In this document: positions 1 to 64,000 of the stretch, in pieces
Numbering within the stretch: position 1 is the stretch's first letter
Layout: every line of letters begins with the position of its first letter
Assembly: GCF_000685295.1 (NCBI RefSeq)
Contig: NZ_ARYL01000016.1
Span: 1-64,000 of the forward strand
Length of the DNA: 64,000 bases
From: Hyphomonas oceanitis SCH89
GTDB lineage: Bacteria; Pseudomonadota; Alphaproteobacteria; Caulobacterales; Hyphomonadaceae
Reading direction: 5' to 3'
Translations under genes and position numbers: made by a program
The notes under the pieces: model-generated
Seen by the model: only the letters and a program-made list of their open reading frames with translations
Told to the model about the DNA's origin: nothing
The model's database searches: none

Positions 1-22
1 GTCGATGTAGGTGTGTGGCGTC

Positions 23-2470
23 CTAGTAGACGTATTTGAAGTCGACGCCCCAAATTTGCGGGTCGGTCAGGCCGACGAAGGCCGTGCCTTGCGTTCCGAC
101 AGTGATATTATTGATGCCGGATACGTAGCGATTGTCGAACACATTTTTCACGAACGCGCCGACCTGGTAGCGGCCGCTTTCAGCTGTCCAGAAGGCCCGG
201 ACATCCGTGCGTTCCTGTGCTTCGCCTACGGAGAATGCGGCATAGGTGGCGCAAGAGCCCTGCCCATCGGATTCCGCGTTGCAACGGCGTTCGCCCGTAT
301 AGGCATGTGAGGCGGAGAATTCGATCTCTCCATTGTCTTGCAGGTCAAGCACATATTGCCCGCCGAAGGCGAAGGACCATTCCGGCTCGCCCGTTGGCGA
401 ACCGGACAGGTCAACACCGGAGCGTGTGACACGATCCTTGTAGAGGACATTGATATACTGGCCGTTGCCGAAGAAGGAGAGGGCGTCGGTCGGGGCCCAC
501 TCAACCTGCAGGTCGACACCAGAGGCTTCCTCATCGCTGGTCTCCACAACGTATTGAGAGACATTCGAGCCGTTCACGCCGCTGACCAGGCTGATCGCCT
601 GTTTGTCATTGTACGTGTACTGGAAGACCGAGGCGTTGATCAGAAGGCCTGCCGACGGGAAGGTCGACTTGATGCCGGCTTCGTAATTGGTCACGTCTTC
701 ATTGTCGAAGCGGGATGCCTGTTCGACGCTGTTGAACCCGCCGGCCTTGTAGCCTTTGGCGTAAGAGGCGAAGAGCAGGATATTGTCGGCCAGCTTGTAG
801 TCGACAACAAAACGCGGGCTGACATTCGACCATTCATCGTTCAGCTCGCATGTGACGCCTTCGGCCACCGTGACGCCATTGTCGCAAGGCACGCCGGCGA
901 GGCCTGACATGTCGAACACGAGGTCAAACTGAAAGTCTTCCGGCGAGGCGCCAACAAGGCCGAGAATGCCCGCTTCTTCCAGCGCGGCCAGCGTGGCATC
1001 AAGTTCCGGCGCGACGCGCGGTCCATTCAGCCAGGAGAAGGATTTTTCGTCCTTCGTATAGCGCAGACCGCCGGTGAGGCTTAACTTGTCTGTCGCTTCC
1101 CAGATGACGTCGGCAAAGGCGGCATAGGCCTTGAAGTCACCATGGTTGATCATGTCCTCGGTCCAGCCATTGCCCATGAGGCGGGCGTCGATGCCAAACG
1201 GAATGAGGACGAAATTATCGATGTCAGAGAAGGGCGTGCCAAGGCCGAGATTACCAAGGGCGGTGTTGATCGTATTGGTGTAGGCGAATGTGTTGCTGCG
1301 CTGGTCGGCAGATTCATCATAGTAGCTTGCGCCAACCACCCAGTTCAGTGGGCCCGTTTCGCCAGCCGCACGGAACTCCTGATAGAAGCTCTCATTACTC
1401 TCGACATTGTTCGTGTCGAAATAGAGATCAATGCGGTTTGTACCGTCTTCGTCTTCGCGGTTATTGGTATCGAATGTCCGGTAGGACGTGATCGATGACA
1501 GGGTGATGGAGCCGATGTCATGCGTGACCGCAAGCGTTAACTCGTCGAGTTGCCGGCGCTCGCTATTGTCGATCACATCATTGCGGATCTTGGCCGTGAA
1601 CGGATTGAGATAGGTTGACTCGTCTACCGGATAGGCAGGCTGGGCGGGGGCATCCGGGATCGGGACAATGCCGATGGCGGGGCGGGCGTCCTGGTCCAGC
1701 TCGTCATGCGTGTAGGTCAGGATCGCGCGGGTATCGGGCGTGAGGTCCCAGCGCAGGGCGCCCTTGATGGCCCAGTTGTCTTCGCGGCCAAGATCCTGAC
1801 CTGTGGCGGCGTCGGTGTAGATGCCGTCACGCTTGTTCATGACACCGTTCAGGCGGATGGCCACCTTGTCATTGACGGGCAGGTTCAGCAGGCCTTCAAT
1901 ACGTTGCTTGTTGTATTCGCCGACGCGGACACCGACTTCGGCTTCAAACTTGTCGCTGGGCTTGCGGGTGGTGATCGAGACGGCGCCGGCGGCGCTGTTG
2001 CGACCGAAGAGCGTTCCCTGAGGGCCCTTGATGACTTCGATCCGCTCGACGTCATTGAAGGCGAGCAGCGAAGCGCCGGAACGTGCGGCATAGACGCCAT
2101 CAACGTAGATGCCGACAGCCGGATCGGTGCCGACGCCGAAGTCTGACGTCTGGATGCCGCGGATCTTGTACTTCGGCTGTGTCGGGCTGCCATCGGACAC
2201 TTCCAGACCCGGTACGAAGGCGTCGATATCGCCCATATTGTCGGCGGCGAGCGTTGAGAGCGCGTCAGCGGAGAGGACCTGCAGCGTGATCGGCACTTCC
2301 TGCAGGTTTTGCTCGCGCTGCTGGGCGGTGACGAGGACCGTGTCCATCGTGCGCTGGCTTTCGGCCGCCTCTTCCTGAGCGGAAGCGGGTGCCATGCCCA
2401 GGGCAACGATGCCTGCGCTGGTCAGTAGCGCCAGACGCGCCGTGTTCATACCAAATCGATTCTTGTTCAT
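23..2470 (-). CDS. TonB-dependent outer-membrane receptor
   Basis: An 815-residue outer-membrane receptor that would import a scarce substrate using TonB/ExbBD energy. Residues 1-31 form a signal peptide ending in ASAQ. A plug domain follows (VLVTAQQREQNLQEVPI from about residue 45; VYVDGVY-type and GPQGTLFGRN motifs near 125-160). The long beta-barrel ends in an aromatic residue (FKYVY), as expected for BAM-dependent insertion. The length suits the sphingomonad/Hyphomonas receptor class with no N-terminal signalling extension. The ATG is preceded by GGGGAATACAC. It is divergent from the TetR gene at 2651, which suggests local control. The substrate cannot be read from sequence; no siderophore or cobalamin genes are nearby. 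Confidence 0.93.
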   Translation of the reverse strand: MNKNRFGMNTARLALLTSAGIVALGMAPASAQEEAAESQRTMDTVLVTAQQREQNLQEVPITLQVLSADALSTLAADNMGDIDAFVPGLEVSDGSPTQPKYKIRGIQTSDFGVGTDPAVGIYVDGVYAARSGASLLAFNDVERIEVIKGPQGTLFGRNSAAGAVSITTRKPSDKFEAEVGVRVGEYNKQRIEGLLNLPVNDKVAIRLNGVMNKRDGIYTDAATGQDLGREDNWAIKGALRWDLTPDTRAILTYTHDELDQDARPAIGIVPIPDAPAQPAYPVDESTYLNPFTAKIRNDVIDNSERRQLDELTLAVTHDIGSITLSSITSYRTFDTNNREDEDGTNRIDLYFDTNNVESNESFYQEFRAAGETGPLNWVVGASYYDESADQRSNTFAYTNTINTALGNLGLGTPFSDIDNFVLIPFGIDARLMGNGWTEDMINHGDFKAYAAFADVIWEATDKLSLTGGLRYTKDEKSFSWLNGPRVAPELDATLAALEEAGILGLVGASPEDFQFDLVFDMSGLAGVPCDNGVTVAEGVTCELNDEWSNVSPRFVVDYKLADNILLFASYAKGYKAGGFNSVEQASRFDNEDVTNYEAGIKSTFPSAGLLINASVFQYTYNDKQAISLVSGVNGSNVSQYVVETSDEEASGVDLQVEWAPTDALSFFGNGQYINVLYKDRVTRSGVDLSGSPTGEPEWSFAFGGQYVLDLQDNGEIEFSASHAYTGERRCNAESDGQGSCATYAAFSVGEAQERTDVRAFWTAESGRYQVGAFVKNVFDNRYVSGINNITVGTQGTAFVGLTDPQIWGVDFKYVY

Positions 2471-2650
2471 GTGTATTCCCCGGTGTTTGCGTCACAGTGA
2501 CCCCCTGCGACTGCATTGTTATCTTGATAAATGTTTCTATGTATTGATGTAGAAGGCAGCGATAGGGCCTCCCTGTTGCGTATCCCTTGATGTTTGTTTC
2601 TTTTTCTTCTCCGATGAATCTCGCTTGATAAAAACAAAGCAGAAATTTTT
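2471..2650. promoter_or_regulatory. Divergent TonB receptor/tetR control region
   Basis: This 180-base A+T-rich gap separates the divergent receptor and tetR genes and must hold both promoters. CTTGATAAA occurs at 2523-2531 and again at 2624-2632, with a third related CTTGATGTT at 2586-2594. Repeated short motifs here could be binding sites for the adjacent TetR protein, but no clean palindrome was found, so this is only inference. Confidence 0.3.
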
Positions 2651-3295
2651 ATGCCCCAGAGAGATTCCTTCGAAATCGGTCCGCTGAAGACGCGCGAAGA
2701 TCCCCCGCAGGCGCGGGCGCGGCAGCGGGCGAATACGATCCTCAGGGCGGCGGCCGAGTTCCTGCGCACGCATGCCGTCAGCGAGCTCACGACGACACTG
2801 ATCGCCGAAGAGGCATCCATCCCTGTCAGCTCGGTTTATCGCTATTTCCCGACCGTGGACCTGATTGTTGACGAGCTTTACCTGCAGGTCACGGAACAGA
2901 TTGACGCAAAGCTGTTCGAGGTGTTGCTGGATACGGAAACGCATACCGACTGGCGCTCGCGGCTGGGCGCGGTCATGGATGTTGTGCGCCAGTATTTCGA
3001 CCTGCACCCGTATTACCGCAAGCTTCTGCAAGCCATACTGATACGTACGGGCGGCCTTGCGCTTGATATTGCCAAGCAGGACTCGATCACGCTGCACCTG
3101 GCGGAATACTGGGGCGCGGGCGGGGACAATTTCAAGGGCGGCGATCCGATGATTACGGCTCAGATCACGATGCAGGTGTTCCTGTCGGTCGAAAGCATTC
3201 TTGTCAGCCAGGCGGCAGAGGAGATGGCTGACAGCTATTTCGAGTCGTTGAAGCTCAACCTCGAAAGCTATCTGGCCAATTTCCTGAGCGACTAA
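2651..3295 (+). CDS. TetR/AcrR family transcriptional regulator
   Basis: A 214-residue one-component regulator. The N-terminal third is a TetR helix-turn-helix: RANTILRAAAEFL near residues 25-37, then SIPVSSVYRYFPTVDLIVDELY near 56-77, where YRYF is the typical recognition-helix end. The rest is an all-helical ligand/dimer domain with no clear family signature. It lies divergent to the TonB receptor and its 3' end overlaps by four bases the convergent diheme cytochrome gene. It therefore probably controls the receptor and perhaps the neighbouring lipoprotein pair. The effector is unknown. Confidence 0.88.
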   Translation: MPQRDSFEIGPLKTREDPPQARARQRANTILRAAAEFLRTHAVSELTTTLIAEEASIPVSSVYRYFPTVDLIVDELYLQVTEQIDAKLFEVLLDTETHTDWRSRLGAVMDVVRQYFDLHPYYRKLLQAILIRTGGLALDIAKQDSITLHLAEYWGAGGDNFKGGDPMITAQITMQVFLSVESILVSQAAEEMADSYFESLKLNLESYLANFLSD

Positions 3296-4455
3296 CCGGC
3301 GCATGAGCCATCCATATTCTGGATCCATTCGCGGATAAGTGCGACGCCTTCGTCATGCCTGAGGGACCGGCCAAGCTCCGGCATCATGGCGCCCGGGTCG
3401 GTCGATCCCATACGGTAGGCGAGAACGGAGTCCTCGGGATGACCGGGCACGATATCGTAGGGCAGGTTGCCCGTGCCGCCACCCGCTGCGATGGGCAGTT
3501 TGCATAGGCCTGAGGCCTCGCCGAGCGGGATGTCAGGCGTCAGGTAAAGGCCGGACGTATCGGCCGGACCATCACGGTTGTGACAGTGGGAGCAATTGAT
3601 ATCGAGATAGGCGCGGGCGCGGTCGTTGAGGGGGAGCGCTTCGTCTTTCCAGTCGGCATTCCGTGGCACATTTTCAGGCGCAGGCGCGTTTTTCAGATAG
3701 CCGATCATGGCGAGATATTCCAACTGGTTCGTCTCGCCATCGCCATGGTCGAAGCGCTTGTTGAGATGGCGTGGGCGGACACCCAGCGGCGCGATGACGC
3801 GCGTGGTGTTGTTCAGCGCGTGGCAGCCTGCACACTGGTTTGTGTTGGGCACGACGTAGGTGAAATCCGTCTCCTGGCCCTGATCGTCGACAATTGTCAT
3901 GTCGCGATAGGCGCCGATCCTGGTGAGCTTGGCGTCGGTCTGCTCGTCGTTCCAGACATAGGAGATGGCCTCCCATGCCTTTTCGCGGCGGACCAGCAGG
4001 CGTGTTTCTACCAGGTCCACCGATGCGAGATCGTCTAGGATCGGTTCGACCTTTCCGGGCGTGTCATTGGCCTTGAGAATGCGCTGACGATCGCCCGTCT
4101 GATCGCCGGAAGCGCGGGGATAGTAGAACGTCTTGCTGATGATCGTTCCGACGGGGAAGTCAGGGTAGTCATTGTCGCGAAAGGCTGCGGCCTCACCTTC
4201 CGGCACATAGATGGTGCGCAGCTTGTGGGCATAGTCCGTGAAGAGCGGCGTGTTCAGGTCATAGGGCACAACGCCCGTGCTGAGGCGCAGGGCGCCTTTG
4301 GATGCGCTGAGCACGCCCCACTCGCTCAAGAGCGCCGGGTTGGTGTCCGGATAGAAATGGACGGTCGCCGTTGCCGATTTGCCTTGTGCGCCACAGGCCG
4401 TGAGCACACAAAGCAATCCGGCAACCAGGAAGCCACCCAAGCGATTCAAATGCAT
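3292..4455 (-). CDS. HNE_0200/SO2930-type diheme c-type cytochrome lipoprotein
   Basis: A 387-residue lipoprotein (lipobox LTAC, Cys21) with two heme c sites: CAGCH at residues 208-212 and CSHCH at 288-292. The stretch VPYDLNTPLFTDYAHKLRTI (about 63-82) is typical of the family I know as TIGR03806 (HNE_0200 family, or SO2930 diheme cytochrome). Its members usually sit beside the beta-helix family TIGR03805, exactly as here: the partner ends four bases upstream on the same strand. The protein is presumably anchored in the periplasm or outer membrane and transfers electrons. Its reaction and partner are not known to me. Heme attachment would need the Ccm system, which is not in this window. Confidence 0.85.
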   Translation of the reverse strand: MHLNRLGGFLVAGLLCVLTACGAQGKSATATVHFYPDTNPALLSEWGVLSASKGALRLSTGVVPYDLNTPLFTDYAHKLRTIYVPEGEAAAFRDNDYPDFPVGTIISKTFYYPRASGDQTGDRQRILKANDTPGKVEPILDDLASVDLVETRLLVRREKAWEAISYVWNDEQTDAKLTRIGAYRDMTIVDDQGQETDFTYVVPNTNQCAGCHALNNTTRVIAPLGVRPRHLNKRFDHGDGETNQLEYLAMIGYLKNAPAPENVPRNADWKDEALPLNDRARAYLDINCSHCHNRDGPADTSGLYLTPDIPLGEASGLCKLPIAAGGGTGNLPYDIVPGHPEDSVLAYRMGSTDPGAMMPELGRSLRHDEGVALIREWIQNMDGSCAG

Positions 4456-4459
4456 GAAC

Positions 4460-5695
4460 CTAGCCCTCGCGGTTCAACTCGATGGCTGGCAGCTTCTCAA
4501 GCGTGCAGCGATGCGCGTCGGTCACAAGCGCCGGGGCGGCATATTTGTTCGGTGCATCGGCGTTGAGCACTTCCGCGTCGCCATTGTCGACACAGATGCG
4601 CAGATCATCCGGCATCTTGCCGTCCACCATCTTTGCCGGATCGACATAGCCGTCCCAGAGGACGTCCGGAAAGCTGCCATCTTCGCCGAACAGCGCCACA
4701 CGCGCCGCTTCCAGGCCGGCTCTGTCAGGGGCGTTGCCGCCGCCCGAGAACGTGTTGCCATAGATGTAGATGCTTTCTGGATACGGATCGAACGTGTCGC
4801 TCTTCTCGTCGTCAGAGTAGCCGGTTTCGAAGAGGCTGGAGATGATCACATTGGAGGTCTTGTTGTCGGAAATCTCGTTGTTGAAGATTTCGACCTTGTC
4901 GTTCGAGTTGACGATGACGCCCGTACCGGCAGGAACGCTGGCGACGGGTGTGCCGGCATGGCCGAAATTGCCGAGATTGTTGGCATAGACCTTGTTGTCA
5001 TAGACGCGGGTCGTTGTACCTGCCTGCTTCAGGGCAGGCATGTTGAAGACGAGGATGCCGCCTGTATTGTTGGTGGTGACGTTCTCGTAGACGTCGGCGC
5101 CAATTGTGTTCTCGATCTCGATACCGGCGACATTGTATTCAGCGCGGTTGCGGCGGACGATGACGTTCTTCGACTGGCCGACATAGATGCCGGCATCAGA
5201 GGCGCCAATGGCGACATTGTCTTCCATCAGCACATTGGTCGTCTGGACCGGGTAGATGCCGTAGGCGCCGTTTTCTGTCGCTGGTCCGTTGGTCCATTCG
5301 GTGCGAATGCGGCGGATGGTGATATTGTCGCCTTCATTCACCTTCAGGGCATCGCCGATTGTGTCTTCGATGGCGAGATCTTCAATCGTGAAGTCGCTGG
5401 CTGTGACGAGGAGGCCTTCGGCGCCGGAAATCTGGTCGGCAAAGCTCAGCACGGTCTTGTCCATACCCTGGCCACGAATTGTCACGCCATTTACCGTCAG
5501 GCTGAGGGCGCGCTTGAAGGAAAGCTTGCCTTCGGGAATTTCGATGACATCCCCCGTCTTGGCGTCGATGAGCTGCTGCATCAGCGTGTCTTCGGCGCTA
5601 AGCTGTTCGGTTGGGGCTTCAGGCTTGGGTGTATTCTGACCGCATGCGGCGAGCATTGCCGCCAGACATACGCTGATAAGGTGCTTGGATGTCAT
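4460..5695 (-). CDS. Parallel beta-helix lipoprotein (TIGR03805-like)
   Basis: A 411-residue predicted lipoprotein (lipobox LAAC, Cys18). Residues about 45-290 read as a right-handed parallel beta-helix: repeated turns with regular Asn and Ile/Val, for example GVTIRGQGMDKTVLSF, NVLMEDNVAIGASDAGIYVG and NVIVRRNRAEYNVAGIEIEN. Such folds usually bind or cleave polysaccharides, but no lyase active site was recognised. It is first in a two-gene unit with the diheme cytochrome, four bases apart. This conserved pairing (TIGR03805/TIGR03806) suggests one periplasmic or surface machine. Its substrate is unknown. Confidence 0.82.
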   Translation of the reverse strand: MTSKHLISVCLAAMLAACGQNTPKPEAPTEQLSAEDTLMQQLIDAKTGDVIEIPEGKLSFKRALSLTVNGVTIRGQGMDKTVLSFADQISGAEGLLVTASDFTIEDLAIEDTIGDALKVNEGDNITIRRIRTEWTNGPATENGAYGIYPVQTTNVLMEDNVAIGASDAGIYVGQSKNVIVRRNRAEYNVAGIEIENTIGADVYENVTTNNTGGILVFNMPALKQAGTTTRVYDNKVYANNLGNFGHAGTPVASVPAGTGVIVNSNDKVEIFNNEISDNKTSNVIISSLFETGYSDDEKSDTFDPYPESIYIYGNTFSGGGNAPDRAGLEAARVALFGEDGSFPDVLWDGYVDPAKMVDGKMPDDLRICVDNGDAEVLNADAPNKYAAPALVTDAHRCTLEKLPAIELNREG

Positions 5696-6016
5696 TTATG
5701 TTTCCTCCATTTGCGCCATCGGAACCTTAGAATTCCGGTGCTGTCTAGCGCTTGAAGCGAAAAAACAGAAAAAAATTCTGTTTTCCGGGATTTCTGCTCA
5801 TGAGACGCAGTGCCGGTAGAAAAAGCGAGCTGAGGGGAGCGCTTTTGTCTAGATCGCCTGTAATGACAGGCCCACAAATATTACAATGAGGGAAGGCATC
5901 AATTAACTGCAGATGTTTCTTCAAGCGTAAACGAGGTGTGAACGATTTAGGGTGAATTGATGGACCCGCGCGTTCCTGAACGTGCTGTTCCTCCCTGCAT
6001 TCAGAAGGCCAATATC
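5696..6016. other. Intergenic region between the beta-helix gene and tex
   Basis: About 320 bases between divergent genes, richer in A+T than the flanks. It must contain the promoters for the lipoprotein pair (leftward) and tex (rightward). The only structured element seen is the perfect inverted repeat at 5762-5784. An in-frame TTG/ATG at 5957/5960 could extend Tex by 20 residues, but that segment does not look like Tex. No RNA gene was recognised. Confidence 0.5.
5762..5784. promoter_or_regulatory. Perfect 9-bp inverted repeat upstream of the lipoprotein pair
   Basis: AAAACAGAA (5762-5770) and TTCTGTTTT (5776-5784) are exact reverse complements around an AAAAA centre. The repeat lies 67 bases upstream of the beta-helix ATG, where an operator would be expected, and far from any gene end that would need a terminator. 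The A+T-rich arms suit a protein-binding site better than an RNA hairpin. Confidence 0.4.
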
Positions 6017-8308
6017 ATGACCGGCACATCTCGTTCCTCTGCTTCGACCACCTCAGACGCTATCGCCCGCCAGATCGCCAAGGAACTCGGTGTCGCTGAA
6101 CGTCAGGTATCGGCCGTCATGGCACTGCTGGATGAAGGGGCGACGGTTCCCTTCATCGCGCGCTATCGCAAGGAGCGCACAGGCGGCCTCGACGATACGC
6201 AGCTGCGCGCCCTGACCGAGCGCCTGGAATACCTGACGGAACTGGCGAGCCGACGCGAGACGGTGCTGAGTGCAATCCGCGAACAGGACAAGCTGACCCC
6301 CGCGCTGGAGCGCGAGATCATGGCGGCCGAGACCAAGGTCGCGCTTGAAGACCTCTATGCCCCCTACAAAATCAAGCGGCGCACCAAGGCGACCATCGCC
6401 CGCGAGGCCGGGCTTGAGCCACTGGCCGACCGGCTGCTGGCCAATCCCGCCCTGCTGCCAACCGCCGAAGCGAAGGCGTTCGTTTCGTCCAAGAAAGGCG
6501 TTGCGGACCAGGAGAGCGCATTGGAAGGCGCCCGCGAGATTATCGTCGAGAAGATGGCCGAAGCACCAAAACTGGTCGGCAAGATCCGTGAGACCGTGTG
6601 GGGCAGTGGCAAGCTCGGCTCGGCGCTGGTGAAGGGCAAGGAAGAGGCGGGGGCGAAGTTTGCCGACTATTTCGATTTCGATGAGCCGATCAATGCGATG
6701 CCATCGCACCGGGCGCTGGCGCTGCTGCGCGGCCAGAAGGAAGGCGTGCTGCGGGTCAAGCTGGCTGTGCCGCATGACGAGACGCGCGACCATCCGGCCA
6801 TACGTGAAATCTGTCAGGAATTCGGGATCGCGACCAAGGGCCGCCCGGGAGACTCGTGGCTGAAAGAGACGGCTCAGGCCGCGTGGAAGGGCAAGCTTGA
6901 GCCATCGAGTTCACGCGAGTCCATCACGCGCCTGAAGGAACTGGCCGACAAGGACGCGATCCGCATCTTCTCCCGCAACATGCATGACCTGCTGATGGCC
7001 GCGCCTGCCGGGCCGAAAGTGGTGATGGGTATCGACCCGGGCATCCGCACGGGCTGCAAGGTTGCTGTCGTGGATGCGACTGGCAAGCTGCTGGATACGG
7101 CGACGATCTACCCGCATGAGCCGAAGCGTGATTGGGCCGGATCGCTCGCGACGCTGGCGGCGATTTGCAAGAAGCACAAGGTCGAGCTGGTCAGCGTGGG
7201 CAATGGCACAGCGGGGCGGGAGACAGACAAGCTTGTGGCGGAACTCTCTGACAAGCTGCCGGACCTGAACCTGACGCGCCTGATGGTTTCGGAAGCCGGG
7301 GCATCGGTGTATTCGGCGTCTGAACTTGCGGCGAAGGAATTCCCCAACCTTGATGTCAGCATCCGGGGCGCGGTTTCCATCGCGCGGCGCCTGCAGGACC
7401 CGCTGGCGGAACTCGTGAAGATCGAACCGAAGGCCATTGGCGTCGGCCAGTACCAGCATGATGTGGACCAGGCTGCGCTGTCGCGGTCGCTGGATGCCGT
7501 TGTCGAGACCTGCGTCAATGCGGTTGGCGTTGACGTGAATACGGCGTCGGCCTCACTGCTGGCGCGCGTTGCTGGCCTCAATGCCACGATTGCTGCCAAC
7601 ATTGTCGCGTATCGCGATGCGAACGGGCCGTTCAAGACGCGGAGCGAGCTGAAGAAAGTACCGCGCCTTGGCCCGAAGGCGTTTGAACAGGCAGCTGGTT
7701 TCCTTCGAATCTCCAAAGGCAAGAACCCGCTGGACGGCTCATCCGTTCATCCGGAGGCCTATCCCGTCGTTGAGCGGATTGCCAAGAAGACGGGTCGCAA
7801 GCTTGAGGCGCTGATTGGCGACAAGGCCTTCCTCTCGAAGCTGAAGCCGGAAGAGTTTGCCGATGCGATCTTTGGTGTGCCGACGGTGAAGGACATTCTT
7901 GTCGAGCTTGAAAAGCCGGGCCGTGACCCGCGCCCTGAATTCCGGACGGCGACGTTCAAGGATGGCGTGGAGAAAGTGACTGACCTGAAGCCCGGCATGC
8001 GGCTGGAAGGCGTGGTCACCAATGTCACGGCGTTTGGCGCCTTTGTGGACATCGGTGTTCACCAGGACGGGCTCGTGCACGTATCGGAACTGTCGGATAC
8101 GTTTGTGAAAGACCCGCACACGGTGGTCAGTACGGGGCAGGTGGTGAATGTGGTCGTGCTGGACGTGGATGTTCAGCGCAAGCGCATCGGGCTCAGCCTC
8201 AAGCAGGCTGCGGGCAGGGCGCCGCGCAATACATCCGCGCCCAAGACGGCTGCGCCCAAGGACACGCCATCGTCCAGCCCGTTCGATGTGCTTTCTTCCC
8301 TGCGCTGA
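6017..8308 (+). CDS. tex: Tex family RNA-binding transcription accessory protein
   Basis: A 763-residue Tex protein. Order of parts: N-terminal helical domain with VPFIARYRKERTGGLDD (about 30-46), a YqgF/RNase H-like domain (VMGIDPGIRTGCKVAVVD, about 335-352), helix-hairpin-helix repeats (NTASASLLARVAGLN and RSELKKVPRLGPKAFEQAAGF) and a C-terminal S1 RNA-binding domain (GMRLEGVVTNVTAFGAFVDIGVHQDGLVH in two parts, about 655-685). The ATG at 6017 is chosen because AGAAGG lies eight bases before it and MTGTSRSS leads into the Tex N-terminus. An upstream TTG/ATG at 5957/5960 is possible but adds unrelated sequence. Tex is a nucleic-acid-binding housekeeping factor involved in transcription and stress tolerance. 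Confidence 0.95.
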   Translation: MTGTSRSSASTTSDAIARQIAKELGVAERQVSAVMALLDEGATVPFIARYRKERTGGLDDTQLRALTERLEYLTELASRRETVLSAIREQDKLTPALEREIMAAETKVALEDLYAPYKIKRRTKATIAREAGLEPLADRLLANPALLPTAEAKAFVSSKKGVADQESALEGAREIIVEKMAEAPKLVGKIRETVWGSGKLGSALVKGKEEAGAKFADYFDFDEPINAMPSHRALALLRGQKEGVLRVKLAVPHDETRDHPAIREICQEFGIATKGRPGDSWLKETAQAAWKGKLEPSSSRESITRLKELADKDAIRIFSRNMHDLLMAAPAGPKVVMGIDPGIRTGCKVAVVDATGKLLDTATIYPHEPKRDWAGSLATLAAICKKHKVELVSVGNGTAGRETDKLVAELSDKLPDLNLTRLMVSEAGASVYSASELAAKEFPNLDVSIRGAVSIARRLQDPLAELVKIEPKAIGVGQYQHDVDQAALSRSLDAVVETCVNAVGVDVNTASASLLARVAGLNATIAANIVAYRDANGPFKTRSELKKVPRLGPKAFEQAAGFLRISKGKNPLDGSSVHPEAYPVVERIAKKTGRKLEALIGDKAFLSKLKPEEFADAIFGVPTVKDILVELEKPGRDPRPEFRTATFKDGVEKVTDLKPGMRLEGVVTNVTAFGAFVDIGVHQDGLVHVSELSDTFVKDPHTVVSTGQVVNVVVLDVDVQRKRIGLSLKQAAGRAPRNTSAPKTAAPKDTPSSSPFDVLSSLR

Positions 8309-8314
8309 AACAGA

Positions 8315-8347
8315 CCGAGTGCGCTGCGACAGGCGCAGTGCACTCGG
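8315..8347 (+). terminator. Strong stem-loop after tex
   Basis: CCGAGTGCGCTGCG (8315-8328) pairs with CGCAGTGCACTCGG (8334-8347) over 14 positions with one G-T wobble and a 5-base loop, starting seven bases after the tex stop codon. No T tract follows, so it is an atypical intrinsic terminator or a 3'-end stabilising hairpin. Confidence 0.55.
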
Positions 8348-8422
8348 GCGCCTGGGCCAGTCTTAAACTCCGTCCATATGGCCGATTCGTAACTGGCGCT
8401 GCAGCGGCAGGGCTTCTAGATT

Positions 8423-8466
8423 CCAATCACGATGGGTGAGGCCTGTTTGTCCATATCCGTGATTGG
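8423..8466 (+). promoter_or_regulatory. Leader inverted repeat overlapping a ribosome binding site
   Basis: CCAATCACG (8423-8431) is an exact reverse complement of CGTGATTGG (8458-8466). The right arm runs into GGAG (8465-8468), the likely Shine-Dalgarno of the GTG start at 8475. Folding of the leader RNA could therefore mask ribosome access. The 26-base loop is large, so the effect is uncertain. Confidence 0.4.
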
Positions 8467-8474
8467 AGACTGCC

Positions 8475-8918
8475 GTGTTCTATCCGCAAATTCCCTCCCG
8501 CCAGCCTGGAACCATTCCGCGCGGGCTGCCCAATTCACCCATCGCTGCCGAGCAGGTCGAGATCGTTCGATTGCTCACCGATCCCGAGACATTCGGTGGC
8601 CATGCGCCAGCCTATTTCGACACGGCTGTCTCGCACCTCTTCGTCAATGGAAGCCATCTGTACATCCTTCGCAAGCCGATCGACGATGACGGGTTCCGTT
8701 GCGCCACCGTCAATGATCGCTGGGATTGGTGTGAAACGCAGTGCATGCGCGGCGTCAGCGGGTTTGGCGTTGTGGCAGCGCGGCCCCTGCCGATCGTGCG
8801 GCGCGAAGGCCGGCTATGCCTTGGTGGTCCGGGAAGTATTCGCGATTGGGTTTTGAAAATCACCTGTGAATCCGTCACAGTAGATCCGGGATTCATTACG
8901 CTTCGTCGAGCTGCCTGA
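8475..8918 (+). CDS. Stand-alone N-terminal fragment of COG2187-type APH-like kinase
   Basis: About 147 residues from GTG 8475, which has GGAG six bases before it; an in-frame TTG at 8463 adds four residues. The pattern LLTDPETFGGHA, SHLFVNGSHLYILRKP, CETQCM..VSGFGVVAARPLPIVRREGRL and LCLGGPGSIRDWVLKI follows the N-terminal lobe of the large APH/ATP-binding proteins of the COG2187 type, as I remember the family (usual pattern FLAGDRAYKLKK... LALGGPGEPVDWVVEM). The kinase catalytic lobe and the second ATPase domain are absent and not found downstream. It may be a degraded remnant or a domesticated small protein. The family link is inference from motif order. Confidence 0.55.
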   Translation: MFYPQIPSRQPGTIPRGLPNSPIAAEQVEIVRLLTDPETFGGHAPAYFDTAVSHLFVNGSHLYILRKPIDDDGFRCATVNDRWDWCETQCMRGVSGFGVVAARPLPIVRREGRLCLGGPGSIRDWVLKITCESVTVDPGFITLRRAA

Positions 8919-9040
8919 AGAGATAGACGGTATAAATTTTACGAATACTGGCTGGATTCCGGTAATGACGTGCCTTGTCTGCCCCGATATAGATGCGTCA
9001 GGCATGGCGTATGGCTTGTGCCCAGCGGAAGGATACGGGC

Positions 9041-10015
9041 ATGCCGTCGGAGCGCCTCAATTGGGATAATCTCCGGGTCTTCATGGTCGTCGCGGAGCTG
9101 AACAGCATGAAGGCCGCCTCTGTGCGCCTTGGCGAGTCCCCTCCGACCATCGGGCGCAAGATTGACGACCTCGAAAACGAGCTGAACGTGCAGTTGCTCA
9201 ATCGCTCGACGCGCGGCGTGGAGCTGACCGAGGCGGGCAAGTTTGTCTTGAACCAAGCCAAGGCCATGGCTGGCGCCGCCAAGGAGCTGACACGCCAATC
9301 CAATGACAAGGGGCAGCCGGCTGAGGGAACAATCACGCTGGCGACAGGTGACGGGCTGGGCCCCTACTGGATCGCGCCGCGCCTGCCGGAATTCCACCGT
9401 GCGAATCCGCGCATTCAGATCAAGATGAATGTGGTCGAGAAGGCGCCTGACGTCGGGGCTGGCGATGCGGATATCGCGATACAATTCACCGAGCCGAAGC
9501 AACACGATGTCATCGCCCGGCGCATGGGCACGCTTCACTATATCAGCTTCGCCTCACGCGGATACCTGGATGAGCATGGCGAGCCCAATAGCCTGTTCGA
9601 ATATTTCCGGCACCGCTCAATTCTTCATCAGGCCTATGTGCACCAGATTGAGCGCTGGGCGCCGAAAATGTCAGAGCTGCGGAAACTGGTGAGCTTCGCG
9701 TTCGTCACCAATTCCGCAAGCGCCATGATTGAAGTGTGCAAGAATGGCGGCGGCGTTGCCTTGCTGCCATCCTATATCGGTACGGTCGAGCCGTCCCTGG
9801 TGCCTCTGGAACTGCCAGAGGTCGCGCCGATCCAGTTCTGGCTGACCTATACCGAAAGAGTCTGGCGCATGCCGAGTGGCCGTATCGTCATCGACTGGCT
9901 GAAAGACATGTTCGAAGCGGAAGATGCGTTCTGGTTCACCGAACACTTCGTCCACCCGAATCGCGTCGATTCGCTCAAGCCATACCTGAAGGGCGATGCC
10001 TCAGCCGGTGGCTAG
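9041..10015 (+). CDS. LysR family transcriptional regulator
   Basis: A 324-residue LysR regulator. The winged HTH is at residues 4-63 (LNWDNLRVFMVVAELNSMKAAS, then LGESPPTIGRKIDDLENELNVQLLNRSTRGVELTEAG in part). A periplasmic-binding-like effector domain follows from about residue 95. ATG 9041 is preferred because GGAAGGA ends six bases before it; an upstream ATG at 8993 adds 16 unlikely residues. No divergent target gene is adjacent, so its regulon is not evident. The last 15 bases overlap the convergent XRE gene. Confidence 0.9.
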   Translation: MPSERLNWDNLRVFMVVAELNSMKAASVRLGESPPTIGRKIDDLENELNVQLLNRSTRGVELTEAGKFVLNQAKAMAGAAKELTRQSNDKGQPAEGTITLATGDGLGPYWIAPRLPEFHRANPRIQIKMNVVEKAPDVGAGDADIAIQFTEPKQHDVIARRMGTLHYISFASRGYLDEHGEPNSLFEYFRHRSILHQAYVHQIERWAPKMSELRKLVSFAFVTNSASAMIEVCKNGGGVALLPSYIGTVEPSLVPLELPEVAPIQFWLTYTERVWRMPSGRIVIDWLKDMFEAEDAFWFTEHFVHPNRVDSLKPYLKGDASAGG

Positions 10016-10381
10016 GGCTTTCAGCACGCGAGACATGGTTTCGAGTTTCTCGGGTGATTTGGTCCGCTCGATCCAGTCATGGCATTCGGCTCGTACACGC
10101 ATTGCCGGATCCTTGATCGTCGGATCGGCGTCGCCTTCGTCTTCGAACAGGTCCGCAATGGGGACACGCAAAGCCTCTGCAACAGTCGACAGCATACCGG
10201 CGCTCAGGCGGTTCGTGCCTGTCTCGTATTTCTGCAACTGTTGATGGCTGATGCCGAGTTCCGTGCCAAGCTCGGCCAAAGTGCGGTTCTGCGCGATGCG
10301 CAGTGCGCGAATTTTTTCACCTACTAGCTGATCTACGCGCGTCGGTGCGCGCGAACTGGAGTGTCTTTGCTCGTGTTGCAC
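10001..10381 (-). CDS. XRE family helix-turn-helix regulator
   Basis: A 126-residue protein from GTG 10381, chosen because AAGGA precedes it at a good distance; a TTG at 10453 gives a longer form with no clear RBS. A Cro/C1-type HTH spans about residues 16-72 (LVGEKIRALRIAQNRTLAEL, GISHQQLQKYETGTNRLSAG, VAEALRVPIADLFED). A 50-residue tail ends in ETMSRVLKALATG. This short single-domain layout is common for alphaproteobacterial regulators of the SinR/MmyB-like type. It is encoded tail-to-tail with the LysR gene, overlapping by 15 bases. Confidence 0.88.
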   Translation of the reverse strand: MQHEQRHSSSRAPTRVDQLVGEKIRALRIAQNRTLAELGTELGISHQQLQKYETGTNRLSAGMLSTVAEALRVPIADLFEDEGDADPTIKDPAMRVRAECHDWIERTKSPEKLETMSRVLKALATG

Positions 10382-10574
10382 GTTAGATTTTCCTTTTATG
10401 GCACCCCCTGCATTTCGCGCTAAGGATGTTAAAGCAAGATCAGGGCTTACCAAAAATATGAAACACTAAAGCGCCTATTTGAGGTTCTTTTGTGACCAAC
10501 CACCACCCGTAAGTGAATTAAGCTCACAAAAATATACCTTTGGTTTCAATGGTAGTCATCGCTTATAACTGGAG

Positions 10575-13500
10575 CTAGTAGTCTTTTTTCCACCTTATGG
10601 AGAGCTTGTTTTCTCCGGTCGAAGTAGTTTCAGATGTAACGGAGACGTGATCGGCAGGCTCCCATTCGACCTCGACGGAGCTGCCGCTGGCACCTGCGGC
10701 ATTGAGCTGGAGATAGACGTCGTCGCTGAGATACTGGCCCACGCCGAGTTCGGCATTGCCCGCATCGTTTGAGCCAATCGAGAGACGGTCCAACCCGAGC
10801 GCCGACTGCAGTTGTCCGGCTGGATCAAATCCGCCGCCGCGCCCGCTGAGCTTGGCGATGGATGAGGCCAGCTGGGCTGCTTCGACGGGCGAGAGGTCGA
10901 TGGATGAACGACCGAACAGGAGGCGCGACAGTATTTCGTCCTGCGGCAGGTCCGGCGTGCTCGACAGTTCAAAGACCGGATTTGACGGTTTGCCCGACAC
11001 CTGGACCCTCGCGACGAACCCATTGACGGACCGTTCCGCGTCCACGGCAATACGGGCCGAGTCGACAGGTCCGTCGAATGTGATCTTGCCGCTGTCGAAC
11101 ACAAAGGGGCGGCCCGCGAGGTCGAGGCTGCCGCGGACCATTGTGGCCTCGCCTCTGAGGTTGACGTTGGATGCTGTGCCGGTGGCCGTCAGATTGAGCG
11201 CCCATTCACTATCCAGACCGCGCCCCGTGACGAACACACGCCGGGCGGCGTCGATATCGAGGTTGAGCCTCAATGACTGCCTTATCTTGCTGGCATCGGA
11301 GGCCGACGGATCGTCGTCTGTCCAGCGCACGTCTATCGCCTTGGGGCCAGAGGACGGCAGGTTGTCCAGCGATACACGCGCCTCATCGACGACGAGTTTG
11401 CCTTCTGCCAGGCGTCCGTCATCATCCTCTGTCACCGTCACTTTGCCGCTGAGGCGGGCGATGTCGCCGTCACGGTCATAGACGAGAAGGCGCGTGAGAT
11501 CGGCTTCGACCCGTGTGCGGTCTTTGCCCAGCGAGCCGTTGACTGACACGGTGCCATTGTCCGCGCCGCGTCCGGTGCCTTGCACGGTGAAGGTCTGGTC
11601 GTCATAGGCGGCATCAAGGGCGATGCCTGTCAGGCGCATGCCGGTCGCACCGAATTCGTAGATGCCATTGCTGATGGTCGCTTTGGCCTGATAGGTAGGC
11701 GCGGCAAGCGAGCCCTTCAGTGTTGCCAGCGCATCTATGCGACCACCGATATCATGCCCATAGGCGAGGGCGGCTGACTGGAGCGCGCCGAGATCACCTT
11801 TGAGAGTGGCCTGTCCGCTGAGCTTTTGCTCGCGGTCGAGGCTGACCAGTGAAGTGGCCGAAGGCTTCACCGGCAATACCGCGTCAGCGACAAGCACGAG
11901 ATCCTTGCCGTAATTGCTGCGGGCATTCAGCTTGAACACTTTCGCATTCAGCTGGCCCGTCATGTCCAGCGACAGGGACGTATCGAGGCCGGGAACAGGG
12001 CTTGTTGCGGAAAACGCGAACGACCCGGAAGGCGACAGCCCGATCGGCTTGAACTCTCCATGACCATTCAGGCGCGCATCGACCTCGCCGAGATTTGCGA
12101 GGGCAAACAGGGCGCCAAAGTCGACCGCGTTGACGTCCACCGCGAGGGTCGCGGTTTCTCCGCTGCCGGAGAGGCTCGCTTTTATGTCGCCGCCCAACAG
12201 GTCCAGTTGACCGTTGAGGTCGGGTTGATCTCCCAGCCGCCAGCGAGCGGGCTGAGGTGTGTTCAGCTTTTCACCAAGCGCGGTTCCCGACAGGCTGAAA
12301 GTGCCTTCCGGGGCATCGCCGGAGAGATTGGCCTTGCCGGAAAAGGTGAAGTCGAACGGAAACGATTCCTGCGTGCTGACGAGGCTGGCGCGGAAATCAT
12401 ACCCGTCCTTGTTGTTCTTTATGTCAGCAGAGAAGGTGTCGAGCTTGACGCCGTTCTTCAGCCGCGCGCCACTGCCCTGGGCCTGCACGACCAGCGACAT
12501 CGGGGCGTCGCCTTCCTTTATGATGCTGGCATTGGCGCGCAGGCTTTTGACGCGGATGTCTTCCGTCGTCAGGCCATCGCCATCGGCGTTGATGGCAACG
12601 ATCAGGTCGCCTGCCTTGTTGATCTCGGTCCGGCCAGCGAGGGCTAGAGGGCCATAATTGCCGCTGATATTGTCGATGACCATGTCGCCATCGGCGCGTG
12701 TAAAGTCCGCCGTCACGTCGAGCGCTTCACCGGCGAAGCTTCCGGTCAGCCTGACAGGCCCGCTGATGCGATCACCGGCCAGCGTGACTGTCGCGGTTGT
12801 CGCCACGTCTTCCATATCGCGGGAGGCCACGTGGAACGTGCCCGAACTGGATTTCAAATCCACGACAAGCGCATCGGAGGGGCCGGCGAGACTGATTTTG
12901 CCTGTACCAAGATCAAATGTGTTGCCGCTGATCTCAAGGGGGGCGGTCTGGTCGAAATCGAAGGCCAATGCGCTGTTGCCGCCAATCCGGTAGACGCCGT
13001 CACCTTTTAGCTGCAGGCCCGCGCTGTCGAGCGTTGCCTTGGCGATGCGTATGGCCTTGCCATCAATCTTCAGTGACGCATTGACCTTCGGCGCCGGACC
13101 GATGAGCGGCTGTACGCTGTCTGGAAGGCCTGAGAAACTCTGGCCTGTAAGGCTGGTCTCGATGGACGGGCTGGAGAGTTGGCCGTGCACGCGGAATGTG
13201 CCGGCGGCGCGCCCGCCAAATGAGCCGGGCAGGCTGCGCAGTGCCTGGTCCAGCGTGCCCCGAATGTCGAGCGTGCGGGCTTTTGTGGCGAGAGTGCCGG
13301 ACGCGGAAACCTTGCCCTCGGGCAGGGTGAGTGCGGAAGGCGCCAGCGTCAGCACGCCGGTGTCACGGGCATAGGCGCCGCTGGCCACGAGATGGGGCTG
13401 CTTGCCGAGCAGGCCTGTCACAGTGTCATTGCCCGCGAGGATGCCTTCGCCGATGAGGTCAGCCTGGAAAGGGATTCTGTCCGGTTCCACCGAGACGGTC

Positions 13501-14681
13501 ACAGGGCCGCTCAGCTGGCGGAAGGGGAGGTCGGTGCCATCGAGCGCGACGAGATTTGCCTGCCCGGTATAGGAGGGCACATTGCCCTCCATTTTCAGTG
13601 TGCCATCGAGTGAGAGGTTGGCATCAAGGCCCGCGAGATCCGGCAGGCCCGTGAACTTGAGTGTCACTGCGGCCGGGCCGTTGAGCTTCCTGGTCTCGGT
13701 GTCTGCTTCGCCCTTGGCTGTGAGCAGGCCGGAGGCCATGGAGGCCGAGAGGTCAAACGACGCAATGTTCTTCTTGATATCCGCGCCGAGCACAAACCGG
13801 GCATCGGAGCCGAGCAGTGTCTGCACGGTCTCCGGCAACGGAAGCGACAGGGCGTTGACGTCCGCATTGGCCGTCAGGCGACCGTCAAGAACCTTTGCAG
13901 TCATCGAGGCGGCGTCTTCGCCTGCGATCTGGAATTGCAGAAAGCCATCGCCTTCCTCAAGCGTGCCGTCCACAGAGGCGGTGAGGGATGCGTCCTGGCC
14001 ATCTTTCAGGTGGAGCAGGGTGGCAAAGGTTCCGCCCGCAGGTGCGGCCCCTTCGGCGTTCAGGTTGAACTGGCCGGCTGCGTCGCGGCGCGCGTCAATC
14101 TTGAACCGGTCGCCGAGGCCCTCAATGGGCGTGATATCCAGTTTGGCGGTGAGGATGCTGTCCTTGCCGCGCGTGAAGGCGCCAGCGACGCTGAAGGAGG
14201 CTGCCGGTCCGGCGACGCCCTCGGCGAGCGCCAGCTTGCCGATATAGAGATCGTCCAACTCGATGCTCCAGCCACCGCCGCCTGAGCTTTCGCGCGAGCC
14301 GGTCTGGGGCCGGCGACTGATACTGATTTCGCCTGCACTGGCGAGATTGAGTTCGACCTTGCGCGAGAACAGGGCGCGGGGAGTCCACTTCAGGCGAACA
14401 TCGTTCGCCTCAAGCCAGATTCCATCACTGTCAGCGATTGTGAGATGGTTGAGGTGCATGCGATTGAGCGGATCGCCCGTCAGCCCCTCCGCAGAGATTG
14501 TTCCGAGACTGCCGATCTCGCGCCCATCAATCTGCGACAGGACGAAGGCACGCCCGCCATCGCTGTTGATCCAGAGCCGTGCGCCGAGGATGACGACCAG
14601 GAGCAGTGTCACGATGCCGCCCGCGCCTGACATCAGGGGGCGTCGGCGTATGAAGGCCCAGGTGGCGCGCAGATACTTCAT
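10575..14681 (-). CDS. tamB: TamB inner-membrane-anchored translocation and assembly protein
   Basis: 1368 residues. There is one N-terminal membrane anchor (about residues 13-34), then a very long beta-rich region of repeated amphipathic strands, as in bridge-like lipid transfer proteins. The C-terminus carries the TamB/DUF490 domain (FGRSSIDLSPVEAAQLASS, LGVGQYLSDDVYLQLNAA, near 1250-1340). TamB spans the periplasm and works with TamA in outer-membrane protein assembly and phospholipid transport. Its ATG overlaps the tamA stop codon by one base, so the pair is translationally coupled. It is somewhat longer than the enterobacterial protein (about 1260), which is usual in alphaproteobacteria. 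Confidence 0.93.
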   Translation of the reverse strand: MKYLRATWAFIRRRPLMSGAGGIVTLLLVVILGARLWINSDGGRAFVLSQIDGREIGSLGTISAEGLTGDPLNRMHLNHLTIADSDGIWLEANDVRLKWTPRALFSRKVELNLASAGEISISRRPQTGSRESSGGGGWSIELDDLYIGKLALAEGVAGPAASFSVAGAFTRGKDSILTAKLDITPIEGLGDRFKIDARRDAAGQFNLNAEGAAPAGGTFATLLHLKDGQDASLTASVDGTLEEGDGFLQFQIAGEDAASMTAKVLDGRLTANADVNALSLPLPETVQTLLGSDARFVLGADIKKNIASFDLSASMASGLLTAKGEADTETRKLNGPAAVTLKFTGLPDLAGLDANLSLDGTLKMEGNVPSYTGQANLVALDGTDLPFRQLSGPVTVSVEPDRIPFQADLIGEGILAGNDTVTGLLGKQPHLVASGAYARDTGVLTLAPSALTLPEGKVSASGTLATKARTLDIRGTLDQALRSLPGSFGGRAAGTFRVHGQLSSPSIETSLTGQSFSGLPDSVQPLIGPAPKVNASLKIDGKAIRIAKATLDSAGLQLKGDGVYRIGGNSALAFDFDQTAPLEISGNTFDLGTGKISLAGPSDALVVDLKSSSGTFHVASRDMEDVATTATVTLAGDRISGPVRLTGSFAGEALDVTADFTRADGDMVIDNISGNYGPLALAGRTEINKAGDLIVAINADGDGLTTEDIRVKSLRANASIIKEGDAPMSLVVQAQGSGARLKNGVKLDTFSADIKNNKDGYDFRASLVSTQESFPFDFTFSGKANLSGDAPEGTFSLSGTALGEKLNTPQPARWRLGDQPDLNGQLDLLGGDIKASLSGSGETATLAVDVNAVDFGALFALANLGEVDARLNGHGEFKPIGLSPSGSFAFSATSPVPGLDTSLSLDMTGQLNAKVFKLNARSNYGKDLVLVADAVLPVKPSATSLVSLDREQKLSGQATLKGDLGALQSAALAYGHDIGGRIDALATLKGSLAAPTYQAKATISNGIYEFGATGMRLTGIALDAAYDDQTFTVQGTGRGADNGTVSVNGSLGKDRTRVEADLTRLLVYDRDGDIARLSGKVTVTEDDDGRLAEGKLVVDEARVSLDNLPSSGPKAIDVRWTDDDPSASDASKIRQSLRLNLDIDAARRVFVTGRGLDSEWALNLTATGTASNVNLRGEATMVRGSLDLAGRPFVFDSGKITFDGPVDSARIAVDAERSVNGFVARVQVSGKPSNPVFELSSTPDLPQDEILSRLLFGRSSIDLSPVEAAQLASSIAKLSGRGGGFDPAGQLQSALGLDRLSIGSNDAGNAELGVGQYLSDDVYLQLNAAGASGSSVEVEWEPADHVSVTSETTSTGENKLSIRWKKDY

Positions 14682-16522
14682 CAGAAGGACTGCCCGATGG
14701 AGATATAGAACTGAACCGGGCTCTCGCCGTCACGGCGGTCGACAGGCGTGGCGATATCCACGCGGACCGGGCCGAAGCCGGGATAGTAGCGAAAGCCAAG
14801 GCCGACGGCCGTGCGCAAATCGCTGAACACTTCGTCTGTGCTATTCGCCGCCGAACCGGTGTCGACAAAGAGGACATAGCCGATCTTCTCGCTGCGGCGG
14901 TAACGCAGCTCGGCCGACATATCGAACAGTGCGCGGCCGCCGAGGATGGCGCCGGAGGAATCGGTTGGCGACAGGCTCTGATAATCAAAGCCGCGCACCG
15001 TGCCGCCGCCGCCCGCGAAGAAGAGGCGGTCAGCCGGAACGCCATTCGAGCCAAAGAAGGCGCCGAACTCGCTGCGCAAGGCGGCCACGAAGGGACCATC
15101 CGCGATTTTCTTGTAGGTCGATCCGGAAATGAGGAGGCGGGTATAACCCGCATTCGCATCGCCCACCGACATGCCCGGCTCAATGCCAAGGAAGGCCTTG
15201 TTGCCCGATTGCGGGTCGAGCGGTTGCTTGACGGTCGAATAGGTCGCCGCCAGCGGGAAGGAGAGGGTCACAAGTTCGCGCGGCTCCAGCAACGCGCGCA
15301 GGCGCAGCTCCTTGGTGCGGGTCGCATCAAGCGTGACGCCTGCCGAGAGCGTGAAGTTCTTGTTGAAAGGCTGCGACAAGGCCGCGCCGACCTTTACGCC
15401 TTGCAGGTCATAGGCGTCGGTCTCTTCGGCGCGGACGCCTGTCTCCGCGGTGAACGTGCGGCCATAGCGGCCGATATTCGGGCGGGTATAGGTGGCCGTC
15501 AGGTCCCGGGCGAGTGTCGCCACTGCGCCCTGCAGGCGGAAAGTGTCGCCTGCGCCGGTCACGTCGCGCCGTTCCCAGAAGGCGTCCGCGCCGACACCGT
15601 CTGTCGTGGAGGCTGTAACGCCCGCGCCCACAGAGCGGCGCTTGGCTTCAGTGAGGGTCAATTCGACAGGGTAGAGCCCGTTCGAGTCCGGCGTCTCCGA
15701 TATCGCGACGCCGATGCCGTCGAACAGGCCGCTGCTGCGCAGGCGTGCGCGCAACTGGTCGATCTTGTCGGCGACGTAGACGTCGCCGGGTGTCCAGGTG
15801 CGGTAGAGGCGGATCGTGTCCATGTCGGACGCGCTGCCTTCGGTCAGTGTCATGTCGCCGAGACGGACATAGGGACCGGGTTTCAGGGCGTAGGTGATCT
15901 CGACCGACTTCTCCTTGCGGGACGCGAGCACATCAATGCCACCGCTTTCGGCAAAGGCGTGGCCATTATCCTGCAGCGTCCGCACCAGTCGGCTGTCCAG
16001 ACCCTCGATATCGATTGTCCGCGCCGGCGAGCCCACAGGAACCGTTTTGAGCGCCGCATCCAGTTTGGCCTGAAGCGGCTCGCTGACCGGGGACGCCATG
16101 GAGAGTTTGACGGAGGCGACTTCAAAACGTTCGTCGGCCTGCACGTCGAGGCGCGGCTTCTTCTCAAGCGTGTCGATCAGCTCGGGCGAGACCTGGGCGG
16201 CGAGATAGCCTTCCGCCGCCAGGAACTCTTCCAGCGTGCCGGCCGCATCGCCTGCCTGTCGGCGCGACTCCAGGATGCTCTTTGGCGGGGCCTCGTCGGT
16301 TTCAAGAACGGTGCGTGTCTTGTCTTCCAGTCCGGGCGGCAGGCCGTCCAGTTCGACAGGCATCTGCTTGTTCGCGCCGCCTATGCCGTTACTGCCTCCG
16401 GGAAATCCGGCGCACGCCGTCACTGCGCTTAACATGCACAGGCCCGTTGCGGGGTGCATCAAGGCACTCCCGGCAACAGAGCTGAAACGGGCTAGCCGCT
16501 GAGACATCAAAGAATTTACCAT
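14681..16522 (-). CDS. tamA: TamA, BamA-family outer-membrane assembly protein
   Basis: 613 residues with POTRA-like domains (about 100-320) and a C-terminal 16-strand Omp85 barrel (about 325-613: GVTASTTDGVGADAFWERRD, GGGGTVRGFDYQSLSP, GLGFRYYPGFGPVRVDIATPVDRR, ending QFYISIGQSF). The VRGF and final aromatic Phe are Omp85 features. It pairs with TamB downstream. The N-terminus is odd: residues 34-37 read VTAC, a plausible lipobox, which would make it a lipoprotein. Starts at 16522 or 16507 are both possible and neither has a clear ribosome binding site. Confidence 0.9.
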   Translation of the reverse strand: MVNSLMSQRLARFSSVAGSALMHPATGLCMLSAVTACAGFPGGSNGIGGANKQMPVELDGLPPGLEDKTRTVLETDEAPPKSILESRRQAGDAAGTLEEFLAAEGYLAAQVSPELIDTLEKKPRLDVQADERFEVASVKLSMASPVSEPLQAKLDAALKTVPVGSPARTIDIEGLDSRLVRTLQDNGHAFAESGGIDVLASRKEKSVEITYALKPGPYVRLGDMTLTEGSASDMDTIRLYRTWTPGDVYVADKIDQLRARLRSSGLFDGIGVAISETPDSNGLYPVELTLTEAKRRSVGAGVTASTTDGVGADAFWERRDVTGAGDTFRLQGAVATLARDLTATYTRPNIGRYGRTFTAETGVRAEETDAYDLQGVKVGAALSQPFNKNFTLSAGVTLDATRTKELRLRALLEPRELVTLSFPLAATYSTVKQPLDPQSGNKAFLGIEPGMSVGDANAGYTRLLISGSTYKKIADGPFVAALRSEFGAFFGSNGVPADRLFFAGGGGTVRGFDYQSLSPTDSSGAILGGRALFDMSAELRYRRSEKIGYVLFVDTGSAANSTDEVFSDLRTAVGLGFRYYPGFGPVRVDIATPVDRRDGESPVQFYISIGQSF

Positions 16523-16766
16523 TCGAATTGCAATGCGAGGATTGCGCCAGTTTTCCTAAATGAAGCCTGAACAGGCCTGTATAGTGGCAACATACTGCGC
16601 AGGTCTGCCGTTTACGCCCCGAACACTGCAAGAAAATGAAAAATATTCTCGTAAATACATCGCCATTCAGGCGAGTTTTTATAGTCTTGGGGCGCTCCAT
16701 ACGGGTAATTGCAAGTATGAGCGGCAACACCATATAATGCAGTTATCAACGCAGTACGGAGACTGA
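16523..16766. other. Intergenic region between tamA and the antiporter
   Basis: A 244-base A+T-rich gap between divergent genes that holds both promoters. A 10-base perfect palindrome ACAGGCCTGT lies at 16571-16580. The antiporter start is served by CGGAG shortly before 16767. No RNA gene was seen. Confidence 0.4.
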
Positions 16767-17786
16767 ATGACATACCTTATGGTGCTTGGCGGCCTTGTGC
16801 TCCTGTTTGTGGGTGGTGAAGCGCTGGTCCGGGGGTCTGTCAGCATTGCCCGGAAGCTGAATATTTCCGAGCTTGTCATTGGTCTCACGCTGGTCGGTTT
16901 CGGCACTTCGGTTCCCGAACTGGTCACCAGCCTGCGGGCCATTGGTCAGGGCGCAGTCGGCATCGCGGTGGGGAACGTCGTTGGGTCGAATATCGCCAAT
17001 ATCCTGCTTGTGCTGGGCCTCGCCGCTGTCATCCGACCAATCCTGACCAATCCCAAGGCCTTGAGCCGGGACGGGGCTGTCATGGTGGGCGTAACCGCCC
17101 TTTTGTGTGCGTTGATCTGGTTTGATCTTTTCACCCGGGTGGCGGGTTTTGGCTTGATTGGCCTGTTGCTGGCGTATCTGGCGTATTCACTGTTGGCGGA
17201 TCAGAAACGCGAGACGGATGCGGCCGCGATGCACGCCGCTGAAGGCGAAAGCGTTCAGGCGCAATATGGCCTGTTTGTCGGGCTCATTATCGCGGTTGTC
17301 GGCCTGGTAGCTGTCATCATCGGCGCGCGTCTGCTGGTGGACGGCGGTGTTTCAATCGCGCGTGATTTCGGCATTAGCGAAACCATCATCGGTCTTACGA
17401 TTGTTGCGGTCGGCACCAGCCTTCCGGAACTCGCCACAACGGCTGTGGCGGCCTATCGTGGCAAGTCTGACGTGGCGCTTGGCAATATCATTGGCTCGAA
17501 CATTTTCAATGTGCTTGGTATTCTCGGCGTGACGGCCCTTGTCCAGCCATTCAGCGTGCGCGGAAACACGGCTGTGGGATCCATCGCCGACGGCGCGACG
17601 ACCAGTCTCATTTCGCCGCTGGATATCGGCATGCTTGTGCTCTCGACTGTCCTGCTTATGCTTTTTGCGATCACCCGCAAGCGCATCTCGCGCTGGGAAG
17701 GTGCAGTCCTCCTGCTTGCCTATGCGACCTATTTCGGGCTCTTGTTCGGCCTTGTCCCCGTTCCAGGAATTCTGACCAATGCCTGA
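16767..17786 (+). CDS. Calcium/sodium antiporter, CaCA family (YrbG-like)
   Basis: A 339-residue inner-membrane exchanger of about 10 hydrophobic segments in two inverted halves. Each half carries the alpha-repeat signature: [15 protein letters not shown] with [16 protein letters not shown] (about 51-95), and [17 protein letters not shown] with [16 protein letters not shown] (about 212-257). The acidic PE residues coordinate the cation. It probably exports Ca2+ in exchange for Na+ or H+. The stop overlaps the start of queF by eight bases, so the two are probably cotranscribed. Confidence 0.93.
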
Positions 17787-18246
17787 TAATCCGATCTATA
17801 GCGGCCTCGATCAGCTCGGCCAGCAAACGGCCGCCCCGCAAAGCCCGGAAGAGGCGCAGCTTGAGCGCGTGCCCAACCCGCATACTGGCACGCTCTATCT
17901 GACGCGCTTTGTTGCCCCTGAATTCACGTCGCTTTGCCCCGTAACGGGCCAGCCGGACTTTGCGCATCTGGTAATCGACTATGCGCCCGGCGACTGGCTG
18001 GTCGAGTCCAAGAGCCTCAAGCTCTACCTCACCAGTTTCCGCAATCATGGTGCGTTTCACGAGGATTGCACCGTCTCGATCGGCAAGCGCATCTTCGATT
18101 TTACCCACGCCACATGGCTGCGCATCTCGGGCTACTGGTATCCGCGCGGCGGCATTCCGATCGACGTGTTCTGGCAGTCCGGCGAAGTGCCTAAAGGCCT
18201 CTATGTGCCGGATACGGGCGTTGCGTCCTATCGCGGTCGCGGCTGA
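17779..18246 (+). CDS. queF: NADPH-dependent preQ0 reductase QueF
   Basis: 155 residues, the short unimodular form. It reduces 7-cyano-7-deazaguanine (preQ0) to preQ1 in queuosine synthesis. The catalytic cysteine lies in [17 protein letters not shown] (Cys53) with Asp60. The family motif [20 protein letters not shown] follows at about 76-95. The start overlaps the antiporter stop by eight bases. No other queuosine genes are present here. Confidence 0.95.
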
Positions 18247-18882
18247 TCAGGCGGGCGCTGTCCAGCGTGTGACCTTCTCACTCATGTCCGCCCTTGGGCG
18301 TTCCAGAGAGGCCATCGTGGCGGTGCCGAGATAGATGTAGCCGGCAACCCGTTCGCCTTCCGTGAGGCCCAAAACAGCATCGACCTGTTTGTCAAAGGCG
18401 AGCCACTCGGTCAGCCAGACACCGGCCCAGCCTGACGCGTTGGCAGCCAGCAAGAGGTTGTGGCACACCGCGCCTGCGGACAATTCCTGTTCCCAGACGG
18501 GTGTCTTGTGGGTGTGGTCCGGCGACGAGATCACGGCCACCATGACCGGCGCGCGCAGGGGCAAACCCGCCGCATGAAGCACATCCTGCGATTCTGCGTC
18601 CGGCAGGTTGCTGCCGTGGATTTTGGCGATGGCCTTGCCGAATTCAACACGGGCATCGCCTTCAAACACGATGAAGCGCCAGGGGGTGAGTTTGCGATGA
18701 TCCGGTACGCGGGCGGCAATCGTCAGCAATTCGTCCAGGTCTGATGGAGAGGGGCCGGGTTCGGTCAGGAATTGCTTACCAACCGAGCGGCGCAAAGCCA
18801 GCATGGCGCGCGCGTCGGCGCTGGGACGGGTTGCCAGCATCGGTGTGCCAACGGGCGGAGCGGGGGGAAATCGATTTGCCAT
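18247..18882 (-). CDS. Nitroreductase family protein (YdjA-like)
   Basis: A 211-residue FMN-dependent oxidoreductase of the minimal nitroreductase fold. Visible features are the N-terminal ARAMLALRRSVGKQF (Arg pair for FMN phosphate), AARVPDHRKLTPWRFIVFEGDA (about 51-72) and GWAGVWLTEWLAFDK (about 152-166). The order fits the YdjA/RutE-like group. It would reduce nitro or quinone compounds with NAD(P)H; the real substrate is unknown. It converges on queF with no gap. Confidence 0.88.
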   Translation of the reverse strand: MANRFPPAPPVGTPMLATRPSADARAMLALRRSVGKQFLTEPGPSPSDLDELLTIAARVPDHRKLTPWRFIVFEGDARVEFGKAIAKIHGSNLPDAESQDVLHAAGLPLRAPVMVAVISSPDHTHKTPVWEQELSAGAVCHNLLLAANASGWAGVWLTEWLAFDKQVDAVLGLTEGERVAGYIYLGTATMASLERPRADMSEKVTRWTAPA

Positions 18883-18970
18883 CCTCGCTACATAGAGGCC
18901 ACAGCGGGGGCGTGAAAGGGCGCGGTTCCATGTTTCTTCTTGCCGGGGCAGGAGGGTGGCGCTAGATGGG

Positions 18971-18985
18971 GTGAACAGTGTTCAC
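18971..18985. promoter_or_regulatory. Palindromic operator before the tetR-RND operon
   Basis: GTGAACAGTGTTCAC is a perfect 7+1+7 palindrome, 41 bases before the tetR ATG. A further half-site TGAACA follows at 18990-18995. A palindrome of this kind directly upstream of a tetR-led efflux operon is the expected autoregulatory site. The nitroreductase gene on the other side may share it. Confidence 0.65.
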
Positions 18986-19026
18986 TTTCTGAACATGCCT
19001 TAAGCTCATCGACTGATTAACGCTCC

Positions 19027-19737
19027 ATGCCAACTGATCTGTCCCTCGACCCCACGCCTGCAGAGCGCCGCCGTCTCAAGGTGCGCGGCGCCATTATCGA
19101 GGCGGCCGAGCGTGTCTTCGCGCTGGAAGGCGAGTCTGGCTTGTCGATCCGCCGGCTCGCCGAGGAAATCGACTATTCACCCTCCGCCATCTACAAGTAT
19201 TTCGGGTCGAAGGATGAGTTGATCGACGAATTGAAGGAGGCGTTCTTCGAGCGGCTTCTGGCGCGTGTCGGCCGGGTCTCCGGCGTGGATGCCCCTTTTG
19301 CCGTGCGCGGACGTGCCTGTGTCTCCACCTATATCGAGACGGCGATTGAGCGTCCGTATCACTATGCAGCCGCTTTTTCTCAAATCGAAAGCGCTGAAAT
19401 GTCCCCTCAGTGTGATGCTGACTGGGATGTGTTTACGGCATCCAACAAGGGCCGTGCCTTCGGTGTTCTCGTCTCAATGGTGAAAGAGGGGCAATCGCTC
19501 GGCATTTTCGACCCTGATCTCGACCCCTTCCTGTCGGCCACATCGGTCTGGGCCGCATCACACGGCGTTGCGCAATTGCTGACTCACCTGCCGCACTTTC
19601 CTGCCGTTGCGCCGACGCATGCGCCTGTATCTGCGAGCGAGTTCATTACCTTTCATGCCGATCTGGTCTTTCGGGGTTTGCAAGGCCCCGCCAATCGGCA
19701 GCAAACTGATTTCATCCCCTTGGGAGACAAGCCATGA
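19027..19737 (+). CDS. TetR family regulator of the RND efflux operon
   Basis: 236 residues. The HTH covers about residues 18-65 (VRGAIIEAAERVFALEGESGLSIRRL in part, IDYSPSAIYKYFGSKDELIDEL). A C-terminal domain resembling the WHG-type TetR_C follows (AATSVWAASHGVAQLL near 180). It opens a three-gene unit: its stop overlaps the ATG of the adaptor gene (ATGA, four bases). A perfect palindrome upstream at 18971 suggests that it represses its own operon until an inducer binds. Confidence 0.92.
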   Translation: MPTDLSLDPTPAERRRLKVRGAIIEAAERVFALEGESGLSIRRLAEEIDYSPSAIYKYFGSKDELIDELKEAFFERLLARVGRVSGVDAPFAVRGRACVSTYIETAIERPYHYAAAFSQIESAEMSPQCDADWDVFTASNKGRAFGVLVSMVKEGQSLGIFDPDLDPFLSATSVWAASHGVAQLLTHLPHFPAVAPTHAPVSASEFITFHADLVFRGLQGPANRQQTDFIPLGDKP

Positions 19738-20921
19738 CGCCTTCCGATCCGTATCAGGGCGACACTGCCCGCGAGAAGCGGCCGACCTTTTTAAAGGGGC
19801 TGATTTTCCTCGTGATCCTCGCTCTTGTGGGGGGTGGGCTCGTCTTTGCGGCGTTCCAGCTGCGCAGCGCGGAAGGGCCGAAGGTCGCGACCGTGGCGCC
19901 CGAGCCACTCGTTGTCTCGGTCCTGCCGGTGCGGCTCGCCAGCGAGTTCAAGATCGATGAATCCTATAGCGGTCTTGCCGAGGCGCGCCGCAAGAGCCAG
20001 CTCGGTTTTTCGACCGGTGGGCGTATCGAGGCGATCTCGGCAGATGTCGGCGACCGGGTCAAAGCGGGCACAACGCTGGCGCGGCTGGATACACGCAGCC
20101 TCGGCGCGCAGCTCGCGTCTGCTCAGGCGACCGTCGAAGAGGCCCGCGCCTCACACAATCTCGCCCTCAACACGGTTGAACGCCAGAGAACACTGAAGGC
20201 GCAGGGGCATGTCTCGCAACAGCGCGTCGACGAGGCTGAAGCGCAGGCCAGCACATCCATGGCGCGTATCGAAGCTGCGAAGGCGCAAGCTGACACACTT
20301 CGTGTGCAGATCGACCTGGCGCGCATCACGGCCCCGTTTGACGGCGTTGTCACGGCCCGCATGTCTGACGAAGGCGCCATCGCCGCGCCGGGCACGCCGA
20401 TCCTTGAACTGGTCGAATCCGGCCATCTTGAAGCCAGGATCGGCCTTCCATCTGTCAGCGCCATCCGTCTGACCCCCGGCGATATCTACACACTTGTTGC
20501 CGACACCGGCCCTGTGGACGCCAAGCTCCGCACCGTGACGGGTGTGATCGATGCAGACCGGCGCACGGTCGCCGCCATGTTCGACATCGAAAACCCGGGT
20601 AACCTGCCAGCGGGCTCCGTTGTGCGCCTCTCCATGGAGCGCGAAATCGACGAGCCGGGTTTCTGGGTTCCGGTAAAAGCCATGTCGACGGCCTCGCGTG
20701 GGCTGTGGACCGTGTTCGTTGCCGCACCTGTCGAAGGTGGCGGCTGGCGCGCCGAGCCGCGCCCCGTAGAGATGGTCCATTCCGAAGGCGGGCGTGGCTT
20801 TGTCCGCGGCCCGGTTCAGGAAGGCGACCGCGTGATCGTCGATGGCCTGCAACGCATCGCACCCGGCATGCCCGTCACGCCGCGCGATCCTGCGCTGGCC
20901 GACGCGCCTAACGGCGGCTGA
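19734..20921 (+). CDS. RND efflux periplasmic adaptor (MFP/HlyD type)
   Basis: 395 residues. A single membrane anchor (about 22-43) is followed by a barrel-sandwich (lipoyl) half motif AEARRKSQLGFSTGGRIEAI and SADVGDRVKAGTTLARLD (about 80-122), a coiled-coil hairpin of about 60 residues rich in Ala/Glu (128-190), the second lipoyl half (DLARITAPFDGVVTARMSDEG) and a beta-barrel. It bridges the permease to an outer-membrane channel. No channel gene is next to it, so a TolC-like protein encoded elsewhere is likely. Overlapping start and stop codons link it to tetR. Confidence 0.92.
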   Translation: MTPSDPYQGDTAREKRPTFLKGLIFLVILALVGGGLVFAAFQLRSAEGPKVATVAPEPLVVSVLPVRLASEFKIDESYSGLAEARRKSQLGFSTGGRIEAISADVGDRVKAGTTLARLDTRSLGAQLASAQATVEEARASHNLALNTVERQRTLKAQGHVSQQRVDEAEAQASTSMARIEAAKAQADTLRVQIDLARITAPFDGVVTARMSDEGAIAAPGTPILELVESGHLEARIGLPSVSAIRLTPGDIYTLVADTGPVDAKLRTVTGVIDADRRTVAAMFDIENPGNLPAGSVVRLSMEREIDEPGFWVPVKAMSTASRGLWTVFVAAPVEGGGWRAEPRPVEMVHSEGGRGFVRGPVQEGDRVIVDGLQRIAPGMPVTPRDPALADAPNGG

Positions 20922-20934
20922 GGGCGGACCGGTC

Positions 20935-23900
20935 ATGCGCACTGTATTCTTCAATCTTCCGCGCCTCACGATCCTGATCATGATGGTCATCATGGTCGGC
21001 GGCATAGGCGCAATGTTCTCGCTCGGACGGCAGGAAGACCCGACCTTGATCGAGCGCTATGGCTTCGTGCTGACGACCTTGCCCGGCGCTGATGCCGAGC
21101 GGATGGAGGCGCTTGTCACCGAACCTGTGGAAGCGGCCCTCATGGAATTGCCTGAAGTGGACGAAGTCCATTCGGTGTCTCGTCCGGGTGTGTCGCAAGT
21201 CAGCATTCAGGTGCGCGAAGACCTTTCCGAGTCCGAGGTCGATGATGCGTGGACACTGATCCGTCAAAAGGTGGATTCTGCACGGGCCAAGTTTCCTCCC
21301 GGCACAAGCACGCCCATCGTGCACCGCCAGTATGTTGGTGCGGCGACCCTCGTCGTAGGCTTTGTTTGGGAAGGCGAGGGCGATCCGCCGCTCGCCGTAA
21401 TGCGCCGCATGGCGCTTAATCTTGAAGACCGTTTCCAGCGCCTGCCCGGAACCGAGCTGACGGACCTGTTCGGCGTTCCCGCCGAGGAAGTCCGCGTTGT
21501 TGTCGATCCGGAAAAGCTCTCGGCAGCCGGTCTCTCGATGCGCCAGGCTGCGGCCTTGATCAGTTCGGCCGACAGCAAGACACCCGCGGGGACATTGCGC
21601 TCCGATGGCGGCAATGTCGGCCTCGAAGTTGGCGGCGAGTTCGACAATATTTCACGTATTCGCAGCGTGCCGCTTATCCAGCGCCCGGATGGCTCCGCCG
21701 TACGGGTGAGCGATGTGGCTATAGTCCAGAAAGGGTTCGAAGACCCGCCTGTGCGCATGGCCTTCGAGAACAACAAACGGACCATGCTGGTCGGGGCTTA
21801 CATCTCCGACAACCAGCGTGTCGATAAATGGGCCAAGACTGCCCATGCGCTGGTTGACGATTTTTCCATGGATGCACCGCCCGGATTGCGGATCGAGACC
21901 GTCTTCGACCAGAGCATCTATACCAATGAACGCCTGAACGGGCTCGCCAAGAACCTGCTCATGTCGGCGGGCATCGTGTTCCTGGTCCTGTTCTTCACGA
22001 TGGGCTGGCGTTCGGCGCTGGTCGTTGGCGCGGCCATTCCGCTGACCGTCGCACTCGTGCTGATCCTGTTCAAGGTGTTCGGTAATCCGCTGCACCAGAT
22101 GTCGGTTACCGGGCTTGTCATCTCTCTCGGCCTGCTTATCGACAATGCCATCGTCGTCGTCGACGATTTTGACCAGATGCGCGCGCGTGGCGCCTCGCGT
22201 ATCGGGGCGATCGACAAATGCCTCCGACACCTGTTCGCGCCGCTTGCGGCCTCGACGCTGACAACCGCGCTCGCCTTCGCGCCGATTGCCATGCTCCCCG
22301 GTGGGGCTGGCGAATTCATCGGCATGATCGGCCTGTCGGTCATCTACTCCATCACGGCCTCCTTCCTTATCTCGGTGACCGTCATACCCGCCATGGCTGG
22401 CTGGTTTGACCGGACACGCGGTTGGGAGACGGGAGAGCCCAAGCGCCCCCGTCGCTGGTGGCGTGATGGCGTGTCGGTGGACTTCATCTCGGATGGCTAT
22501 CGCGCCACGATCGAGGCTGTGCTGCGCTTCCCGCCGCTCGGCATTATTCTCGGCGTTACGCCTGCTGTGGTCGGCTTCTGGCTTGTCGGCCAGTTGCCCT
22601 CCCAGTTCTTCCCGCAGACAGAACGCGACCAGTTTCAGATGAGCATGCAACTGCCCCCTGAGGCGAGCCTCTCGGATACGATTGAGTCCACCAGGCATGC
22701 CACCGAACTGATCGAAGCCATGGAGGGCGTGAAGTCGGTCACATGGGTGCTCGGTGAGCCATCGCCGCGTGTCTACTATAATGTCATCAACAATACTGAA
22801 GGCGTGCAGGGCTTCGCCGCTGGCTGGGTCCAGCTCGATGACAATCGCCGCACGCACCAGATCGTGGCCGAGGTTCAGCGCGAGATGCGCGATGCCTTCC
22901 CCGGCGCGCGTGTTCTGGCCTTGCCGTTTGAACAGGGGCCGCCCGCTGATGCGCCCATCGAGTTCACCATTCTGGGCGACGATTTCGATACGCTTGGCCG
23001 CCTTGGCGACGAGGCGCGCACCATCCTCGCCCAGACACCGGGCGTAACCTACACGGTGGCTTCGCTTGAGCTTGGCGCGCCGACGGTCAGCCTGAAAGCT
23101 GATGAAGCGGCCACGGCGCTTGCTGGCGAACGCCTCACGCAGATCGCCTCCGATATGAACGCCGAACTCGAAGGCGTGCGGGCGGGCTCGGTCGTGGAGG
23201 GAACGGAAGAATTGCCTGTCATGGTCATCGCGCCGGATGACCGCCGCGGATCGCTGGCCGACCTGCGCGCCATGACCATCGGCAACGGCACGCCCCTGTC
23301 GGCGCTCGGCACAATGTCGCTTGATCCGAAGACCGCCGTTGTCTCGCGTCAGGATGGCGAGCGGGTCAACCAGATCCTCGCCTTCCTGGACCCTTACACA
23401 CTTCCAGCCCCCGTTTTTGCAGACTTCCAGGAACGTCTCGCGGCCAGCAACTTCCACCTGCCGCAGGGCTACAGGATCAGCATCGGGGGCGAAGCCGAGA
23501 ATTCCGGGGAAGCCATCGGCAACCTTGCCGGCGTCGGCATTCCGCTGGTGCTGGTCATGGCCGGGGCGATCATGCTCGTGTTCAACTCGTTCCGCATGAT
23601 GCTGCTGATCCTGACGACCGGTTTCCTGTCGCTCGGCCTCGCCTTCTTCGGTGTCTGGCTGTTCAATCTGCCCTTCGGTTTCAACGCCATTGTCGGCGGT
23701 CTTGGCCTGCTTGGTATCGCCATCAACAGTTCGATCGTGGTCCTCTCATTGCTAAGGGCCAGTCCCGAAGCCATGGCCGATGATGTCATCGCCCAGCGCG
23801 AGATCGTTGTAGATGCCACGCGCCACATCGTGGCCACCACACTCACGACAATGGGCGGCTTTGTGCCGATCCTGCTGACAGGGGATTCCTTCTGGATGCC

Positions 23901-24036
23901 ACTGGCGGCGGGCATCTCCGGCGGCGTGGCGGGATCTGCCCTGCTGGCGCTGTATTTCACCCCATCCGTGTTCCGCATCATGACGCTGAAGCCCATTCGC
24001 CGGGCCTTTGGCTGGCGCCCTGCGCCCGCCGAGTGA
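20935..24036 (+). CDS. RND efflux permease
   Basis: A 1033-residue inner-membrane proton-driven pump. The N-terminal MRTVFFNLPRLTILIMM is followed by two porter/docking halves and two sets of TM helices: GIVFLVLFFTMGWRSALVVG near 345, then VTGLVISLGLLIDNAIVVVDDF near 395, the usual Asp-containing TM4 of RND pumps, and the second set near 870-1000. The start at 20935 is chosen because an earlier in-frame ATG (20842) lies inside the adaptor gene. It is less similar to AcrB than to the short unclassified RND group of alphaproteobacteria. The substrate is unknown. Confidence 0.94.
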   Translation: MRTVFFNLPRLTILIMMVIMVGGIGAMFSLGRQEDPTLIERYGFVLTTLPGADAERMEALVTEPVEAALMELPEVDEVHSVSRPGVSQVSIQVREDLSESEVDDAWTLIRQKVDSARAKFPPGTSTPIVHRQYVGAATLVVGFVWEGEGDPPLAVMRRMALNLEDRFQRLPGTELTDLFGVPAEEVRVVVDPEKLSAAGLSMRQAAALISSADSKTPAGTLRSDGGNVGLEVGGEFDNISRIRSVPLIQRPDGSAVRVSDVAIVQKGFEDPPVRMAFENNKRTMLVGAYISDNQRVDKWAKTAHALVDDFSMDAPPGLRIETVFDQSIYTNERLNGLAKNLLMSAGIVFLVLFFTMGWRSALVVGAAIPLTVALVLILFKVFGNPLHQMSVTGLVISLGLLIDNAIVVVDDFDQMRARGASRIGAIDKCLRHLFAPLAASTLTTALAFAPIAMLPGGAGEFIGMIGLSVIYSITASFLISVTVIPAMAGWFDRTRGWETGEPKRPRRWWRDGVSVDFISDGYRATIEAVLRFPPLGIILGVTPAVVGFWLVGQLPSQFFPQTERDQFQMSMQLPPEASLSDTIESTRHATELIEAMEGVKSVTWVLGEPSPRVYYNVINNTEGVQGFAAGWVQLDDNRRTHQIVAEVQREMRDAFPGARVLALPFEQGPPADAPIEFTILGDDFDTLGRLGDEARTILAQTPGVTYTVASLELGAPTVSLKADEAATALAGERLTQIASDMNAELEGVRAGSVVEGTEELPVMVIAPDDRRGSLADLRAMTIGNGTPLSALGTMSLDPKTAVVSRQDGERVNQILAFLDPYTLPAPVFADFQERLAASNFHLPQGYRISIGGEAENSGEAIGNLAGVGIPLVLVMAGAIMLVFNSFRMMLLILTTGFLSLGLAFFGVWLFNLPFGFNAIVGGLGLLGIAINSSIVVLSLLRASPEAMADDVIAQREIVVDATRHIVATTLTTMGGFVPILLTGDSFWMPLAAGISGGVAGSALLALYFTPSVFRIMTLKPIRRAFGWRPAPAE

Positions 24037-24119
24037 GTCAAATATGAACGCGAGGCAACTTGATACGGGCGCTCAGTTCGCCCATGTGCTTACAAAGCCC
24101 ACTTCTGACGGAGGCCGGA

Positions 24120-24932
24120 ATGGTCGAAAATCCTGATATCGGTTCGCCCCCACCGGCCTGGCGCCGCCTGCGCTTCGAAGCTGCAGCAGCTGCTGCAGAA
24201 GAGCCCACGCTGGCGAGCTATATCAATGCCGCTATCCTGTCGCATAACAGCCTCTGCCAGGCCTTGTCTTACCATCTGGCTGAAAAGCTGGGCGGGCCGG
24301 TGATGGGCACGCTTCAGGTGCGCCATATCCTTTCCACCGCCTATGATTCCGATCCGTCGCTGCTCACATCCGCGGAAGCCGACATGCAGGCTGTTCTTGA
24401 GCGCGACCCGGCTTGCCGCGGCATGCTGCAGCCCTTCCTGTTCTTCAAAGGCTTCATGGCGCTGCAAACCCACCGCGTTGCGCATGTCCTGTGGCGTCAG
24501 GGCCGCGAGTCGCTGGCCTTTCATTTCCAGGGCCTCGCTTCCGAGCTCTTCGGCGTGGACATCCATCCCGCCGCCCGCATCGGCAACGGCGTCATGCTCG
24601 ACCATGCGACCGGCATAACCATCGGTGAAACCGCGATTGTCGGGGATGGCTGTTCGCTGCTCCATGGCGTGACGCTCGGCGGTACCGGCAAGGAAGTCGG
24701 CGACCGGCACCCCAAGATCGGTCGCGGCGTACTGCTATCGGTTGGCGCCAAAGTGCTCGGCAACATCACGATTGGCGACGAAGCCAAGGTTGCCGCTGGC
24801 AGCGTGGTCCTGAAGGACGTGCCGGCGCATTGCACTGTGGCAGGCGTGCCCGCCAAGATTGTTGGTGAACCGCTCTGTTGCCAGCCCGCACAGACCATGG
24901 ACCAGAACATTCCGGACGAAATGGCCAAATAG
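24120..24932 (+). CDS. cysE: Serine O-acetyltransferase
   Basis: A 270-residue enzyme making O-acetylserine from serine and acetyl-CoA, the first step of cysteine synthesis. The N-terminal helical domain is EPTLASYINAAILSHNSL (about 26-43). The left-handed hexapeptide beta-helix carries FGVDIHPAARIGNGVMLDHATGITIGE in part, HGVTLGGTGKEVGDRHPKIG and VAAGSVVLKDVPAHCTVAGVPAKIVG. ATG 24120 has GGAGG six bases upstream. The C-terminus ends in DEMAK rather than the Ile that docks in CysK in classical enzymes, so complex formation may differ. Confidence 0.95.
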   Translation: MVENPDIGSPPPAWRRLRFEAAAAAAEEPTLASYINAAILSHNSLCQALSYHLAEKLGGPVMGTLQVRHILSTAYDSDPSLLTSAEADMQAVLERDPACRGMLQPFLFFKGFMALQTHRVAHVLWRQGRESLAFHFQGLASELFGVDIHPAARIGNGVMLDHATGITIGETAIVGDGCSLLHGVTLGGTGKEVGDRHPKIGRGVLLSVGAKVLGNITIGDEAKVAAGSVVLKDVPAHCTVAGVPAKIVGEPLCCQPAQTMDQNIPDEMAK

Positions 24933-25028
24933 TCCGGCCCCTGTTCCCACACTTGTTTACAGGCGCGCCGGTTGCGCCGGAAAAGAAAAAGACTAGGTTG
25001 CGCCGCTGAATTGCGAAGGAGTTGCGTC

Positions 25029-25241
25029 ATGGAACGTGAAGAAACACTGCGTCTCGAGGCGTATCTGAAAGAGAAACTGCACCCGGGCCTGCGCCTGCTG
25101 GCCCGCGACAAGACAGACGATTCCGTCGAAGTCTATCTCGGCGCCGAGTTCATCGCGCTGGTCTACAAGGATGTCGACGAGGGCGAGACGTCCTACCAGT
25201 TCCAGATGACGGTGCTGCAGGAAGATCTACAGGGCGCCTGA
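25029..25241 (+). CDS. DUF3126 family small protein
   Basis: 70 residues, start at ATG 25029 with AAGGAG seven bases before it. The reading LEAYLKEKLHPGLRLLARDK, DDSVEVYLGAEFIALVYKD and DEGETSYQFQMTVLQED matches the alphaproteobacterial DUF3126 family as I know it. It is compact, acidic, lacks signals or membrane segments, and has no assigned function. It stands between cysE and the convergent xseA. Confidence 0.85.
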   Translation: MEREETLRLEAYLKEKLHPGLRLLARDKTDDSVEVYLGAEFIALVYKDVDEGETSYQFQMTVLQEDLQGA

Positions 25242-25255
25242 GGCGATCCCTGATC

Positions 25256-26665
25256 CTAGAACAAAGAGCCCTGGCCCTTGGCCGGGGCTTTCTTCGTTTT
25301 GGGGGCAGGGGCCGCTGGTGACGAGGAGGGCGGCGGTCCATCCAGAGGAGCTGCCGACACGTCGCCATCGGCAAAGCTTACCTTGAATACGGCTGCGTTT
25401 TCGGCAACGCCTGCCGACCGGATGAGCTTGCCGTCTTCGCTGCGCACGATGGCAAAGCCGCGGCTCAACGTGGCGTGATAGGACAGCGTTTCGAGCAGTT
25501 TGCCCTGTGATTCCAGCGACACACGGCGCCGGTCCATCAGGCGCAGCAGGGCAGGGCGTGCCCGCACAGCGGTCTCCCGCAGGCTCTGGCGTGCCCGGCG
25601 TATGTCCGCTCTGAGTCCACTCGGGCTCACTTGTGCGGCCGCAAGCCGGGCGCGGCTGCGCTCGATCAGCGTCCGCGTTGCGCGCGGCAGGCTGGCGGCC
25701 GCATAGTCGAGCCGCTGGCGTTTTGATTGCAAAAGCGTTTCCGGGCGGGGCATGCGCGCAGCCCGCAGCGCATCGCGTGCCCGCGCCGTTCTCCGGGCCA
25801 GTGCCCGCTTCAGGCGTGCCGCATGTTCATCAATGTTCAGGAGCAGGTCATTGCGCACAGGCACCGCAATCTCCGCCGCCCCTGTCGGCGTCGGCGCCCG
25901 CGCATCCGACACATAGTCGATCAGCGTCGTATCCGTTTCGTGGCCTACAGCCGAGATGAGCGGGATTTCGCTCTCGAAGGCCGCGCGTACGACATTTTCC
26001 TCGTTGAAGGGCCACAGATCTTCAATCGAGCCGCCGCCGCGCGCCACGATCAGCACATCGGGGCGATCCGCGCCGGTCATCGCGTTGAACCCTCGAATGC
26101 CCGCCGTCACCTGCGCGGCTGCGGCATCCCCCTGCACCAGGGCGGGCCACACGATGACGCGCACCGGGAAACGGTCGCGGATACGGTGCAGGATATCGCG
26201 GATCACGGCGCCGGTCGGGCTTGTAATCACGCCGATCGTCTGCGGCAGGTAGGGCAGGCGCTTCTTGTGCGCGGCGTCGAAAAGGCCTTCGGCGGCGAGC
26301 TTCTTCTTGCGCTCTTCCAGCAGCGCCATCAGCGCGCCGGCGCCCGCTGGCCGCATGGAACTGGCCAGCAACTGGTAGTTCGAGCGGCCTTCATAGATCG
26401 ACAGGCGGCCCGTCGCGATCACTTCGAGGCCTTCCTCCGGCCGGAAGGGCAGCTTGTCGACCTGGCCCTTCCACATGATCGTGTTGAGAACGGCCTTGTC
26501 GTCCTTGATGTCGGCGTACATGTGGCCGGACCGGGCAATGGTCACCCGTCCCAACTCCCCACGCACCACGACATGGTCGAAATTGGACTCAATTGTCCGC
26601 TTCAGGCTCGCAGCGAGCTCGGAAACGGAAACGGCGTGGTCATTGGAGACTGGCGAGTCGGACAT
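25256..26665 (-). CDS. xseA: Exodeoxyribonuclease VII large subunit
   Basis: 469 residues from ATG 26665; an upstream in-frame start at 26707 would overlap the purD leader. The N-terminal OB-fold (VSELAASLKRTIESNFDHVVVRGELG in part, about 12-37) is followed by the catalytic domain (PQTIGVITSPTGAVIRDIL, VARGGGSIEDLWPFNEENVVRA, ISAVGHETDTTLIDYVSDARAPTPTGAAE in part), a coiled-coil and a Pro/Ala/Lys-rich tail. With XseB it degrades single-stranded DNA. xseB is not in the window. It is divergent from purD with a 47-base gap. Confidence 0.96.
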   Translation of the reverse strand: MSDSPVSNDHAVSVSELAASLKRTIESNFDHVVVRGELGRVTIARSGHMYADIKDDKAVLNTIMWKGQVDKLPFRPEEGLEVIATGRLSIYEGRSNYQLLASSMRPAGAGALMALLEERKKKLAAEGLFDAAHKKRLPYLPQTIGVITSPTGAVIRDILHRIRDRFPVRVIVWPALVQGDAAAAQVTAGIRGFNAMTGADRPDVLIVARGGGSIEDLWPFNEENVVRAAFESEIPLISAVGHETDTTLIDYVSDARAPTPTGAAEIAVPVRNDLLLNIDEHAARLKRALARRTARARDALRAARMPRPETLLQSKRQRLDYAAASLPRATRTLIERSRARLAAAQVSPSGLRADIRRARQSLRETAVRARPALLRLMDRRRVSLESQGKLLETLSYHATLSRGFAIVRSEDGKLIRSAGVAENAAVFKVSFADGDVSAAPLDGPPPSSSPAAPAPKTKKAPAKGQGSLF

Positions 26666-26712
26666 CCAGCCTTTATAGCGGCTGGGAAGCAGCAGGCGAG
26701 GGGCCAAATCCC

Positions 26713-28002
26713 ATGAACATTCTCCTCATCGGTTCCGGCGGGCGCGAACACGCGCTGGCCTGGAAGATTGATCAGTCGCCACTGGTGGACGTTGTCCATT
26801 CCACGCCCGGCAATCCCGGCATGGACGTGATCGGCCCGTGCTTTGACGTGGCCGCTGACGATATCGACAATCTCGTGAAGCTCACGCTGCAGGTGGAGCC
26901 GGACCTCATCGTCATCGGCCCTGAAGCGCCGCTGGCCCTTGGCCTCGCCGATGTGCTGCGCGCGCGCGGCTTTGACGTGTTCGGCCCCAGCAAGAAGGCC
27001 GCGCAACTTGAGTCTTCCAAGGCCTTCTCTAAAGGCCGGATGAAGGCCTATGGGGTGCCCACAGCAGCCTATGGCGAGTTCACCTCGCCAGAGCTGGCCA
27101 AAGCCTTCCTGCGAACGATGGAAGCGCCTTACGTGCTGAAGGCCGATGGCCTCGCAGCGGGCAAGGGCGTTGTCATCGCCGAGACGCTCGAAGAGGCTGA
27201 TACGGAAGTCGACGAAATGCTGTCCGGCAAGCATGGCGACGCCTCGGCAACGCTCGTCATCGAGGAATTCATGCATGGCGAGGAAGCCAGCATCTTCGTC
27301 ATCACGGACGGTGAAGGCGCGGTCTACCTTCCTGCCGCGCAAGACCACAAGCGTGTCGGCGACGGCGATACGGGCCCCAACACAGGCGGCATGGGCGCCT
27401 ATGCGCCAGCGCCTGTCGTCACGCCTGCCATCATGGACCGTATCAAGGCCGAGATCGTCCAGCCCATGCTGAAGGGCATGGCGGCTGACGGCATGCCCTA
27501 TCAGGGCGTGCTCTATGTCGGCGTCATGGTCACGGAAGAAGGCCCCAAGGTCGTCGAGTTCAACGCGCGCTTCGGCGACCCGGAATGCCAGGCCCTGATG
27601 AAAGGCCTCGCAGGCGACATCGTGCCCGCCATCCTCGCCTCGGCCACGAACGGCTTGGTCGGCAATGAAGACGCCTTCGAATCCCTGCTGGAACTGGAGC
27701 GCTTCGAACCCACGGCCACGGTCGTCCTCGCCAACAAGGGCTATCCCGGAAGCTATTCCAAAGGCTCCGTCATCAATGGCCTCACCGACGCCAACAACCT
27801 GCCCGGCGTCACCGTCTTCCAGGCGGGCACGGACCGCGATTCGGAGAATGCTATCGTCGCCGTCGGCGGGCGCGTGCTGAATGTCACCGCGTCAGGCGAT
27901 ACGCTGAAGGAAGCCGTCGACCGCGCCTATGCCGGCGTTGACCGCATCGACTGGCCCGAAGGCTTCTGCCGCCGCGACATCGGCTGGCGGGCGCTGAAAT
28001 AG
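26713..28002 (+). CDS. purD: Phosphoribosylamine-glycine ligase
   Basis: A 429-residue GAR synthetase, the ATP-dependent second step of purine synthesis. MNILLIGSGGREHALAWK opens the protein, then the ATP-grasp region (SKAFSKGRMKAYGVPTAAY, APYVLKADGLAAGKGVVIA), DHKRVGDGDTGPNTGGMGAYAPAP and VEFNARFGDPECQALM. Full family length. ATG 26713 has GAGGGG upstream. The stop is two bases from the convergent L,D-transpeptidase-like gene. Confidence 0.97.
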   Translation: MNILLIGSGGREHALAWKIDQSPLVDVVHSTPGNPGMDVIGPCFDVAADDIDNLVKLTLQVEPDLIVIGPEAPLALGLADVLRARGFDVFGPSKKAAQLESSKAFSKGRMKAYGVPTAAYGEFTSPELAKAFLRTMEAPYVLKADGLAAGKGVVIAETLEEADTEVDEMLSGKHGDASATLVIEEFMHGEEASIFVITDGEGAVYLPAAQDHKRVGDGDTGPNTGGMGAYAPAPVVTPAIMDRIKAEIVQPMLKGMAADGMPYQGVLYVGVMVTEEGPKVVEFNARFGDPECQALMKGLAGDIVPAILASATNGLVGNEDAFESLLELERFEPTATVVLANKGYPGSYSKGSVINGLTDANNLPGVTVFQAGTDRDSENAIVAVGGRVLNVTASGDTLKEAVDRAYAGVDRIDWPEGFCRRDIGWRALK

Positions 28003-28004
28003 GC

Positions 28005-28592
28005 CTATTTGCCGACGAAGAGCAGCGATCCTTCCGGCACATCGGCGAGGAAAGTCTTCAGGTCGGCCTTGGAGAACACGATGCAGCCGTTGGAGCGGCC
28101 GAGCTTGCCGTGCTGGGCGAGGAATTCCGGTTCGGCATAGTCGGCGGCATGGACCACGATGGCGCGGTCGCGCGACGCGCTATTGGTCGCGTCGAGGCCG
28201 TCGAGGCGCAGGCTGCGGCCATGTTGGCCGACATATTCCTCGGCAGTGGCGAACGCGCCCTGCGGACTGGCGCTGGAACCGGAAACATTGGAGAAACTGT
28301 CCAGATAACCATCATGATCGGCGTCTGATCCCTTGCCATGTGCGGCCCGGAATGCGGCGACGTCGCCTGTCTGGAGGTTTACGACGTAAAGTCGCGCCTC
28401 ACGCGAATGCTGTGAATAGTCAACGATCACAAGGCGGCCCGTGTCGCGCAAGTCTGCCTTGTTGGATTCCTGCGCTGCCAGCGCCTGTCCCAGCAATTCG
28501 GGCCGTATCTGACCCTGCGGATCAAGCGTCACAGCTTGCGCGCCAAGCGCAGTGAAAGCGAAGAAGGCGAGTGCACTAAGGGAACGTATCAT
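28005..28592 (-). CDS. Secreted L,D-transpeptidase-like protein (YkuD_2 family)
   Basis: 195 residues from ATG 28592 with a signal peptide (MIRSLSALAFFAFTALGAQA). The body fits the murein L,D-transpeptidase catalytic-domain family: RLVIVDYSQHSREARLYVVNL, SPQGAFAT, RAIVVHAADYAEPEF and the catalytic motif GRSNGCIVFS with Cys170. The family forms or edits peptidoglycan crosslinks in the periplasm. Some members have no measured activity, so the enzymatic role is inferred from the conserved His and Cys. A longer start at 28643 would bury the signal peptide. Confidence 0.78.
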   Translation of the reverse strand: MIRSLSALAFFAFTALGAQAVTLDPQGQIRPELLGQALAAQESNKADLRDTGRLVIVDYSQHSREARLYVVNLQTGDVAAFRAAHGKGSDADHDGYLDSFSNVSGSSASPQGAFATAEEYVGQHGRSLRLDGLDATNSASRDRAIVVHAADYAEPEFLAQHGKLGRSNGCIVFSKADLKTFLADVPEGSLLFVGK

Positions 28593-28698
28593 GGGGGAGA
28601 CTTTCCCCGGCAAATACGGCGACCTTACGGCAGGTCTTGGCACCGCGTATGGGCCCGTTATGGTGTCCCAGAGGAAACTTCAGCAACGAGAGTACGCA

Positions 28699-29787
28699 AT
28701 GGCAGAGACAGAAACGGCACAGGACCTGTATTCAGGGACCAAACCGGTCGTGGAATCCCACAAGTTCGATGAGTCGAAACTCGCAGCCTGGATGGAAGCC
28801 AATGTCGAGGGCTATGAAGGCCCGCTCGTCGTGCGCCAGTTCAAGGGCGGCCAGTCCAACCCGACCTACCAGCTGATCACCCCGAAGAAGAAATACGTGA
28901 TGCGCCGCAAGCCGCCGGGCAACCTGCTGCCCAGCGCCCACGCGGTTGACCGTGAATTCCGCGTCATCAACGCGCTCTATCCCCTCGGCTACCCCGTCGC
29001 GCGGCCTTATGGCCTGTGCATGGATGAAAGCGTCGTCGGCACGATTTTCTATGTCATGGACAATGTCGAAGGCCGCATCCTCTGGGATGGCACGCTGCCC
29101 GAATACGAGCCAGCGATGCGCCGCAAGATCTATGAAGCGAAGATCAAGACTTTCGCTGATCTCCACAATGTCGATTGGAAAAAGGCAGGCCTCGAAGGCT
29201 TCGGCAAGGAAGGCGACTATGTTGCTCGCCAGATCCACCGCTGGACCAAACAGTACAAAGCCTCCGAGACGATGCACATCCCGGAGATGGAACAGCTGAT
29301 CGAATGGCTGCCCAAGAACATCCCGGCCGGCGACAAGACCACGATCGTCCACGGCGACTACCGCCTCGACAATATGGTCCTCCACCCGACCGAGCCGAAA
29401 GTCATCGCCGTGCTTGACTGGGAACTCTCGACCCTCGGCGATCCGCTGGCCGACTTCTCCTACCACCTCATGAACTGGGTCATGCCTGCAGGTGACACGA
29501 CCCGTGGCGCCATCTCGGCCATCCCTGACCTCAAGGCCTGGGGCATTCCGACCATGGAAGAATATGTGGCCATGTATTGCGAGCACACAGGCCGTGACGG
29601 CCTGCCGGAGCTCGACTATTACTTCGCCTACAACGCCTTCCGTCTCGCAGGCATCCTGCAGGGCATCATCGGCCGCGTGCGTGATGGCACGGCCAATAGC
29701 GCCAATGCCGAGTCGAACGCAGCACGCGTCGTGCCGCTCGCACAGTTCGCTGCGAGCTATGCCCGCAAGGCCGGCATGGAGGGCTGA
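28699..29787 (+). CDS. Phosphotransferase family protein (APH fold)
   Basis: A 362-residue APH/choline-kinase-fold protein. Motifs are VRQFKGGQSNPTYQLITPKKKYVMRRKP in part (about 46-73), the catalytic loop HGDYRLDNMV (about 215-224) and the metal motif VLDWELSTLGDPLADF (about 235-250). This is the group found fused to or beside acyl-CoA dehydrogenases (ACAD10/FadE36-like), thought to phosphorylate hydroxylated acyl-CoAs. ATG 28699 is the best start, since earlier in-frame codons overlap the divergent gene. It heads a same-strand run of five metabolic genes. Confidence 0.88.
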   Translation: MAETETAQDLYSGTKPVVESHKFDESKLAAWMEANVEGYEGPLVVRQFKGGQSNPTYQLITPKKKYVMRRKPPGNLLPSAHAVDREFRVINALYPLGYPVARPYGLCMDESVVGTIFYVMDNVEGRILWDGTLPEYEPAMRRKIYEAKIKTFADLHNVDWKKAGLEGFGKEGDYVARQIHRWTKQYKASETMHIPEMEQLIEWLPKNIPAGDKTTIVHGDYRLDNMVLHPTEPKVIAVLDWELSTLGDPLADFSYHLMNWVMPAGDTTRGAISAIPDLKAWGIPTMEEYVAMYCEHTGRDGLPELDYYFAYNAFRLAGILQGIIGRVRDGTANSANAESNAARVVPLAQFAASYARKAGMEG

Positions 29788-29822
29788 GGCCCTCCCGCCG
29801 AAATTTGGAAAGGGCATAAGCC

Positions 29823-31022
29823 ATGGGACTTGGGCGGCGTCTCGCCATCGGCGTGGCAGCACTGGGCGTCGCCGGTCTCGCTGGCTGGTTTTTGATCGGG
29901 CCGGACTGGCGCGCGCTAATTGCGCACCAGCCCTATGGCCGCGATATCCTCTTCTGGAATCTTGATCAGCGCGACGCGGGCTTCCGCATGCTCGACCAGA
30001 TTCCGTTCGTCATCGAGTCGCATGAGATTGCGGCCGGTGACACGGCTCATCCCTTGCCAGATGGTGAGCCGCTCGTGCTCGACATGGACATGGATGCCTA
30101 CCTTGCCTCAAACCGCACGGCAGGGCTTGTCATCCTTCAGGACGGCAAAGTGCGGCTTGAGCGTTATGCACTGGGCTTCGATGACGATGGCCGCTGGACC
30201 AGCTTCTCGGTCGCCAAGTCGCTGACGTCCACGCTGGTCGGTGCGGCCATTCGGGACGGCGCCATCAAGAGCCTCAATGATCCGGTATCTGACTATATCG
30301 ACGAACTGAGCGGTTCGGCCTATGCCGATGTGACCGTCGAGCAATTGCTGACCATGACATCGGGCATCGCCTGGAACGAGGATTATGACGATCCGAATTC
30401 CGACGTCGCCCAGTTCGACAAACATCCCGCCGAAACCGGCAAGAGCGCCACGGCGACCTATATGGCCACCCTGCCGCGCGCCCATCCGCCGGGTGAGGTC
30501 TGGAACTATTCCACGGGCGAGACAAACCTCATCGGCATCCTCGTCATCCGCGCCACCGGCAAGCCGCTAGCCGAATACCTGTCGGAAAAGGTCTGGCAGC
30601 CCTATGGCATGCAGCAGGATGCCTCCTGGCTGCTCGGCAATGACGGCTACGAGATCAGCGGTTGCTGCATTCAAGCCGCCGTGCGGGACTTTGCGCGCTT
30701 CGGCCAGTTCATCCTCGACGGCGGCGCGGTCAATGGCCAGCCCGTCCTGCCGGAGGGTTGGCTCGAAAAGGCCACGCAGAAACAAGTCTCCTATGGCGCC
30801 GCCGGCGAAGGCTATGGCTATCAGTGGTGGACATGGGACGATGGCTCATTCCAGGCTGATGGCATCTTCGGGCAGGGCATCTTCATTGATCCCGCCCGCC
30901 GCCTCGTCATCGCATCCAATAGCAGCTGGACATCCGCCCTCGGCGACAAGGACGGCGAGTTCGAGGCACGCAAGGCCTTCTACAAGGCTGTGCAGAAAGC
31001 CCTCGACGCGGACACGGAATAA
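29823..31022 (+). CDS. Serine hydrolase of the beta-lactamase/penicillin-binding fold
   Basis: 399 residues with an N-terminal membrane anchor or uncleaved signal (about 5-26). The active-site SxxK is SVAK (Ser129-Lys132) in FSVAKSLTSTLVGAA. The tyrosine motif appears as WNYSTGETNLIG (about 222-233). The closest memory match is the 6-aminohexanoate-dimer hydrolase/esterase type of class C-like hydrolases rather than a true beta-lactamase. It probably acts in the periplasm on esters or amides. It lies 35 bases after the phosphotransferase gene, which suggests cotranscription. Confidence 0.87.
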   Translation: MGLGRRLAIGVAALGVAGLAGWFLIGPDWRALIAHQPYGRDILFWNLDQRDAGFRMLDQIPFVIESHEIAAGDTAHPLPDGEPLVLDMDMDAYLASNRTAGLVILQDGKVRLERYALGFDDDGRWTSFSVAKSLTSTLVGAAIRDGAIKSLNDPVSDYIDELSGSAYADVTVEQLLTMTSGIAWNEDYDDPNSDVAQFDKHPAETGKSATATYMATLPRAHPPGEVWNYSTGETNLIGILVIRATGKPLAEYLSEKVWQPYGMQQDASWLLGNDGYEISGCCIQAAVRDFARFGQFILDGGAVNGQPVLPEGWLEKATQKQVSYGAAGEGYGYQWWTWDDGSFQADGIFGQGIFIDPARRLVIASNSSWTSALGDKDGEFEARKAFYKAVQKALDADTE

Positions 31023-31096
31023 CCCGGCAGTCCCTCGCAACGGGGTGACGCCGGAACATCAGGGTGGCATTGTCTGCCCAAAATAAGGGAGATGAC

Positions 31097-32008
31097 ATGA
31101 CCGACATTCTCAAAGGCCCGCTCCGCGCGCCCGCACAGATGCTGCAGGAGCAATCCTATGGCGGCCACAAGTCGCTGCACGATGATGCTGAAGCCGAACG
31201 TCTCGGCATCAAGGCGGGCCCCATCGAAGGCCCGACGCATTTCCAGCAATTCGTGCCCATGCTCTACGATATCTGGGGCAAGGCCTGGTTCGAGCGCGGA
31301 TGCCTGTCTGTCCACTTCCTCAACATGGTGTTCGAGGGCGAGAAGGTCCGCGCCTTCGTAGAGCGGCCTGCCGAAGGCGCCACCCGCGCCAGGTGCTGGG
31401 CCGAAAAGGAAGACGGCACGCCCGTTCTGGAGGCCAGCGCCACGCTCGGCCCGGACCACGGCACGACGCTGCTCGAAGAGCGCATGGCCAAGCTGCGCCC
31501 CGCCGATGATCTCGTCATCCTGGAAGACATGAAGGTCGGCCTGAAGACCACCAAGGACGAGCCTGTCCGCATGGGCCCCGACCAGCATATGGGTAATCTC
31601 TACCCCTTCAGCCTCGCGCAGAAGCTCGCCGTCATCACCGAGCCCAGCGACTGGTACAGCGACGCGGGCGCCTCGCCTTGGGGCCGCCCGGTCATTCCGC
31701 TTGAGATGGTCAGTGTGCTTGCAAATTATACCGGCGGCATGGCCAATTGGCCCGTCAAGCACCCGTCCATCGGCCTCTTCGCCGATCTCGAAATGCGCAT
31801 GATCGACGGCCCGCTCTTTGTCGACGAGGATTACATCCTGCGCCGCGAAGTGGTCGCGCTGGGCGCCAGCCGCCGCGCCGAGAATTACTGGATCCGCACG
31901 CGCATCTTCGATTCAACCGGCACGAAACAGGTCGCTGAAACGCTGCTCAATCACGGCGTTCTGAAAGCCAGCTATCCGCATTATCCAGCCGACAAGCTAC
32001 CGGCCTAA
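31097..32008 (+). CDS. MaoC-like double hot-dog protein
   Basis: 303 residues from ATG 31097, with AGGGAG upstream. GPIEGPTHFQQFVPMLYDIWG (about 40-60) and CLSVHFLNMVFEGEKVRAFVE (near 68-88) are typical of a family of hot-dog-fold, MaoC/thioesterase-like proteins. A second half (PLFVDEDYILRREVVALGASRRAENYW in part) looks like another hot-dog copy. It may hydrate or bind a CoA-linked intermediate, but no catalytic Asp/His pair was confirmed. It sits among hydrolase, dehydrogenase and phosphotransferase genes in one direction. Confidence 0.7.
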   Translation: MTDILKGPLRAPAQMLQEQSYGGHKSLHDDAEAERLGIKAGPIEGPTHFQQFVPMLYDIWGKAWFERGCLSVHFLNMVFEGEKVRAFVERPAEGATRARCWAEKEDGTPVLEASATLGPDHGTTLLEERMAKLRPADDLVILEDMKVGLKTTKDEPVRMGPDQHMGNLYPFSLAQKLAVITEPSDWYSDAGASPWGRPVIPLEMVSVLANYTGGMANWPVKHPSIGLFADLEMRMIDGPLFVDEDYILRREVVALGASRRAENYWIRTRIFDSTGTKQVAETLLNHGVLKASYPHYPADKLPA

Positions 32009-32036
32009 GCCGCTCAAACACCAAGGAATACCGCCC

Positions 32037-33074
32037 ATGAAAGGCCTTCTGTATCGCGGCGCCCGTGACATTGAATATGCCGATGCTCCGCCGCCCCAGC
32101 CCGAGGATATCCGCAGCGCAATCGTGAAAGTCACGGCCTGCGGCATCTGCGGGTCAGACCTGCACATCTATCAGGGCCACGGCTTTTCCGAGACGAATGA
32201 CTATTGCGTCGGCCATGAAGCCGTCGGCGAAGTCATCGAAACCGGCAGTGCGGTCACCCGGTTCAAGGCGGGGGACAAGGTGATGATCTCTGCGGCTGTC
32301 GGCTGCGGATCATGCCCTGCCTGCATGGCCGGCAACATGAACCGCTGCGAGACAAACAATATCCGCTGCTACGGCCTCGGCCATAAATTGCAGGGTGTGC
32401 AGGCCGAATATACGATGGTGCCCGTCGCCGATTTCGGCCTCGCGAAAATCCCGGACGGCATCAGCGAGGACCAGGCCGTCCTGCTGACGGACAACCTTCC
32501 CACCGCATGGTTCGGCCTGAAGAATGCCGACATCAAGCCCGGCAGCACGGTTGCCATTGTCGGCTGTGGCCCCATCGGCCTGATGGCGGTTGAGGGGGCA
32601 TTCCTGATGGGTGCCGCGCGCGTCTTCGCGGTCGACCTCGTGGCCGAACGACGCAAGGAAGCGGAAGCGCTCGGCGCCGTCGCCTTCGATGCATCCGATG
32701 CCCGCGACCGCATCACCGAGCTGACCTCTGGCCGCATGTGCGACAGTGTTGTGGAATGCGTCGGCGCAGATGCCGCCATCCATCTCGCCATGAAACTGGC
32801 GCGCAATGCCGGCACCGTGTCGTGCATCGGCGTGAACCAGTCGATGGACTTCAAGTTCCCGATGGCACTGGCCTTCATCAAGGGCCTGACCTTCCGGACC
32901 GGCACATGTTCGGTCCCCATGCACTGGCCAGAGCTTGTACCGCTCGTCCAGGCCGGTAAGCTCCGCCCGGAACGCACCATCAGCCACCACATGCCCCTCT
33001 CCGAAGGGGCAGAGGCCTACCGCATGTTCGACGCGCGCGAAAACGGCGCCATGAAAATGATCCTCACCCCATGA
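32037..33074 (+). CDS. Zinc-dependent alcohol dehydrogenase family protein
   Basis: A 345-residue medium-chain dehydrogenase/reductase. Catalytic zinc ligands lie in ACGICGSDLHIY (Cys37) and the VGHEAVGEV motif (His-Glu). The structural zinc loop has four cysteines in CGSCPACMAGNMNRC (about 85-99). The Rossmann motif is VAIVGCGPIGLMAVEGAF (about 171-188), followed by Asp at the strand end (VFAVD), which favours NAD+. It oxidises an alcohol or polyol, not identified. It is in the middle of the putative catabolic run, 28 bases after the hot-dog gene. Confidence 0.92.
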   Translation: MKGLLYRGARDIEYADAPPPQPEDIRSAIVKVTACGICGSDLHIYQGHGFSETNDYCVGHEAVGEVIETGSAVTRFKAGDKVMISAAVGCGSCPACMAGNMNRCETNNIRCYGLGHKLQGVQAEYTMVPVADFGLAKIPDGISEDQAVLLTDNLPTAWFGLKNADIKPGSTVAIVGCGPIGLMAVEGAFLMGAARVFAVDLVAERRKEAEALGAVAFDASDARDRITELTSGRMCDSVVECVGADAAIHLAMKLARNAGTVSCIGVNQSMDFKFPMALAFIKGLTFRTGTCSVPMHWPELVPLVQAGKLRPERTISHHMPLSEGAEAYRMFDARENGAMKMILTP

Positions 33075-33088
33075 GAAGGTTTGCACAG

Positions 33089-34381
33089 ATGAAACCCGTG
33101 ACACTGAAATCGCTCGCCCTGTCCGCCGTCTGTCTGGGCGCTGTCGGCGCTGCGAGTGCGCAGGATGCCATCGTGCATGCAGGCCATCTGCTGGCCGTGC
33201 CAGGCGAAGGCTATCTCACCGAGCAGACGATCACCATCAAGGAAGGCCGTATCGTTTCCGTCCAGCCGGGCTACAAATCCGGCGCCAAGAACGTGCCCGT
33301 CATCGACCTGAAAAACGCCTATGTCGTCCCGGGCCTGATCGACAGCCACGTCCACATCACCAGCGAAAGCGGTCCCGGCGAGCGCCTGAAGGCTTTCACG
33401 GATTCATCCGTCGATACCGCCTTTGATGGCGCGGCCTTCGCGAAGAAGACGCTCGAAGCGGGCTTCACCACGGTTCAGGACGTCGGCGGCGAGAATGACG
33501 CCGTCTTCGGCCTGCGTGACGCGATCGCACGTGGCGCGGTGGCGGGTCCAAGGATGCGGGCCGCTGGGCAGGCCATCTCGATCACTGGCGGTCATGGCGA
33601 CATCAATGGCTACTCCTCCCCGGTCCTGAAGCTCTTCACCGGTACGAACATCTGCAACGGCGCCGATGACTGTCGCCGCGCGGTGCGTCAGCAGGTCAAG
33701 GAAGGCGCCGATGTCATCAAGATCACCGCAACAGGCGGCGTCCTGTCGAACACGGCCGCTGGCCTCGAACAGCAGTTCAGCAATGACGAATTGGTCGCCA
33801 TCGTCGAAGCCGCTCACTCCATGGGCCGCCAAGTCACCGCGCATGCCCATGGCAAGGCCGGTGTCGACGCAGCCCTGCGCGCCGGCATCGATTCCATCGA
33901 ACATGGCACCTATCTCGACGACGAATCCATCGCCCTGTTCAAGGAACACAAGGCCACGCTCGTGCCCACCGTCATTGCGGGCGTAACGGTCACCGGCTGG
34001 ACCAATGAACCATGGCTGCCCGAAGCCTCGCGCAAGAAAGCCGCCATTGTTGGCCCGCTCATGCTGGACATGCTGCGCCGCGCCCATGCAGGCGGCGTGA
34101 ACGTCGCCTTTGGCACGGATACCGGTGTCTCGCAGCATGGCCTGAACGCCAAGGAATTCGCGCTCATGGTTGAGGCAGGGTTCACGCCAGAGGAAGCTAT
34201 CCGCGCTGCCACGGTATCTGCCGCCAAACACCTCGAAATGGATGGCGACATCGGCACGATCGAGCCCGGCAAGTATGCGGACATCGTCGCCGTCACAGCG
34301 GACCCCCTGAAAAAGATTACGGAACTGGAATCCGTCGACTTTGTTATGCAGGGCGGCAAGGTCTACAAGGCGCTGGAATAG
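33089..34381 (+). CDS. Secreted amidohydrolase (prolidase-like metal-dependent hydrolase)
   Basis: 430 residues from ATG 33089, with AGAAGG nine bases before it; ATG 33071 overlaps the dehydrogenase stop. The signal peptide ends at ASAQ. Amidohydrolase motifs: YVVPGLIDSHVHITSE (HxH metal pair), ADVIKITATGGVLSN (bridging Lys position), QVTAHAHGKAGVDAALRAG, SIEHGTYLDDE and FGTDTGVSQHG (final Asp). Members of this subgroup are Xaa-Pro or Xaa-Arg/Lys dipeptidases or act on amide compounds. It is the last gene of the catabolic run, with a small hairpin just after its end. Confidence 0.9.
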   Translation: MKPVTLKSLALSAVCLGAVGAASAQDAIVHAGHLLAVPGEGYLTEQTITIKEGRIVSVQPGYKSGAKNVPVIDLKNAYVVPGLIDSHVHITSESGPGERLKAFTDSSVDTAFDGAAFAKKTLEAGFTTVQDVGGENDAVFGLRDAIARGAVAGPRMRAAGQAISITGGHGDINGYSSPVLKLFTGTNICNGADDCRRAVRQQVKEGADVIKITATGGVLSNTAAGLEQQFSNDELVAIVEAAHSMGRQVTAHAHGKAGVDAALRAGIDSIEHGTYLDDESIALFKEHKATLVPTVIAGVTVTGWTNEPWLPEASRKKAAIVGPLMLDMLRRAHAGGVNVAFGTDTGVSQHGLNAKEFALMVEAGFTPEEAIRAATVSAAKHLEMDGDIGTIEPGKYADIVAVTADPLKKITELESVDFVMQGGKVYKALE

Positions 34382-34418
34382 CTGCATCTGCCGCAGTTTG
34401 GCCCGGAACCTGCAAGAC

Positions 34419-34445
34419 CTTCGCCTAACCCGCGAAGCATTTTGA
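34419..34445 (+). terminator. Possible terminator after the amidohydrolase
   Basis: CTTCGC (34419-34424) pairs with GCGAAG (34432-34437) across a 7-base loop, followed by CATTTTG. The stem is only six base pairs and the T run is short, so this is a weak intrinsic terminator candidate. It separates the run from the OmpA-like gene. Confidence 0.35.
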
Positions 34446-34529
34446 CATTGCGGGACAAAGGTCAGAGTGTTGGGCATGCAAAAATTCCGTACCAGAAACC
34501 CTCACACCTCCAGCAGGAAAGGGCACGTC

Positions 34530-35408
34530 ATGGTTAAGATGGATCAATTCCTGCGGGTCGGAGTCGCTTCGACGGCCCTGCTCGGGCTGGTCGCCTGTGG
34601 CGGCGACAAGGCGGCTGAAGTGGCCGCGGCGCCTGCCGTTGATGGACTGGAATGCGTAACACTGCCCGAAGGGATGTACGTTTTCGAGAATGGCAAATTC
34701 TCGGCCACGGCAGCCGCGCCCCCTCAATCTCAGTCTCAGGCCCCTGCACAGGCGACCCGTGCAGCCTCTGGCTGGGTGGGTGACATCGAAGACGCCTTCA
34801 GCGCAGCAGGTTATACGTGGCTGGACTTCGTTGCCCGCGAGAATATCGGCGTTGTGACCGGCGTTGCCCCTGACGAAGACACAAAGCGCCGCGCCCTTGA
34901 AGCCGCAACGACCGCCATCATGGCCGACCCAACAGGCGGAACCGAGATCAACCTTGTCGTCGACGGCATCAGCGTCGCTGAGGGCGAGCCGGGTCCGGGC
35001 GCAAGCGTCGCAGCCCTCGCGCGCGGCGGTATCTCGCAGGATGCCTGCCAACAGGCCCTGAATGAGACCATGGAGGGGCAGAAGATACAGTTCCCCACCA
35101 ACCGGGGTGACATCTCGCCGGTCAGCATGGGCCTGCTCGATGCGGTGGCTGGCATCGCGATGCTATGCGATGATTTCACGGTCGAAGTCGGCTCGCACAC
35201 GGATTCCCGTGGGTCCGACGAATATAACCTCGTTCTCTCGCAGAAGCGTGCGGACGCGGTGAAGCACTATCTCGAGGAAAAGGGCGTCTCGACAGAGCAG
35301 CTCACAGCTGTTGGCTATGGCGAAGGCGTACCGCTCGACACGGCAGACAATGCTGAGGCATGGGGCCGCAACTCGCGCACCGAATTCAAGATTTCCCGCC
35401 AGCCTTGA
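34530..35408 (+). CDS. OmpA-family lipoprotein
   Basis: 292 residues from ATG 34530, with AGGAAAGGG upstream. The lipobox LVAC puts the acylated Cys near residue 23. A Gln/Ala/Pro-rich linker is followed by a region of unclear fold (about 70-190) and a C-terminal OmpA-like peptidoglycan-binding domain (TVEVGSHTDSRGSDEYNLVLSQKRADAVKHYL in part, VGYGEGVPLDTADN, NSRTEFKI), which keeps the Asp and Arg that bind diaminopimelate. It tethers outer membrane to peptidoglycan. The middle part may hold BON-like repeats as in Rv0899-type proteins, but this is uncertain. Confidence 0.88.
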   Translation: MVKMDQFLRVGVASTALLGLVACGGDKAAEVAAAPAVDGLECVTLPEGMYVFENGKFSATAAAPPQSQSQAPAQATRAASGWVGDIEDAFSAAGYTWLDFVARENIGVVTGVAPDEDTKRRALEAATTAIMADPTGGTEINLVVDGISVAEGEPGPGASVAALARGGISQDACQQALNETMEGQKIQFPTNRGDISPVSMGLLDAVAGIAMLCDDFTVEVGSHTDSRGSDEYNLVLSQKRADAVKHYLEEKGVSTEQLTAVGYGEGVPLDTADNAEAWGRNSRTEFKISRQP

Positions 35409-35414
35409 GCCAGA

Positions 35415-36482
35415 TCAGAACGCGAGGACAAGGCCCGTTTTCGGGCTTACCTTGCCGTTCACCGTATCATGCCAGGCAGCATCAATCGCTTCCATGCCGC
35501 TATCATGCTGCGGTGTGATGAAGGCGTCCGAGGCGCGATAGAACGACATCAGCGCCGATCCCAGCTTCTGGTTCAGCACGTCCGGCCCCAGCACCTTGGC
35601 GCGCTCGGCGGCATAGGTAGGCACGAAGAAGAATTCCGGTTGCGGATCCGGCAGCTGGATCGGCGCACGATTGCCCTCCCAGTCCGTCACGCCGATCACA
35701 AGGCTGCGCACCAGCCGGTCCCGAAATGCATTGTGCACATCAGCGGTGAGGGCAGGGCGGCCGAGGAAATCCACAAACGCCGTCAGCCCCCGCGCATGCA
35801 TTGTGTCGACCTGATCATAGGTCTGCGTCCGCGCGTAAAGCCCCGTGCTCTTCACGAAATCCACATTGCCCGGCGATGTCAGCGCCACGGCATCCACGCC
35901 GCCGCGCAGTTTCAGGCAATGTGCCAGCGCCAGCGCCGTCTTGGATGAGGCGCTTGAAATCACCACCGTCTCCGGAACGGCATCGCCCGTTTCCATCAGG
36001 CAGTCGTCGATCATCCACCCGGTCGTGAACAGCGGCCGGAACAGCATCTGCTGCGCTTCGAACGCAGCATCATAAGTCGGGTCCGCCGCAGTCACGATGT
36101 AAGTATTGTAGATTGGTGCGAGGCCCTTGCGGTGTTCCGCGCCGTCCATAAAGCTTTCCTTGCCCACGCGCGCTGGCTTCACATCGAACGTGTCCGAGAT
36201 CGGCAGGTAGCCATAGACCCGCGCGCCCAATTCCACGCCGGGCGTCGTCGACTCGATAACCGTCGCAAAGCCCCAGACCGGCACGCGGCCATAGGCCGGG
36301 TCCGCCGCCGGGAAGAAGTCCCAATACTTCATCGCTTCGCCAAAGCTCGCATAGGTCACGTTATTGGCGGTCAGCGCGAAGGCTTCCACGCGCAGCCGTG
36401 CCATGCCTTCGCCGAGTTCCGCCACCGCGCCCTCGGTCCATTGGCAATCGCGCAGGTCATTGCGCCTGATCAGATAGTCCAT
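35415..36482 (-). CDS. DUF2855 family protein (MDR-like)
   Basis: 355 residues from ATG 36482, with AAGGGGA upstream. FALTANNVTYASFGEAMKYWDFFP (about 36-59), GYLPISDTFDVKPARV and VISSASSKTALALAHCLKLRG (about 175-195) are typical of DUF2855, which looks like a diverged quinone oxidoreductase/medium-chain reductase lacking the usual zinc sites. The biochemical role is unknown. It is last in the P450/crotonase run, 13 bases after the crotonase gene, which suggests a role in the same pathway. Confidence 0.8.
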   Translation of the reverse strand: MDYLIRRNDLRDCQWTEGAVAELGEGMARLRVEAFALTANNVTYASFGEAMKYWDFFPAADPAYGRVPVWGFATVIESTTPGVELGARVYGYLPISDTFDVKPARVGKESFMDGAEHRKGLAPIYNTYIVTAADPTYDAAFEAQQMLFRPLFTTGWMIDDCLMETGDAVPETVVISSASSKTALALAHCLKLRGGVDAVALTSPGNVDFVKSTGLYARTQTYDQVDTMHARGLTAFVDFLGRPALTADVHNAFRDRLVRSLVIGVTDWEGNRAPIQLPDPQPEFFFVPTYAAERAKVLGPDVLNQKLGSALMSFYRASDAFITPQHDSGMEAIDAAWHDTVNGKVSPKTGLVLAF

Positions 36483-36495
36483 ATTTCGCGTCCCC

Positions 36496-37236
36496 TTAGT
36501 CCTTGCGCATGAAGGCGCCGATTCGCGCCTGCATGTCAGGCCCGACGCCCTCATTTTTGAGCACTTCCCACTGTAACCCGGAATCCATGTCGCGGGAATC
36601 CGTTGCTTCAAGCAGCCTTTTGTTGGCCGCGTGGGAGAAGGGGGAATTGGCCAGAATCTTCTGCGCCATCGCATCTATCGATACATCGAACTCCGCGTCC
36701 GGCACCACCTGCTCGGCAAGGCCAATGCGCAGCGCCTCCGCCGCGCCGAACATTTCGGCGGTGAACATCAGCCGCTTCGCCGTCGCAATGCCCACGCGCC
36801 GTGGCAGGCGCTGGCTCATGCCCCAGATCGGCGCCAGCGCCCATTTCGCATGCGTATCGCCAAACTTCGCGCTCTCGGCCGCGATGATGAAATCCGCCGC
36901 CAGCGCCACTTCCAGCGCGCCGGTATAGCAATGCCCGTGCACCGCTGCGATCACCGGCTTGGGCAGCGTCTCCAGCATGCGCAGCGTTTCCGAATGCCAG
37001 CCGGGTGAGGGCACTTTCTCGCCCTCGGCAATGTCGCCAAGGTCATGCCCGGCCGAGAAACACCGTCCCGCCCCGCGCAGCACCACACAGCCAATCGTGT
37101 CGTCCGACTTCAGGTCGATGACATGCTCGCGCAGTTCGCGGAACACGCCGACCGTCAGCGAATTCAGTTTGTCCGGGCGGTTCAGCGTGAGCACCGCCAG
37201 CCCGTCGCGGTCTTCCCGCAGAACAAGCGCGCTCAT
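36496..37236 (-). CDS. Enoyl-CoA hydratase/isomerase (crotonase) family
   Basis: A 246-residue crotonase. RPDKLNSLTVGVFRELREH (about 20-38), the oxyanion-hole motif CFSAGHDLGDIAE (about 58-71) and AAVHGHCYTGALEVALAADFIIAAESAKFGDTHAKWALAP in successive parts (95-134) show the fold. The first catalytic glutamate of classical enoyl-CoA hydratase appears replaced in the THAKW segment, a pattern I recall in mycobacterial EchA-type paralogues, so activity may be isomerase or hydrolase. The start overlaps the P450 stop by four bases, so it is coupled to that P450. Confidence 0.88.
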   Translation of the reverse strand: MSALVLREDRDGLAVLTLNRPDKLNSLTVGVFRELREHVIDLKSDDTIGCVVLRGAGRCFSAGHDLGDIAEGEKVPSPGWHSETLRMLETLPKPVIAAVHGHCYTGALEVALAADFIIAAESAKFGDTHAKWALAPIWGMSQRLPRRVGIATAKRLMFTAEMFGAAEALRIGLAEQVVPDAEFDVSIDAMAQKILANSPFSHAANKRLLEATDSRDMDSGLQWEVLKNEGVGPDMQARIGAFMRKD

Positions 37237-38570
37237 GCCGGTTTACCGAGGTCAACCGTCAGCGACGAGATCGCATGCACGAAATTGCTCGGCGCAATCG
37301 ACTGCTCGCCTGTCCAGGCAATGTCGGGGAAGCGCGCGAGGATCTGCCGATAGGCGGCATCCACCTGCATGTTCGCTACACGCTGGCCGAGGCATACGTG
37401 CGGACCATGGCCGAAGGCCAGATGGTCCTTCGCATTGGCGCGCGTGATGTCATACGTATCCGGATTATCGAACTTGTTCGCGTCGCGGTTGGCTGACGCA
37501 TAATACATCACCAGCTTCTCGCCCTCGCCAATGGGCTGGCCGCCAAGCTCGGTATTCTTCGTCGCAGTCCGGCGCATATAGGTCACCGGGCTCACCATGC
37601 GGATCGACTCGTGCACGAAGTTCGGGAACAGGCTGTCATCGGCCATCAGTTTGGCCTTCTGGTCCGGGTTCTGCGTGAGCAGTTTCATCGTGCCCGACAG
37701 CGAGTTGCGCGTCGTGTCATTGCCCGCGAACACGATCAGCAGCCACGAGCCGTCAAGGAATTCCGGCGACAGCGGCTTGCCGTCAATCTCGACATTGGCA
37801 ATCGCGCTCAATAGGTCCGGCTGCGGGCTCTTGCGCCGCTCGGCCAGCAGATACCGGCCATATTCGAACATGGCCTGGATCTCGTTCATGAAGTGCGTGA
37901 TCTGCTCCATCGACACATTGCCGAGGCCTTCCTGCTGCGCCTGGAATTGCGACTGCTCGAGGAAGTGCATCCAGTGCACCAGCTTTGGCCGGTCGGCCAC
38001 AGGCACGCCGAGGATTTCGCACAGCGTGAACAGCGGCAGTTCAGCCGAGAACGTCTCAACCATGTCGACGACCGGGCCCTGCTTGGCCATGCCATCGAGC
38101 AGAACGTTCACCTGCGCGGTCACGCGCTTGCGCAGTTCGGCAACGAAGTCAGCCCGGAAATAGGCCATGTGTTCCATGCGCAACGGCGTGTGATAGGGCC
38201 GGTCCAGGTTGATCAGCGAGTTCAGAGAGGATGAGTGCAGCAGCGGATGACGCGGCACGCCCTCCATGCCGTAATTCATCAGGATGCCGCCCTTTTGCGA
38301 GGAATAGGTCTCCGGGTCGAGTTCCATCTTCTTGACGAGGTCATAGGTGCTGACAGCCCAGAAACCGGCGCCATAGTCTTCCGGATGCCACATTACCGGG
38401 GCCTTCGTCCGCATCGTCTCGAATGCTTCGAACGTATAGCCGCCATTGTCGGAGAAGACGTTGGCAGTGGTCAGGTCCACAGGCGGTTTCAGGTCATAGA
38501 CAGGCTTGCTGTGCGGCGTGATGGGCGGCTGCTCAACCTGGTAGGTTTCGGTGACGTTCTGGAATCCCAT
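37233..38570 (-). CDS. Cytochrome P450 (first of pair)
   Basis: A 445-residue soluble bacterial P450. The I-helix oxygen-activation motif is FAGNDTTRN (about 280-288), the K-helix ExxR is ESIRMVSP, and the heme loop is FGHGPHVCLGQR with the ligand Cys393. The GNDTTRNS I-helix resembles CYP125/CYP153-like enzymes acting on sterol side chains or alkanes, but the family is not certain. It needs a ferredoxin and reductase, neither seen here. A strong AGGAGG RBS is present. It sits 72 bases after the second P450 gene and overlaps the crotonase. Confidence 0.94.
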   Translation of the reverse strand: MGFQNVTETYQVEQPPITPHSKPVYDLKPPVDLTTANVFSDNGGYTFEAFETMRTKAPVMWHPEDYGAGFWAVSTYDLVKKMELDPETYSSQKGGILMNYGMEGVPRHPLLHSSSLNSLINLDRPYHTPLRMEHMAYFRADFVAELRKRVTAQVNVLLDGMAKQGPVVDMVETFSAELPLFTLCEILGVPVADRPKLVHWMHFLEQSQFQAQQEGLGNVSMEQITHFMNEIQAMFEYGRYLLAERRKSPQPDLLSAIANVEIDGKPLSPEFLDGSWLLIVFAGNDTTRNSLSGTMKLLTQNPDQKAKLMADDSLFPNFVHESIRMVSPVTYMRRTATKNTELGGQPIGEGEKLVMYYASANRDANKFDNPDTYDITRANAKDHLAFGHGPHVCLGQRVANMQVDAAYRQILARFPDIAWTGEQSIAPSNFVHAISSLTVDLGKPA

Positions 38571-38642
38571 AGTCTGTCCTCCTGAAATGTTTCCTCTGTC
38601 CTGCAGCGCGCCTCGTTTCGCGGGCGCGGCTTGCAGGCCTGA

Positions 38643-39977
38643 CTAGAACTTGTAGCGCACCGGAATCGATTTCGGGCCGCCGACAAAGTTCGCCTTGATG
38701 AAGGTCGGGTCGCCGTCGAGCTCGAACGACTTGATCCGGCTGAACAGCTCTTCGTAGATGATCTGCATCTCAAGGCGCGCGAGATGCATGCCGAGGCACA
38801 TGTGCCCGCCATGGCCGAACGAGATCAGTTTGTTCGGGCTACGGTCCACCTTGAACTTGAAGGGCTCGTCGAAGACGTCCTCGTCGCGGTTGCCGGATGG
38901 ATAGCAGAGCAGCAGGCTCTCGCCCTGCTTCACGGTCTTGCCGCGCAGCTCATAGTCTTCCTGCGCGGTGCGCATGAAGTGCTTCACCGGTGTCGTCCAG
39001 CGAATGGCTTCGTCCACCGCCGTGCGCGACATGCCCTTGGGGTCTGCCATGATCTTCTTCAGCTGGTCGCGGTCCTGCAGCATGGCGAGCACGCCGCCGC
39101 CGGTCGAGGCGCTGGTCGTGTCATGTCCGGCCGCTGCGGTGATGATGTAATAGCTCATCGCTTCCAGCTGGCCGATTGGCTCGCCGTCCACCATGCCATT
39201 GGCAATCACGGTCGATACGTCGTCGCGCGGGTTGGCGCGGCGGTCTGCCGTGATGGCCGTGAAATACATGAAGAACTCGGCCAGGGTCGCCTGAATGGAG
39301 GCGAGGCCGCCTTCAACGTCCCGGTCTTCCAGGCTTTTCTTGTTGCGGTTCAGGTCTTCGTCCTGCGCGCCAAAGATTTCCTGCGTCAGCTTCAGCATCA
39401 TCGGCTCGTCGGATTCCGGCACGCCCAGGATCTGCATGATCACACGCAGCGGGTAGTGAAGGGCAACATCCTGCTGGAAGTCGCACTCGCCGCCGAGGTC
39501 TTCCATCCGGTCAACGAATTGCTTGGCAATCGCGCGCACGCCCTCTTCACGCTTCTTCACGTTCTGCGGCATGAACCATTCCTGCGTCAGGTGGCGCAGT
39601 TTGAAGTGCAGCGGATCATCCAGCTGAACCAAAGTCTTCAGAAGGTGCGGCTGGCCGAATTGCGCATAGACGCCTTCTTCGGCCTGCTTGTAGGACAGCA
39701 TCTCCCGCTCGCCATTGGTGAACAGCTTGTTCTGGCGGCTCACTTCCATGATGTCGGCATGCTTGGTCACAGCCCAGAAGGGACGGAAGTTCTCCGGTTC
39801 ACACCAGGCAAGCGGGTCTTCCGCGCGCAGCTTGGCGAAAGCGGCGTCCAGCTTGGGCTGGTCGGCATAGACGGCAGGGTCGACGATCTGGTCACACGTG
39901 GCCGCGGCCGCCGCGCTCATCGTCCGATCCGGGTCCATTTTGGTCTCGGGTGGGGTGGCAAGTGCGGTATCGGCCAT
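38643..39977 (-). CDS. Cytochrome P450 (second of pair)
   Basis: 444 residues with I-helix AAGHDTTSAST (about 286-296), K-helix ExxR in DEAIRWTTPVKHFMRTA, and heme loop FGHGGHMCLGMHLARLE with Cys394. It differs clearly from its neighbour, so the pair is not a recent duplication. A CYP108/CYP124-like hydroxylase of hydrophobic terpenoid or lipid substrates is plausible. It starts 11 bases after the pseudouridine synthase gene, with GGAGAG as RBS. It likely works in the same pathway as the next P450, crotonase and DUF2855. Confidence 0.94.
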   Translation of the reverse strand: MADTALATPPETKMDPDRTMSAAAAATCDQIVDPAVYADQPKLDAAFAKLRAEDPLAWCEPENFRPFWAVTKHADIMEVSRQNKLFTNGEREMLSYKQAEEGVYAQFGQPHLLKTLVQLDDPLHFKLRHLTQEWFMPQNVKKREEGVRAIAKQFVDRMEDLGGECDFQQDVALHYPLRVIMQILGVPESDEPMMLKLTQEIFGAQDEDLNRNKKSLEDRDVEGGLASIQATLAEFFMYFTAITADRRANPRDDVSTVIANGMVDGEPIGQLEAMSYYIITAAAGHDTTSASTGGGVLAMLQDRDQLKKIMADPKGMSRTAVDEAIRWTTPVKHFMRTAQEDYELRGKTVKQGESLLLCYPSGNRDEDVFDEPFKFKVDRSPNKLISFGHGGHMCLGMHLARLEMQIIYEELFSRIKSFELDGDPTFIKANFVGGPKSIPVRYKF

Positions 39978-39988
39978 GGGGCTCTCCG

Positions 39989-40969
39989 TCAGGATTGTCT
40001 GGGTTTGGGTTTCCTGTTTCCAAGTCTACTGGAACCGGGCCTTGTGCCAAGGCGTGACTTTGCGGCAGGTGCCGCGCGTTTCGGCGCTTCACGCAGCGGG
40101 CGATTGGCCTCTGCGATCATGTGGCCAACGGTTTCCAGCATCAGTTCAGGGGGAATTTCCTCCACCGCGCCGGGCTTCAGGTCGCCCAGCTCGAATGGGC
40201 CGTAATTGATGCGGATCAGCCGGTTCACGATCAGGTTCACAGCTTCCAGTGCGCGGCGCACCTCCCGCTTCTTGCCCTCGGTCAGCGTCACGGTCAGCCA
40301 CGAGTTCGCGCCGTTCTCCCGGTCGAACACAGCCGTGATCGGGGCATAGTCCACGCCGTCGACCGAAATGCCTGCGGCCAGGTCGGCAATCTTGAAGTCC
40401 GTCACAGTGCCCTGCGCGCGCACGCGATAGGTCCGCTCCAGTGCGTTTTTCGGCAGTTCCAGTTCCCGCGCCAGCTCGCCGTCATTGGTCAGAAGCAGGA
40501 GGCCTTCGGTGGTCAAATCGAGACGTCCGACCGTCACGACGCGGGGCAGGGATTTCGGCAATTCGTCAAAGATCGTCCGGCGGCCTTCAGGGTCGCTGTT
40601 CGTCGCAATCAGGCCGGCGGGCTTGTGATAGCGCCACAGGCGCGTCGGCTCGGGCGCGCTGATCGTCTTGCGGCCGACCTTGATCAGCTCGCGACCGGTC
40701 ACCTTGAAAGCGGGGGAGGTGAGCTTGGTGCCGTTCACCCAGACATCACCGGCCTCGATCATCCGCTCCACTTCGCGCCGCGAGGCGACGCCGGCGCGGG
40801 CGAGATACTTGGCGATGCGCTCGCCTTCGCTCCAGTCGGGCTCGGCCAGCGTTTTCGGGCTGTGTCCGGGCTTTTTCCGGGCATTGTTCGGGGTTTTATT
40901 CGGGCTGTTCTGGGGGCGCGAACCGGGCTTTGCCTGGCGCGAGCGGCCCGTCTCTCGACGCTCCGTCAT
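39989..40969 (-). CDS. rluB: RsuA/RluB-family pseudouridine synthase
   Basis: 326 residues from ATG 40969; a GTG at 40984 adds five. An N-terminal basic low-complexity stretch is followed by an S4 domain ([30 protein letters not shown] in part, about 51-80) and the synthase domain with the catalytic Asp motif [21 protein letters not shown] (about 143-163). A second basic tail closes the protein. It probably modifies 23S rRNA (position 2605 in the RluB type); RsuA/RluE paralogues cannot be excluded. It is the only housekeeping gene inside the P450 run. Confidence 0.87.
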
Positions 40970-40987
40970 GTGTCTATCTTTCACTGT

Positions 40988-41407
40988 CTATCCCATGAAC
41001 TGCAGGATTGGGGCCGCTATAGCAAGTCCACTGAGGAATTCCATGGGAATCCACACCGGGATCATGCCGCTGCCCCGGTTCTTCTGCTTGTCCAGCACCA
41101 GCGACAGCGTCCGCCCGAAGGCCGCGCCAATCCATCCCGCCGCCAGCGGCAGAACCACCAGCACGCTCAGCACATTCACCTCGCTTTGCGACACGGTCAG
41201 CAGCAGGGCCGCCGTCATCATGTGCGAAAACATGAACAGGCCACCAAACGTCGCGCGGAACTCCGAGAAACCGCCCGGCCGCTCCGGATCAGGATCCTCA
41301 ACCAGCCTTACGATTCGGGCCATCCAGCCCGGCGACAGCATCGTCATGGCCCCGAGAACCGCGTAGGCGCCAAGCACGACGAGGGAGATCACTTCGCCAA
41401 TCTGCAT
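40988..41407 (-). CDS. Small integral membrane protein, DUF4345-like
   Basis: 139 residues with four hydrophobic segments (about 5-25, 50-72, 77-98, 115-136) and the motif FSEFRATFGGLFMFSHMM. The layout resembles DUF4345 membrane proteins, but this is a weak match from memory. Its function is unknown. It precedes the pseudouridine synthase gene by 3 to 18 bases on the same strand and may be the first gene of that transcript. Confidence 0.6.
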   Translation of the reverse strand: MQIGEVISLVVLGAYAVLGAMTMLSPGWMARIVRLVEDPDPERPGGFSEFRATFGGLFMFSHMMTAALLLTVSQSEVNVLSVLVVLPLAAGWIGAAFGRTLSLVLDKQKNRGSGMIPVWIPMEFLSGLAIAAPILQFMG

Positions 41408-41589
41408 CGATTTGCCTTCCTGTTTCCCAACTACCTAATCTGTTTGAGCGAAAAGCGTAGGGCATTGGGCAAATTTCGAGGAATTCACTGCGGTTTTGTC
41501 CGCTTTGCAGCCTGCTGGGAGTATGCCCTCACCGGCCTGTCACGTAAGAAGGGAGTCAGGCAAAGACTCACGCGGTTGAAGGATAATTG

Positions 41590-42819
41590 ATGGAACTGGC
41601 GATCCTTTTTTGCAGCCTTGTCGTGTTCGCCACTTTTGCGCTGATGCCGCTGGCGCATAAGGCGGGCGCCCCCATCCTGCTTGTGGTGCTCGGCCTCGGC
41701 ATGCTGCTCGGCGTGGACGGCCCGGGCGGCATCCGCTTCTACAGCTACCAGACCGGCTTCAACCTCGGCAGCATCGCTCTTGCCATCATCCTGTTCGCCG
41801 GTGGCCTGGAGACGGAGCGCGGTGTCATCCGCAGCGCGCGCAATTCCTCGATCATGATGGCGACGGTTGGCGTGCTCGTCACGGCGCTCATTGTCGGCCT
41901 GTTCGCAACATATGTCCTCGGAATGCCACCGCTTGTCGGGCTGCTCCTTGGCGCCACCGTGGCGTCCACCGATGCCGCCGCCACGTTCCTGCTGATTCAG
42001 CAGAGCAAGCGCGACATTGGCGACCGCGTGAAGAACACGCTGGTGCTGGAATCCGGCCTGAACGACCCGATGGCCATCTTCCTCGTTGTCGCGCTCACCA
42101 CCATGGTCAATGGCGGTCTGCCGACCTCGGCGCTCGAAGTCGGCGGCTTCTTTGTGTTCCTTGTGGCGCAAATCGGGCTCGGCCTCTTGGGCGGCATCGG
42201 CGGCGGCCGGATACTGACATTCCTGATCGACCGGATGACCCTTCCGAACGGCACTTATCCCGCCATGGCACTGGCCGGCGCCCTCGCCATCTATTCAGCT
42301 GTGGCGCTCGTCGGCGGCAGCGGCTTCCTCGCCGTCTATTTTGTCGGCATCGCCATCCGTAACCGCCTGCGCCGTCCACTCGACAATATCCTGAACTTCA
42401 ACGAAGCCCTGCAATGGATCAGCCAGATGGCACTCTTCCTGATGCTGGGCCTGCTGGTGGCGCCGAGCCACCTCCTGAAGGACATCTGGGCCGCGCTCGC
42501 CGTAGCGGGCGTCCTGATGTTCGTCGCACGGCCGCTGGCCGTGATGCTCAGCATTGGATGGATGGGCTTTTCCTTCCGCGAGAATGTCTTCCTCAGCTGG
42601 GTCGGCCTGCGCGGCGCGGTGCCGGTCCTGCTCGCAATCTATCCCGTGATCACGCCCGGGCCGGTCACGATCGAGTTCTTCAACATTGTCTTCGTCATCG
42701 TCGTCACTTCGCTCATCGCGCAGGGCTGGACGATCGTGCCGCTGGCACACGTCCTGCGTCTGGGCAGCGACAAGACGGCAGAAGAAGACGAGGAACGTGA
42801 GGCGGTCGCAGAGACCTGA
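41590..42819 (+). CDS. CPA1 cation/proton antiporter (NhaP2/CvrA-like)
   Basis: A 409-residue transporter with about 12 membrane segments. Signature stretches are AIILFAGGLETERGVIRSARN (about 73-93), the core LLGATVASTDAAATFLLIQQ (about 120-139), LVLESGLNDPMAIFLVVA (ion-binding ND motif, about 154-171) and WVGLRGAVPVLLAIYPV (near 338-354). It fits K+/H+ antiporters of the NhaP2/CvrA group, but those are usually near 580 residues with a cytosolic TrkA-C/CorC domain, and this one stops after the membrane domain. The RBS AAGGA sits just before the start. Confidence 0.88.
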   Translation: MELAILFCSLVVFATFALMPLAHKAGAPILLVVLGLGMLLGVDGPGGIRFYSYQTGFNLGSIALAIILFAGGLETERGVIRSARNSSIMMATVGVLVTALIVGLFATYVLGMPPLVGLLLGATVASTDAAATFLLIQQSKRDIGDRVKNTLVLESGLNDPMAIFLVVALTTMVNGGLPTSALEVGGFFVFLVAQIGLGLLGGIGGGRILTFLIDRMTLPNGTYPAMALAGALAIYSAVALVGGSGFLAVYFVGIAIRNRLRRPLDNILNFNEALQWISQMALFLMLGLLVAPSHLLKDIWAALAVAGVLMFVARPLAVMLSIGWMGFSFRENVFLSWVGLRGAVPVLLAIYPVITPGPVTIEFFNIVFVIVVTSLIAQGWTIVPLAHVLRLGSDKTAEEDEEREAVAET

Positions 42820-42831
42820 GGGAACGCCCCG

Positions 42832-43440
42832 TCAGTATTTCAAGTATCCAAGCGTTGCCCGCTTTACGCGCAGCGACAGAGCCTTGCTGTCTGTTTCGCC
42901 TGTTCGCCCTGCCGCATCAATCATGCCTTTGCTCATGGCCACGAGGTCTGCGGCCGCTTGATCAGCGAGAGGATAATCATAGCGACGCAGCAGCGAAGCA
43001 ACGGCTGCCCGTATTTCATCGCCTATCTGCACGGTTTCGTCGAAGAGGTTCAGCGAATCCTCAAGATAATCCAGGGTTCTTGCAAGCCGCGGACGTGCCA
43101 GTTGATGCGCGACCGCCACCTCAATCAGCGCCAGCAGCGTCTCTTCCAGCGGCGCGGAATCAAACTCCAGCGCAACGCGGTTTACATTGTCCATGAGTAT
43201 ACCGCGCTCTCGCAAGGTAAGCTCTGCGAGGATTGCGGCCAGGTTGGGGAAGTACTGGTAGAGCGAACCGATGCTGACGCCTGCGGCCTCCGCGACGGTG
43301 TTTGTTGTCACAGCGGTGAGCTCTTCCTTCTCGATAATGCGAGCACTGGCTTCCAGTATGTCATTGAACATCGCCCGAGAGCGTGCCTGCTTCGGGCGTT
43401 TGCGAACGCGGTCTGAGGTGGCCTCAATACGAGTTGTCAT
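42832..43440 (-). CDS. TetR family regulator beside darcynin gene
   Basis: 202 residues from ATG 43440. The HTH is RSRAMFNDILEASARIIEKEELTAVTTNTVAEAAGVSIGSLYQYFPN in parts (about 20-66), with the YQYF recognition signature. The C-terminal domain has TetR_C features (LARTLDYLEDSLNLFDETVQ). There is no ribosome binding site before this ATG: a 20-base palindrome directly abuts it. So the message may be leaderless, or a weak TTG at 43470 is used. It is divergent from the darcynin gene and likely autoregulated. Confidence 0.88.
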   Translation of the reverse strand: MTTRIEATSDRVRKRPKQARSRAMFNDILEASARIIEKEELTAVTTNTVAEAAGVSIGSLYQYFPNLAAILAELTLRERGILMDNVNRVALEFDSAPLEETLLALIEVAVAHQLARPRLARTLDYLEDSLNLFDETVQIGDEIRAAVASLLRRYDYPLADQAAADLVAMSKGMIDAAGRTGETDSKALSLRVKRATLGYLKY

Positions 43441-43460
43441 ATGCGAGCTATAACTCGTAT
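43441..43460. promoter_or_regulatory. 20-bp palindrome between tetR and darcynin
   Basis: ATGCGAGCTATAACTCGTAT is an inverted repeat with 8 of 10 positions matching, touching the tetR start and 30 bases before the darcynin start. A further half-site ATACGAGTT lies at 43427-43435 inside tetR and is an exact complement of AACTCGTAT at 43452-43460. Such clustered half-sites suit a TetR operator that controls both genes. Confidence 0.6.
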
Positions 43461-43490
43461 TTTTGGGCAAGCAAGTACGGGATACTACCT

Positions 43491-43820
43491 ATGACCACGA
43501 CCTACACGATCTTTGTCCTGTTAAAGGCGCTACCGGCCTGGTTGCGCCTGCCACGTGATGAGCGCAGCCGCATTGCCGACAGGGCATTCTCCAAGGCGCT
43601 GGGCGAGCATGCGATGGCGTTTCGCTATTTTGATGCGGAAGCCTTTTCGGCGCGTGCGAGCGACGTCGCCCTCTTTGAGACAACAGACCTTCGCGCCTAT
43701 TATTTCGCCATGGAACATCTGCGCGACAGCCCGATCTTCGCCGAACCGTACTTCGAGATCGTCGACATCATCCCTACCATCGAGGACGGGTATCAGGCGT
43801 TTGAAGCCGCTGTTGCCTAG
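43491..43820 (+). CDS. Darcynin family protein
   Basis: 109 residues. TYTIFVLLKALPAWLRLPRDER opens the protein and RYFDAEAFSARASDVALFETTDLRAYYFAME follows in parts (about 43-73), then PYFEIVDIIPTIEDGY. This matches the darcynin family as I remember it: a small cytoplasmic ferredoxin-like (dimeric alpha-beta barrel) protein of unknown function, often next to a regulator. Here it is divergent from a TetR gene with a shared palindrome, so it is probably induced by a small molecule. Confidence 0.8.
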   Translation: MTTTYTIFVLLKALPAWLRLPRDERSRIADRAFSKALGEHAMAFRYFDAEAFSARASDVALFETTDLRAYYFAMEHLRDSPIFAEPYFEIVDIIPTIEDGYQAFEAAVA

Positions 43821-43841
43821 GCCGCCCGTGTTTTCGGTCAG

Positions 43842-44588
43842 TTACGGCTGGTGCGCGGCAGGAACATAAAGAGCCACGTCGCTCAGGGCGCCAATCTGCC
43901 CGAGATGCCCGGTAATCTGTGTTCCAACGATATGCGCGTGGGCATGAAGCGTCCGGCCGTCCGGAAGGAAATAGGTGTCTTCAGGGCCGGGGGCGTAGAT
44001 GCCGACGATCTCTACGGCCACATCCTCTGCGCCGCCCTTCGCGCCGGTCGGTTTCCCGACAGCGCTCCAGCTCGCCTGTGACGCCGTGCCGGTCAGCTTG
44101 AACGGAAAGGCCGCGCCGGCTGGGCAACCAGCTGCCTCAGCCGTATCTGTGAGCAGGCTTTCGATGCCCTCAAGGCCTGTCAGGTCCGCGACTGGCTGAA
44201 CGGCTTTCCAGCCCGCCGGGCTGCTTGCCACCAAAAAGCCAGCGCCCTTTTCTGGCGATACATCATGCGAGAGCGAGACCATGTCACCGCTCTCTGGTGT
44301 CGCGATATGAAAGACACCATCCATCAGGGTGAGTTCATCCCGGTACCCAGCCGAGGGGCCATACCCAACGGTCGTGTCACTGATCGGCACGTCGCTGAGT
44401 TTGACGCTCTGCGTGAACCCGGGCGCCTTGATCGACGCGCGCGTGCCAAACACCATGATCGGCGTATCGCAGGACATGACAGGGTCGGCGGCCTGTTCCA
44501 CAGCCGATGGCGAGGTGCAGCTTGCCACGCTGATCGCGGTCATAAGGGCCAGCCTCGCGAAAACGCTCTGGGTAATGGATCGGCTCAT
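43842..44588 (-). CDS. Lipoprotein resembling alpha-acetolactate decarboxylase
   Basis: 248 residues from ATG 44588, which avoids overlap with the upstream gene. Lipobox-like VASC gives Cys24. GYRDELTLMDGVFHIAT (about 81-97), TGLEGIESLL and TLHAHAHIVGTQITGHLGQI (214-232) follow the order of acetolactate decarboxylase: His215, His217 and His228 have the HxH-N10-H spacing of its zinc site. Family assignment is inference from this pattern; the overall similarity is low and the substrate may differ. It lies 32 bases after the acyltransferase gene, as the last gene of the lipid A run. Confidence 0.55.
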   Translation of the reverse strand: MSRSITQSVFARLALMTAISVASCTSPSAVEQAADPVMSCDTPIMVFGTRASIKAPGFTQSVKLSDVPISDTTVGYGPSAGYRDELTLMDGVFHIATPESGDMVSLSHDVSPEKGAGFLVASSPAGWKAVQPVADLTGLEGIESLLTDTAEAAGCPAGAAFPFKLTGTASQASWSAVGKPTGAKGGAEDVAVEIVGIYAPGPEDTYFLPDGRTLHAHAHIVGTQITGHLGQIGALSDVALYVPAAHQP

Positions 44589-44620
44589 ATATGCGTTCCT
44601 TCTCGGATCGATATCGATCC

Positions 44621-45580
44621 CTATACCACGCCAGCCTCGCGCCAGGCCTCTTTCGGCCAGCGGCGGTGTTGCCAGAACCATTGGCCCGGCTCGGCGCGGA
44701 TACAGTCCTCCAGGAACTGGTTGATTCGTGTCACGGTGGAGAGGATGTCTGCCTCGGCATCCCCGGTGTCCTGCGGCAGGAAGGGTTCATGGATTTCCAC
44801 CCGGAACCGGGCAGGGCCCGTGCGCACGGTCGAGACTGGAACGATCGGCACGCCATATTTCAGCGCCAGCCGCGTCGGCCCCTGCGCCGTCATCGCCTCA
44901 TGCCCGAACAAAGGCACGGCAACACCCTCACGAAACTTCTGGTCGTTCATCAGGGCAATCGGCGCGCCGCGTGCCAGCGCCCGCATCAGCTCGCGCGTGC
45001 CAATGCCCTTCGGCGCGGTCGTGCCAGTGCCATAGTCATGGCGCAGCTTGTTGATGCGCCGGTCGATGTGCGGATTGTTCAGGGCCCGGTAGGTCATCAC
45101 GGCATGCGGGATGCGCTTGCAGATCGCCGCCGGCATGATTTCCCAATTGGCAAAGTGGCCGGAGATGAACACGGCGCCCTTGCCGCTGGCATTGATTTCA
45201 TCAAGGCGCTCGACACCGACGACATTCACGCGGCCGCTGGTATACGGGTCGATGGCGGGCAGGTGAGGCAGTTCGCCCGCCGTGCGTCCGGCGCTCTCCC
45301 ACGCGGCCATCGCCGTGCGCTCTATCTCGGCTTCGGTCCAGTCGGGGAAGGCCAGTTTCAGGTTGCGCCGCATCGTCTTGTGCTGCGACAGCTTGGGCCC
45401 GATCTTCTTCAGCAGCCATCCGCAGAAGTCTGACGCCTTGTCCGGCCCCAGCATCTTCATTGGCCACCAGTAGATCACGTCCCAGGCCACGGTCTCCAGC
45501 CGCCATTGGACCCGCTGCCAGAAGGAGGCGCGGTTATCGATGTCCTTCGGGCGGACATAGGCGGGGGGCATGTCTGTCAT
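44621..45580 (-). CDS. Lipid A acyltransferase (LpxL/HtrB family)
   Basis: A 319-residue inner-membrane acyltransferase that adds a secondary acyl chain to lipid A. The catalytic HX4E box is GHFANWE (His142, Glu147). The second conserved block is LMNDQKFREGVAVPLFG (about 212-228), followed by TRLALKYGVPIVPV. The length agrees with LpxL (about 306). Its start overlaps the lpxK stop by four bases, placing it firmly in the lipid A operon. Confidence 0.92.
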   Translation of the reverse strand: MTDMPPAYVRPKDIDNRASFWQRVQWRLETVAWDVIYWWPMKMLGPDKASDFCGWLLKKIGPKLSQHKTMRRNLKLAFPDWTEAEIERTAMAAWESAGRTAGELPHLPAIDPYTSGRVNVVGVERLDEINASGKGAVFISGHFANWEIMPAAICKRIPHAVMTYRALNNPHIDRRINKLRHDYGTGTTAPKGIGTRELMRALARGAPIALMNDQKFREGVAVPLFGHEAMTAQGPTRLALKYGVPIVPVSTVRTGPARFRVEIHEPFLPQDTGDAEADILSTVTRINQFLEDCIRAEPGQWFWQHRRWPKEAWREAGVV

Positions 45581-46572
45581 TGGCGTGCAGAGAAGATGAT
45601 GGCGTCCAGCAGCGCTTCAAGCGCAGGTCTGTCTTCAAATCGTGCTGCGACCGGAAAGGCAAGCACGCGCTTCTGTTCCGCCTGTGGCAGGCGCACATGG
45701 TCTTTCGTCGTTGTGATCAGGCGAGCGCCATGCGCCTCGGCCAGTTCGTGCAGGAATTTCAGCTCGCCTTCGCTGTACACATGGTGGTCGGCATAACCGA
45801 CCGCCTCGTGCAGGTCAGCCCCAGCTGCCTTCAACCCGTCGAAGAACTTGAGCGGTCGTCCAATGCCGGCAAAGGCCACCAACGGCCCGGTCGGCATGAC
45901 CTTTGTCGGCCCGATCTTCGCGCGCAACACTGGCAGGCCGGATCGGGTCACCGCGTTGGGCACATCGCCGTCGCCCATCAGGATCACGCCATTGGCCCGC
46001 GCCAGCCCGTCGCTGACCGGCTCACGCAGCGGGCCTTTGGGCAAGAGGTGGCCATTGCCAAACGGTGCGGCGGCATCAATCACGATGATGGACAGGTCCT
46101 TGTAGAGCGACGGGTTCTGGTGGCCGTCATCCATGATGATCACCTGCACGCCGTCGGCCTGCATGGCCTGCGCCGCTTCGACCCGGTCGCGCCCGATCCA
46201 GCTCTCGCCGGTCGCGGCCAGCATCAGCGGCTCGTCGCCGACCATTGCAGCCGTGTGTTCGCCCGGAACCACCTTCAGAACACCCTTGGAATCCCCCCCA
46301 TAGCCCCTCGAAAGGGTCGCGGAACGGACTCCGAATGACCCGAGAACGGTCCGGATAGCCTCAACAACGGGCGTCTTGCCGACGCCCCCGACCGTCAGGT
46401 TGCCGACGCAGACGACCGGGATATCCACCCGGACAGGCTCGGCCTTTTCCAGCTTTGTCTGCACGCCCAGCCGGTAGGCAAAGGCCAGTGGTGATAACAG
46501 GAGGCGCGTCAGCGGCGCGGCTTCACGGGACTTCGGGTCGAGCCCCGCCGACCAGAAGTGCGGCGCCTTCAT
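45577..46572 (-). CDS. lpxK: Tetraacyldisaccharide 4'-kinase
   Basis: A 331-residue kinase that phosphorylates the 4' position of the lipid A disaccharide at the inner membrane. The P-loop is VGNLTVGGVGKTPVVEAI (about 56-73), followed by LSRGYGGDSKGV and DGHQNPSLYKDLSIIVID (Asp-Asp-Gly-His motif, about 147-164). Four-base overlaps with waaA upstream and the acyltransferase downstream show translational coupling. Confidence 0.96.
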   Translation of the reverse strand: MKAPHFWSAGLDPKSREAAPLTRLLLSPLAFAYRLGVQTKLEKAEPVRVDIPVVCVGNLTVGGVGKTPVVEAIRTVLGSFGVRSATLSRGYGGDSKGVLKVVPGEHTAAMVGDEPLMLAATGESWIGRDRVEAAQAMQADGVQVIIMDDGHQNPSLYKDLSIIVIDAAAPFGNGHLLPKGPLREPVSDGLARANGVILMGDGDVPNAVTRSGLPVLRAKIGPTKVMPTGPLVAFAGIGRPLKFFDGLKAAGADLHEAVGYADHHVYSEGELKFLHELAEAHGARLITTTKDHVRLPQAEQKRVLAFPVAARFEDRPALEALLDAIIFSARQ

Positions 46573-47828
46573 TGCAGCAGACCCGGTTCAGGGATGAGTG
46601 GCAACAGCGCCTTCAGCGTCTCCACCATGGGCGCATCGGCATGTTCCGCTAGCGCTGTAACAGCTGCAACAGGTGGCGGCGGTGTATTCTGCAGTGCATC
46701 GGCCACCCCGGCAGCATCATCGGCCAAGCGTACCAAGCCGCGTTGTTCAAGATCAGCCATCATGCTGGCAAAGTTGTGCACGCGCGGGCCGGTCACGACA
46801 GGTTTGGAAAAACGCACGGGTTCCAGGGGGTTATGGCCGCCGACGCCCTCGGCATGACCGCCGCCGAGGTAAACTGCATCGGCCAGCCTCAGCCAAAGGC
46901 CCATCTCGCCCATCGTGTCGGCCAGCAACACACGGGTCCGTGTGTTAGGCACTTGTCCTTTGGACCGCCGCGCGAAGGGCAGGCCCCGCGCCCGGATAAG
47001 CGCCTCGACCTCATCCCCGCGCTCCGGATGGCGCGGAGCAATAATGATTGCAGATTCGGGTATGTCGGCGACGGCGTCGAGGAACAATGCCTCCTCGCCG
47101 TCATGCGTCGAAGCGGCCACAAGGCAGCGTCGGCCGCCGACAAAGCCCTCACGTATCCTCTGGATTTCGAAATCGCTCGCTTGCGGGCCGGGCAGGGCCG
47201 ATTTCAGGTTACCAGACGAGCGCACATTTTCGCCCAGCAGGCTTCCGAGCCGCTGCGCCGTATCGGTATCTGCAGCAAGAACAACGTCGAAACTGCCAAC
47301 CAACTTGCGGAACATGCCCTGAAAGCGCTTCCAGCCATCGGCAGAGCCTTGCGTCATGCGCGCATTGACCAGTGCGCGTTTCGCCCCGCTTTTCCCCGCT
47401 TCAAAAATCAGGTTCGGCCAGATCTCGCTCTCGCCGAACACGCAAAGGTCAGGCTTCCAATGCGCGATGAAGCGCTTTGCCACGGCGGGCGTATCCAGCG
47501 GCGCCATCAGGTGAATTGCTGCGTCCGGCAGGGCAGGGCCCAGCAAGCGGGCAGAGGTCAGCGTCTGGCTCGTGAACACAAGCATCAGGTCCGGACGTGC
47601 CGCCACCAGCCGGTGGCCCACTTCGAGTAACAGGCGGCTTTCGCCGACGCTGGCGCCATGCAGCCAGACGAGCCGTCCCTGGCGCCTGTTGGGCATGTTG
47701 CGCGCGAGGCGCTCATTCATCCGTCCGTAATCTTCCTTTCCCTTGCCGGCGCGTCGGCGCAGCACGCCCGGCAGGAAGGGCGACAGAAGGCGGGTAATCG
47801 CCCGATAGGCATGAAAGGCTAGGGTCAT
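46569..47828 (-). CDS. waaA: 3-deoxy-D-manno-octulosonic acid (Kdo) transferase
   Basis: A 419-residue GT30 glycosyltransferase adding Kdo to the lipid A precursor. N-terminal anchor (about 8-20), then LVWLHGASVGESRLLLEVG (about 53-71, catalytic Glu), LVNARMTQGSADGWKRF, SSGNLKSALP, and the nucleotide-binding VYLGGGHAEGVGGHNPLEPVRF in part (about 344-365). It overlaps lpxK and the DUF374 gene by four bases each. Whether it adds one or two Kdo residues cannot be read from sequence. Confidence 0.95.
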   Translation of the reverse strand: MTLAFHAYRAITRLLSPFLPGVLRRRAGKGKEDYGRMNERLARNMPNRRQGRLVWLHGASVGESRLLLEVGHRLVAARPDLMLVFTSQTLTSARLLGPALPDAAIHLMAPLDTPAVAKRFIAHWKPDLCVFGESEIWPNLIFEAGKSGAKRALVNARMTQGSADGWKRFQGMFRKLVGSFDVVLAADTDTAQRLGSLLGENVRSSGNLKSALPGPQASDFEIQRIREGFVGGRRCLVAASTHDGEEALFLDAVADIPESAIIIAPRHPERGDEVEALIRARGLPFARRSKGQVPNTRTRVLLADTMGEMGLWLRLADAVYLGGGHAEGVGGHNPLEPVRFSKPVVTGPRVHNFASMMADLEQRGLVRLADDAAGVADALQNTPPPPVAAVTALAEHADAPMVETLKALLPLIPEPGLLQ

Positions 47829-48562
47829 GTTGCGCTCAGCCCTGCCGTGTCCGGAACGGAATAGCCGACCAGCGCTTCAGCGCGGCGCGTTGCGGCGTCC
47901 ATGCGGCGCTGCAGTTCGGCACGCAGGGCTTCCGGGCTTTCCGACCGTGGTGTTTGCAGCATTTCCCCGAACACGATAGCCCCTTTCGTAAACGGCCAGG
48001 GCAGGATGAACCTGTCCCAGCTGTCAAAGCGCTTGGCCGGCCTGCTGGCCAGAGCATAGGGTAGGATAGGCGCGCCCGAGCGCTGCGCAATCATGATGGC
48101 ACCAAGGCTCACCTCTTCACGAGGACCGCGCGGCCCGTCAGGCGTGATACACACAGCGCCGCCAGATTTCAGCAGTCTCACGGATTCTGCGATCGCACGG
48201 GCGCCGCCCTTATCCTTGTTCGCCTTCTTCTTGTTGCCGGCGGATCCTCGGATTGGCTCCAGCCCTAGATGCTTGATGGCGCGGGCCACAGGTTCGCCAT
48301 CACCGGAGAGAGATATCAGCATGGCACCTTTTGCATCGCGTCCGGGCCAGTCGCGCATGCATTTCATCCAGCCAGAGGGAAGCAGCATTATGCGCGAATG
48401 CCAGGCCGCCACAACCACGCCCGGAGCCCTGGCCCAAGCAGCTTTTGCCTCATGTTCGCCTTCGACTGTCCAACGCAAGGTGCGACCGATCATGACCATC
48501 CAGAACCAGATCAGGAATCCCAGCAGAATCACGACAGGTTTTGATCGGAACAGTGACTTCAT
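47825..48562 (-). CDS. DUF374 lysophospholipid acyltransferase family protein
   Basis: 245 residues from ATG 48562; ATG 48598 would add 12 residues, and a start at 48646 would fall inside the tRNA gene. An N-terminal hydrophobic helix (about 8-24) precedes VVAAWHSRIMLLPSGW, LISLSGDGEPVARAIKHLGL and CITPDGPRGPREEVSLGAIMIAQRSG in part. The GW/AWH box and the PDGPRGP block are typical of DUF374, often adjacent to waaA in alphaproteobacteria. It probably acylates an outer-membrane lipid precursor. It is the first protein gene of the lipid A operon. Confidence 0.87.
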   Translation of the reverse strand: MKSLFRSKPVVILLGFLIWFWMVMIGRTLRWTVEGEHEAKAAWARAPGVVVAAWHSRIMLLPSGWMKCMRDWPGRDAKGAMLISLSGDGEPVARAIKHLGLEPIRGSAGNKKKANKDKGGARAIAESVRLLKSGGAVCITPDGPRGPREEVSLGAIMIAQRSGAPILPYALASRPAKRFDSWDRFILPWPFTKGAIVFGEMLQTPRSESPEALRAELQRRMDAATRRAEALVGYSVPDTAGLSAT

Positions 48563-48631
48563 CGCGTCGCTTATACTTTGCTTTGCGCCATGCGCCATGC
48601 TGGCAGGCAATGATGACTGACTGATCAGAAA

Positions 48632-48706
48632 TGGTGGGCGATGCAAGGTTCGAACTTGCGACCCCTGCCGTGTGAAGGCAGTGCTCTACCACTGAGCTAA
48701 TCGCCC
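48632..48706 (-). tRNA. tRNA-Val (anticodon CAC)
   Basis: A complete 75-base cloverleaf on the minus strand: acceptor GGGCGAT/ATCGCCC, D arm GCTC..GAGC, anticodon stem CTGCC/GGCAG enclosing TTCACAC (anticodon CAC, reading GUG), T arm GCAAG-TTCGAAC-CTTGC, discriminator A and encoded CCA. It lies 33 to 69 bases upstream of the DUF374 gene in the same direction, with no clear terminator between. Confidence 0.96.
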
Positions 48707-48723
48707 CGGTTCCGGGAAACGGG

Positions 48724-48752
48724 TCCGTAATGCCATGCCCCGCCAACGTCAA
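48724..48752 (-). promoter_or_regulatory. Likely promoter of tRNA-Val
   Basis: Reading the minus strand, TTGACG (48752-48747) is followed after exactly 17 bases by TACGGA (48729-48724), about 18 bases before the first tRNA base. The -35 match to CTTGAC is good and the -10 is poor, as is common in alphaproteobacterial stable-RNA promoters. Confidence 0.45.
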
Positions 48753-48982
48753 GCGCGGAACGCTTTTGTTACCGCTAGCAGGATTATAGTCAGAAATAAC
48801 TAATGCATGAATGCATGGCTGTATCCCGATAGGCGTCAATTTCACATGCAAAAGCACAATTGCCTTATTTTGGCTTCCGTACCATCATAGTTGGTCGATG
48901 AGGGCTAAATCCTAGCTGTGTTTGCTTATTTTTGCGCATGCGAGCAGGTTTCCACATCAAAAAACTCAGCTTCCTATGCGAG

Positions 48983-49015
48983 ATGAACATCTGTTCATAA
49001 TGAACACCTGTTCAT
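48983..49015. repeat. Tandem 16-bp perfect palindromes
   Basis: ATGAACATCTGTTCAT (48983-48998) and ATGAACACCTGTTCAT (49000-49015) are identical apart from one centre base, each with 7-base perfect arms. Their centres are 17 bases apart, close to one and a half helical turns. They look like a double operator for a dimeric repressor. Half-sites TGAACA/TGTTCA are shared with the palindrome before the RND operon at 18971, but the spacer is two bases here and one there. Confidence 0.6.
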
Positions 49016-49140
49016 GTTAGATCATTACCTTTCTTTCATCGCGCTAAGCCCTTGAGAAACCCACAGAACATCGTCATCTTGCAATCATAAGCGATGGGCT
49101 GATAAGCGGCCCACGACGTAGTCAGAAAGAAGGACAGGCA

Positions 49141-49158
49141 TGTCGAAGTAATTCGACA
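49141..49158 (+). promoter_or_regulatory. Leader hairpin with GTAA loop
   Basis: TGTCGAA (49141-49147) and TTCGACA (49152-49158) pair perfectly over seven bases around GTAA, a GNRA-type tetraloop in RNA. The hairpin ends 28 bases before the ATG at 49187. An ATG-Ser-Lys-stop minigene overlaps its left arm and loop, so ribosomes could melt the stem. A role in translation or mRNA stability is inference. Confidence 0.4.
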
Positions 49159-49186
49159 GTAAAATAATAAGCCTGGAGAGAGTGAT

Positions 49187-49429
49187 ATGAAAGACTGGTG
49201 TGACGAAGAAGGCGCAAAGCGCCTTTGCGAGAAAATCAATGCCTATTGGGCCGAGCGCGGCTATGAAGTGGACGTCGACCTTGTTGACGCTGGCTTCGTG
49301 CCTGCAATGCGGAGTGCCCGCACTGACGTGCGCAGCAACATGGTGAACGGTATGCCCCGTCGTCGTGCAGCTGGCGAAGCAGGCGCAGCGCGCCCCAGCT
49401 ACCGTCCGCGTGCCGAAGCAACTGCCTAG
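49187..49429 (+). CDS. Small uncharacterised protein
   Basis: 80 residues with a good RBS (GGAGAGAG). The N-terminal part is structured (EEGAKRLCEKINAYWAERG, about 8-26), followed by VPAMRSARTDVRSNMVNGMP (about 43-62) and a basic, Ala/Arg/Pro-rich, probably disordered tail. I have seen similar short proteins with an RSAR-DVRS-NG pattern in Caulobacterales-type genomes but know no function. The YW and Arg-rich features could suit nucleic-acid or protein binding. It converges on gph. Its unusual upstream region suggests tight regulation. Confidence 0.75.
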   Translation: MKDWCDEEGAKRLCEKINAYWAERGYEVDVDLVDAGFVPAMRSARTDVRSNMVNGMPRRRAAGEAGAARPSYRPRAEATA

Positions 49430-50106
49430 CCGATAAGGCGAAGCAACGCCGGAACTAGTTCGGAATAGTTGCTGACAACTTCGTCAGCGCCGATTTCATC
49501 TTCAGTTTCGGTCTCGTACCCAAATGGAACGAATACGAAGGGCAGCCCGGCATTCCGGGCTGCCCTTTCATCTGTCCGGCTATCACCCACCATGATGGCC
49601 CGTGACCGATTGCCGCCTGCACGGTCGACGGTCAAAAGAATATGATCCCCATGTGGTTTGCGATCCGGCACGCTGTCGGCTCCCACGATAGCTGCAAACT
49701 TTTCAGAAATTTGCAACGCGTCCAGCAATCGGTCAGTCGAGCGCTGACGCTTGTTGGTGCAGACGGCAAGTATGGCCCCCTCGTCGGTCAGCGCATCTAG
49801 CGCATCCAATGCATTTTCGAATGGCCGCGATCCGACCGCGATGTTGGCTTCGTAATAGGCCAGGAACTGATCGAAGAGCGCATCCATGCGGTCTGCGTCT
49901 GGTTCAGCGCCTTGTGCCGTCATACCTTTAACGATCATGGCCTTCGCGCCATGGCCAATCATCGTGGAAATCGTTGGAAGGTCGACCGTTTGGAGGCCTG
50001 ACTCCACCAGGACATGGTTCAACGCGTCCAGCAGGTCAGGCGCGGTGTTTACCAGTGTCCCGTCGAGATCAAATACAATCGTCCAGCCGTCGAACCGCTT
50101 TGCCAT
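49426..50106 (-). CDS. gph: HAD hydrolase, phosphoglycolate phosphatase-like
   Basis: 226 residues from ATG 50106; a longer in-frame start at 50199 overlaps glmU. HAD motif I is VFDLDGTLVNTAPDLL (about 11-26), motif II is AVCTNKR (about 117-123) and motifs III/IV are KPHGDHILLTV and IMVGDSRTDERAARNAG. The cap of about 65 residues and ALNHVL are typical of Gph. It removes phosphate from 2-phosphoglycolate formed in DNA repair or oxygenase side reactions. It is divergent from glmU. Confidence 0.88.
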   Translation of the reverse strand: MAKRFDGWTIVFDLDGTLVNTAPDLLDALNHVLVESGLQTVDLPTISTMIGHGAKAMIVKGMTAQGAEPDADRMDALFDQFLAYYEANIAVGSRPFENALDALDALTDEGAILAVCTNKRQRSTDRLLDALQISEKFAAIVGADSVPDRKPHGDHILLTVDRAGGNRSRAIMVGDSRTDERAARNAGLPFVFVPFGYETETEDEIGADEVVSNYSELVPALLRLIG

Positions 50107-50192
50107 GCCTGATATGTATTCCCGTCTCGCCACTCGCCTTGAATCGGCCTTTGGTCTAGGCGAAAGGTCTGGGGAAAGCGAGAGGGCCACCT

Positions 50193-51563
50193 GTGACACA
50201 TATCGCCAGAGACCGCGCTGCGATCATTCTTGCCGCTGGCAAGGGCACGCGCATGAAGTCAGACCTGCCAAAGGTCATGCATGCCGTTGGCGGCCGACCC
50301 ATGATCGACTGGTCGATTGACCTGGCCCGTGATGTGGGCTGCTCGAAGATCGTCGTCATCGTGCATCCTTCGCAAACCGTTCTGATCGAACATGTGAGCG
50401 CCCTGCTCGGCGAAGGCGCGATTGCCTTCCAGGACCCGCCGCAGGGCACAGGCCATGCCGTGCGCTGTGCAGAAGAGACGCTCGAAGGCTTCGTCGGCGA
50501 TCTGGTCGTGCTCTATGGCGACAGCCCACTTGTGCCCCCCTCGGCCATTGAAGACCTGTATGCTGCCCTTGAGACCGGCGCCTCGCTCGGCGTGCTCGGC
50601 TTTGAAGCCGCCGAACCCGGCCTCTATGGGCGCCTCATTCTCGCCGCTGACGGCGATCTCGACGCCATCGTTGAAGCGCGCGAAGCAAGCGCTGAACAAC
50701 TCGCTGTGCGCCTCTGCAATTCAGGTGTCATGGCGGGCCGGGCTGAGACCATGTTCCGCCTGCTCGCCAAGGTGACCAACCAGAATGCCAAGGGCGAATA
50801 TTACCTGACGGACCTTGTCGGCCTTGCCCGCGCTGAGGGCGCCATCTGCAAGGCCGTCCAGTGCGGCGAAGACGATCTCATCGGTTGCGACAGCAAGGCA
50901 GACCTTGCGGAGGCCGAAGCGATCTTTCAGTCGCATCGCCGCCTTGAAGCCATGAAGGCGGGCGTGACACTGGTTGCCCCCGAAACCGTCTTCTTTTCCC
51001 ACGACACGCTCCTTGAAGCCGATGTCGTTGTTGAGCCCAATGTCGTGTTCGGCCCCGGCGTGCATGTCCGCTCCGGCGCCCGCATCCGTGCCTTCAGTCA
51101 TCTTGAGGGCGCCGATGTGGCCTCTGGCTGCGAGATTGGCCCCTACGCTCGCCTGCGTCCGGGCACCGTTCTCCAGCCCAATGTTCGCATCGGCAATTTC
51201 GTCGAGACCAAGAACACGCAGATGGGCGAGGGCGCCAAGGCGAACCATCTGGCCTATCTGGGCGACGGCACGATTGGCGCCAACGTCAACATCGGCGCCG
51301 GCACGATCTTCTGCAATTATGATGGCTTCATGAAATATGGCACGATAATCGGGGAGGGTGCCTTCATCGGATCGAACTCCTCCCTTGTTGCGCCTGTCGA
51401 GATTGGCAAGGGCGCCATTGTCGGCTCTGGCAGTGTCATCACCAAGGACGTTGAGCCGGATGCCCTCGCCGTCGCACGCGGCCCGCTCATTACGCGCGCA
51501 GGCTGGGCGATCAGCTTCCGCACCCGAAAAGGCGCCGAAAAGGCCGCCAGCAAGAAGGACTAG
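50193..51563 (+). CDS. glmU: Bifunctional GlmU uridyltransferase/acetyltransferase
   Basis: A 456-residue enzyme making UDP-GlcNAc for peptidoglycan and lipid A. The N-terminal pyrophosphorylase domain has IILAAGKGTRMKSDLPKVMH (about 10-29), GTGHAVRCAEE and VVLYGDSPLV. The C-terminal left-handed beta-helix acetyltransferase has GPYARLRPGTVLQPNVRIGNFVETKNTQMGEGAK in parts and NYDGFMKYGTIIGEGAFIGSN (about 371-391). Full length and canonical order. rpiA follows five bases later. Confidence 0.97.
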   Translation: MTHIARDRAAIILAAGKGTRMKSDLPKVMHAVGGRPMIDWSIDLARDVGCSKIVVIVHPSQTVLIEHVSALLGEGAIAFQDPPQGTGHAVRCAEETLEGFVGDLVVLYGDSPLVPPSAIEDLYAALETGASLGVLGFEAAEPGLYGRLILAADGDLDAIVEAREASAEQLAVRLCNSGVMAGRAETMFRLLAKVTNQNAKGEYYLTDLVGLARAEGAICKAVQCGEDDLIGCDSKADLAEAEAIFQSHRRLEAMKAGVTLVAPETVFFSHDTLLEADVVVEPNVVFGPGVHVRSGARIRAFSHLEGADVASGCEIGPYARLRPGTVLQPNVRIGNFVETKNTQMGEGAKANHLAYLGDGTIGANVNIGAGTIFCNYDGFMKYGTIIGEGAFIGSNSSLVAPVEIGKGAIVGSGSVITKDVEPDALAVARGPLITRAGWAISFRTRKGAEKAASKKD

Positions 51564-51567
51564 CCGT

Positions 51568-52269
51568 ATGGCCAACGAGCACGAAAAGGAAAATGCCGCC
51601 CTGGCAGCGATGGAATATGTCGAAGACGGCATGACCATCGGCCTCGGCACAGGCTCCACCGCAAAGTATTTTGTCGAGATGCTGGCGGACGAGGTTGCCG
51701 ATGGCCTGCTCGTCAAATGTATTGAGACCAGCGAACAGACCCGCGCGCTCGCCTCCAGCCTCGGCGTGCCACTTATTCCGTTCGAGCAGGTCGAGCGCAT
51801 CCACCTCACTGTGGATGGCGCCGATGAGGTCGATGCGCAGGGCAACATGATCAAGGGCGGCGGCGCAGCACTGCTGCGCGAGAAGATCATCGCCAATGCC
51901 AGCGATCACATGGTGGTGATTGCAGACCCCTCAAAACAGGTCGAGCGCCTTGGTTCATTCCCCTTGCCGGTCGAGGTCACGCCTTTCGGCTACACGATCA
52001 CGGCGAAGAAGGTCTTTGACGTCCTCTGCGCCGCCGGTGTCGACCGTCCGCGCGTCGAATTGCGCAAGAAGCCGGGCAGCATGGAGATGCTCGTAACAGA
52101 CGGCGGCAACCACATTCTCGATTGTCATTGCGGCCGCATTCCCGATGCCGAAGCGCTTGCCGCGCGCCTCTCCAATGTGCCGGGTGTTGTCGAGCATGGC
52201 CTGTTCATCGGCATCGCCCGCACTGTGATCATCGGCAATGAAAACGGTGCGACTGTCTTTGAATTCTAG
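51568..52269 (+). CDS. rpiA: Ribose-5-phosphate isomerase A
   Basis: 233 residues from ATG 51568. Motifs are GLGTGSTAKYFVEML (about 26-40), HLTVDGADEVDAQGNMIKGGGAALLREKI in parts (about 79-107, with catalytic Asp, Glu and Lys) and DGGNHILDC (about 177-185). It interconverts ribose-5-P and ribulose-5-P in the pentose phosphate pathway. It is placed between glmU and gor on one strand, probably in one transcript with glmU. A short TAGGGGC/GCCCCTA palindrome overlaps its stop codon. Confidence 0.96.
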   Translation: MANEHEKENAALAAMEYVEDGMTIGLGTGSTAKYFVEMLADEVADGLLVKCIETSEQTRALASSLGVPLIPFEQVERIHLTVDGADEVDAQGNMIKGGGAALLREKIIANASDHMVVIADPSKQVERLGSFPLPVEVTPFGYTITAKKVFDVLCAAGVDRPRVELRKKPGSMEMLVTDGGNHILDCHCGRIPDAEALAARLSNVPGVVEHGLFIGIARTVIIGNENGATVFEF

Positions 52270-52364
52270 GGGCAGGCCCCTACATCTGCTGAAGATTCAA
52301 AGGATTGCCCGGCCAGCGCCCTGATGGTGCTGTTAGATGGCCGGCTTCACGCAAGGAATAACCT

Positions 52365-53768
52365 ATGGCCGATACGTCCTACGACTATGATCTCTTCGTC
52401 ATCGGGGGCGGCTCCGGCGGTGTCCGTGCAGCCCGGCTTGCGGCCCTTACGGGCGCCAAAGTGGCTGTTGCCGAGGAATACCGGATGGGCGGCACCTGCG
52501 TCATCCGCGGCTGTGTGCCGAAGAAGTTCATGGTCTATGCGTCGGGCTACGGCAAACATATCGAGCACGCCAAGGGCTATGGCTGGAGCGTCGGTGACGT
52601 GTCCTACGACCACGCCGTGTTCGCCTCCGCAATGCATGCCGAGGTCGACCGCCTCTCGGGCATCTATCACCGCAACCTCGCGAATTCCGGCGTCGAGATA
52701 TTCGAAGAGCGCGCCGAGTTCGTTGATGCGAATACGCTGCGGCTCAAGGCCAGCGGCAGGACCATCACGGCCGCCAAGATCCTTATCGCTGTTGGCGGCC
52801 GCCCCTGGATGCCATCGCCGGACGAGTTGCCGGGCGTTGAGCATGCGATCACGTCCAACGAGATTTTCGATCTTGAGACGCTGCCCAAGCACCTGGTCAT
52901 CGCTGGCGGCGGCTACATCGCCGTCGAGTTCGCGCACGTCTTCGCTGGCCTCGGCGTGAAGACCTGCCTCGTCTATCGTGGCGACACCGTGCTTCGCGGT
53001 TTTGACGAGGACGTCCGCATGGCGGTGCATGAAGGCCTGAAGGAAGCCGGCGTGCGGGTCATCACCCAGACCGTGTTCGAGAAGATCGAAAAGGTCGAAG
53101 GCGAAGACCTCCCGCTGTGCGTCCATCTCAAGAACGGCCACAACATCAATGCAGATGTGGTCATGATGGCTGTCGGCCGACGCCCAAACACCGAGAGCCT
53201 CGGCCTTGAAGCGGCTGGTGTTGCCGTCAGCGATGGCGGCGCCGTCATCGTCGATGAATGGTCAAAGACCAATATTCCAAGCATCTGGGCTGTTGGCGAT
53301 GTGACCGACCGTGTCGCGCTCACGCCTGTCGCCATCCGCGAAGGCCACGCCTTTGCCGAGACGGAATTCTACGACAAGCCATGGCATTTCGACCATTCCG
53401 ACATCCCGACAGCCGTCTTCACCCAGCCGGAAGTCGGCACGGTCGGCATGACCGAGGCAGACGCCCGCAAAAAGTACGGCAATGTCGATATCTACAAGAC
53501 ACGCTTCCGGCCGATGAAGAACATGCTGAACGGCGATACCAGCCGCGTCCTCATGAAGCTCGTGGTCAAGCCTGACGATGAGAGAGTGCTCGGCGTCCAT
53601 ATTGTTGGGGATGACGCTGCCGAGATGATTCAGGCCGTAGGGATTGCCATAAAGATGGGCGTGACCAAGCCGGACTTTGACCGCACGTGCGCCCTCCACC
53701 CCAGCGTCGCCGAAGAACTGGTCACCATGCGCCAGAAATGGGTGCCGGAAGTCACGTCCAATTCCTGA
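52365..53768 (+). CDS. gor: Glutathione-disulfide reductase
   Basis: A 467-residue flavoprotein reducing GSSG with NADPH. FAD motif FVIGGGSGGVRAARLA (about 11-26), redox disulfide GGTCVIRGCVPKK (Cys45, Cys50), NAD(P) motif VIAGGGYIAVEFAHVFAGLG (about 179-198), the second FAD motif IWAVGDVTDR and the C-terminal catalytic HPSVAEEL. The size and the GCVPKK sequence favour glutathione reductase over other class I disulfide reductases. RBS AAGGA precedes the ATG. Confidence 0.94.
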   Translation: MADTSYDYDLFVIGGGSGGVRAARLAALTGAKVAVAEEYRMGGTCVIRGCVPKKFMVYASGYGKHIEHAKGYGWSVGDVSYDHAVFASAMHAEVDRLSGIYHRNLANSGVEIFEERAEFVDANTLRLKASGRTITAAKILIAVGGRPWMPSPDELPGVEHAITSNEIFDLETLPKHLVIAGGGYIAVEFAHVFAGLGVKTCLVYRGDTVLRGFDEDVRMAVHEGLKEAGVRVITQTVFEKIEKVEGEDLPLCVHLKNGHNINADVVMMAVGRRPNTESLGLEAAGVAVSDGGAVIVDEWSKTNIPSIWAVGDVTDRVALTPVAIREGHAFAETEFYDKPWHFDHSDIPTAVFTQPEVGTVGMTEADARKKYGNVDIYKTRFRPMKNMLNGDTSRVLMKLVVKPDDERVLGVHIVGDDAAEMIQAVGIAIKMGVTKPDFDRTCALHPSVAEELVTMRQKWVPEVTSNS

Positions 53769-53787
53769 TCGCTGACGGGAAAGCCGC

Positions 53788-55086
53788 TCAGTCCTCTAGC
53801 AGCGCCTGGAGCTCCATCCCGACAGTCTTCAGGCTCTCGCGGATGGATTTCAGGCCGCCGCCACGCCCGGAATGAATGACCAGCTGGCGCCAGGCAGGCT
53901 GGCCGTCCTTTGGCGCCTTGACCATCAGGTGACCTGAGCGGGGCAGGGCGGCTTTCAGTAGCGCTTTGGACAGGGGAAAGCCCGCCTTGCCGTCAAACGT
54001 GCCATTGCGAGCTTCTGCCTCGAACGATGATTGTTCGCTCCGGCCCACCGCATTGAACATGACGGAGAGCGCAGGCCGCTTGCCTTCTTCCACCTGCTCT
54101 TCGATCACCTGGTTCAGCAGGCGAACGCCGCGCAGCGAATAGACATCCGCATGCATCGGCGCCAGCACCCGGTCTGCCGCCTCCAGCGCGCAGCGTGTCA
54201 GGAAGGTCGCGTTCGGGTTGGTGTCGAAGACGATCAGGTCATACTCGCTGCGATAATGGTCCACCATTCGCAGGAATTGCGACTTCACTTTCAGGAGCGC
54301 GCCGGAATCATTGGCGAAAGCGTATTTCGAAATCTCGAACTGGCCGGAGATCAGGTCCAGCCTTCCGCCGGGACTGCCTTCGCCCATGAGGTCATGCATC
54401 AGATCTTTGCGCGGCACCGGCGAGAAAGGCTCTGTCGACAGGGTCAGCCAGCTCTCGCCCGGGCTGGTCGCATCGCGGGCATGTAGTTTCGAGCGTTCAA
54501 ACAGGGAGATGACAGAGCGATCGGCTGCGGCGCTCGCGTCGGCCTCTTCCATGTCGAAGAAAGTCTGGGTCAGGTTATATTGCGGGTCGAGATCGACCAG
54601 CAGCACACGCCCGCCGAGCGCGCCCTGCCACGCGCCAAAAACCTGGCTGGTTACGGTCGTCTTGCCGACACCGCCCTTCAGGTTCATCACCGCCAGTACA
54701 GGGCATTTGCGCTTGTAGGCTTTCTGCACTTCATCAACGAGCTGCGTGACGCCATCGGGCAGGGTGGACGACAGCTTCAGATGCGGCTGGACTTCATGCT
54801 TGAAGAAGCCGTTCATCCGGGCCTTGTCGATCTGATAGGGGATGAGTCGCAGATTGCGCGCCTTGGCCCGCTCGACATCCTGCCTGACCGTCTTCGACCG
54901 CACAGCGCTGGCTGACACGATGACAATCATGGCGAACGCGTCATCGATGGCCTGGTCGGCTTTCGGGCGGTCTTCGGTGTCGTTCGGCGCATACCAGTCG
55001 GGTATGGCCGCCATGCGCAGCGCTTCATGGATTTCCAGCAGTTCGTCCAGGTCTCGCGTCGAATGGCTGATATAGACGTGCGACAT
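53788..55086 (-). CDS. TIR domain-ParA ATPase fusion protein
   Basis: 432 residues with two parts. Residues 1-115 read as a TIR domain: VYISHSTRDLDELLEIHEAL, DDAFAMIVIVSASAV and VRQDVERAKARNLRLIPYQID. Residues 128-430 are a ParA/MinD-type ATPase: deviant Walker A KGGVGKTT (137-144, signature Lys137), LLVDLDPQ (162-169) and Walker B IVFDTNPNATFLT (284-296). At the place of the usual TIR catalytic Glu the sequence has Asp70, so NAD+ hydrolase activity is uncertain. No parB, parS or effector gene is adjacent; neighbours are gor and DAHP synthase. It could be an antiphage sensor, a positioning ATPase with a signalling domain, or a regulator. I know no characterised protein of this architecture. 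Confidence 0.85.
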   Translation of the reverse strand: MSHVYISHSTRDLDELLEIHEALRMAAIPDWYAPNDTEDRPKADQAIDDAFAMIVIVSASAVRSKTVRQDVERAKARNLRLIPYQIDKARMNGFFKHEVQPHLKLSSTLPDGVTQLVDEVQKAYKRKCPVLAVMNLKGGVGKTTVTSQVFGAWQGALGGRVLLVDLDPQYNLTQTFFDMEEADASAAADRSVISLFERSKLHARDATSPGESWLTLSTEPFSPVPRKDLMHDLMGEGSPGGRLDLISGQFEISKYAFANDSGALLKVKSQFLRMVDHYRSEYDLIVFDTNPNATFLTRCALEAADRVLAPMHADVYSLRGVRLLNQVIEEQVEEGKRPALSVMFNAVGRSEQSSFEAEARNGTFDGKAGFPLSKALLKAALPRSGHLMVKAPKDGQPAWRQLVIHSGRGGGLKSIRESLKTVGMELQALLED

Positions 55087-55238
55087 GGGGCTAGGACAGT
55101 CCTTCAGGTGGCGGCGTTGTTCCTACGTTACTAAGGGACTTCGCGTTGATTCCGCCACCTTTCTGCTGTGAAATTATGGTGAAACTTGAGCAACCGAGGT
55201 CCATGTGATTTAAGCTGCACTCGAACGGAGCACTTAAC

Positions 55239-56618
55239 ATGACATGGACCCCTTCTGATTGGCGGAATCTGCCTGCCAAACACATCCCGTCGGACTATAC
55301 CGACGCTGCAGCACTGTCTGCAGTTGAGGCACGCCTGAAGGGCTATCCCCCACTTGTGTTTGCTGGCGAGGCCCGGCGCCTGAAACAGCGCCTCGGCGAT
55401 GTTGCTGCCGGCAAGGCTTTCCTGCTTCAGGGCGGCGATTGCGCTGAGAGCTTCAAGGAGTTCCACCCGGACAATATTCGCGACACATTCCGCGTGATCC
55501 TGCAGATGGCGGTCGTGCTGACCTTCGCTGCGGCAAAACCCGTTGTGAAAGTCGGCCGTATTGCCGGCCAGTTCGCGAAGCCGCGCTCGGAGCCGACCGA
55601 AACCATTGATGGTGTCACGCTGCCTTCCTATCGCGGTGACAATATCAACGGCATGGATTTCACGCCGGAGTCCCGCAACCCCGATCCGGAACGCCTGATC
55701 CAGGCCTATTCGCAATCGGCTGCGACGCTCAACCTCCTGCGCGCTTTCAGCAATGGGGGCTATGCCAGCCTTGCCAACGTCCATCGTTGGATGCTGGGCT
55801 TCGTTGACCGCAGTTCGCAGGGCGAACGCTACGAGAAGCTGGCCGATCAGATTTCCAAGTCCCTCGATTTCATGCAGGCCGTCGGCCTCAATGCCGAGAC
55901 CGTGCCGCAAATGGCGCAGGTGGACTTCTACACAAGCCATGAAGCGCTTTTGCTCGGCTATGAGGAAGCCCTGACCCGCATCGATTCCACGTCGGGCGAA
56001 TGGTATGACACGTCGGCCCACATGCTGTGGATCGGCCACCGCACCCGCCAGGTCGACCATGCCCATGTGAACTTCTGCAAGGGCATCCGCAACCCGATCG
56101 GTATCAAGTGTGGTCCCGGCATGGAGACAGACGAACTGCTTCGCCTGATCGACACGCTGAACCCGCATGACGAGGCCGGCCGCATCACGCTGATCTCACG
56201 CTTCGGTTCTGAAGGCGTGGCCAAGGGCCTGCCGCCGCTAGCGCGTGCGCTCAAGAAAAGCGGCCGCACGGTCGTCTGGTCCTGTGACCCGATGCACGGC
56301 AACACACTGAAGACCGAGAGCGGCTTCAAGACGCGCCCAGTGGATCGCATCCTCTCGGAAGTCCGCCAGTTCATCGACGTGCTGTCGGCGGAAGGTTGCT
56401 ATCCCGGCGGCGTGCACTTCGAAATGACAGGCCAGGACGTCACCGAATGTATCGGCGGCGCACAGGCCATTTCCGAAGGCGACCTGTCATCGCGTTACCA
56501 CACGCATTGTGATCCGCGTCTCAACGGCGAACAGGCCCTCGAGCTTGCATTCCTGATTGCCGAGAAGCTGCAGGACATGAACGTTGCCGAGGCGACCGCC
56601 TCGCGCATGGCTGGCTAG
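55239..56618 (+). CDS. Class II 3-deoxy-7-phosphoheptulonate (DAHP) synthase
   Basis: A 459-residue first enzyme of the shikimate pathway, condensing PEP and erythrose-4-P. Class II (plant-like) features: [14 protein letters not shown] (about 62-75), [18 protein letters not shown] (about 103-120), [43 protein letters not shown] in parts (about 264-295), SCDPMHGNT and [14 protein letters not shown]. Full family length. It is divergent from the TIR-ParA gene, with 152 bases between them. Confidence 0.95.
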
Positions 56619-56620
56619 AC

Positions 56621-57316
56621 TTACGCCGCTACAGGCTTTCGTTCCCAAACCGCGTGCACCAGCTGTGCACGCGGTTCAAAGCCCATGCGCGTGTACATGG
56701 CGATGGCGACGTCATTGGTCGGATAGGTGTGCAGGAAGGGCGTAAGTCCGTCTGACAGAATCCTGTTGGCCAGCGCCGCAAGCAATGTCTTGCCATAGGC
56801 TTTCCCGCGATAATCAGGATGCGTGCACAGCGCGGTGATTTCCGTGAATCCGTCGGTCGCCAGCCGTTCGCCTCCCATGGCGACCAACCGCGCGCCATCC
56901 CGAATTCCCAGGAACCGCCCCATCGTATGCGTTCGGGTCCTGAAGGGGCCAGGCTTGGTCAGTGTTGCGAGCGCCAGCATCTCCGCAGCGTCGTCGTCGC
57001 CTAGCGTCACAAGCTCGACATGGCTGCTTGAGGCTGGCGGCTGCCCCGTCATGATCATCTGGAGGAGCGGACGCTCTATTGCGTTCACCGTCACAGGCGC
57101 TGCGGGCATGCTTGGCTCAAGGATCGATACGTCATACTCGGCAGGTATCTGCCGAACCAGGTCTGCCCAGGCCTCTTCCGATGTATCACGGGCGGCGATG
57201 AAGGGGCTCACCTCGGATGGAAACTTTCGCGCCAGTTTGCCCTGCGTATCGAAATGCGCTTGTCGGCTCGCCAGTGCGCTCCAGATCGGCCGATCAAGGG
57301 GGTGGGGCTGTGTCAT
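56621..57316 (-). CDS. GNAT family N-acetyltransferase
   Basis: 231 residues with a C-terminal acetyl-CoA-binding domain: FTEITALCTHPDYRGKAYGKTLLAALANRIL in parts (about 158-188, Q/RxxGxG/A variant RGKAYG) and AIAMYTRMGFEPR. The N-terminal half looks like a degenerate second GNAT copy, as in FR47-like proteins. The acceptor is unknown. The start overlaps the marR stop by four bases, so it is expressed with marR and may acetylate an amine drug or metabolite linked to the MATE pump. Confidence 0.85.
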   Translation of the reverse strand: MTQPHPLDRPIWSALASRQAHFDTQGKLARKFPSEVSPFIAARDTSEEAWADLVRQIPAEYDVSILEPSMPAAPVTVNAIERPLLQMIMTGQPPASSSHVELVTLGDDDAAEMLALATLTKPGPFRTRTHTMGRFLGIRDGARLVAMGGERLATDGFTEITALCTHPDYRGKAYGKTLLAALANRILSDGLTPFLHTYPTNDVAIAMYTRMGFEPRAQLVHAVWERKPVAA

Positions 57317-57789
57317 TGTTTGCCTGCTTCGCTGGTGGATGCGCGGCGCTTGCCGAGCAGTGTCTCTATCGTCGTCATTGCATCGACGAGCTGGCGTCGC
57401 TCGGCGGCCGACAAGGGCGCGAGCATGTCTGCTGTCAGCGCCGCCTGACGCTCATCAGCGGCGTTCACGATGGTTTGTCCGTAATCGCTCAATGATAGCT
57501 CATGCAGGCGGGCGTCTGTCTCTGACGGCGTGCGGATCACGATTCCCTTGGCCACCAGCCGCGAGAGCAGGCGTGAAAGATAGGCCGCGTCCAGCTCAAG
57601 CTCACGGGCGATATCGCTGGCGCTGATCTTTGCGTGGTTACGGATTTCATAAAGGATCCGCATCTCGCCAAGCGTCCACGGCGTGTCGAGAAAAGTCTTC
57701 CGCAAGAGGCCGACTTCGCGCGTGTAGAAGCGGTTGAAGCCCCGCACGGCAGCAATGGCATCAGATAGGCTGGGGCGACTTTGAGGCAT
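57313..57789 (-). CDS. MarR family transcriptional regulator
   Basis: 158 residues with the MarR winged helix: GEMRILYEIRNHAKISASDIARELELDAAYLSRLLSRLVAKGIVIRTPSETDAR in parts (about 42-95), the wing ending in the usual D-x-R. It is followed closely by the coupled GNAT gene and is divergent from the MATE efflux gene. A near-perfect palindrome at 57804-57830, 15 bases from its start codon, is the likely operator for both directions. A phenolic or drug-like inducer would be typical. Confidence 0.92.
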   Translation of the reverse strand: MPQSRPSLSDAIAAVRGFNRFYTREVGLLRKTFLDTPWTLGEMRILYEIRNHAKISASDIARELELDAAYLSRLLSRLVAKGIVIRTPSETDARLHELSLSDYGQTIVNAADERQAALTADMLAPLSAAERRQLVDAMTTIETLLGKRRASTSEAGKQ

Positions 57790-57803
57790 GACCGCACTTG
57801 GGC

Positions 57804-57830
57804 CAGTTAGTTGACTATGTCAAGTAACTG
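57804..57830. promoter_or_regulatory. MarR operator palindrome
   Basis: CAGTTAGTTGAC (57804-57815) and GTCAAGTAACTG (57819-57830) match as an inverted repeat at 11 of 12 positions around TAT. The core TTGAC-N3-GTCAA is a classical MarR-type site. It sits between marR-GNAT and the MATE gene, right where both promoters should be. Confidence 0.7.
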
Positions 57831-57911
57831 TCGCGCGCGAAACCCAGTCACGGAATATTCGCCAATCTCTCTTCGTGCGCCCTTGTCCCGGCAACGTCTT
57901 TCCGTCAGAAA

Positions 57912-57934
57912 GCCCGGCTTGTTTCAAACCGGGC
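57912..57934 (+). promoter_or_regulatory. Leader hairpin before the MATE ribosome binding site
   Basis: GCCCGG (57912-57917) pairs with CCGGGC (57929-57934) over an 11-base loop that can itself pair (TTG/CAA). It is followed within five bases by the strong RBS AAAGGAGG and the ATG at 57950. It may shape initiation of translation. No riboswitch class was recognised. Confidence 0.35.
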
Positions 57935-57949
57935 CTAAAGGAGGCTGTC

Positions 57950-59362
57950 ATGCGCAAGTTCAGTCTTCCCGCCTGGGTGCGGCCCGCCGACATATCGGAC
58001 CTGCTCAAGCTGTCGGTGCCGATTGCGATCAGTCGTATGTCGATGATGCTGATGGGCATTACCGATGCGATCGTGCTCGGCCAGTATGCGCCGGGTCAGC
58101 TGCCCTACATCCTGAATTCGTGGCTTCCCATGGGCGTCTCCATCGGGTTCGGCATGGGCCTGCTGCTGGGTACGCAGGTGCTGACATCCGAACTGATCGG
58201 TATTGGACGCAAAGCGGATACGGGCCGCATCTTCCGGCGGGGGCTCTGGGCGTCGCTGGGCCTTGGCGCTGTGCTGACGGGGCTCGTCTTCTTTGGCGCC
58301 GAGCCGCTGTTTCACTGGATATTCGTTACCATCGCGCCCGTGTCAGAAGTCGCCGACAAGGCGGACCCGCACATCGTTGCTTCTGAGACGGCTAAGGTCA
58401 CGCGCATCCTGTCCAGCGGCCTGCTGGCCTTCATGGTCTCCCAACTATGCAGCTTCTATCTCGAGGCGCTGCGGCGGCCGCTGCTGGTGACCGTGGTGAT
58501 GTATCTGGGCGTGGCCATCAACCTGGTCATGGACCTCGCGCTCGTGGGCGGCTTTTGGGGCGTCGCACCAATGGGGGCAGAGGGCGTGGCATGGGCGACA
58601 ACGGGCTCACGCTGGGCGCTGACGCTCGTCATGTTCATCATCGTCATCGTGCTTACCCCCGCCTTCCGAAAGTCCGTGGCGGGGCCCCTCCACGAGGGAC
58701 GTCGCCAGTTCAGCGTCGGCATCGGCACAGCCATCAGCAATGTGGCTGAGTGGGGCGCGTTCAACATGACCTATATCATCGCCACATGGATCAGCCTCGC
58801 CGCAAATTCGGTCTATGGCTATTCGGTTCAGGTAATGGGCCTCTGCTTCATGTTCTATCTGGGCATCGGCTCAGCCACGAGCGTGCGGGTGGCCGAGGCC
58901 TTCGGCAGTGGCAACCGTGACGCGGTGCGCGATGCCGGCCGACTGGGCGTGGCCGCAACCATCGTCATGGGCATCATTCTCGCCCTTGTGCTTATCCTGT
59001 TCAACGGGCCGATCTCGACCATAATGGTGCGCTCGGATGCCGTGCTGAACGGCGTAGTCCTCGCACCAGCCATTGCCAGCCTCCTCGTCATCGCAGCGGC
59101 CATGACCATCTTCGACGGCTTGCAGGCGACCTCCTCGATGGCTTTGCGTGCGCAGGAAATCATCTGGACGCCTAGCGTGCTCCATGTCGGCTCGTTCGTG
59201 TTCGTCATGATCCCTGCCTGTTACTGGCTGGGCCTTGTCGAAGGGCGCGGTGCGCAGGGCATGATGGAAGGCGGGCTGATCGGCGTCGGAACGGCCGGTA
59301 TCGTGCAAACCCTGTTCCTTGAATTGAAAGCGGCGCGCCTGCCAAACAGACGCGCCGCATGA
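57950..59362 (+). CDS. MATE family efflux transporter
   Basis: A 470-residue transporter with 12 predicted membrane helices in two similar halves. Typical stretches are LLKLSVPIAISRMSMMLMGITDAIVLGQYAP in parts (about 19-49), GVSIGFGMGLLLGTQVLTSELIGIGRK (about 61-87) and IGTAISNVAEWGAFNMTYIIATWISLAANSVYGYSVQVM in parts (about 258-296). It exports cationic or other drugs using Na+ or H+. ATG 57950 has GGAGG upstream. It is divergent from marR and probably repressed by it. Confidence 0.93.
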   Translation: MRKFSLPAWVRPADISDLLKLSVPIAISRMSMMLMGITDAIVLGQYAPGQLPYILNSWLPMGVSIGFGMGLLLGTQVLTSELIGIGRKADTGRIFRRGLWASLGLGAVLTGLVFFGAEPLFHWIFVTIAPVSEVADKADPHIVASETAKVTRILSSGLLAFMVSQLCSFYLEALRRPLLVTVVMYLGVAINLVMDLALVGGFWGVAPMGAEGVAWATTGSRWALTLVMFIIVIVLTPAFRKSVAGPLHEGRRQFSVGIGTAISNVAEWGAFNMTYIIATWISLAANSVYGYSVQVMGLCFMFYLGIGSATSVRVAEAFGSGNRDAVRDAGRLGVAATIVMGIILALVLILFNGPISTIMVRSDAVLNGVVLAPAIASLLVIAAAMTIFDGLQATSSMALRAQEIIWTPSVLHVGSFVFVMIPACYWLGLVEGRGAQGMMEGGLIGVGTAGIVQTLFLELKAARLPNRRAA

Positions 59363-59372
59363 ATTCAGGACC

Positions 59373-59392
59373 GGCCTCCAAAACGGGAGGCC
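59373..59392. terminator. Bidirectional hairpin between MATE and HU genes
   Basis: GGCCTCC (59373-59379) and GGAGGCC (59386-59392) form a perfect 7-bp stem with a 6-base loop, ten bases after the MATE stop and eight before the HU stop (convergent). No T tract on either strand, so termination strength is uncertain. Confidence 0.5.
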
Positions 59393-59399
59393 ATATGTC

Positions 59400-59666
59400 C
59401 TAGAGGTCTTTGAGTGCCGTGGCTGGCTTGAAGGCCAGTGACGTTTTCTCTGGGATCTTGATTTTATCGCCGGTGGCGGGATTGCGGCCTTCGCGTGCGT
59501 TGCGGGTCTTCGCCGCGAACGTACCGAAACCTGCGATTGCCACTTGCTGACGCGACTTCGCTGCAGCAGCGATTGTGTCGAATACAGCGTCAACAGCCTT
59601 GCCAGCTTCGCTTTGCGAGAGGCCGGATTCGGCAGCAACTGCTTTTGTAAGTTCACCCTTGTTCAT
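59400..59666 (-). CDS. hup: HU family DNA-binding protein
   Basis: An 88-residue nucleoid protein. MNKGELTKAVAAESGLSQSEA (N-terminal helices), VAIAGFGTFAAKTRNAREGRNPATGDKIKIPEK in parts (about 42-74, with the DNA-bending arm RNPATG and its tip proline) and FKPATALKDL. HU homodimers bend and compact DNA. RBS AGGAG precedes the start. A perfect 7-bp hairpin AACGGCG/CGCCGTT (59687-59706) lies in its leader. Confidence 0.96.
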   Translation of the reverse strand: MNKGELTKAVAAESGLSQSEAGKAVDAVFDTIAAAAKSRQQVAIAGFGTFAAKTRNAREGRNPATGDKIKIPEKTSLAFKPATALKDL

Positions 59667-59765
59667 AGGGGTTCTCCTCTAAGTTAAACGGCGATCCCCC
59701 GCCGTTGGCTCGACATGCCCACGATTCGTTTTACGTGAATATGCCGAAAGGCCAGTAAACACAGG

Positions 59766-60677
59766 CTATGTGCCCAGAATCCAGCCCTCCTCGGCCTGAA
59801 TATGCTCGATTTTTCGCTCGTCAAGCGATTTGCCTGTGGAAAACGTGCCCCCAAGGAGGCCTTTTTCGTCCAGTTGCGAATAATGACGGGCGATCTCGCG
59901 AACCTGCACTTCGTCCAGTGTTTCGCCTTTTTCCGGTTTTGCCTTGATCAATGAAGGGTAAATCTCGGCAATAACGACTTCAATGCCATCGAGACCTTCT
60001 TCCGTCATTTCGTCGGCATTTATCTCGAATGGCCAGATCCGCGCGTTCGGCCAGGCCGCCCGCAGCGCGTGGACATGGGGAATGCCGGTCAGCGACTGGC
60101 TGCCCACACTTCCCGTATAGGCAAGCTGCCAGACTGATTTCGGCTGGCCGACCTTCGTTTCGCGGAGGTGGTTCTCGACGATGCGGAATTCCGGCAGGGG
60201 CTGGCCGGCATAATCCGGCTTGGTCGACGACAGGGTCGACACGACATCCCGAGCAGGCGCGCCCCAGAACGGGTAAGGCCCTTTCGAGATGGCATAGTTC
60301 ATACCGGCGGCAATGGCGTAGCGCGCATTGGAATTGTCGGCCTTGTCCTTCAGCTTGGTCGCCAGGTGCGCGTGCATCGCCGCCCAGGGCGCCTGCTTCG
60401 ACACGTTCAGGCCCAGCGCCTCAGCTGTGCCGGCCGGATAGCCGAGCGAGAAGTCAAAGCCGAGCAGAACACGGTCGCCGCGCCGGGTCAGCTTGGCGAC
60501 CATGTCCTCGATGAAGGCGCGTGCCTTCAGGCGCGTGTCGATATTGACCGCCTTGAACTGCAGCTTCAACCGGGCATCCTTCGCGAGTATCCCGATCCAG
60601 ATCGAATTGGCGCCGAGAGCCGGCTTGGCCGCCGCGCTCCAGTCCACCATGATATAGGCATCGAACAGCCGTGCCAT
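59766..60677 (-). CDS. DUF429-like conserved protein of unknown function
   Basis: 303 residues with no signal or membrane segment. The start ARLFDAYIMVDWSAAAKP and the block RVLLGFDFSLGYPAGTAEALG (about 67-87) suggest an RNase H-like fold as in DUF429, with acidic residues at strand ends (Asp12, Asp74). WPNARIWPFEIN and VVIAEIYPSLI follow near 210-240. Similar proteins in alphaproteobacteria are often labelled as cobalamin proteins with no support. Function is unknown; a nuclease or phosphotransfer role is speculation. It stands alone between hup and an oxidoreductase. Confidence 0.7.
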   Translation of the reverse strand: MARLFDAYIMVDWSAAAKPALGANSIWIGILAKDARLKLQFKAVNIDTRLKARAFIEDMVAKLTRRGDRVLLGFDFSLGYPAGTAEALGLNVSKQAPWAAMHAHLATKLKDKADNSNARYAIAAGMNYAISKGPYPFWGAPARDVVSTLSSTKPDYAGQPLPEFRIVENHLRETKVGQPKSVWQLAYTGSVGSQSLTGIPHVHALRAAWPNARIWPFEINADEMTEEGLDGIEVVIAEIYPSLIKAKPEKGETLDEVQVREIARHYSQLDEKGLLGGTFSTGKSLDERKIEHIQAEEGWILGT

Positions 60678-60734
60678 ATTGCTCGTCTCCGTGACCGCTC
60701 CGCGGCCTTTGAAGACGCGGAGCGAATATGTGTT

Positions 60735-61757
60735 CTAGGTGAGTTTCACCAGCATCTTGCCGGTGTTTGCGCCTGTGAAGAGGCCCATAAAGGCTTCCGG
60801 CGCCTTGTCGATACCCTCCATCACAGTCTGCTCGAATTTCATCTTGCCGGCCGGGATCCACTTGGCCATGTCGGCGAAGAAGGCAGGCTGCATGTCGGCA
60901 TGGGTCGACACGATGAAGCCCTGCAGCTTCAGCTGCTTGCCGACAGCCATGATGATATTGTGCGGGCCGACAGGCGTGCCGGTTTCATTATACTGGGCAA
61001 TCATGCCGCAAAGCGCCATGCGTGCCATCGGGCGGGCAACCTCGATCGCGGCTGTCAGGTGATCGCCGCCGACATTGTCGAAATAGACGTCGATGCCCTT
61101 GGGCGAAGCTTCCTTGAGGGCCTTCACGAGGCCTGCAAAGCCGCCGGCCTTCTTGTAGTCGATGACATGATCTGCGCCGAGCGACTTCACGAACGCGCAC
61201 TTATCCGGTCCGCCAGCTGAACCGATCACGGTGCAGCCCTTGTTCTTGGCGATCTGCACCACGGTCGAACCGACCGCGCCAGCTGCACCGGAAACGAAGA
61301 CCACATCGCCTTCTTTAAGTTCTGCGACGCGCAGCAGGCCCGCATAGGCCGTCAGGCCCGGCATGCCGGCAACGCCGAGGAAGGCGCTCTCTGGCAGGCC
61401 CACGTCCGGCAGTTTCTGCACCATGGCAGCTTCAGGTTTGCCAACCCAAGCGGTGCGCCAGCCCATCATCGAGGAGACAAGGTCGCCCTCTTTATAGTCA
61501 GGGTGCGCGGACGCGGCCACGCGGCCCACAGCGCCGCCCTGCATCGTCTCGCCAATCTGGAAGGGCGGCACATAGCTTTCGCGGTCATACATGCGGCCGC
61601 GCATATAGGGGTCGACCGACATCCATTCGTTCTTCACTTGGATCTCGCCATCCTTGGGCGCGACGATCTCGACAGTCTTCTTGCCGAAGTTTGCCGGTTT
61701 CGGCATGCCCTCGGGGCGAGAGGCGAGGCTCCATTCGGTTGAACTGAGAGTAGCCAT
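60735..61757 (-). CDS. NADP-dependent MDR oxidoreductase (CurA/alkenal reductase-like)
   Basis: A 340-residue zinc-free medium-chain reductase. EWMSVDPYMRGRMYDRESYVPPFQIGETM in parts (about 44-72) and the NADP site VFVSGAAGAVGSTVVQIAKNKGCTVIGSAGG in parts (about 153-183) match the leukotriene B4 dehydrogenase/2-alkenal reductase group. It reduces activated C=C bonds of enones with NADPH. It is divergent from the esterase at 61929. Confidence 0.92.
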   Translation of the reverse strand: MATLSSTEWSLASRPEGMPKPANFGKKTVEIVAPKDGEIQVKNEWMSVDPYMRGRMYDRESYVPPFQIGETMQGGAVGRVAASAHPDYKEGDLVSSMMGWRTAWVGKPEAAMVQKLPDVGLPESAFLGVAGMPGLTAYAGLLRVAELKEGDVVFVSGAAGAVGSTVVQIAKNKGCTVIGSAGGPDKCAFVKSLGADHVIDYKKAGGFAGLVKALKEASPKGIDVYFDNVGGDHLTAAIEVARPMARMALCGMIAQYNETGTPVGPHNIIMAVGKQLKLQGFIVSTHADMQPAFFADMAKWIPAGKMKFEQTVMEGIDKAPEAFMGLFTGANTGKMLVKLT

Positions 61758-61928
61758 TGGGTGTTCCTTCCTGTTTATCGTTGTCGCTTAAGTGGACTGT
61801 CGCACCCCGGCTGTGAAGGGGGCGGCCCCAATATCTTGCCGTGCGCCTGCAGCACGGGTTTGATCTTGCGCGCTCCGGGCGACGCCGTAAGTTGCCGCAA
61901 AACAAAACAGCAAGGCAGGAAACCCATC

Positions 61929-62888
61929 ATGAAAACGCGCCATCTCGTCGACCCGGACCTGCTTGCCATTGCGGATGCGTTCCCGCCGATAGACCTGCAG
62001 GAGAGCACCCTGCAAGGCATTCGGACGATGTTTGCCGAAATGAGCGTGATGGGCGATCCGGCCGCCTTTGGCGTCACGCGCCGGGAGGTGAGCGTGCCCG
62101 GCCTCACCGGAGCGCCGGATGTACGCTGCCTCGTGTATACGCCAACATCCACCGGCAAGGCGCGCCCGGCCTTCCTGCACATCCACGGTGGCGGCTACGT
62201 CATGGGCACGCCCGAAGGCTCTGACATCCGCAACATGCGCGTGGCCTCTGCGCTGGGGGCGGTCGTCGTTGCGCCTGACTATCGAGTCGCGCCGGAACAC
62301 CCCTATCCAGCGCCGCTGGACGATTGTGCCGCAGCGCTCGCCTGGCTGTTCGGCAATGCGGATGAACTCGGCATCGATACAAAACGCGTAGCGGTGGGCG
62401 GCGACAGTGCCGGCGGCGGCCTCGCAGCAGCGCTTTGCCTGCGCACGCGCGACGAAGGCAAGTACACCATCGCTTTCCAACACCTGGTCTATCCCATGCT
62501 CGACGACCGGACGGCGGCGCACGGTGCACCGCTCGATCCCATCGTGGGCGAATATGTGTGGACACCCGCCGCCAACCGCTTTGGCTGGGGCGCCTATCTC
62601 GGCGGTAATACGCCATCCGCGCCCGCCGTGCCCGCCCGTGCGGAAAGCCTCGCGGGTTTGCCGCCGACATGGATCAATATCGGCGCACTCGATCTCTTCC
62701 TTGACGAGAACATGGCCTATGCGCGCCGCCTGTTGGCGGATGGCGTTGCGACGGAGCTGGTGATCTATCCCGGCGCCTTCCATGGTTTCCAGATGGCTGT
62801 GGAGGCACCCGTCGCCCAGCGTTTCGAGCGCGACTATCTGGAATCGCTGGCCCGTGGCCTCGGTTGTCAGATTAAACAGCCCGCCTAG
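61929..62888 (+). CDS. Alpha/beta hydrolase, HSL-type esterase
   Basis: 319 residues from ATG 61929, with AGGAAA upstream; in-frame extension to 61761 is unlikely. The oxyanion motif HGGG is at residues 86-89 (FLHIHGGGYVMGTP), the nucleophile Ser160 is in GGDSAGGGLAAAL, and the acid and base are in IGALDLFLDEN and FHGFQM near the end. This is the hormone-sensitive-lipase-like family IV of carboxylesterases for short acyl esters. No signal peptide, so it is cytoplasmic. Confidence 0.93.
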   Translation: MKTRHLVDPDLLAIADAFPPIDLQESTLQGIRTMFAEMSVMGDPAAFGVTRREVSVPGLTGAPDVRCLVYTPTSTGKARPAFLHIHGGGYVMGTPEGSDIRNMRVASALGAVVVAPDYRVAPEHPYPAPLDDCAAALAWLFGNADELGIDTKRVAVGGDSAGGGLAAALCLRTRDEGKYTIAFQHLVYPMLDDRTAAHGAPLDPIVGEYVWTPAANRFGWGAYLGGNTPSAPAVPARAESLAGLPPTWINIGALDLFLDENMAYARRLLADGVATELVIYPGAFHGFQMAVEAPVAQRFERDYLESLARGLGCQIKQPA

Positions 62889-62992
62889 GCATGACAGGGT
62901 TAATGCCTCCGCCTGCGGCAAAGTTTGCTGCCCGCAGCCCTTGCAGCAGGGGGCGATGCGGTGTCATGTCCGCCCATACGAGGGCCTGAACC

Positions 62993-63916
62993 ATGACAAA
63001 ACTAAAAGTAGGCGTCGCAGGCGCTGGCGTATTCGGAAATTACCACGCGCAGAAAGCCGCTGCTTCGGCGCGTACAGAGTTTATGGGCGTTTACGATATC
63101 GACCAGGCGCGCGCTGAAAGCGTCGCCAGCACATTTGGTGCGCCGGGCATGTCGGATTACAAGGCCTTCCTCGAGATGTGCGATGCCATCGTCGTCGCCG
63201 TGCCCGCGACCTTCCACGAACCGCTGGCGCGCGAAGCCATCGAGGCGCATTGCCATGTCCTCGTGGAAAAGCCGCTGACCCTCTCCGGCAAGACAGCGCG
63301 CAGTCTCGCCGATGAGGCCGCCGCACGCGGACGCATCCTGCAGGTGGGGCACCAAGAGCGTTTCGTCGCGCGTGCCATGGGCGTGCTCAGCATTGACGAA
63401 GCCCCGCTGCTGATTGAATCCGTTCGTGCCGGCCCGCCAGCTCCTGACAATCGCGCCGGCGACGTCTCGGTCATCTGGGACCTGATGATCCACGATCTTG
63501 ATCTCGCCGCCATGATGCTCGGCACCGAATTCAACGGCGTCACGGCCAGCGGCAAGCGTGTCCATTCGCGCCACCTCGATGAGGCCAGTGCCCAGTTCAC
63601 CTATGCCAGTGGCGGCGTCGCCCGCCTGCGCGCCAGCCGCGCGGCTGAGGTCCGTGAGCGCACCATGCGCGTCGTCTATCCGTCGGGCGAAATCGCCATC
63701 AACTTCCTGACACGCAAGGTCGAGAATTCGACGCCCTATGAAATACGCGTCGATATTGCGGCAGAGCTGCCCGATCCGCTCGGCGCCGCTGATGAAGGGT
63801 TCTACGCGGCCTGTCTCGGTCTCGCCCGCAGCCCGGTCCCGGCGCACGGCGCGGTGGCGGCTGTAGCCATGGCGGAAGCGGCGGAAGCGTCGGCGCTCGC
63901 CAAGGTTGACGTCTAG
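62993..63916 (+). CDS. Gfo/Idh/MocA family oxidoreductase
   Basis: A 307-residue NAD(P)-dependent oxidoreductase. Rossmann motif VGVAGAGVFGNYHAQKAAAS (about 5-24), CHVLVEKPLTLSGKTA with the catalytic-region EKP (about 84-99) and a C-terminal alpha/beta sheet domain with DLMIHDLDLAAMML. In alphaproteobacteria such genes often accompany lpxA/lpxI/lpxB, but those genes are not in view. The substrate is probably a sugar or sugar nucleotide, not determinable here. Confidence 0.9.
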   Translation: MTKLKVGVAGAGVFGNYHAQKAAASARTEFMGVYDIDQARAESVASTFGAPGMSDYKAFLEMCDAIVVAVPATFHEPLAREAIEAHCHVLVEKPLTLSGKTARSLADEAAARGRILQVGHQERFVARAMGVLSIDEAPLLIESVRAGPPAPDNRAGDVSVIWDLMIHDLDLAAMMLGTEFNGVTASGKRVHSRHLDEASAQFTYASGGVARLRASRAAEVRERTMRVVYPSGEIAINFLTRKVENSTPYEIRVDIAAELPDPLGAADEGFYAACLGLARSPVPAHGAVAAVAMAEAAEASALAKVDV

Positions 63917-63922
63917 ATCGGT

Positions 63923-64000
63923 CTAGCTACGTCCGGCCTGTTTCGGGTCGTGCTTCGGAGCAGGCGCCAGGCGCATCACTTCAGTCTGGAAGCGTTCATC
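63923..64000 (-). CDS. C-terminal end of a gene cut by the window edge
   Basis: The minus strand reads 25 codons ending in TAG at 63925-63923: DERFQTEVMRLAPAPKHDPK then QAGRS. The open frame reaching the window edge and the usual gene density suggest the tail of a real gene that converges on the Gfo/Idh/MocA gene. Too short to name. Confidence 0.5.
   Translation of the reverse strand, partial: DERFQTEVMRLAPAPKHDPKQAGRS

Follow-up and report, generated by a model that had tools for sequence, protein, structure and literature searches.

A pair of near-identical 16-bp palindromes, ATGAACA-N2-TGTTCAT, standing in tandem upstream of a gene for an 80-aa protein is most likely an operator, as predicted from its sequence. 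It quite probably acts as a composite element, at which two dimers of the same factor, encoded elsewhere in the genome, would serve the single promoter of the small gene, probably in contact with RNA polymerase or a second factor, and slightly more likely as activators than as repressors. The pair was found in a 64-kb window of the Hyphomonas oceanitis SCH89 genome, the window being the whole stretch of DNA analyzed. The features of the locus are as follows.

48632–48706, minus strand: tRNA-Val (cac), divergent neighbor, probably not the target.
48983–48998: predicted operator palindrome 1, ATGAACA-TC-TGTTCAT, sequence exact, kept in relatives.
49000–49015: predicted operator palindrome 2, ATGAACA-CC-TGTTCAT, sequence exact, kept in relatives.
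49025–49039, plus strand: TTAC-N6-TTCAT box, defined by column conservation in 55 loci and a fixed distance to the operator and promoter.
49052–49057, plus strand: -35-like hexamer TTGAGA, with TTG equally far from the operator in 51/55 loci.
49075–49080, plus strand: -10-like hexamer CATCTT, 17 nt after TTGAGA, of the CAT[CTG]T[AT] type at the same offset in 50/55 loci.
49092–49115, plus strand: leader hairpin 1, from the predicted fold, with pairs changed on both sides in relatives.
49129–49182, plus strand: leader element comprising GAAGGA (49129–49134), the outer stem CAGGC/GCCTG (49135–49139 / 49171–49175), an inner hairpin (49141–49158), and the Shine-Dalgarno-like stretch GGAGAGAG (49175–49182).
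49187–49429, plus strand: gene for the 80-aa protein, whose stop codon overlaps the end of a convergent HAD-hydrolase gene (49426–50199).

The initial annotation described two near-identical palindromes with centers 17 bp apart, and this is accurate: both are exact, with one base between them. No exact ATGAACA-N2-TGTTCAT site appeared in 100 dinucleotide shuffles of the window. The setting is A+T-rich, as stated there, with a GC fraction of 0.43–0.44 at 48800–49199 against 0.53–0.57 before and 0.62 after this region. Its description as empty was wrong, since the divergent tRNA-Val gene lies on one side and conserved promoter-like and leader elements are located between the palindromes and the small gene.

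Conservation was assessed in 81 loci, consisting of the window and the best 80 of 136 relatives of the 80-aa gene, a choice biased to near relatives. Up to 330 bp upstream of each gene was scanned, and the tandem was scored at 24 specified positions (TGAAYR-N2-YRTTCA / N3 / TGAAYR-N2-YRTTCA). Among these 81 loci, 52 had no mismatch, 3 had one, 2 had three or four, and 24 had at least six. The tandem was exact in all 32 loci of the Hyphomonas set (the window and L036–L066) and in 20 of the 26 loci of the next set (L067–L092, mostly Henriciella), with three more at one mismatch, while none of the 23 most distant of these best relatives (L093–L115) had it at up to one mismatch. Four distant loci (L105, L110, L111, and L112) contained a single degenerate or shifted palindrome in a similar place. 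Lack of conservation upstream of orthologues had been named as the result that would refute the site; the exact counts by distance set (32/32, 20/26, and 0/23) do not refute it, and this tandem conservation upholds the reading as an operator array. Mean pairwise identity was 0.77 within the tandem and 0.29 in the 31-bp stretch just upstream. Four of the loci (L042, L043, L044, and L049) come from genomes labeled Acidobacteria or Candidatus Sulfopaludibacter, and have a Hyphomonas-type locus with 86 percent protein identity and the same operator and leader type; these genomes are probably mislabeled or mis-binned.

A search of 398 genomes of the order revealed the degenerate tandem in 62, one copy in each (reversed-pattern control, 0). 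All 62 belonged to the same family as H. oceanitis, of which 94 genomes were examined and 32 lacked the tandem; it was absent from the 304 genomes outside the family. By genus, it was present in 37/38 genomes of the own genus, 24/28 of g235, and 1/1 of g240. The small protein family, in turn, was detected by profile search in 292/398 genomes. The operator is therefore either an addition made by one lineage to an older gene or has been lost elsewhere. The small-protein profile matched two to four times in most genomes of one genus (g244 of family f3) and once in most other genomes, which represents a local family expansion.

The 80-aa protein is nearly invariant in its core (FVPAMRSARTDVRSNMVNGMP-like), and identical proteins are encoded in contigs of Hyphomonas johnsonii and H. 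chukchiensis. It had no Pfam match at E ≤ 0.001, only a sub-threshold NCBIfam match, and no meaningful match in a sequence search of solved structures. The predicted structure had low confidence (pLDDT 64.7) and matched nothing in the PDB, and no conclusion was based on the fold. On the 3' side, the convergent HAD-type hydrolase gene was found in 17/20 loci and a glmU-like gene in 18/20. Elsewhere in the window, the minus strand at 53788–55086 encodes a 432-aa protein in which an N-terminal TIR_2 domain is joined to a ParA/MinD-type ATPase domain; PADLOC gave a weak match only. Such a fusion is unusual, and it is located beside housekeeping genes.

The constraints within the half-sites were analyzed in 55 loci, namely the window and 54 of the best 80 of 136 relatives, all with no more than one mismatch in the tandem. 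TGAA, TTCA, and the outer A/T were fixed or nearly so, and the inner flanking bases were T/G and A/C. The dinucleotide steps between TGAA and TTCA were TG (99), CA (71), CG (26), TA (23), and CC (1), so that 219 of 220 were pyrimidine-purine, a figure that leans toward this class because the loci were picked by a YR-class pattern with one mismatch allowed; the 32 loci of the Hyphomonas set, taken irrespective of the motif, were all still exact. Apart from the single CC, the inner positions varied through transitions only. The left and right steps were uncoupled (45/110 equal; shuffled mean, 47.2), which indicates that the letters are free and only the pyrimidine-purine class is kept. This pattern suggests indirect readout, in which flexible steps would make the DNA deformable; the strict class would then reflect bending at these positions and not base contacts.

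The promoter-like boxes keep a constant distance from the tandem. The end of the tandem is separated from the TTG of the -35-like box by 37 nt in 51/55 loci, while the distance from the tandem to the ATG varies from 193 to 219 bp across orthologue loci. A scan with the E. coli sigma-70 consensus called neither TTGAGA nor CATCTT, and the promoter assignment rests on conservation. Transcription would start near 49087, which places the palindrome centers near -96 and -79. Since the spacing of the operator, the TTAC-N6-TTCAT box, and the -35-like box is constant despite drifting leader length and flanks, the bound protein probably touches RNA polymerase or a second factor. The 17 bp between the centers do not correspond to an integral number of helical turns, and the two dimers would therefore lie on different faces of the DNA.

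The promoter is followed by a leader of roughly 100 nt with conserved hairpins and then by the small gene. For the leader of the window, the predicted fold is better than those of shuffled versions (z -3.27; 1 of 200 as good), and five of nine consensus pairs were changed on both sides in relatives (31 sequences). GAAGGAC or GAAGGGC followed by a hairpin was found in 56 of the 58 loci examined, L081 and L090 being without the motif. An outer stem ending at GGAG/AGAG before the start codon was predicted in 51 of 52 distinct sequences, these being single-sequence folds and not a covariation test; L072 folds otherwise. The stem letters were CAGGC/GCCTG, CAGAC/GTCTG, CAGGT/ACCTG, or CATCTT/AAGATG. 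With a covariance model, a single copy was detected in 36 of 61 genomes, all of them from the own genus, and every copy immediately adjoins the start of the small gene. Since the 31 sequences behind the model are mostly from this genus and match it by construction, the result means only that there is no second copy. In Rfam, no family besides tRNA reached the gathering score, and a permissive search gave two matches far below it.

Taken as a whole, the arrangement would work as follows. One and the same transcription factor is presumed to bind both 7-2-7 palindromes, one dimer on each, which would leave the dimers next to each other at a distance of 17 bp and in constant phase with the promoter. 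The factor, encoded elsewhere, would use the tandem for the promoter of the small gene only and, once bound, would contact RNA polymerase or a second factor. Activation would be the outcome, and we lean slightly toward it over repression, the two being indistinguishable from sequence. A repressor or silencer could also act from upstream, either through a DNA loop to the TTAC/TTCAT box or by keeping an activator away from that box, and we regard this as possible but rather doubtful. Perfect two-dimer palindromes are typical of repressors, and the fixed spacing to a second conserved box suits two interacting sites; however, with 37 nt from the operator end to the -35-like box, the distance is too great for a direct polymerase block, and such constancy of spacing is more usual for activators. 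Service of the divergent tRNA-Val gene is hardly probable. This gene was present in 29 of 38 loci scanned, at a similar distance in the nearest relatives, but six of the 38 (L078, L080, L083, L086, L088, and L090) retain the tandem with no tRNA nearby, and the sequence just upstream of the tandem is unconserved, in contrast to the side facing the small gene. The operator travels with the small gene, as comparison of the loci indicates. Exactly one tandem in each of the 62 matching genomes would also suit a chromosome landmark, such as a segregation, replication, or recombination site, but the fixed spacing to the promoter-like boxes, co-inheritance with one gene, and the 32 of 94 genomes of the family without the tandem make this very unlikely.

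Genome-wide scans did not bear out the regulon expected in the initial annotation and point to a site dedicated to one gene. The H. oceanitis genome as a whole (4.28 Mb in 188 contigs) has the degenerate core TGAAYRNNYRTTCA at these two places only (reversed-pattern control, 1); one mismatch to TGAACANNTGTTCA adds three more places (5 in total), which is background (control, 6). In 42 Hyphomonas genomes, 52 of 56 AT-flanked sites were at this locus (control, 1), the other four being in G014 and G033 (same sequence), G017, and G026. When the AT flanks were dropped, a looser search of 61 genomes found between 0 and 7 sites in each, above the control in most Hyphomonas genomes. The other TGAAYRNNYRTTCA sites were rejected as regulon members, several of those inspected falling into two other groups and others being single places lacking a visible pattern. 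Sites of the CTGAAY-N4-RTTCAG group beside desaturase-like and von Willebrand-type genes (names read from the sequence; Pfam gave none) are not taken as targets, the H. oceanitis genome having no motif site there, and a longer stem after dut is terminator-like and was not counted.

A palindrome of a different kind, CTGAAY-N4-RTTCA with flanks mostly like GAAA/AGT, is found in gaps around the desaturase-like and von Willebrand-like genes of other Hyphomonas genomes, in many cases beside a terminator (L160, L162, L163, L165, L167, L169, L171, L172, L175, L176, L178, and L183). A single AT-flanked site, ATGAACAAGCGTTCAT, is present in L182 near 4000 (G014:C36), between a peptidase M23 gene and a divergent YdbH-like gene, and at G033:C30:16870. 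Three viral contigs contained the tandem with the flanks GTGAAC or CTGAAC, not ATGAAC, and were taken as unrelated; the small protein had no tblastn match below E 0.05 in the viral contig stretches.

The search for the regulator agreed with the earlier proposal that it is encoded elsewhere, the nearest regulator gene found being of TetR type at 42832–43470, about 5.5 kb away. This gene, on the minus strand, is divergent from a small ORF at 43383–43820, and the gap contains a different inverted repeat, AATACGAGTT ... AACTCGTATT (recognized by eye), unlike the tandem operator; it was rejected as the factor because its own divergent promoter shows this other repeat. The search covered TetR-type and ArsR-type genes, of which the genome has 28 and 12, respectively. 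Within the stretches around these genes (mostly about 3.1 kb, the shortest 1.9 kb), no good site was found by a hand-made score: the best value was 12.7, and that near the TetR genes 12.6, against 27.3 for the operator, although autoregulation is not a requirement for such factors. Since the strict motif does not recur anywhere else in the genome, there is no sign of a factor that reads it and controls its own gene. At loci with changed synteny, the upstream neighbors (flavin reductase, SecD/SecF, cyclophilin, queuine transferase, and a solute-binding protein, with 3 of 10 proteins without a family) included no regulator candidate.

A dedicated single-target regulator that does not adjoin its target is unusual. 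As a tentative extension, the Hyphomonas and Henriciella lineage might share a conserved form of orphan one-target control, in which the factor, the flexible YR steps, and a leader RNA outside Rfam would together determine how much is made of a small protein that is order-wide and of probably basic function. The site is sharply defined and testable, with one promoter, one operator, and fixed geometry in cultured marine bacteria. The factor, once found, would give access to the function of a small protein retained in most genomes of the order and would show how a regulator persists for a single distant target.

In general terms, the tandem shows what is expected of an operator: it is an inverted repeat that, ahead of orthologous genes, is better conserved than the sequence around it. 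RutR-type sites of the TetR family, TTGACCA-N2-TGGTCAA, have the same 7-2-7 architecture and TGA-N8-TCA frame; the half-site letters and the tandem layout differ, and no matching site was found in the stretches scored around the 28 TetR-type genes. An ArsR/SmtB-type metal sensor is an unlikely factor. The half-site letters are similar, since an Anabaena repeat listed in PMC8790569 contains TGAACA-GA-TGTTCA, and both systems have an even-spaced palindrome with a 2-bp center and TGAAYA-like half-sites; the same paper reports a regulator gene far from its target. However, ArsR/SmtB operators are described there as 12-2-12 imperfect inverted repeats near or overlapping the promoter or start, whereas the present tandem has arms of 7 with weakly conserved flanking columns (≤0.74 bit), stands well upstream of the -35-like box, and consists of two palindromes 17 bp apart; the stretches around the 12 ArsR-type genes contained no such site. 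The LysR-type regulator MetR shares the ATGAA and TTCAT half-sites, but its consensus in PMC4239095 is ATGAA-N5-TTCAT, while the spacer is 6 in the window and all 55 tandem loci, hence a different dyad; within alphaproteobacteria, that paper reports MetR only in Rhodobacterales. No paper on the tandem site, including the exact string TGAACANNTGTTCA, was found in the open-licence literature, which leaves its absence unproven; the tandem operator is ordinary in kind and, as far as these limited searches go, undescribed. The leader differs from the cis-regulatory families of Rfam in reaching the gathering score of none, and resembles structured 5' leaders near the Shine-Dalgarno sequence in having hairpins upstream of the start codon, including one that directly adjoins GGAG, and pairs changed on both sides in relatives.
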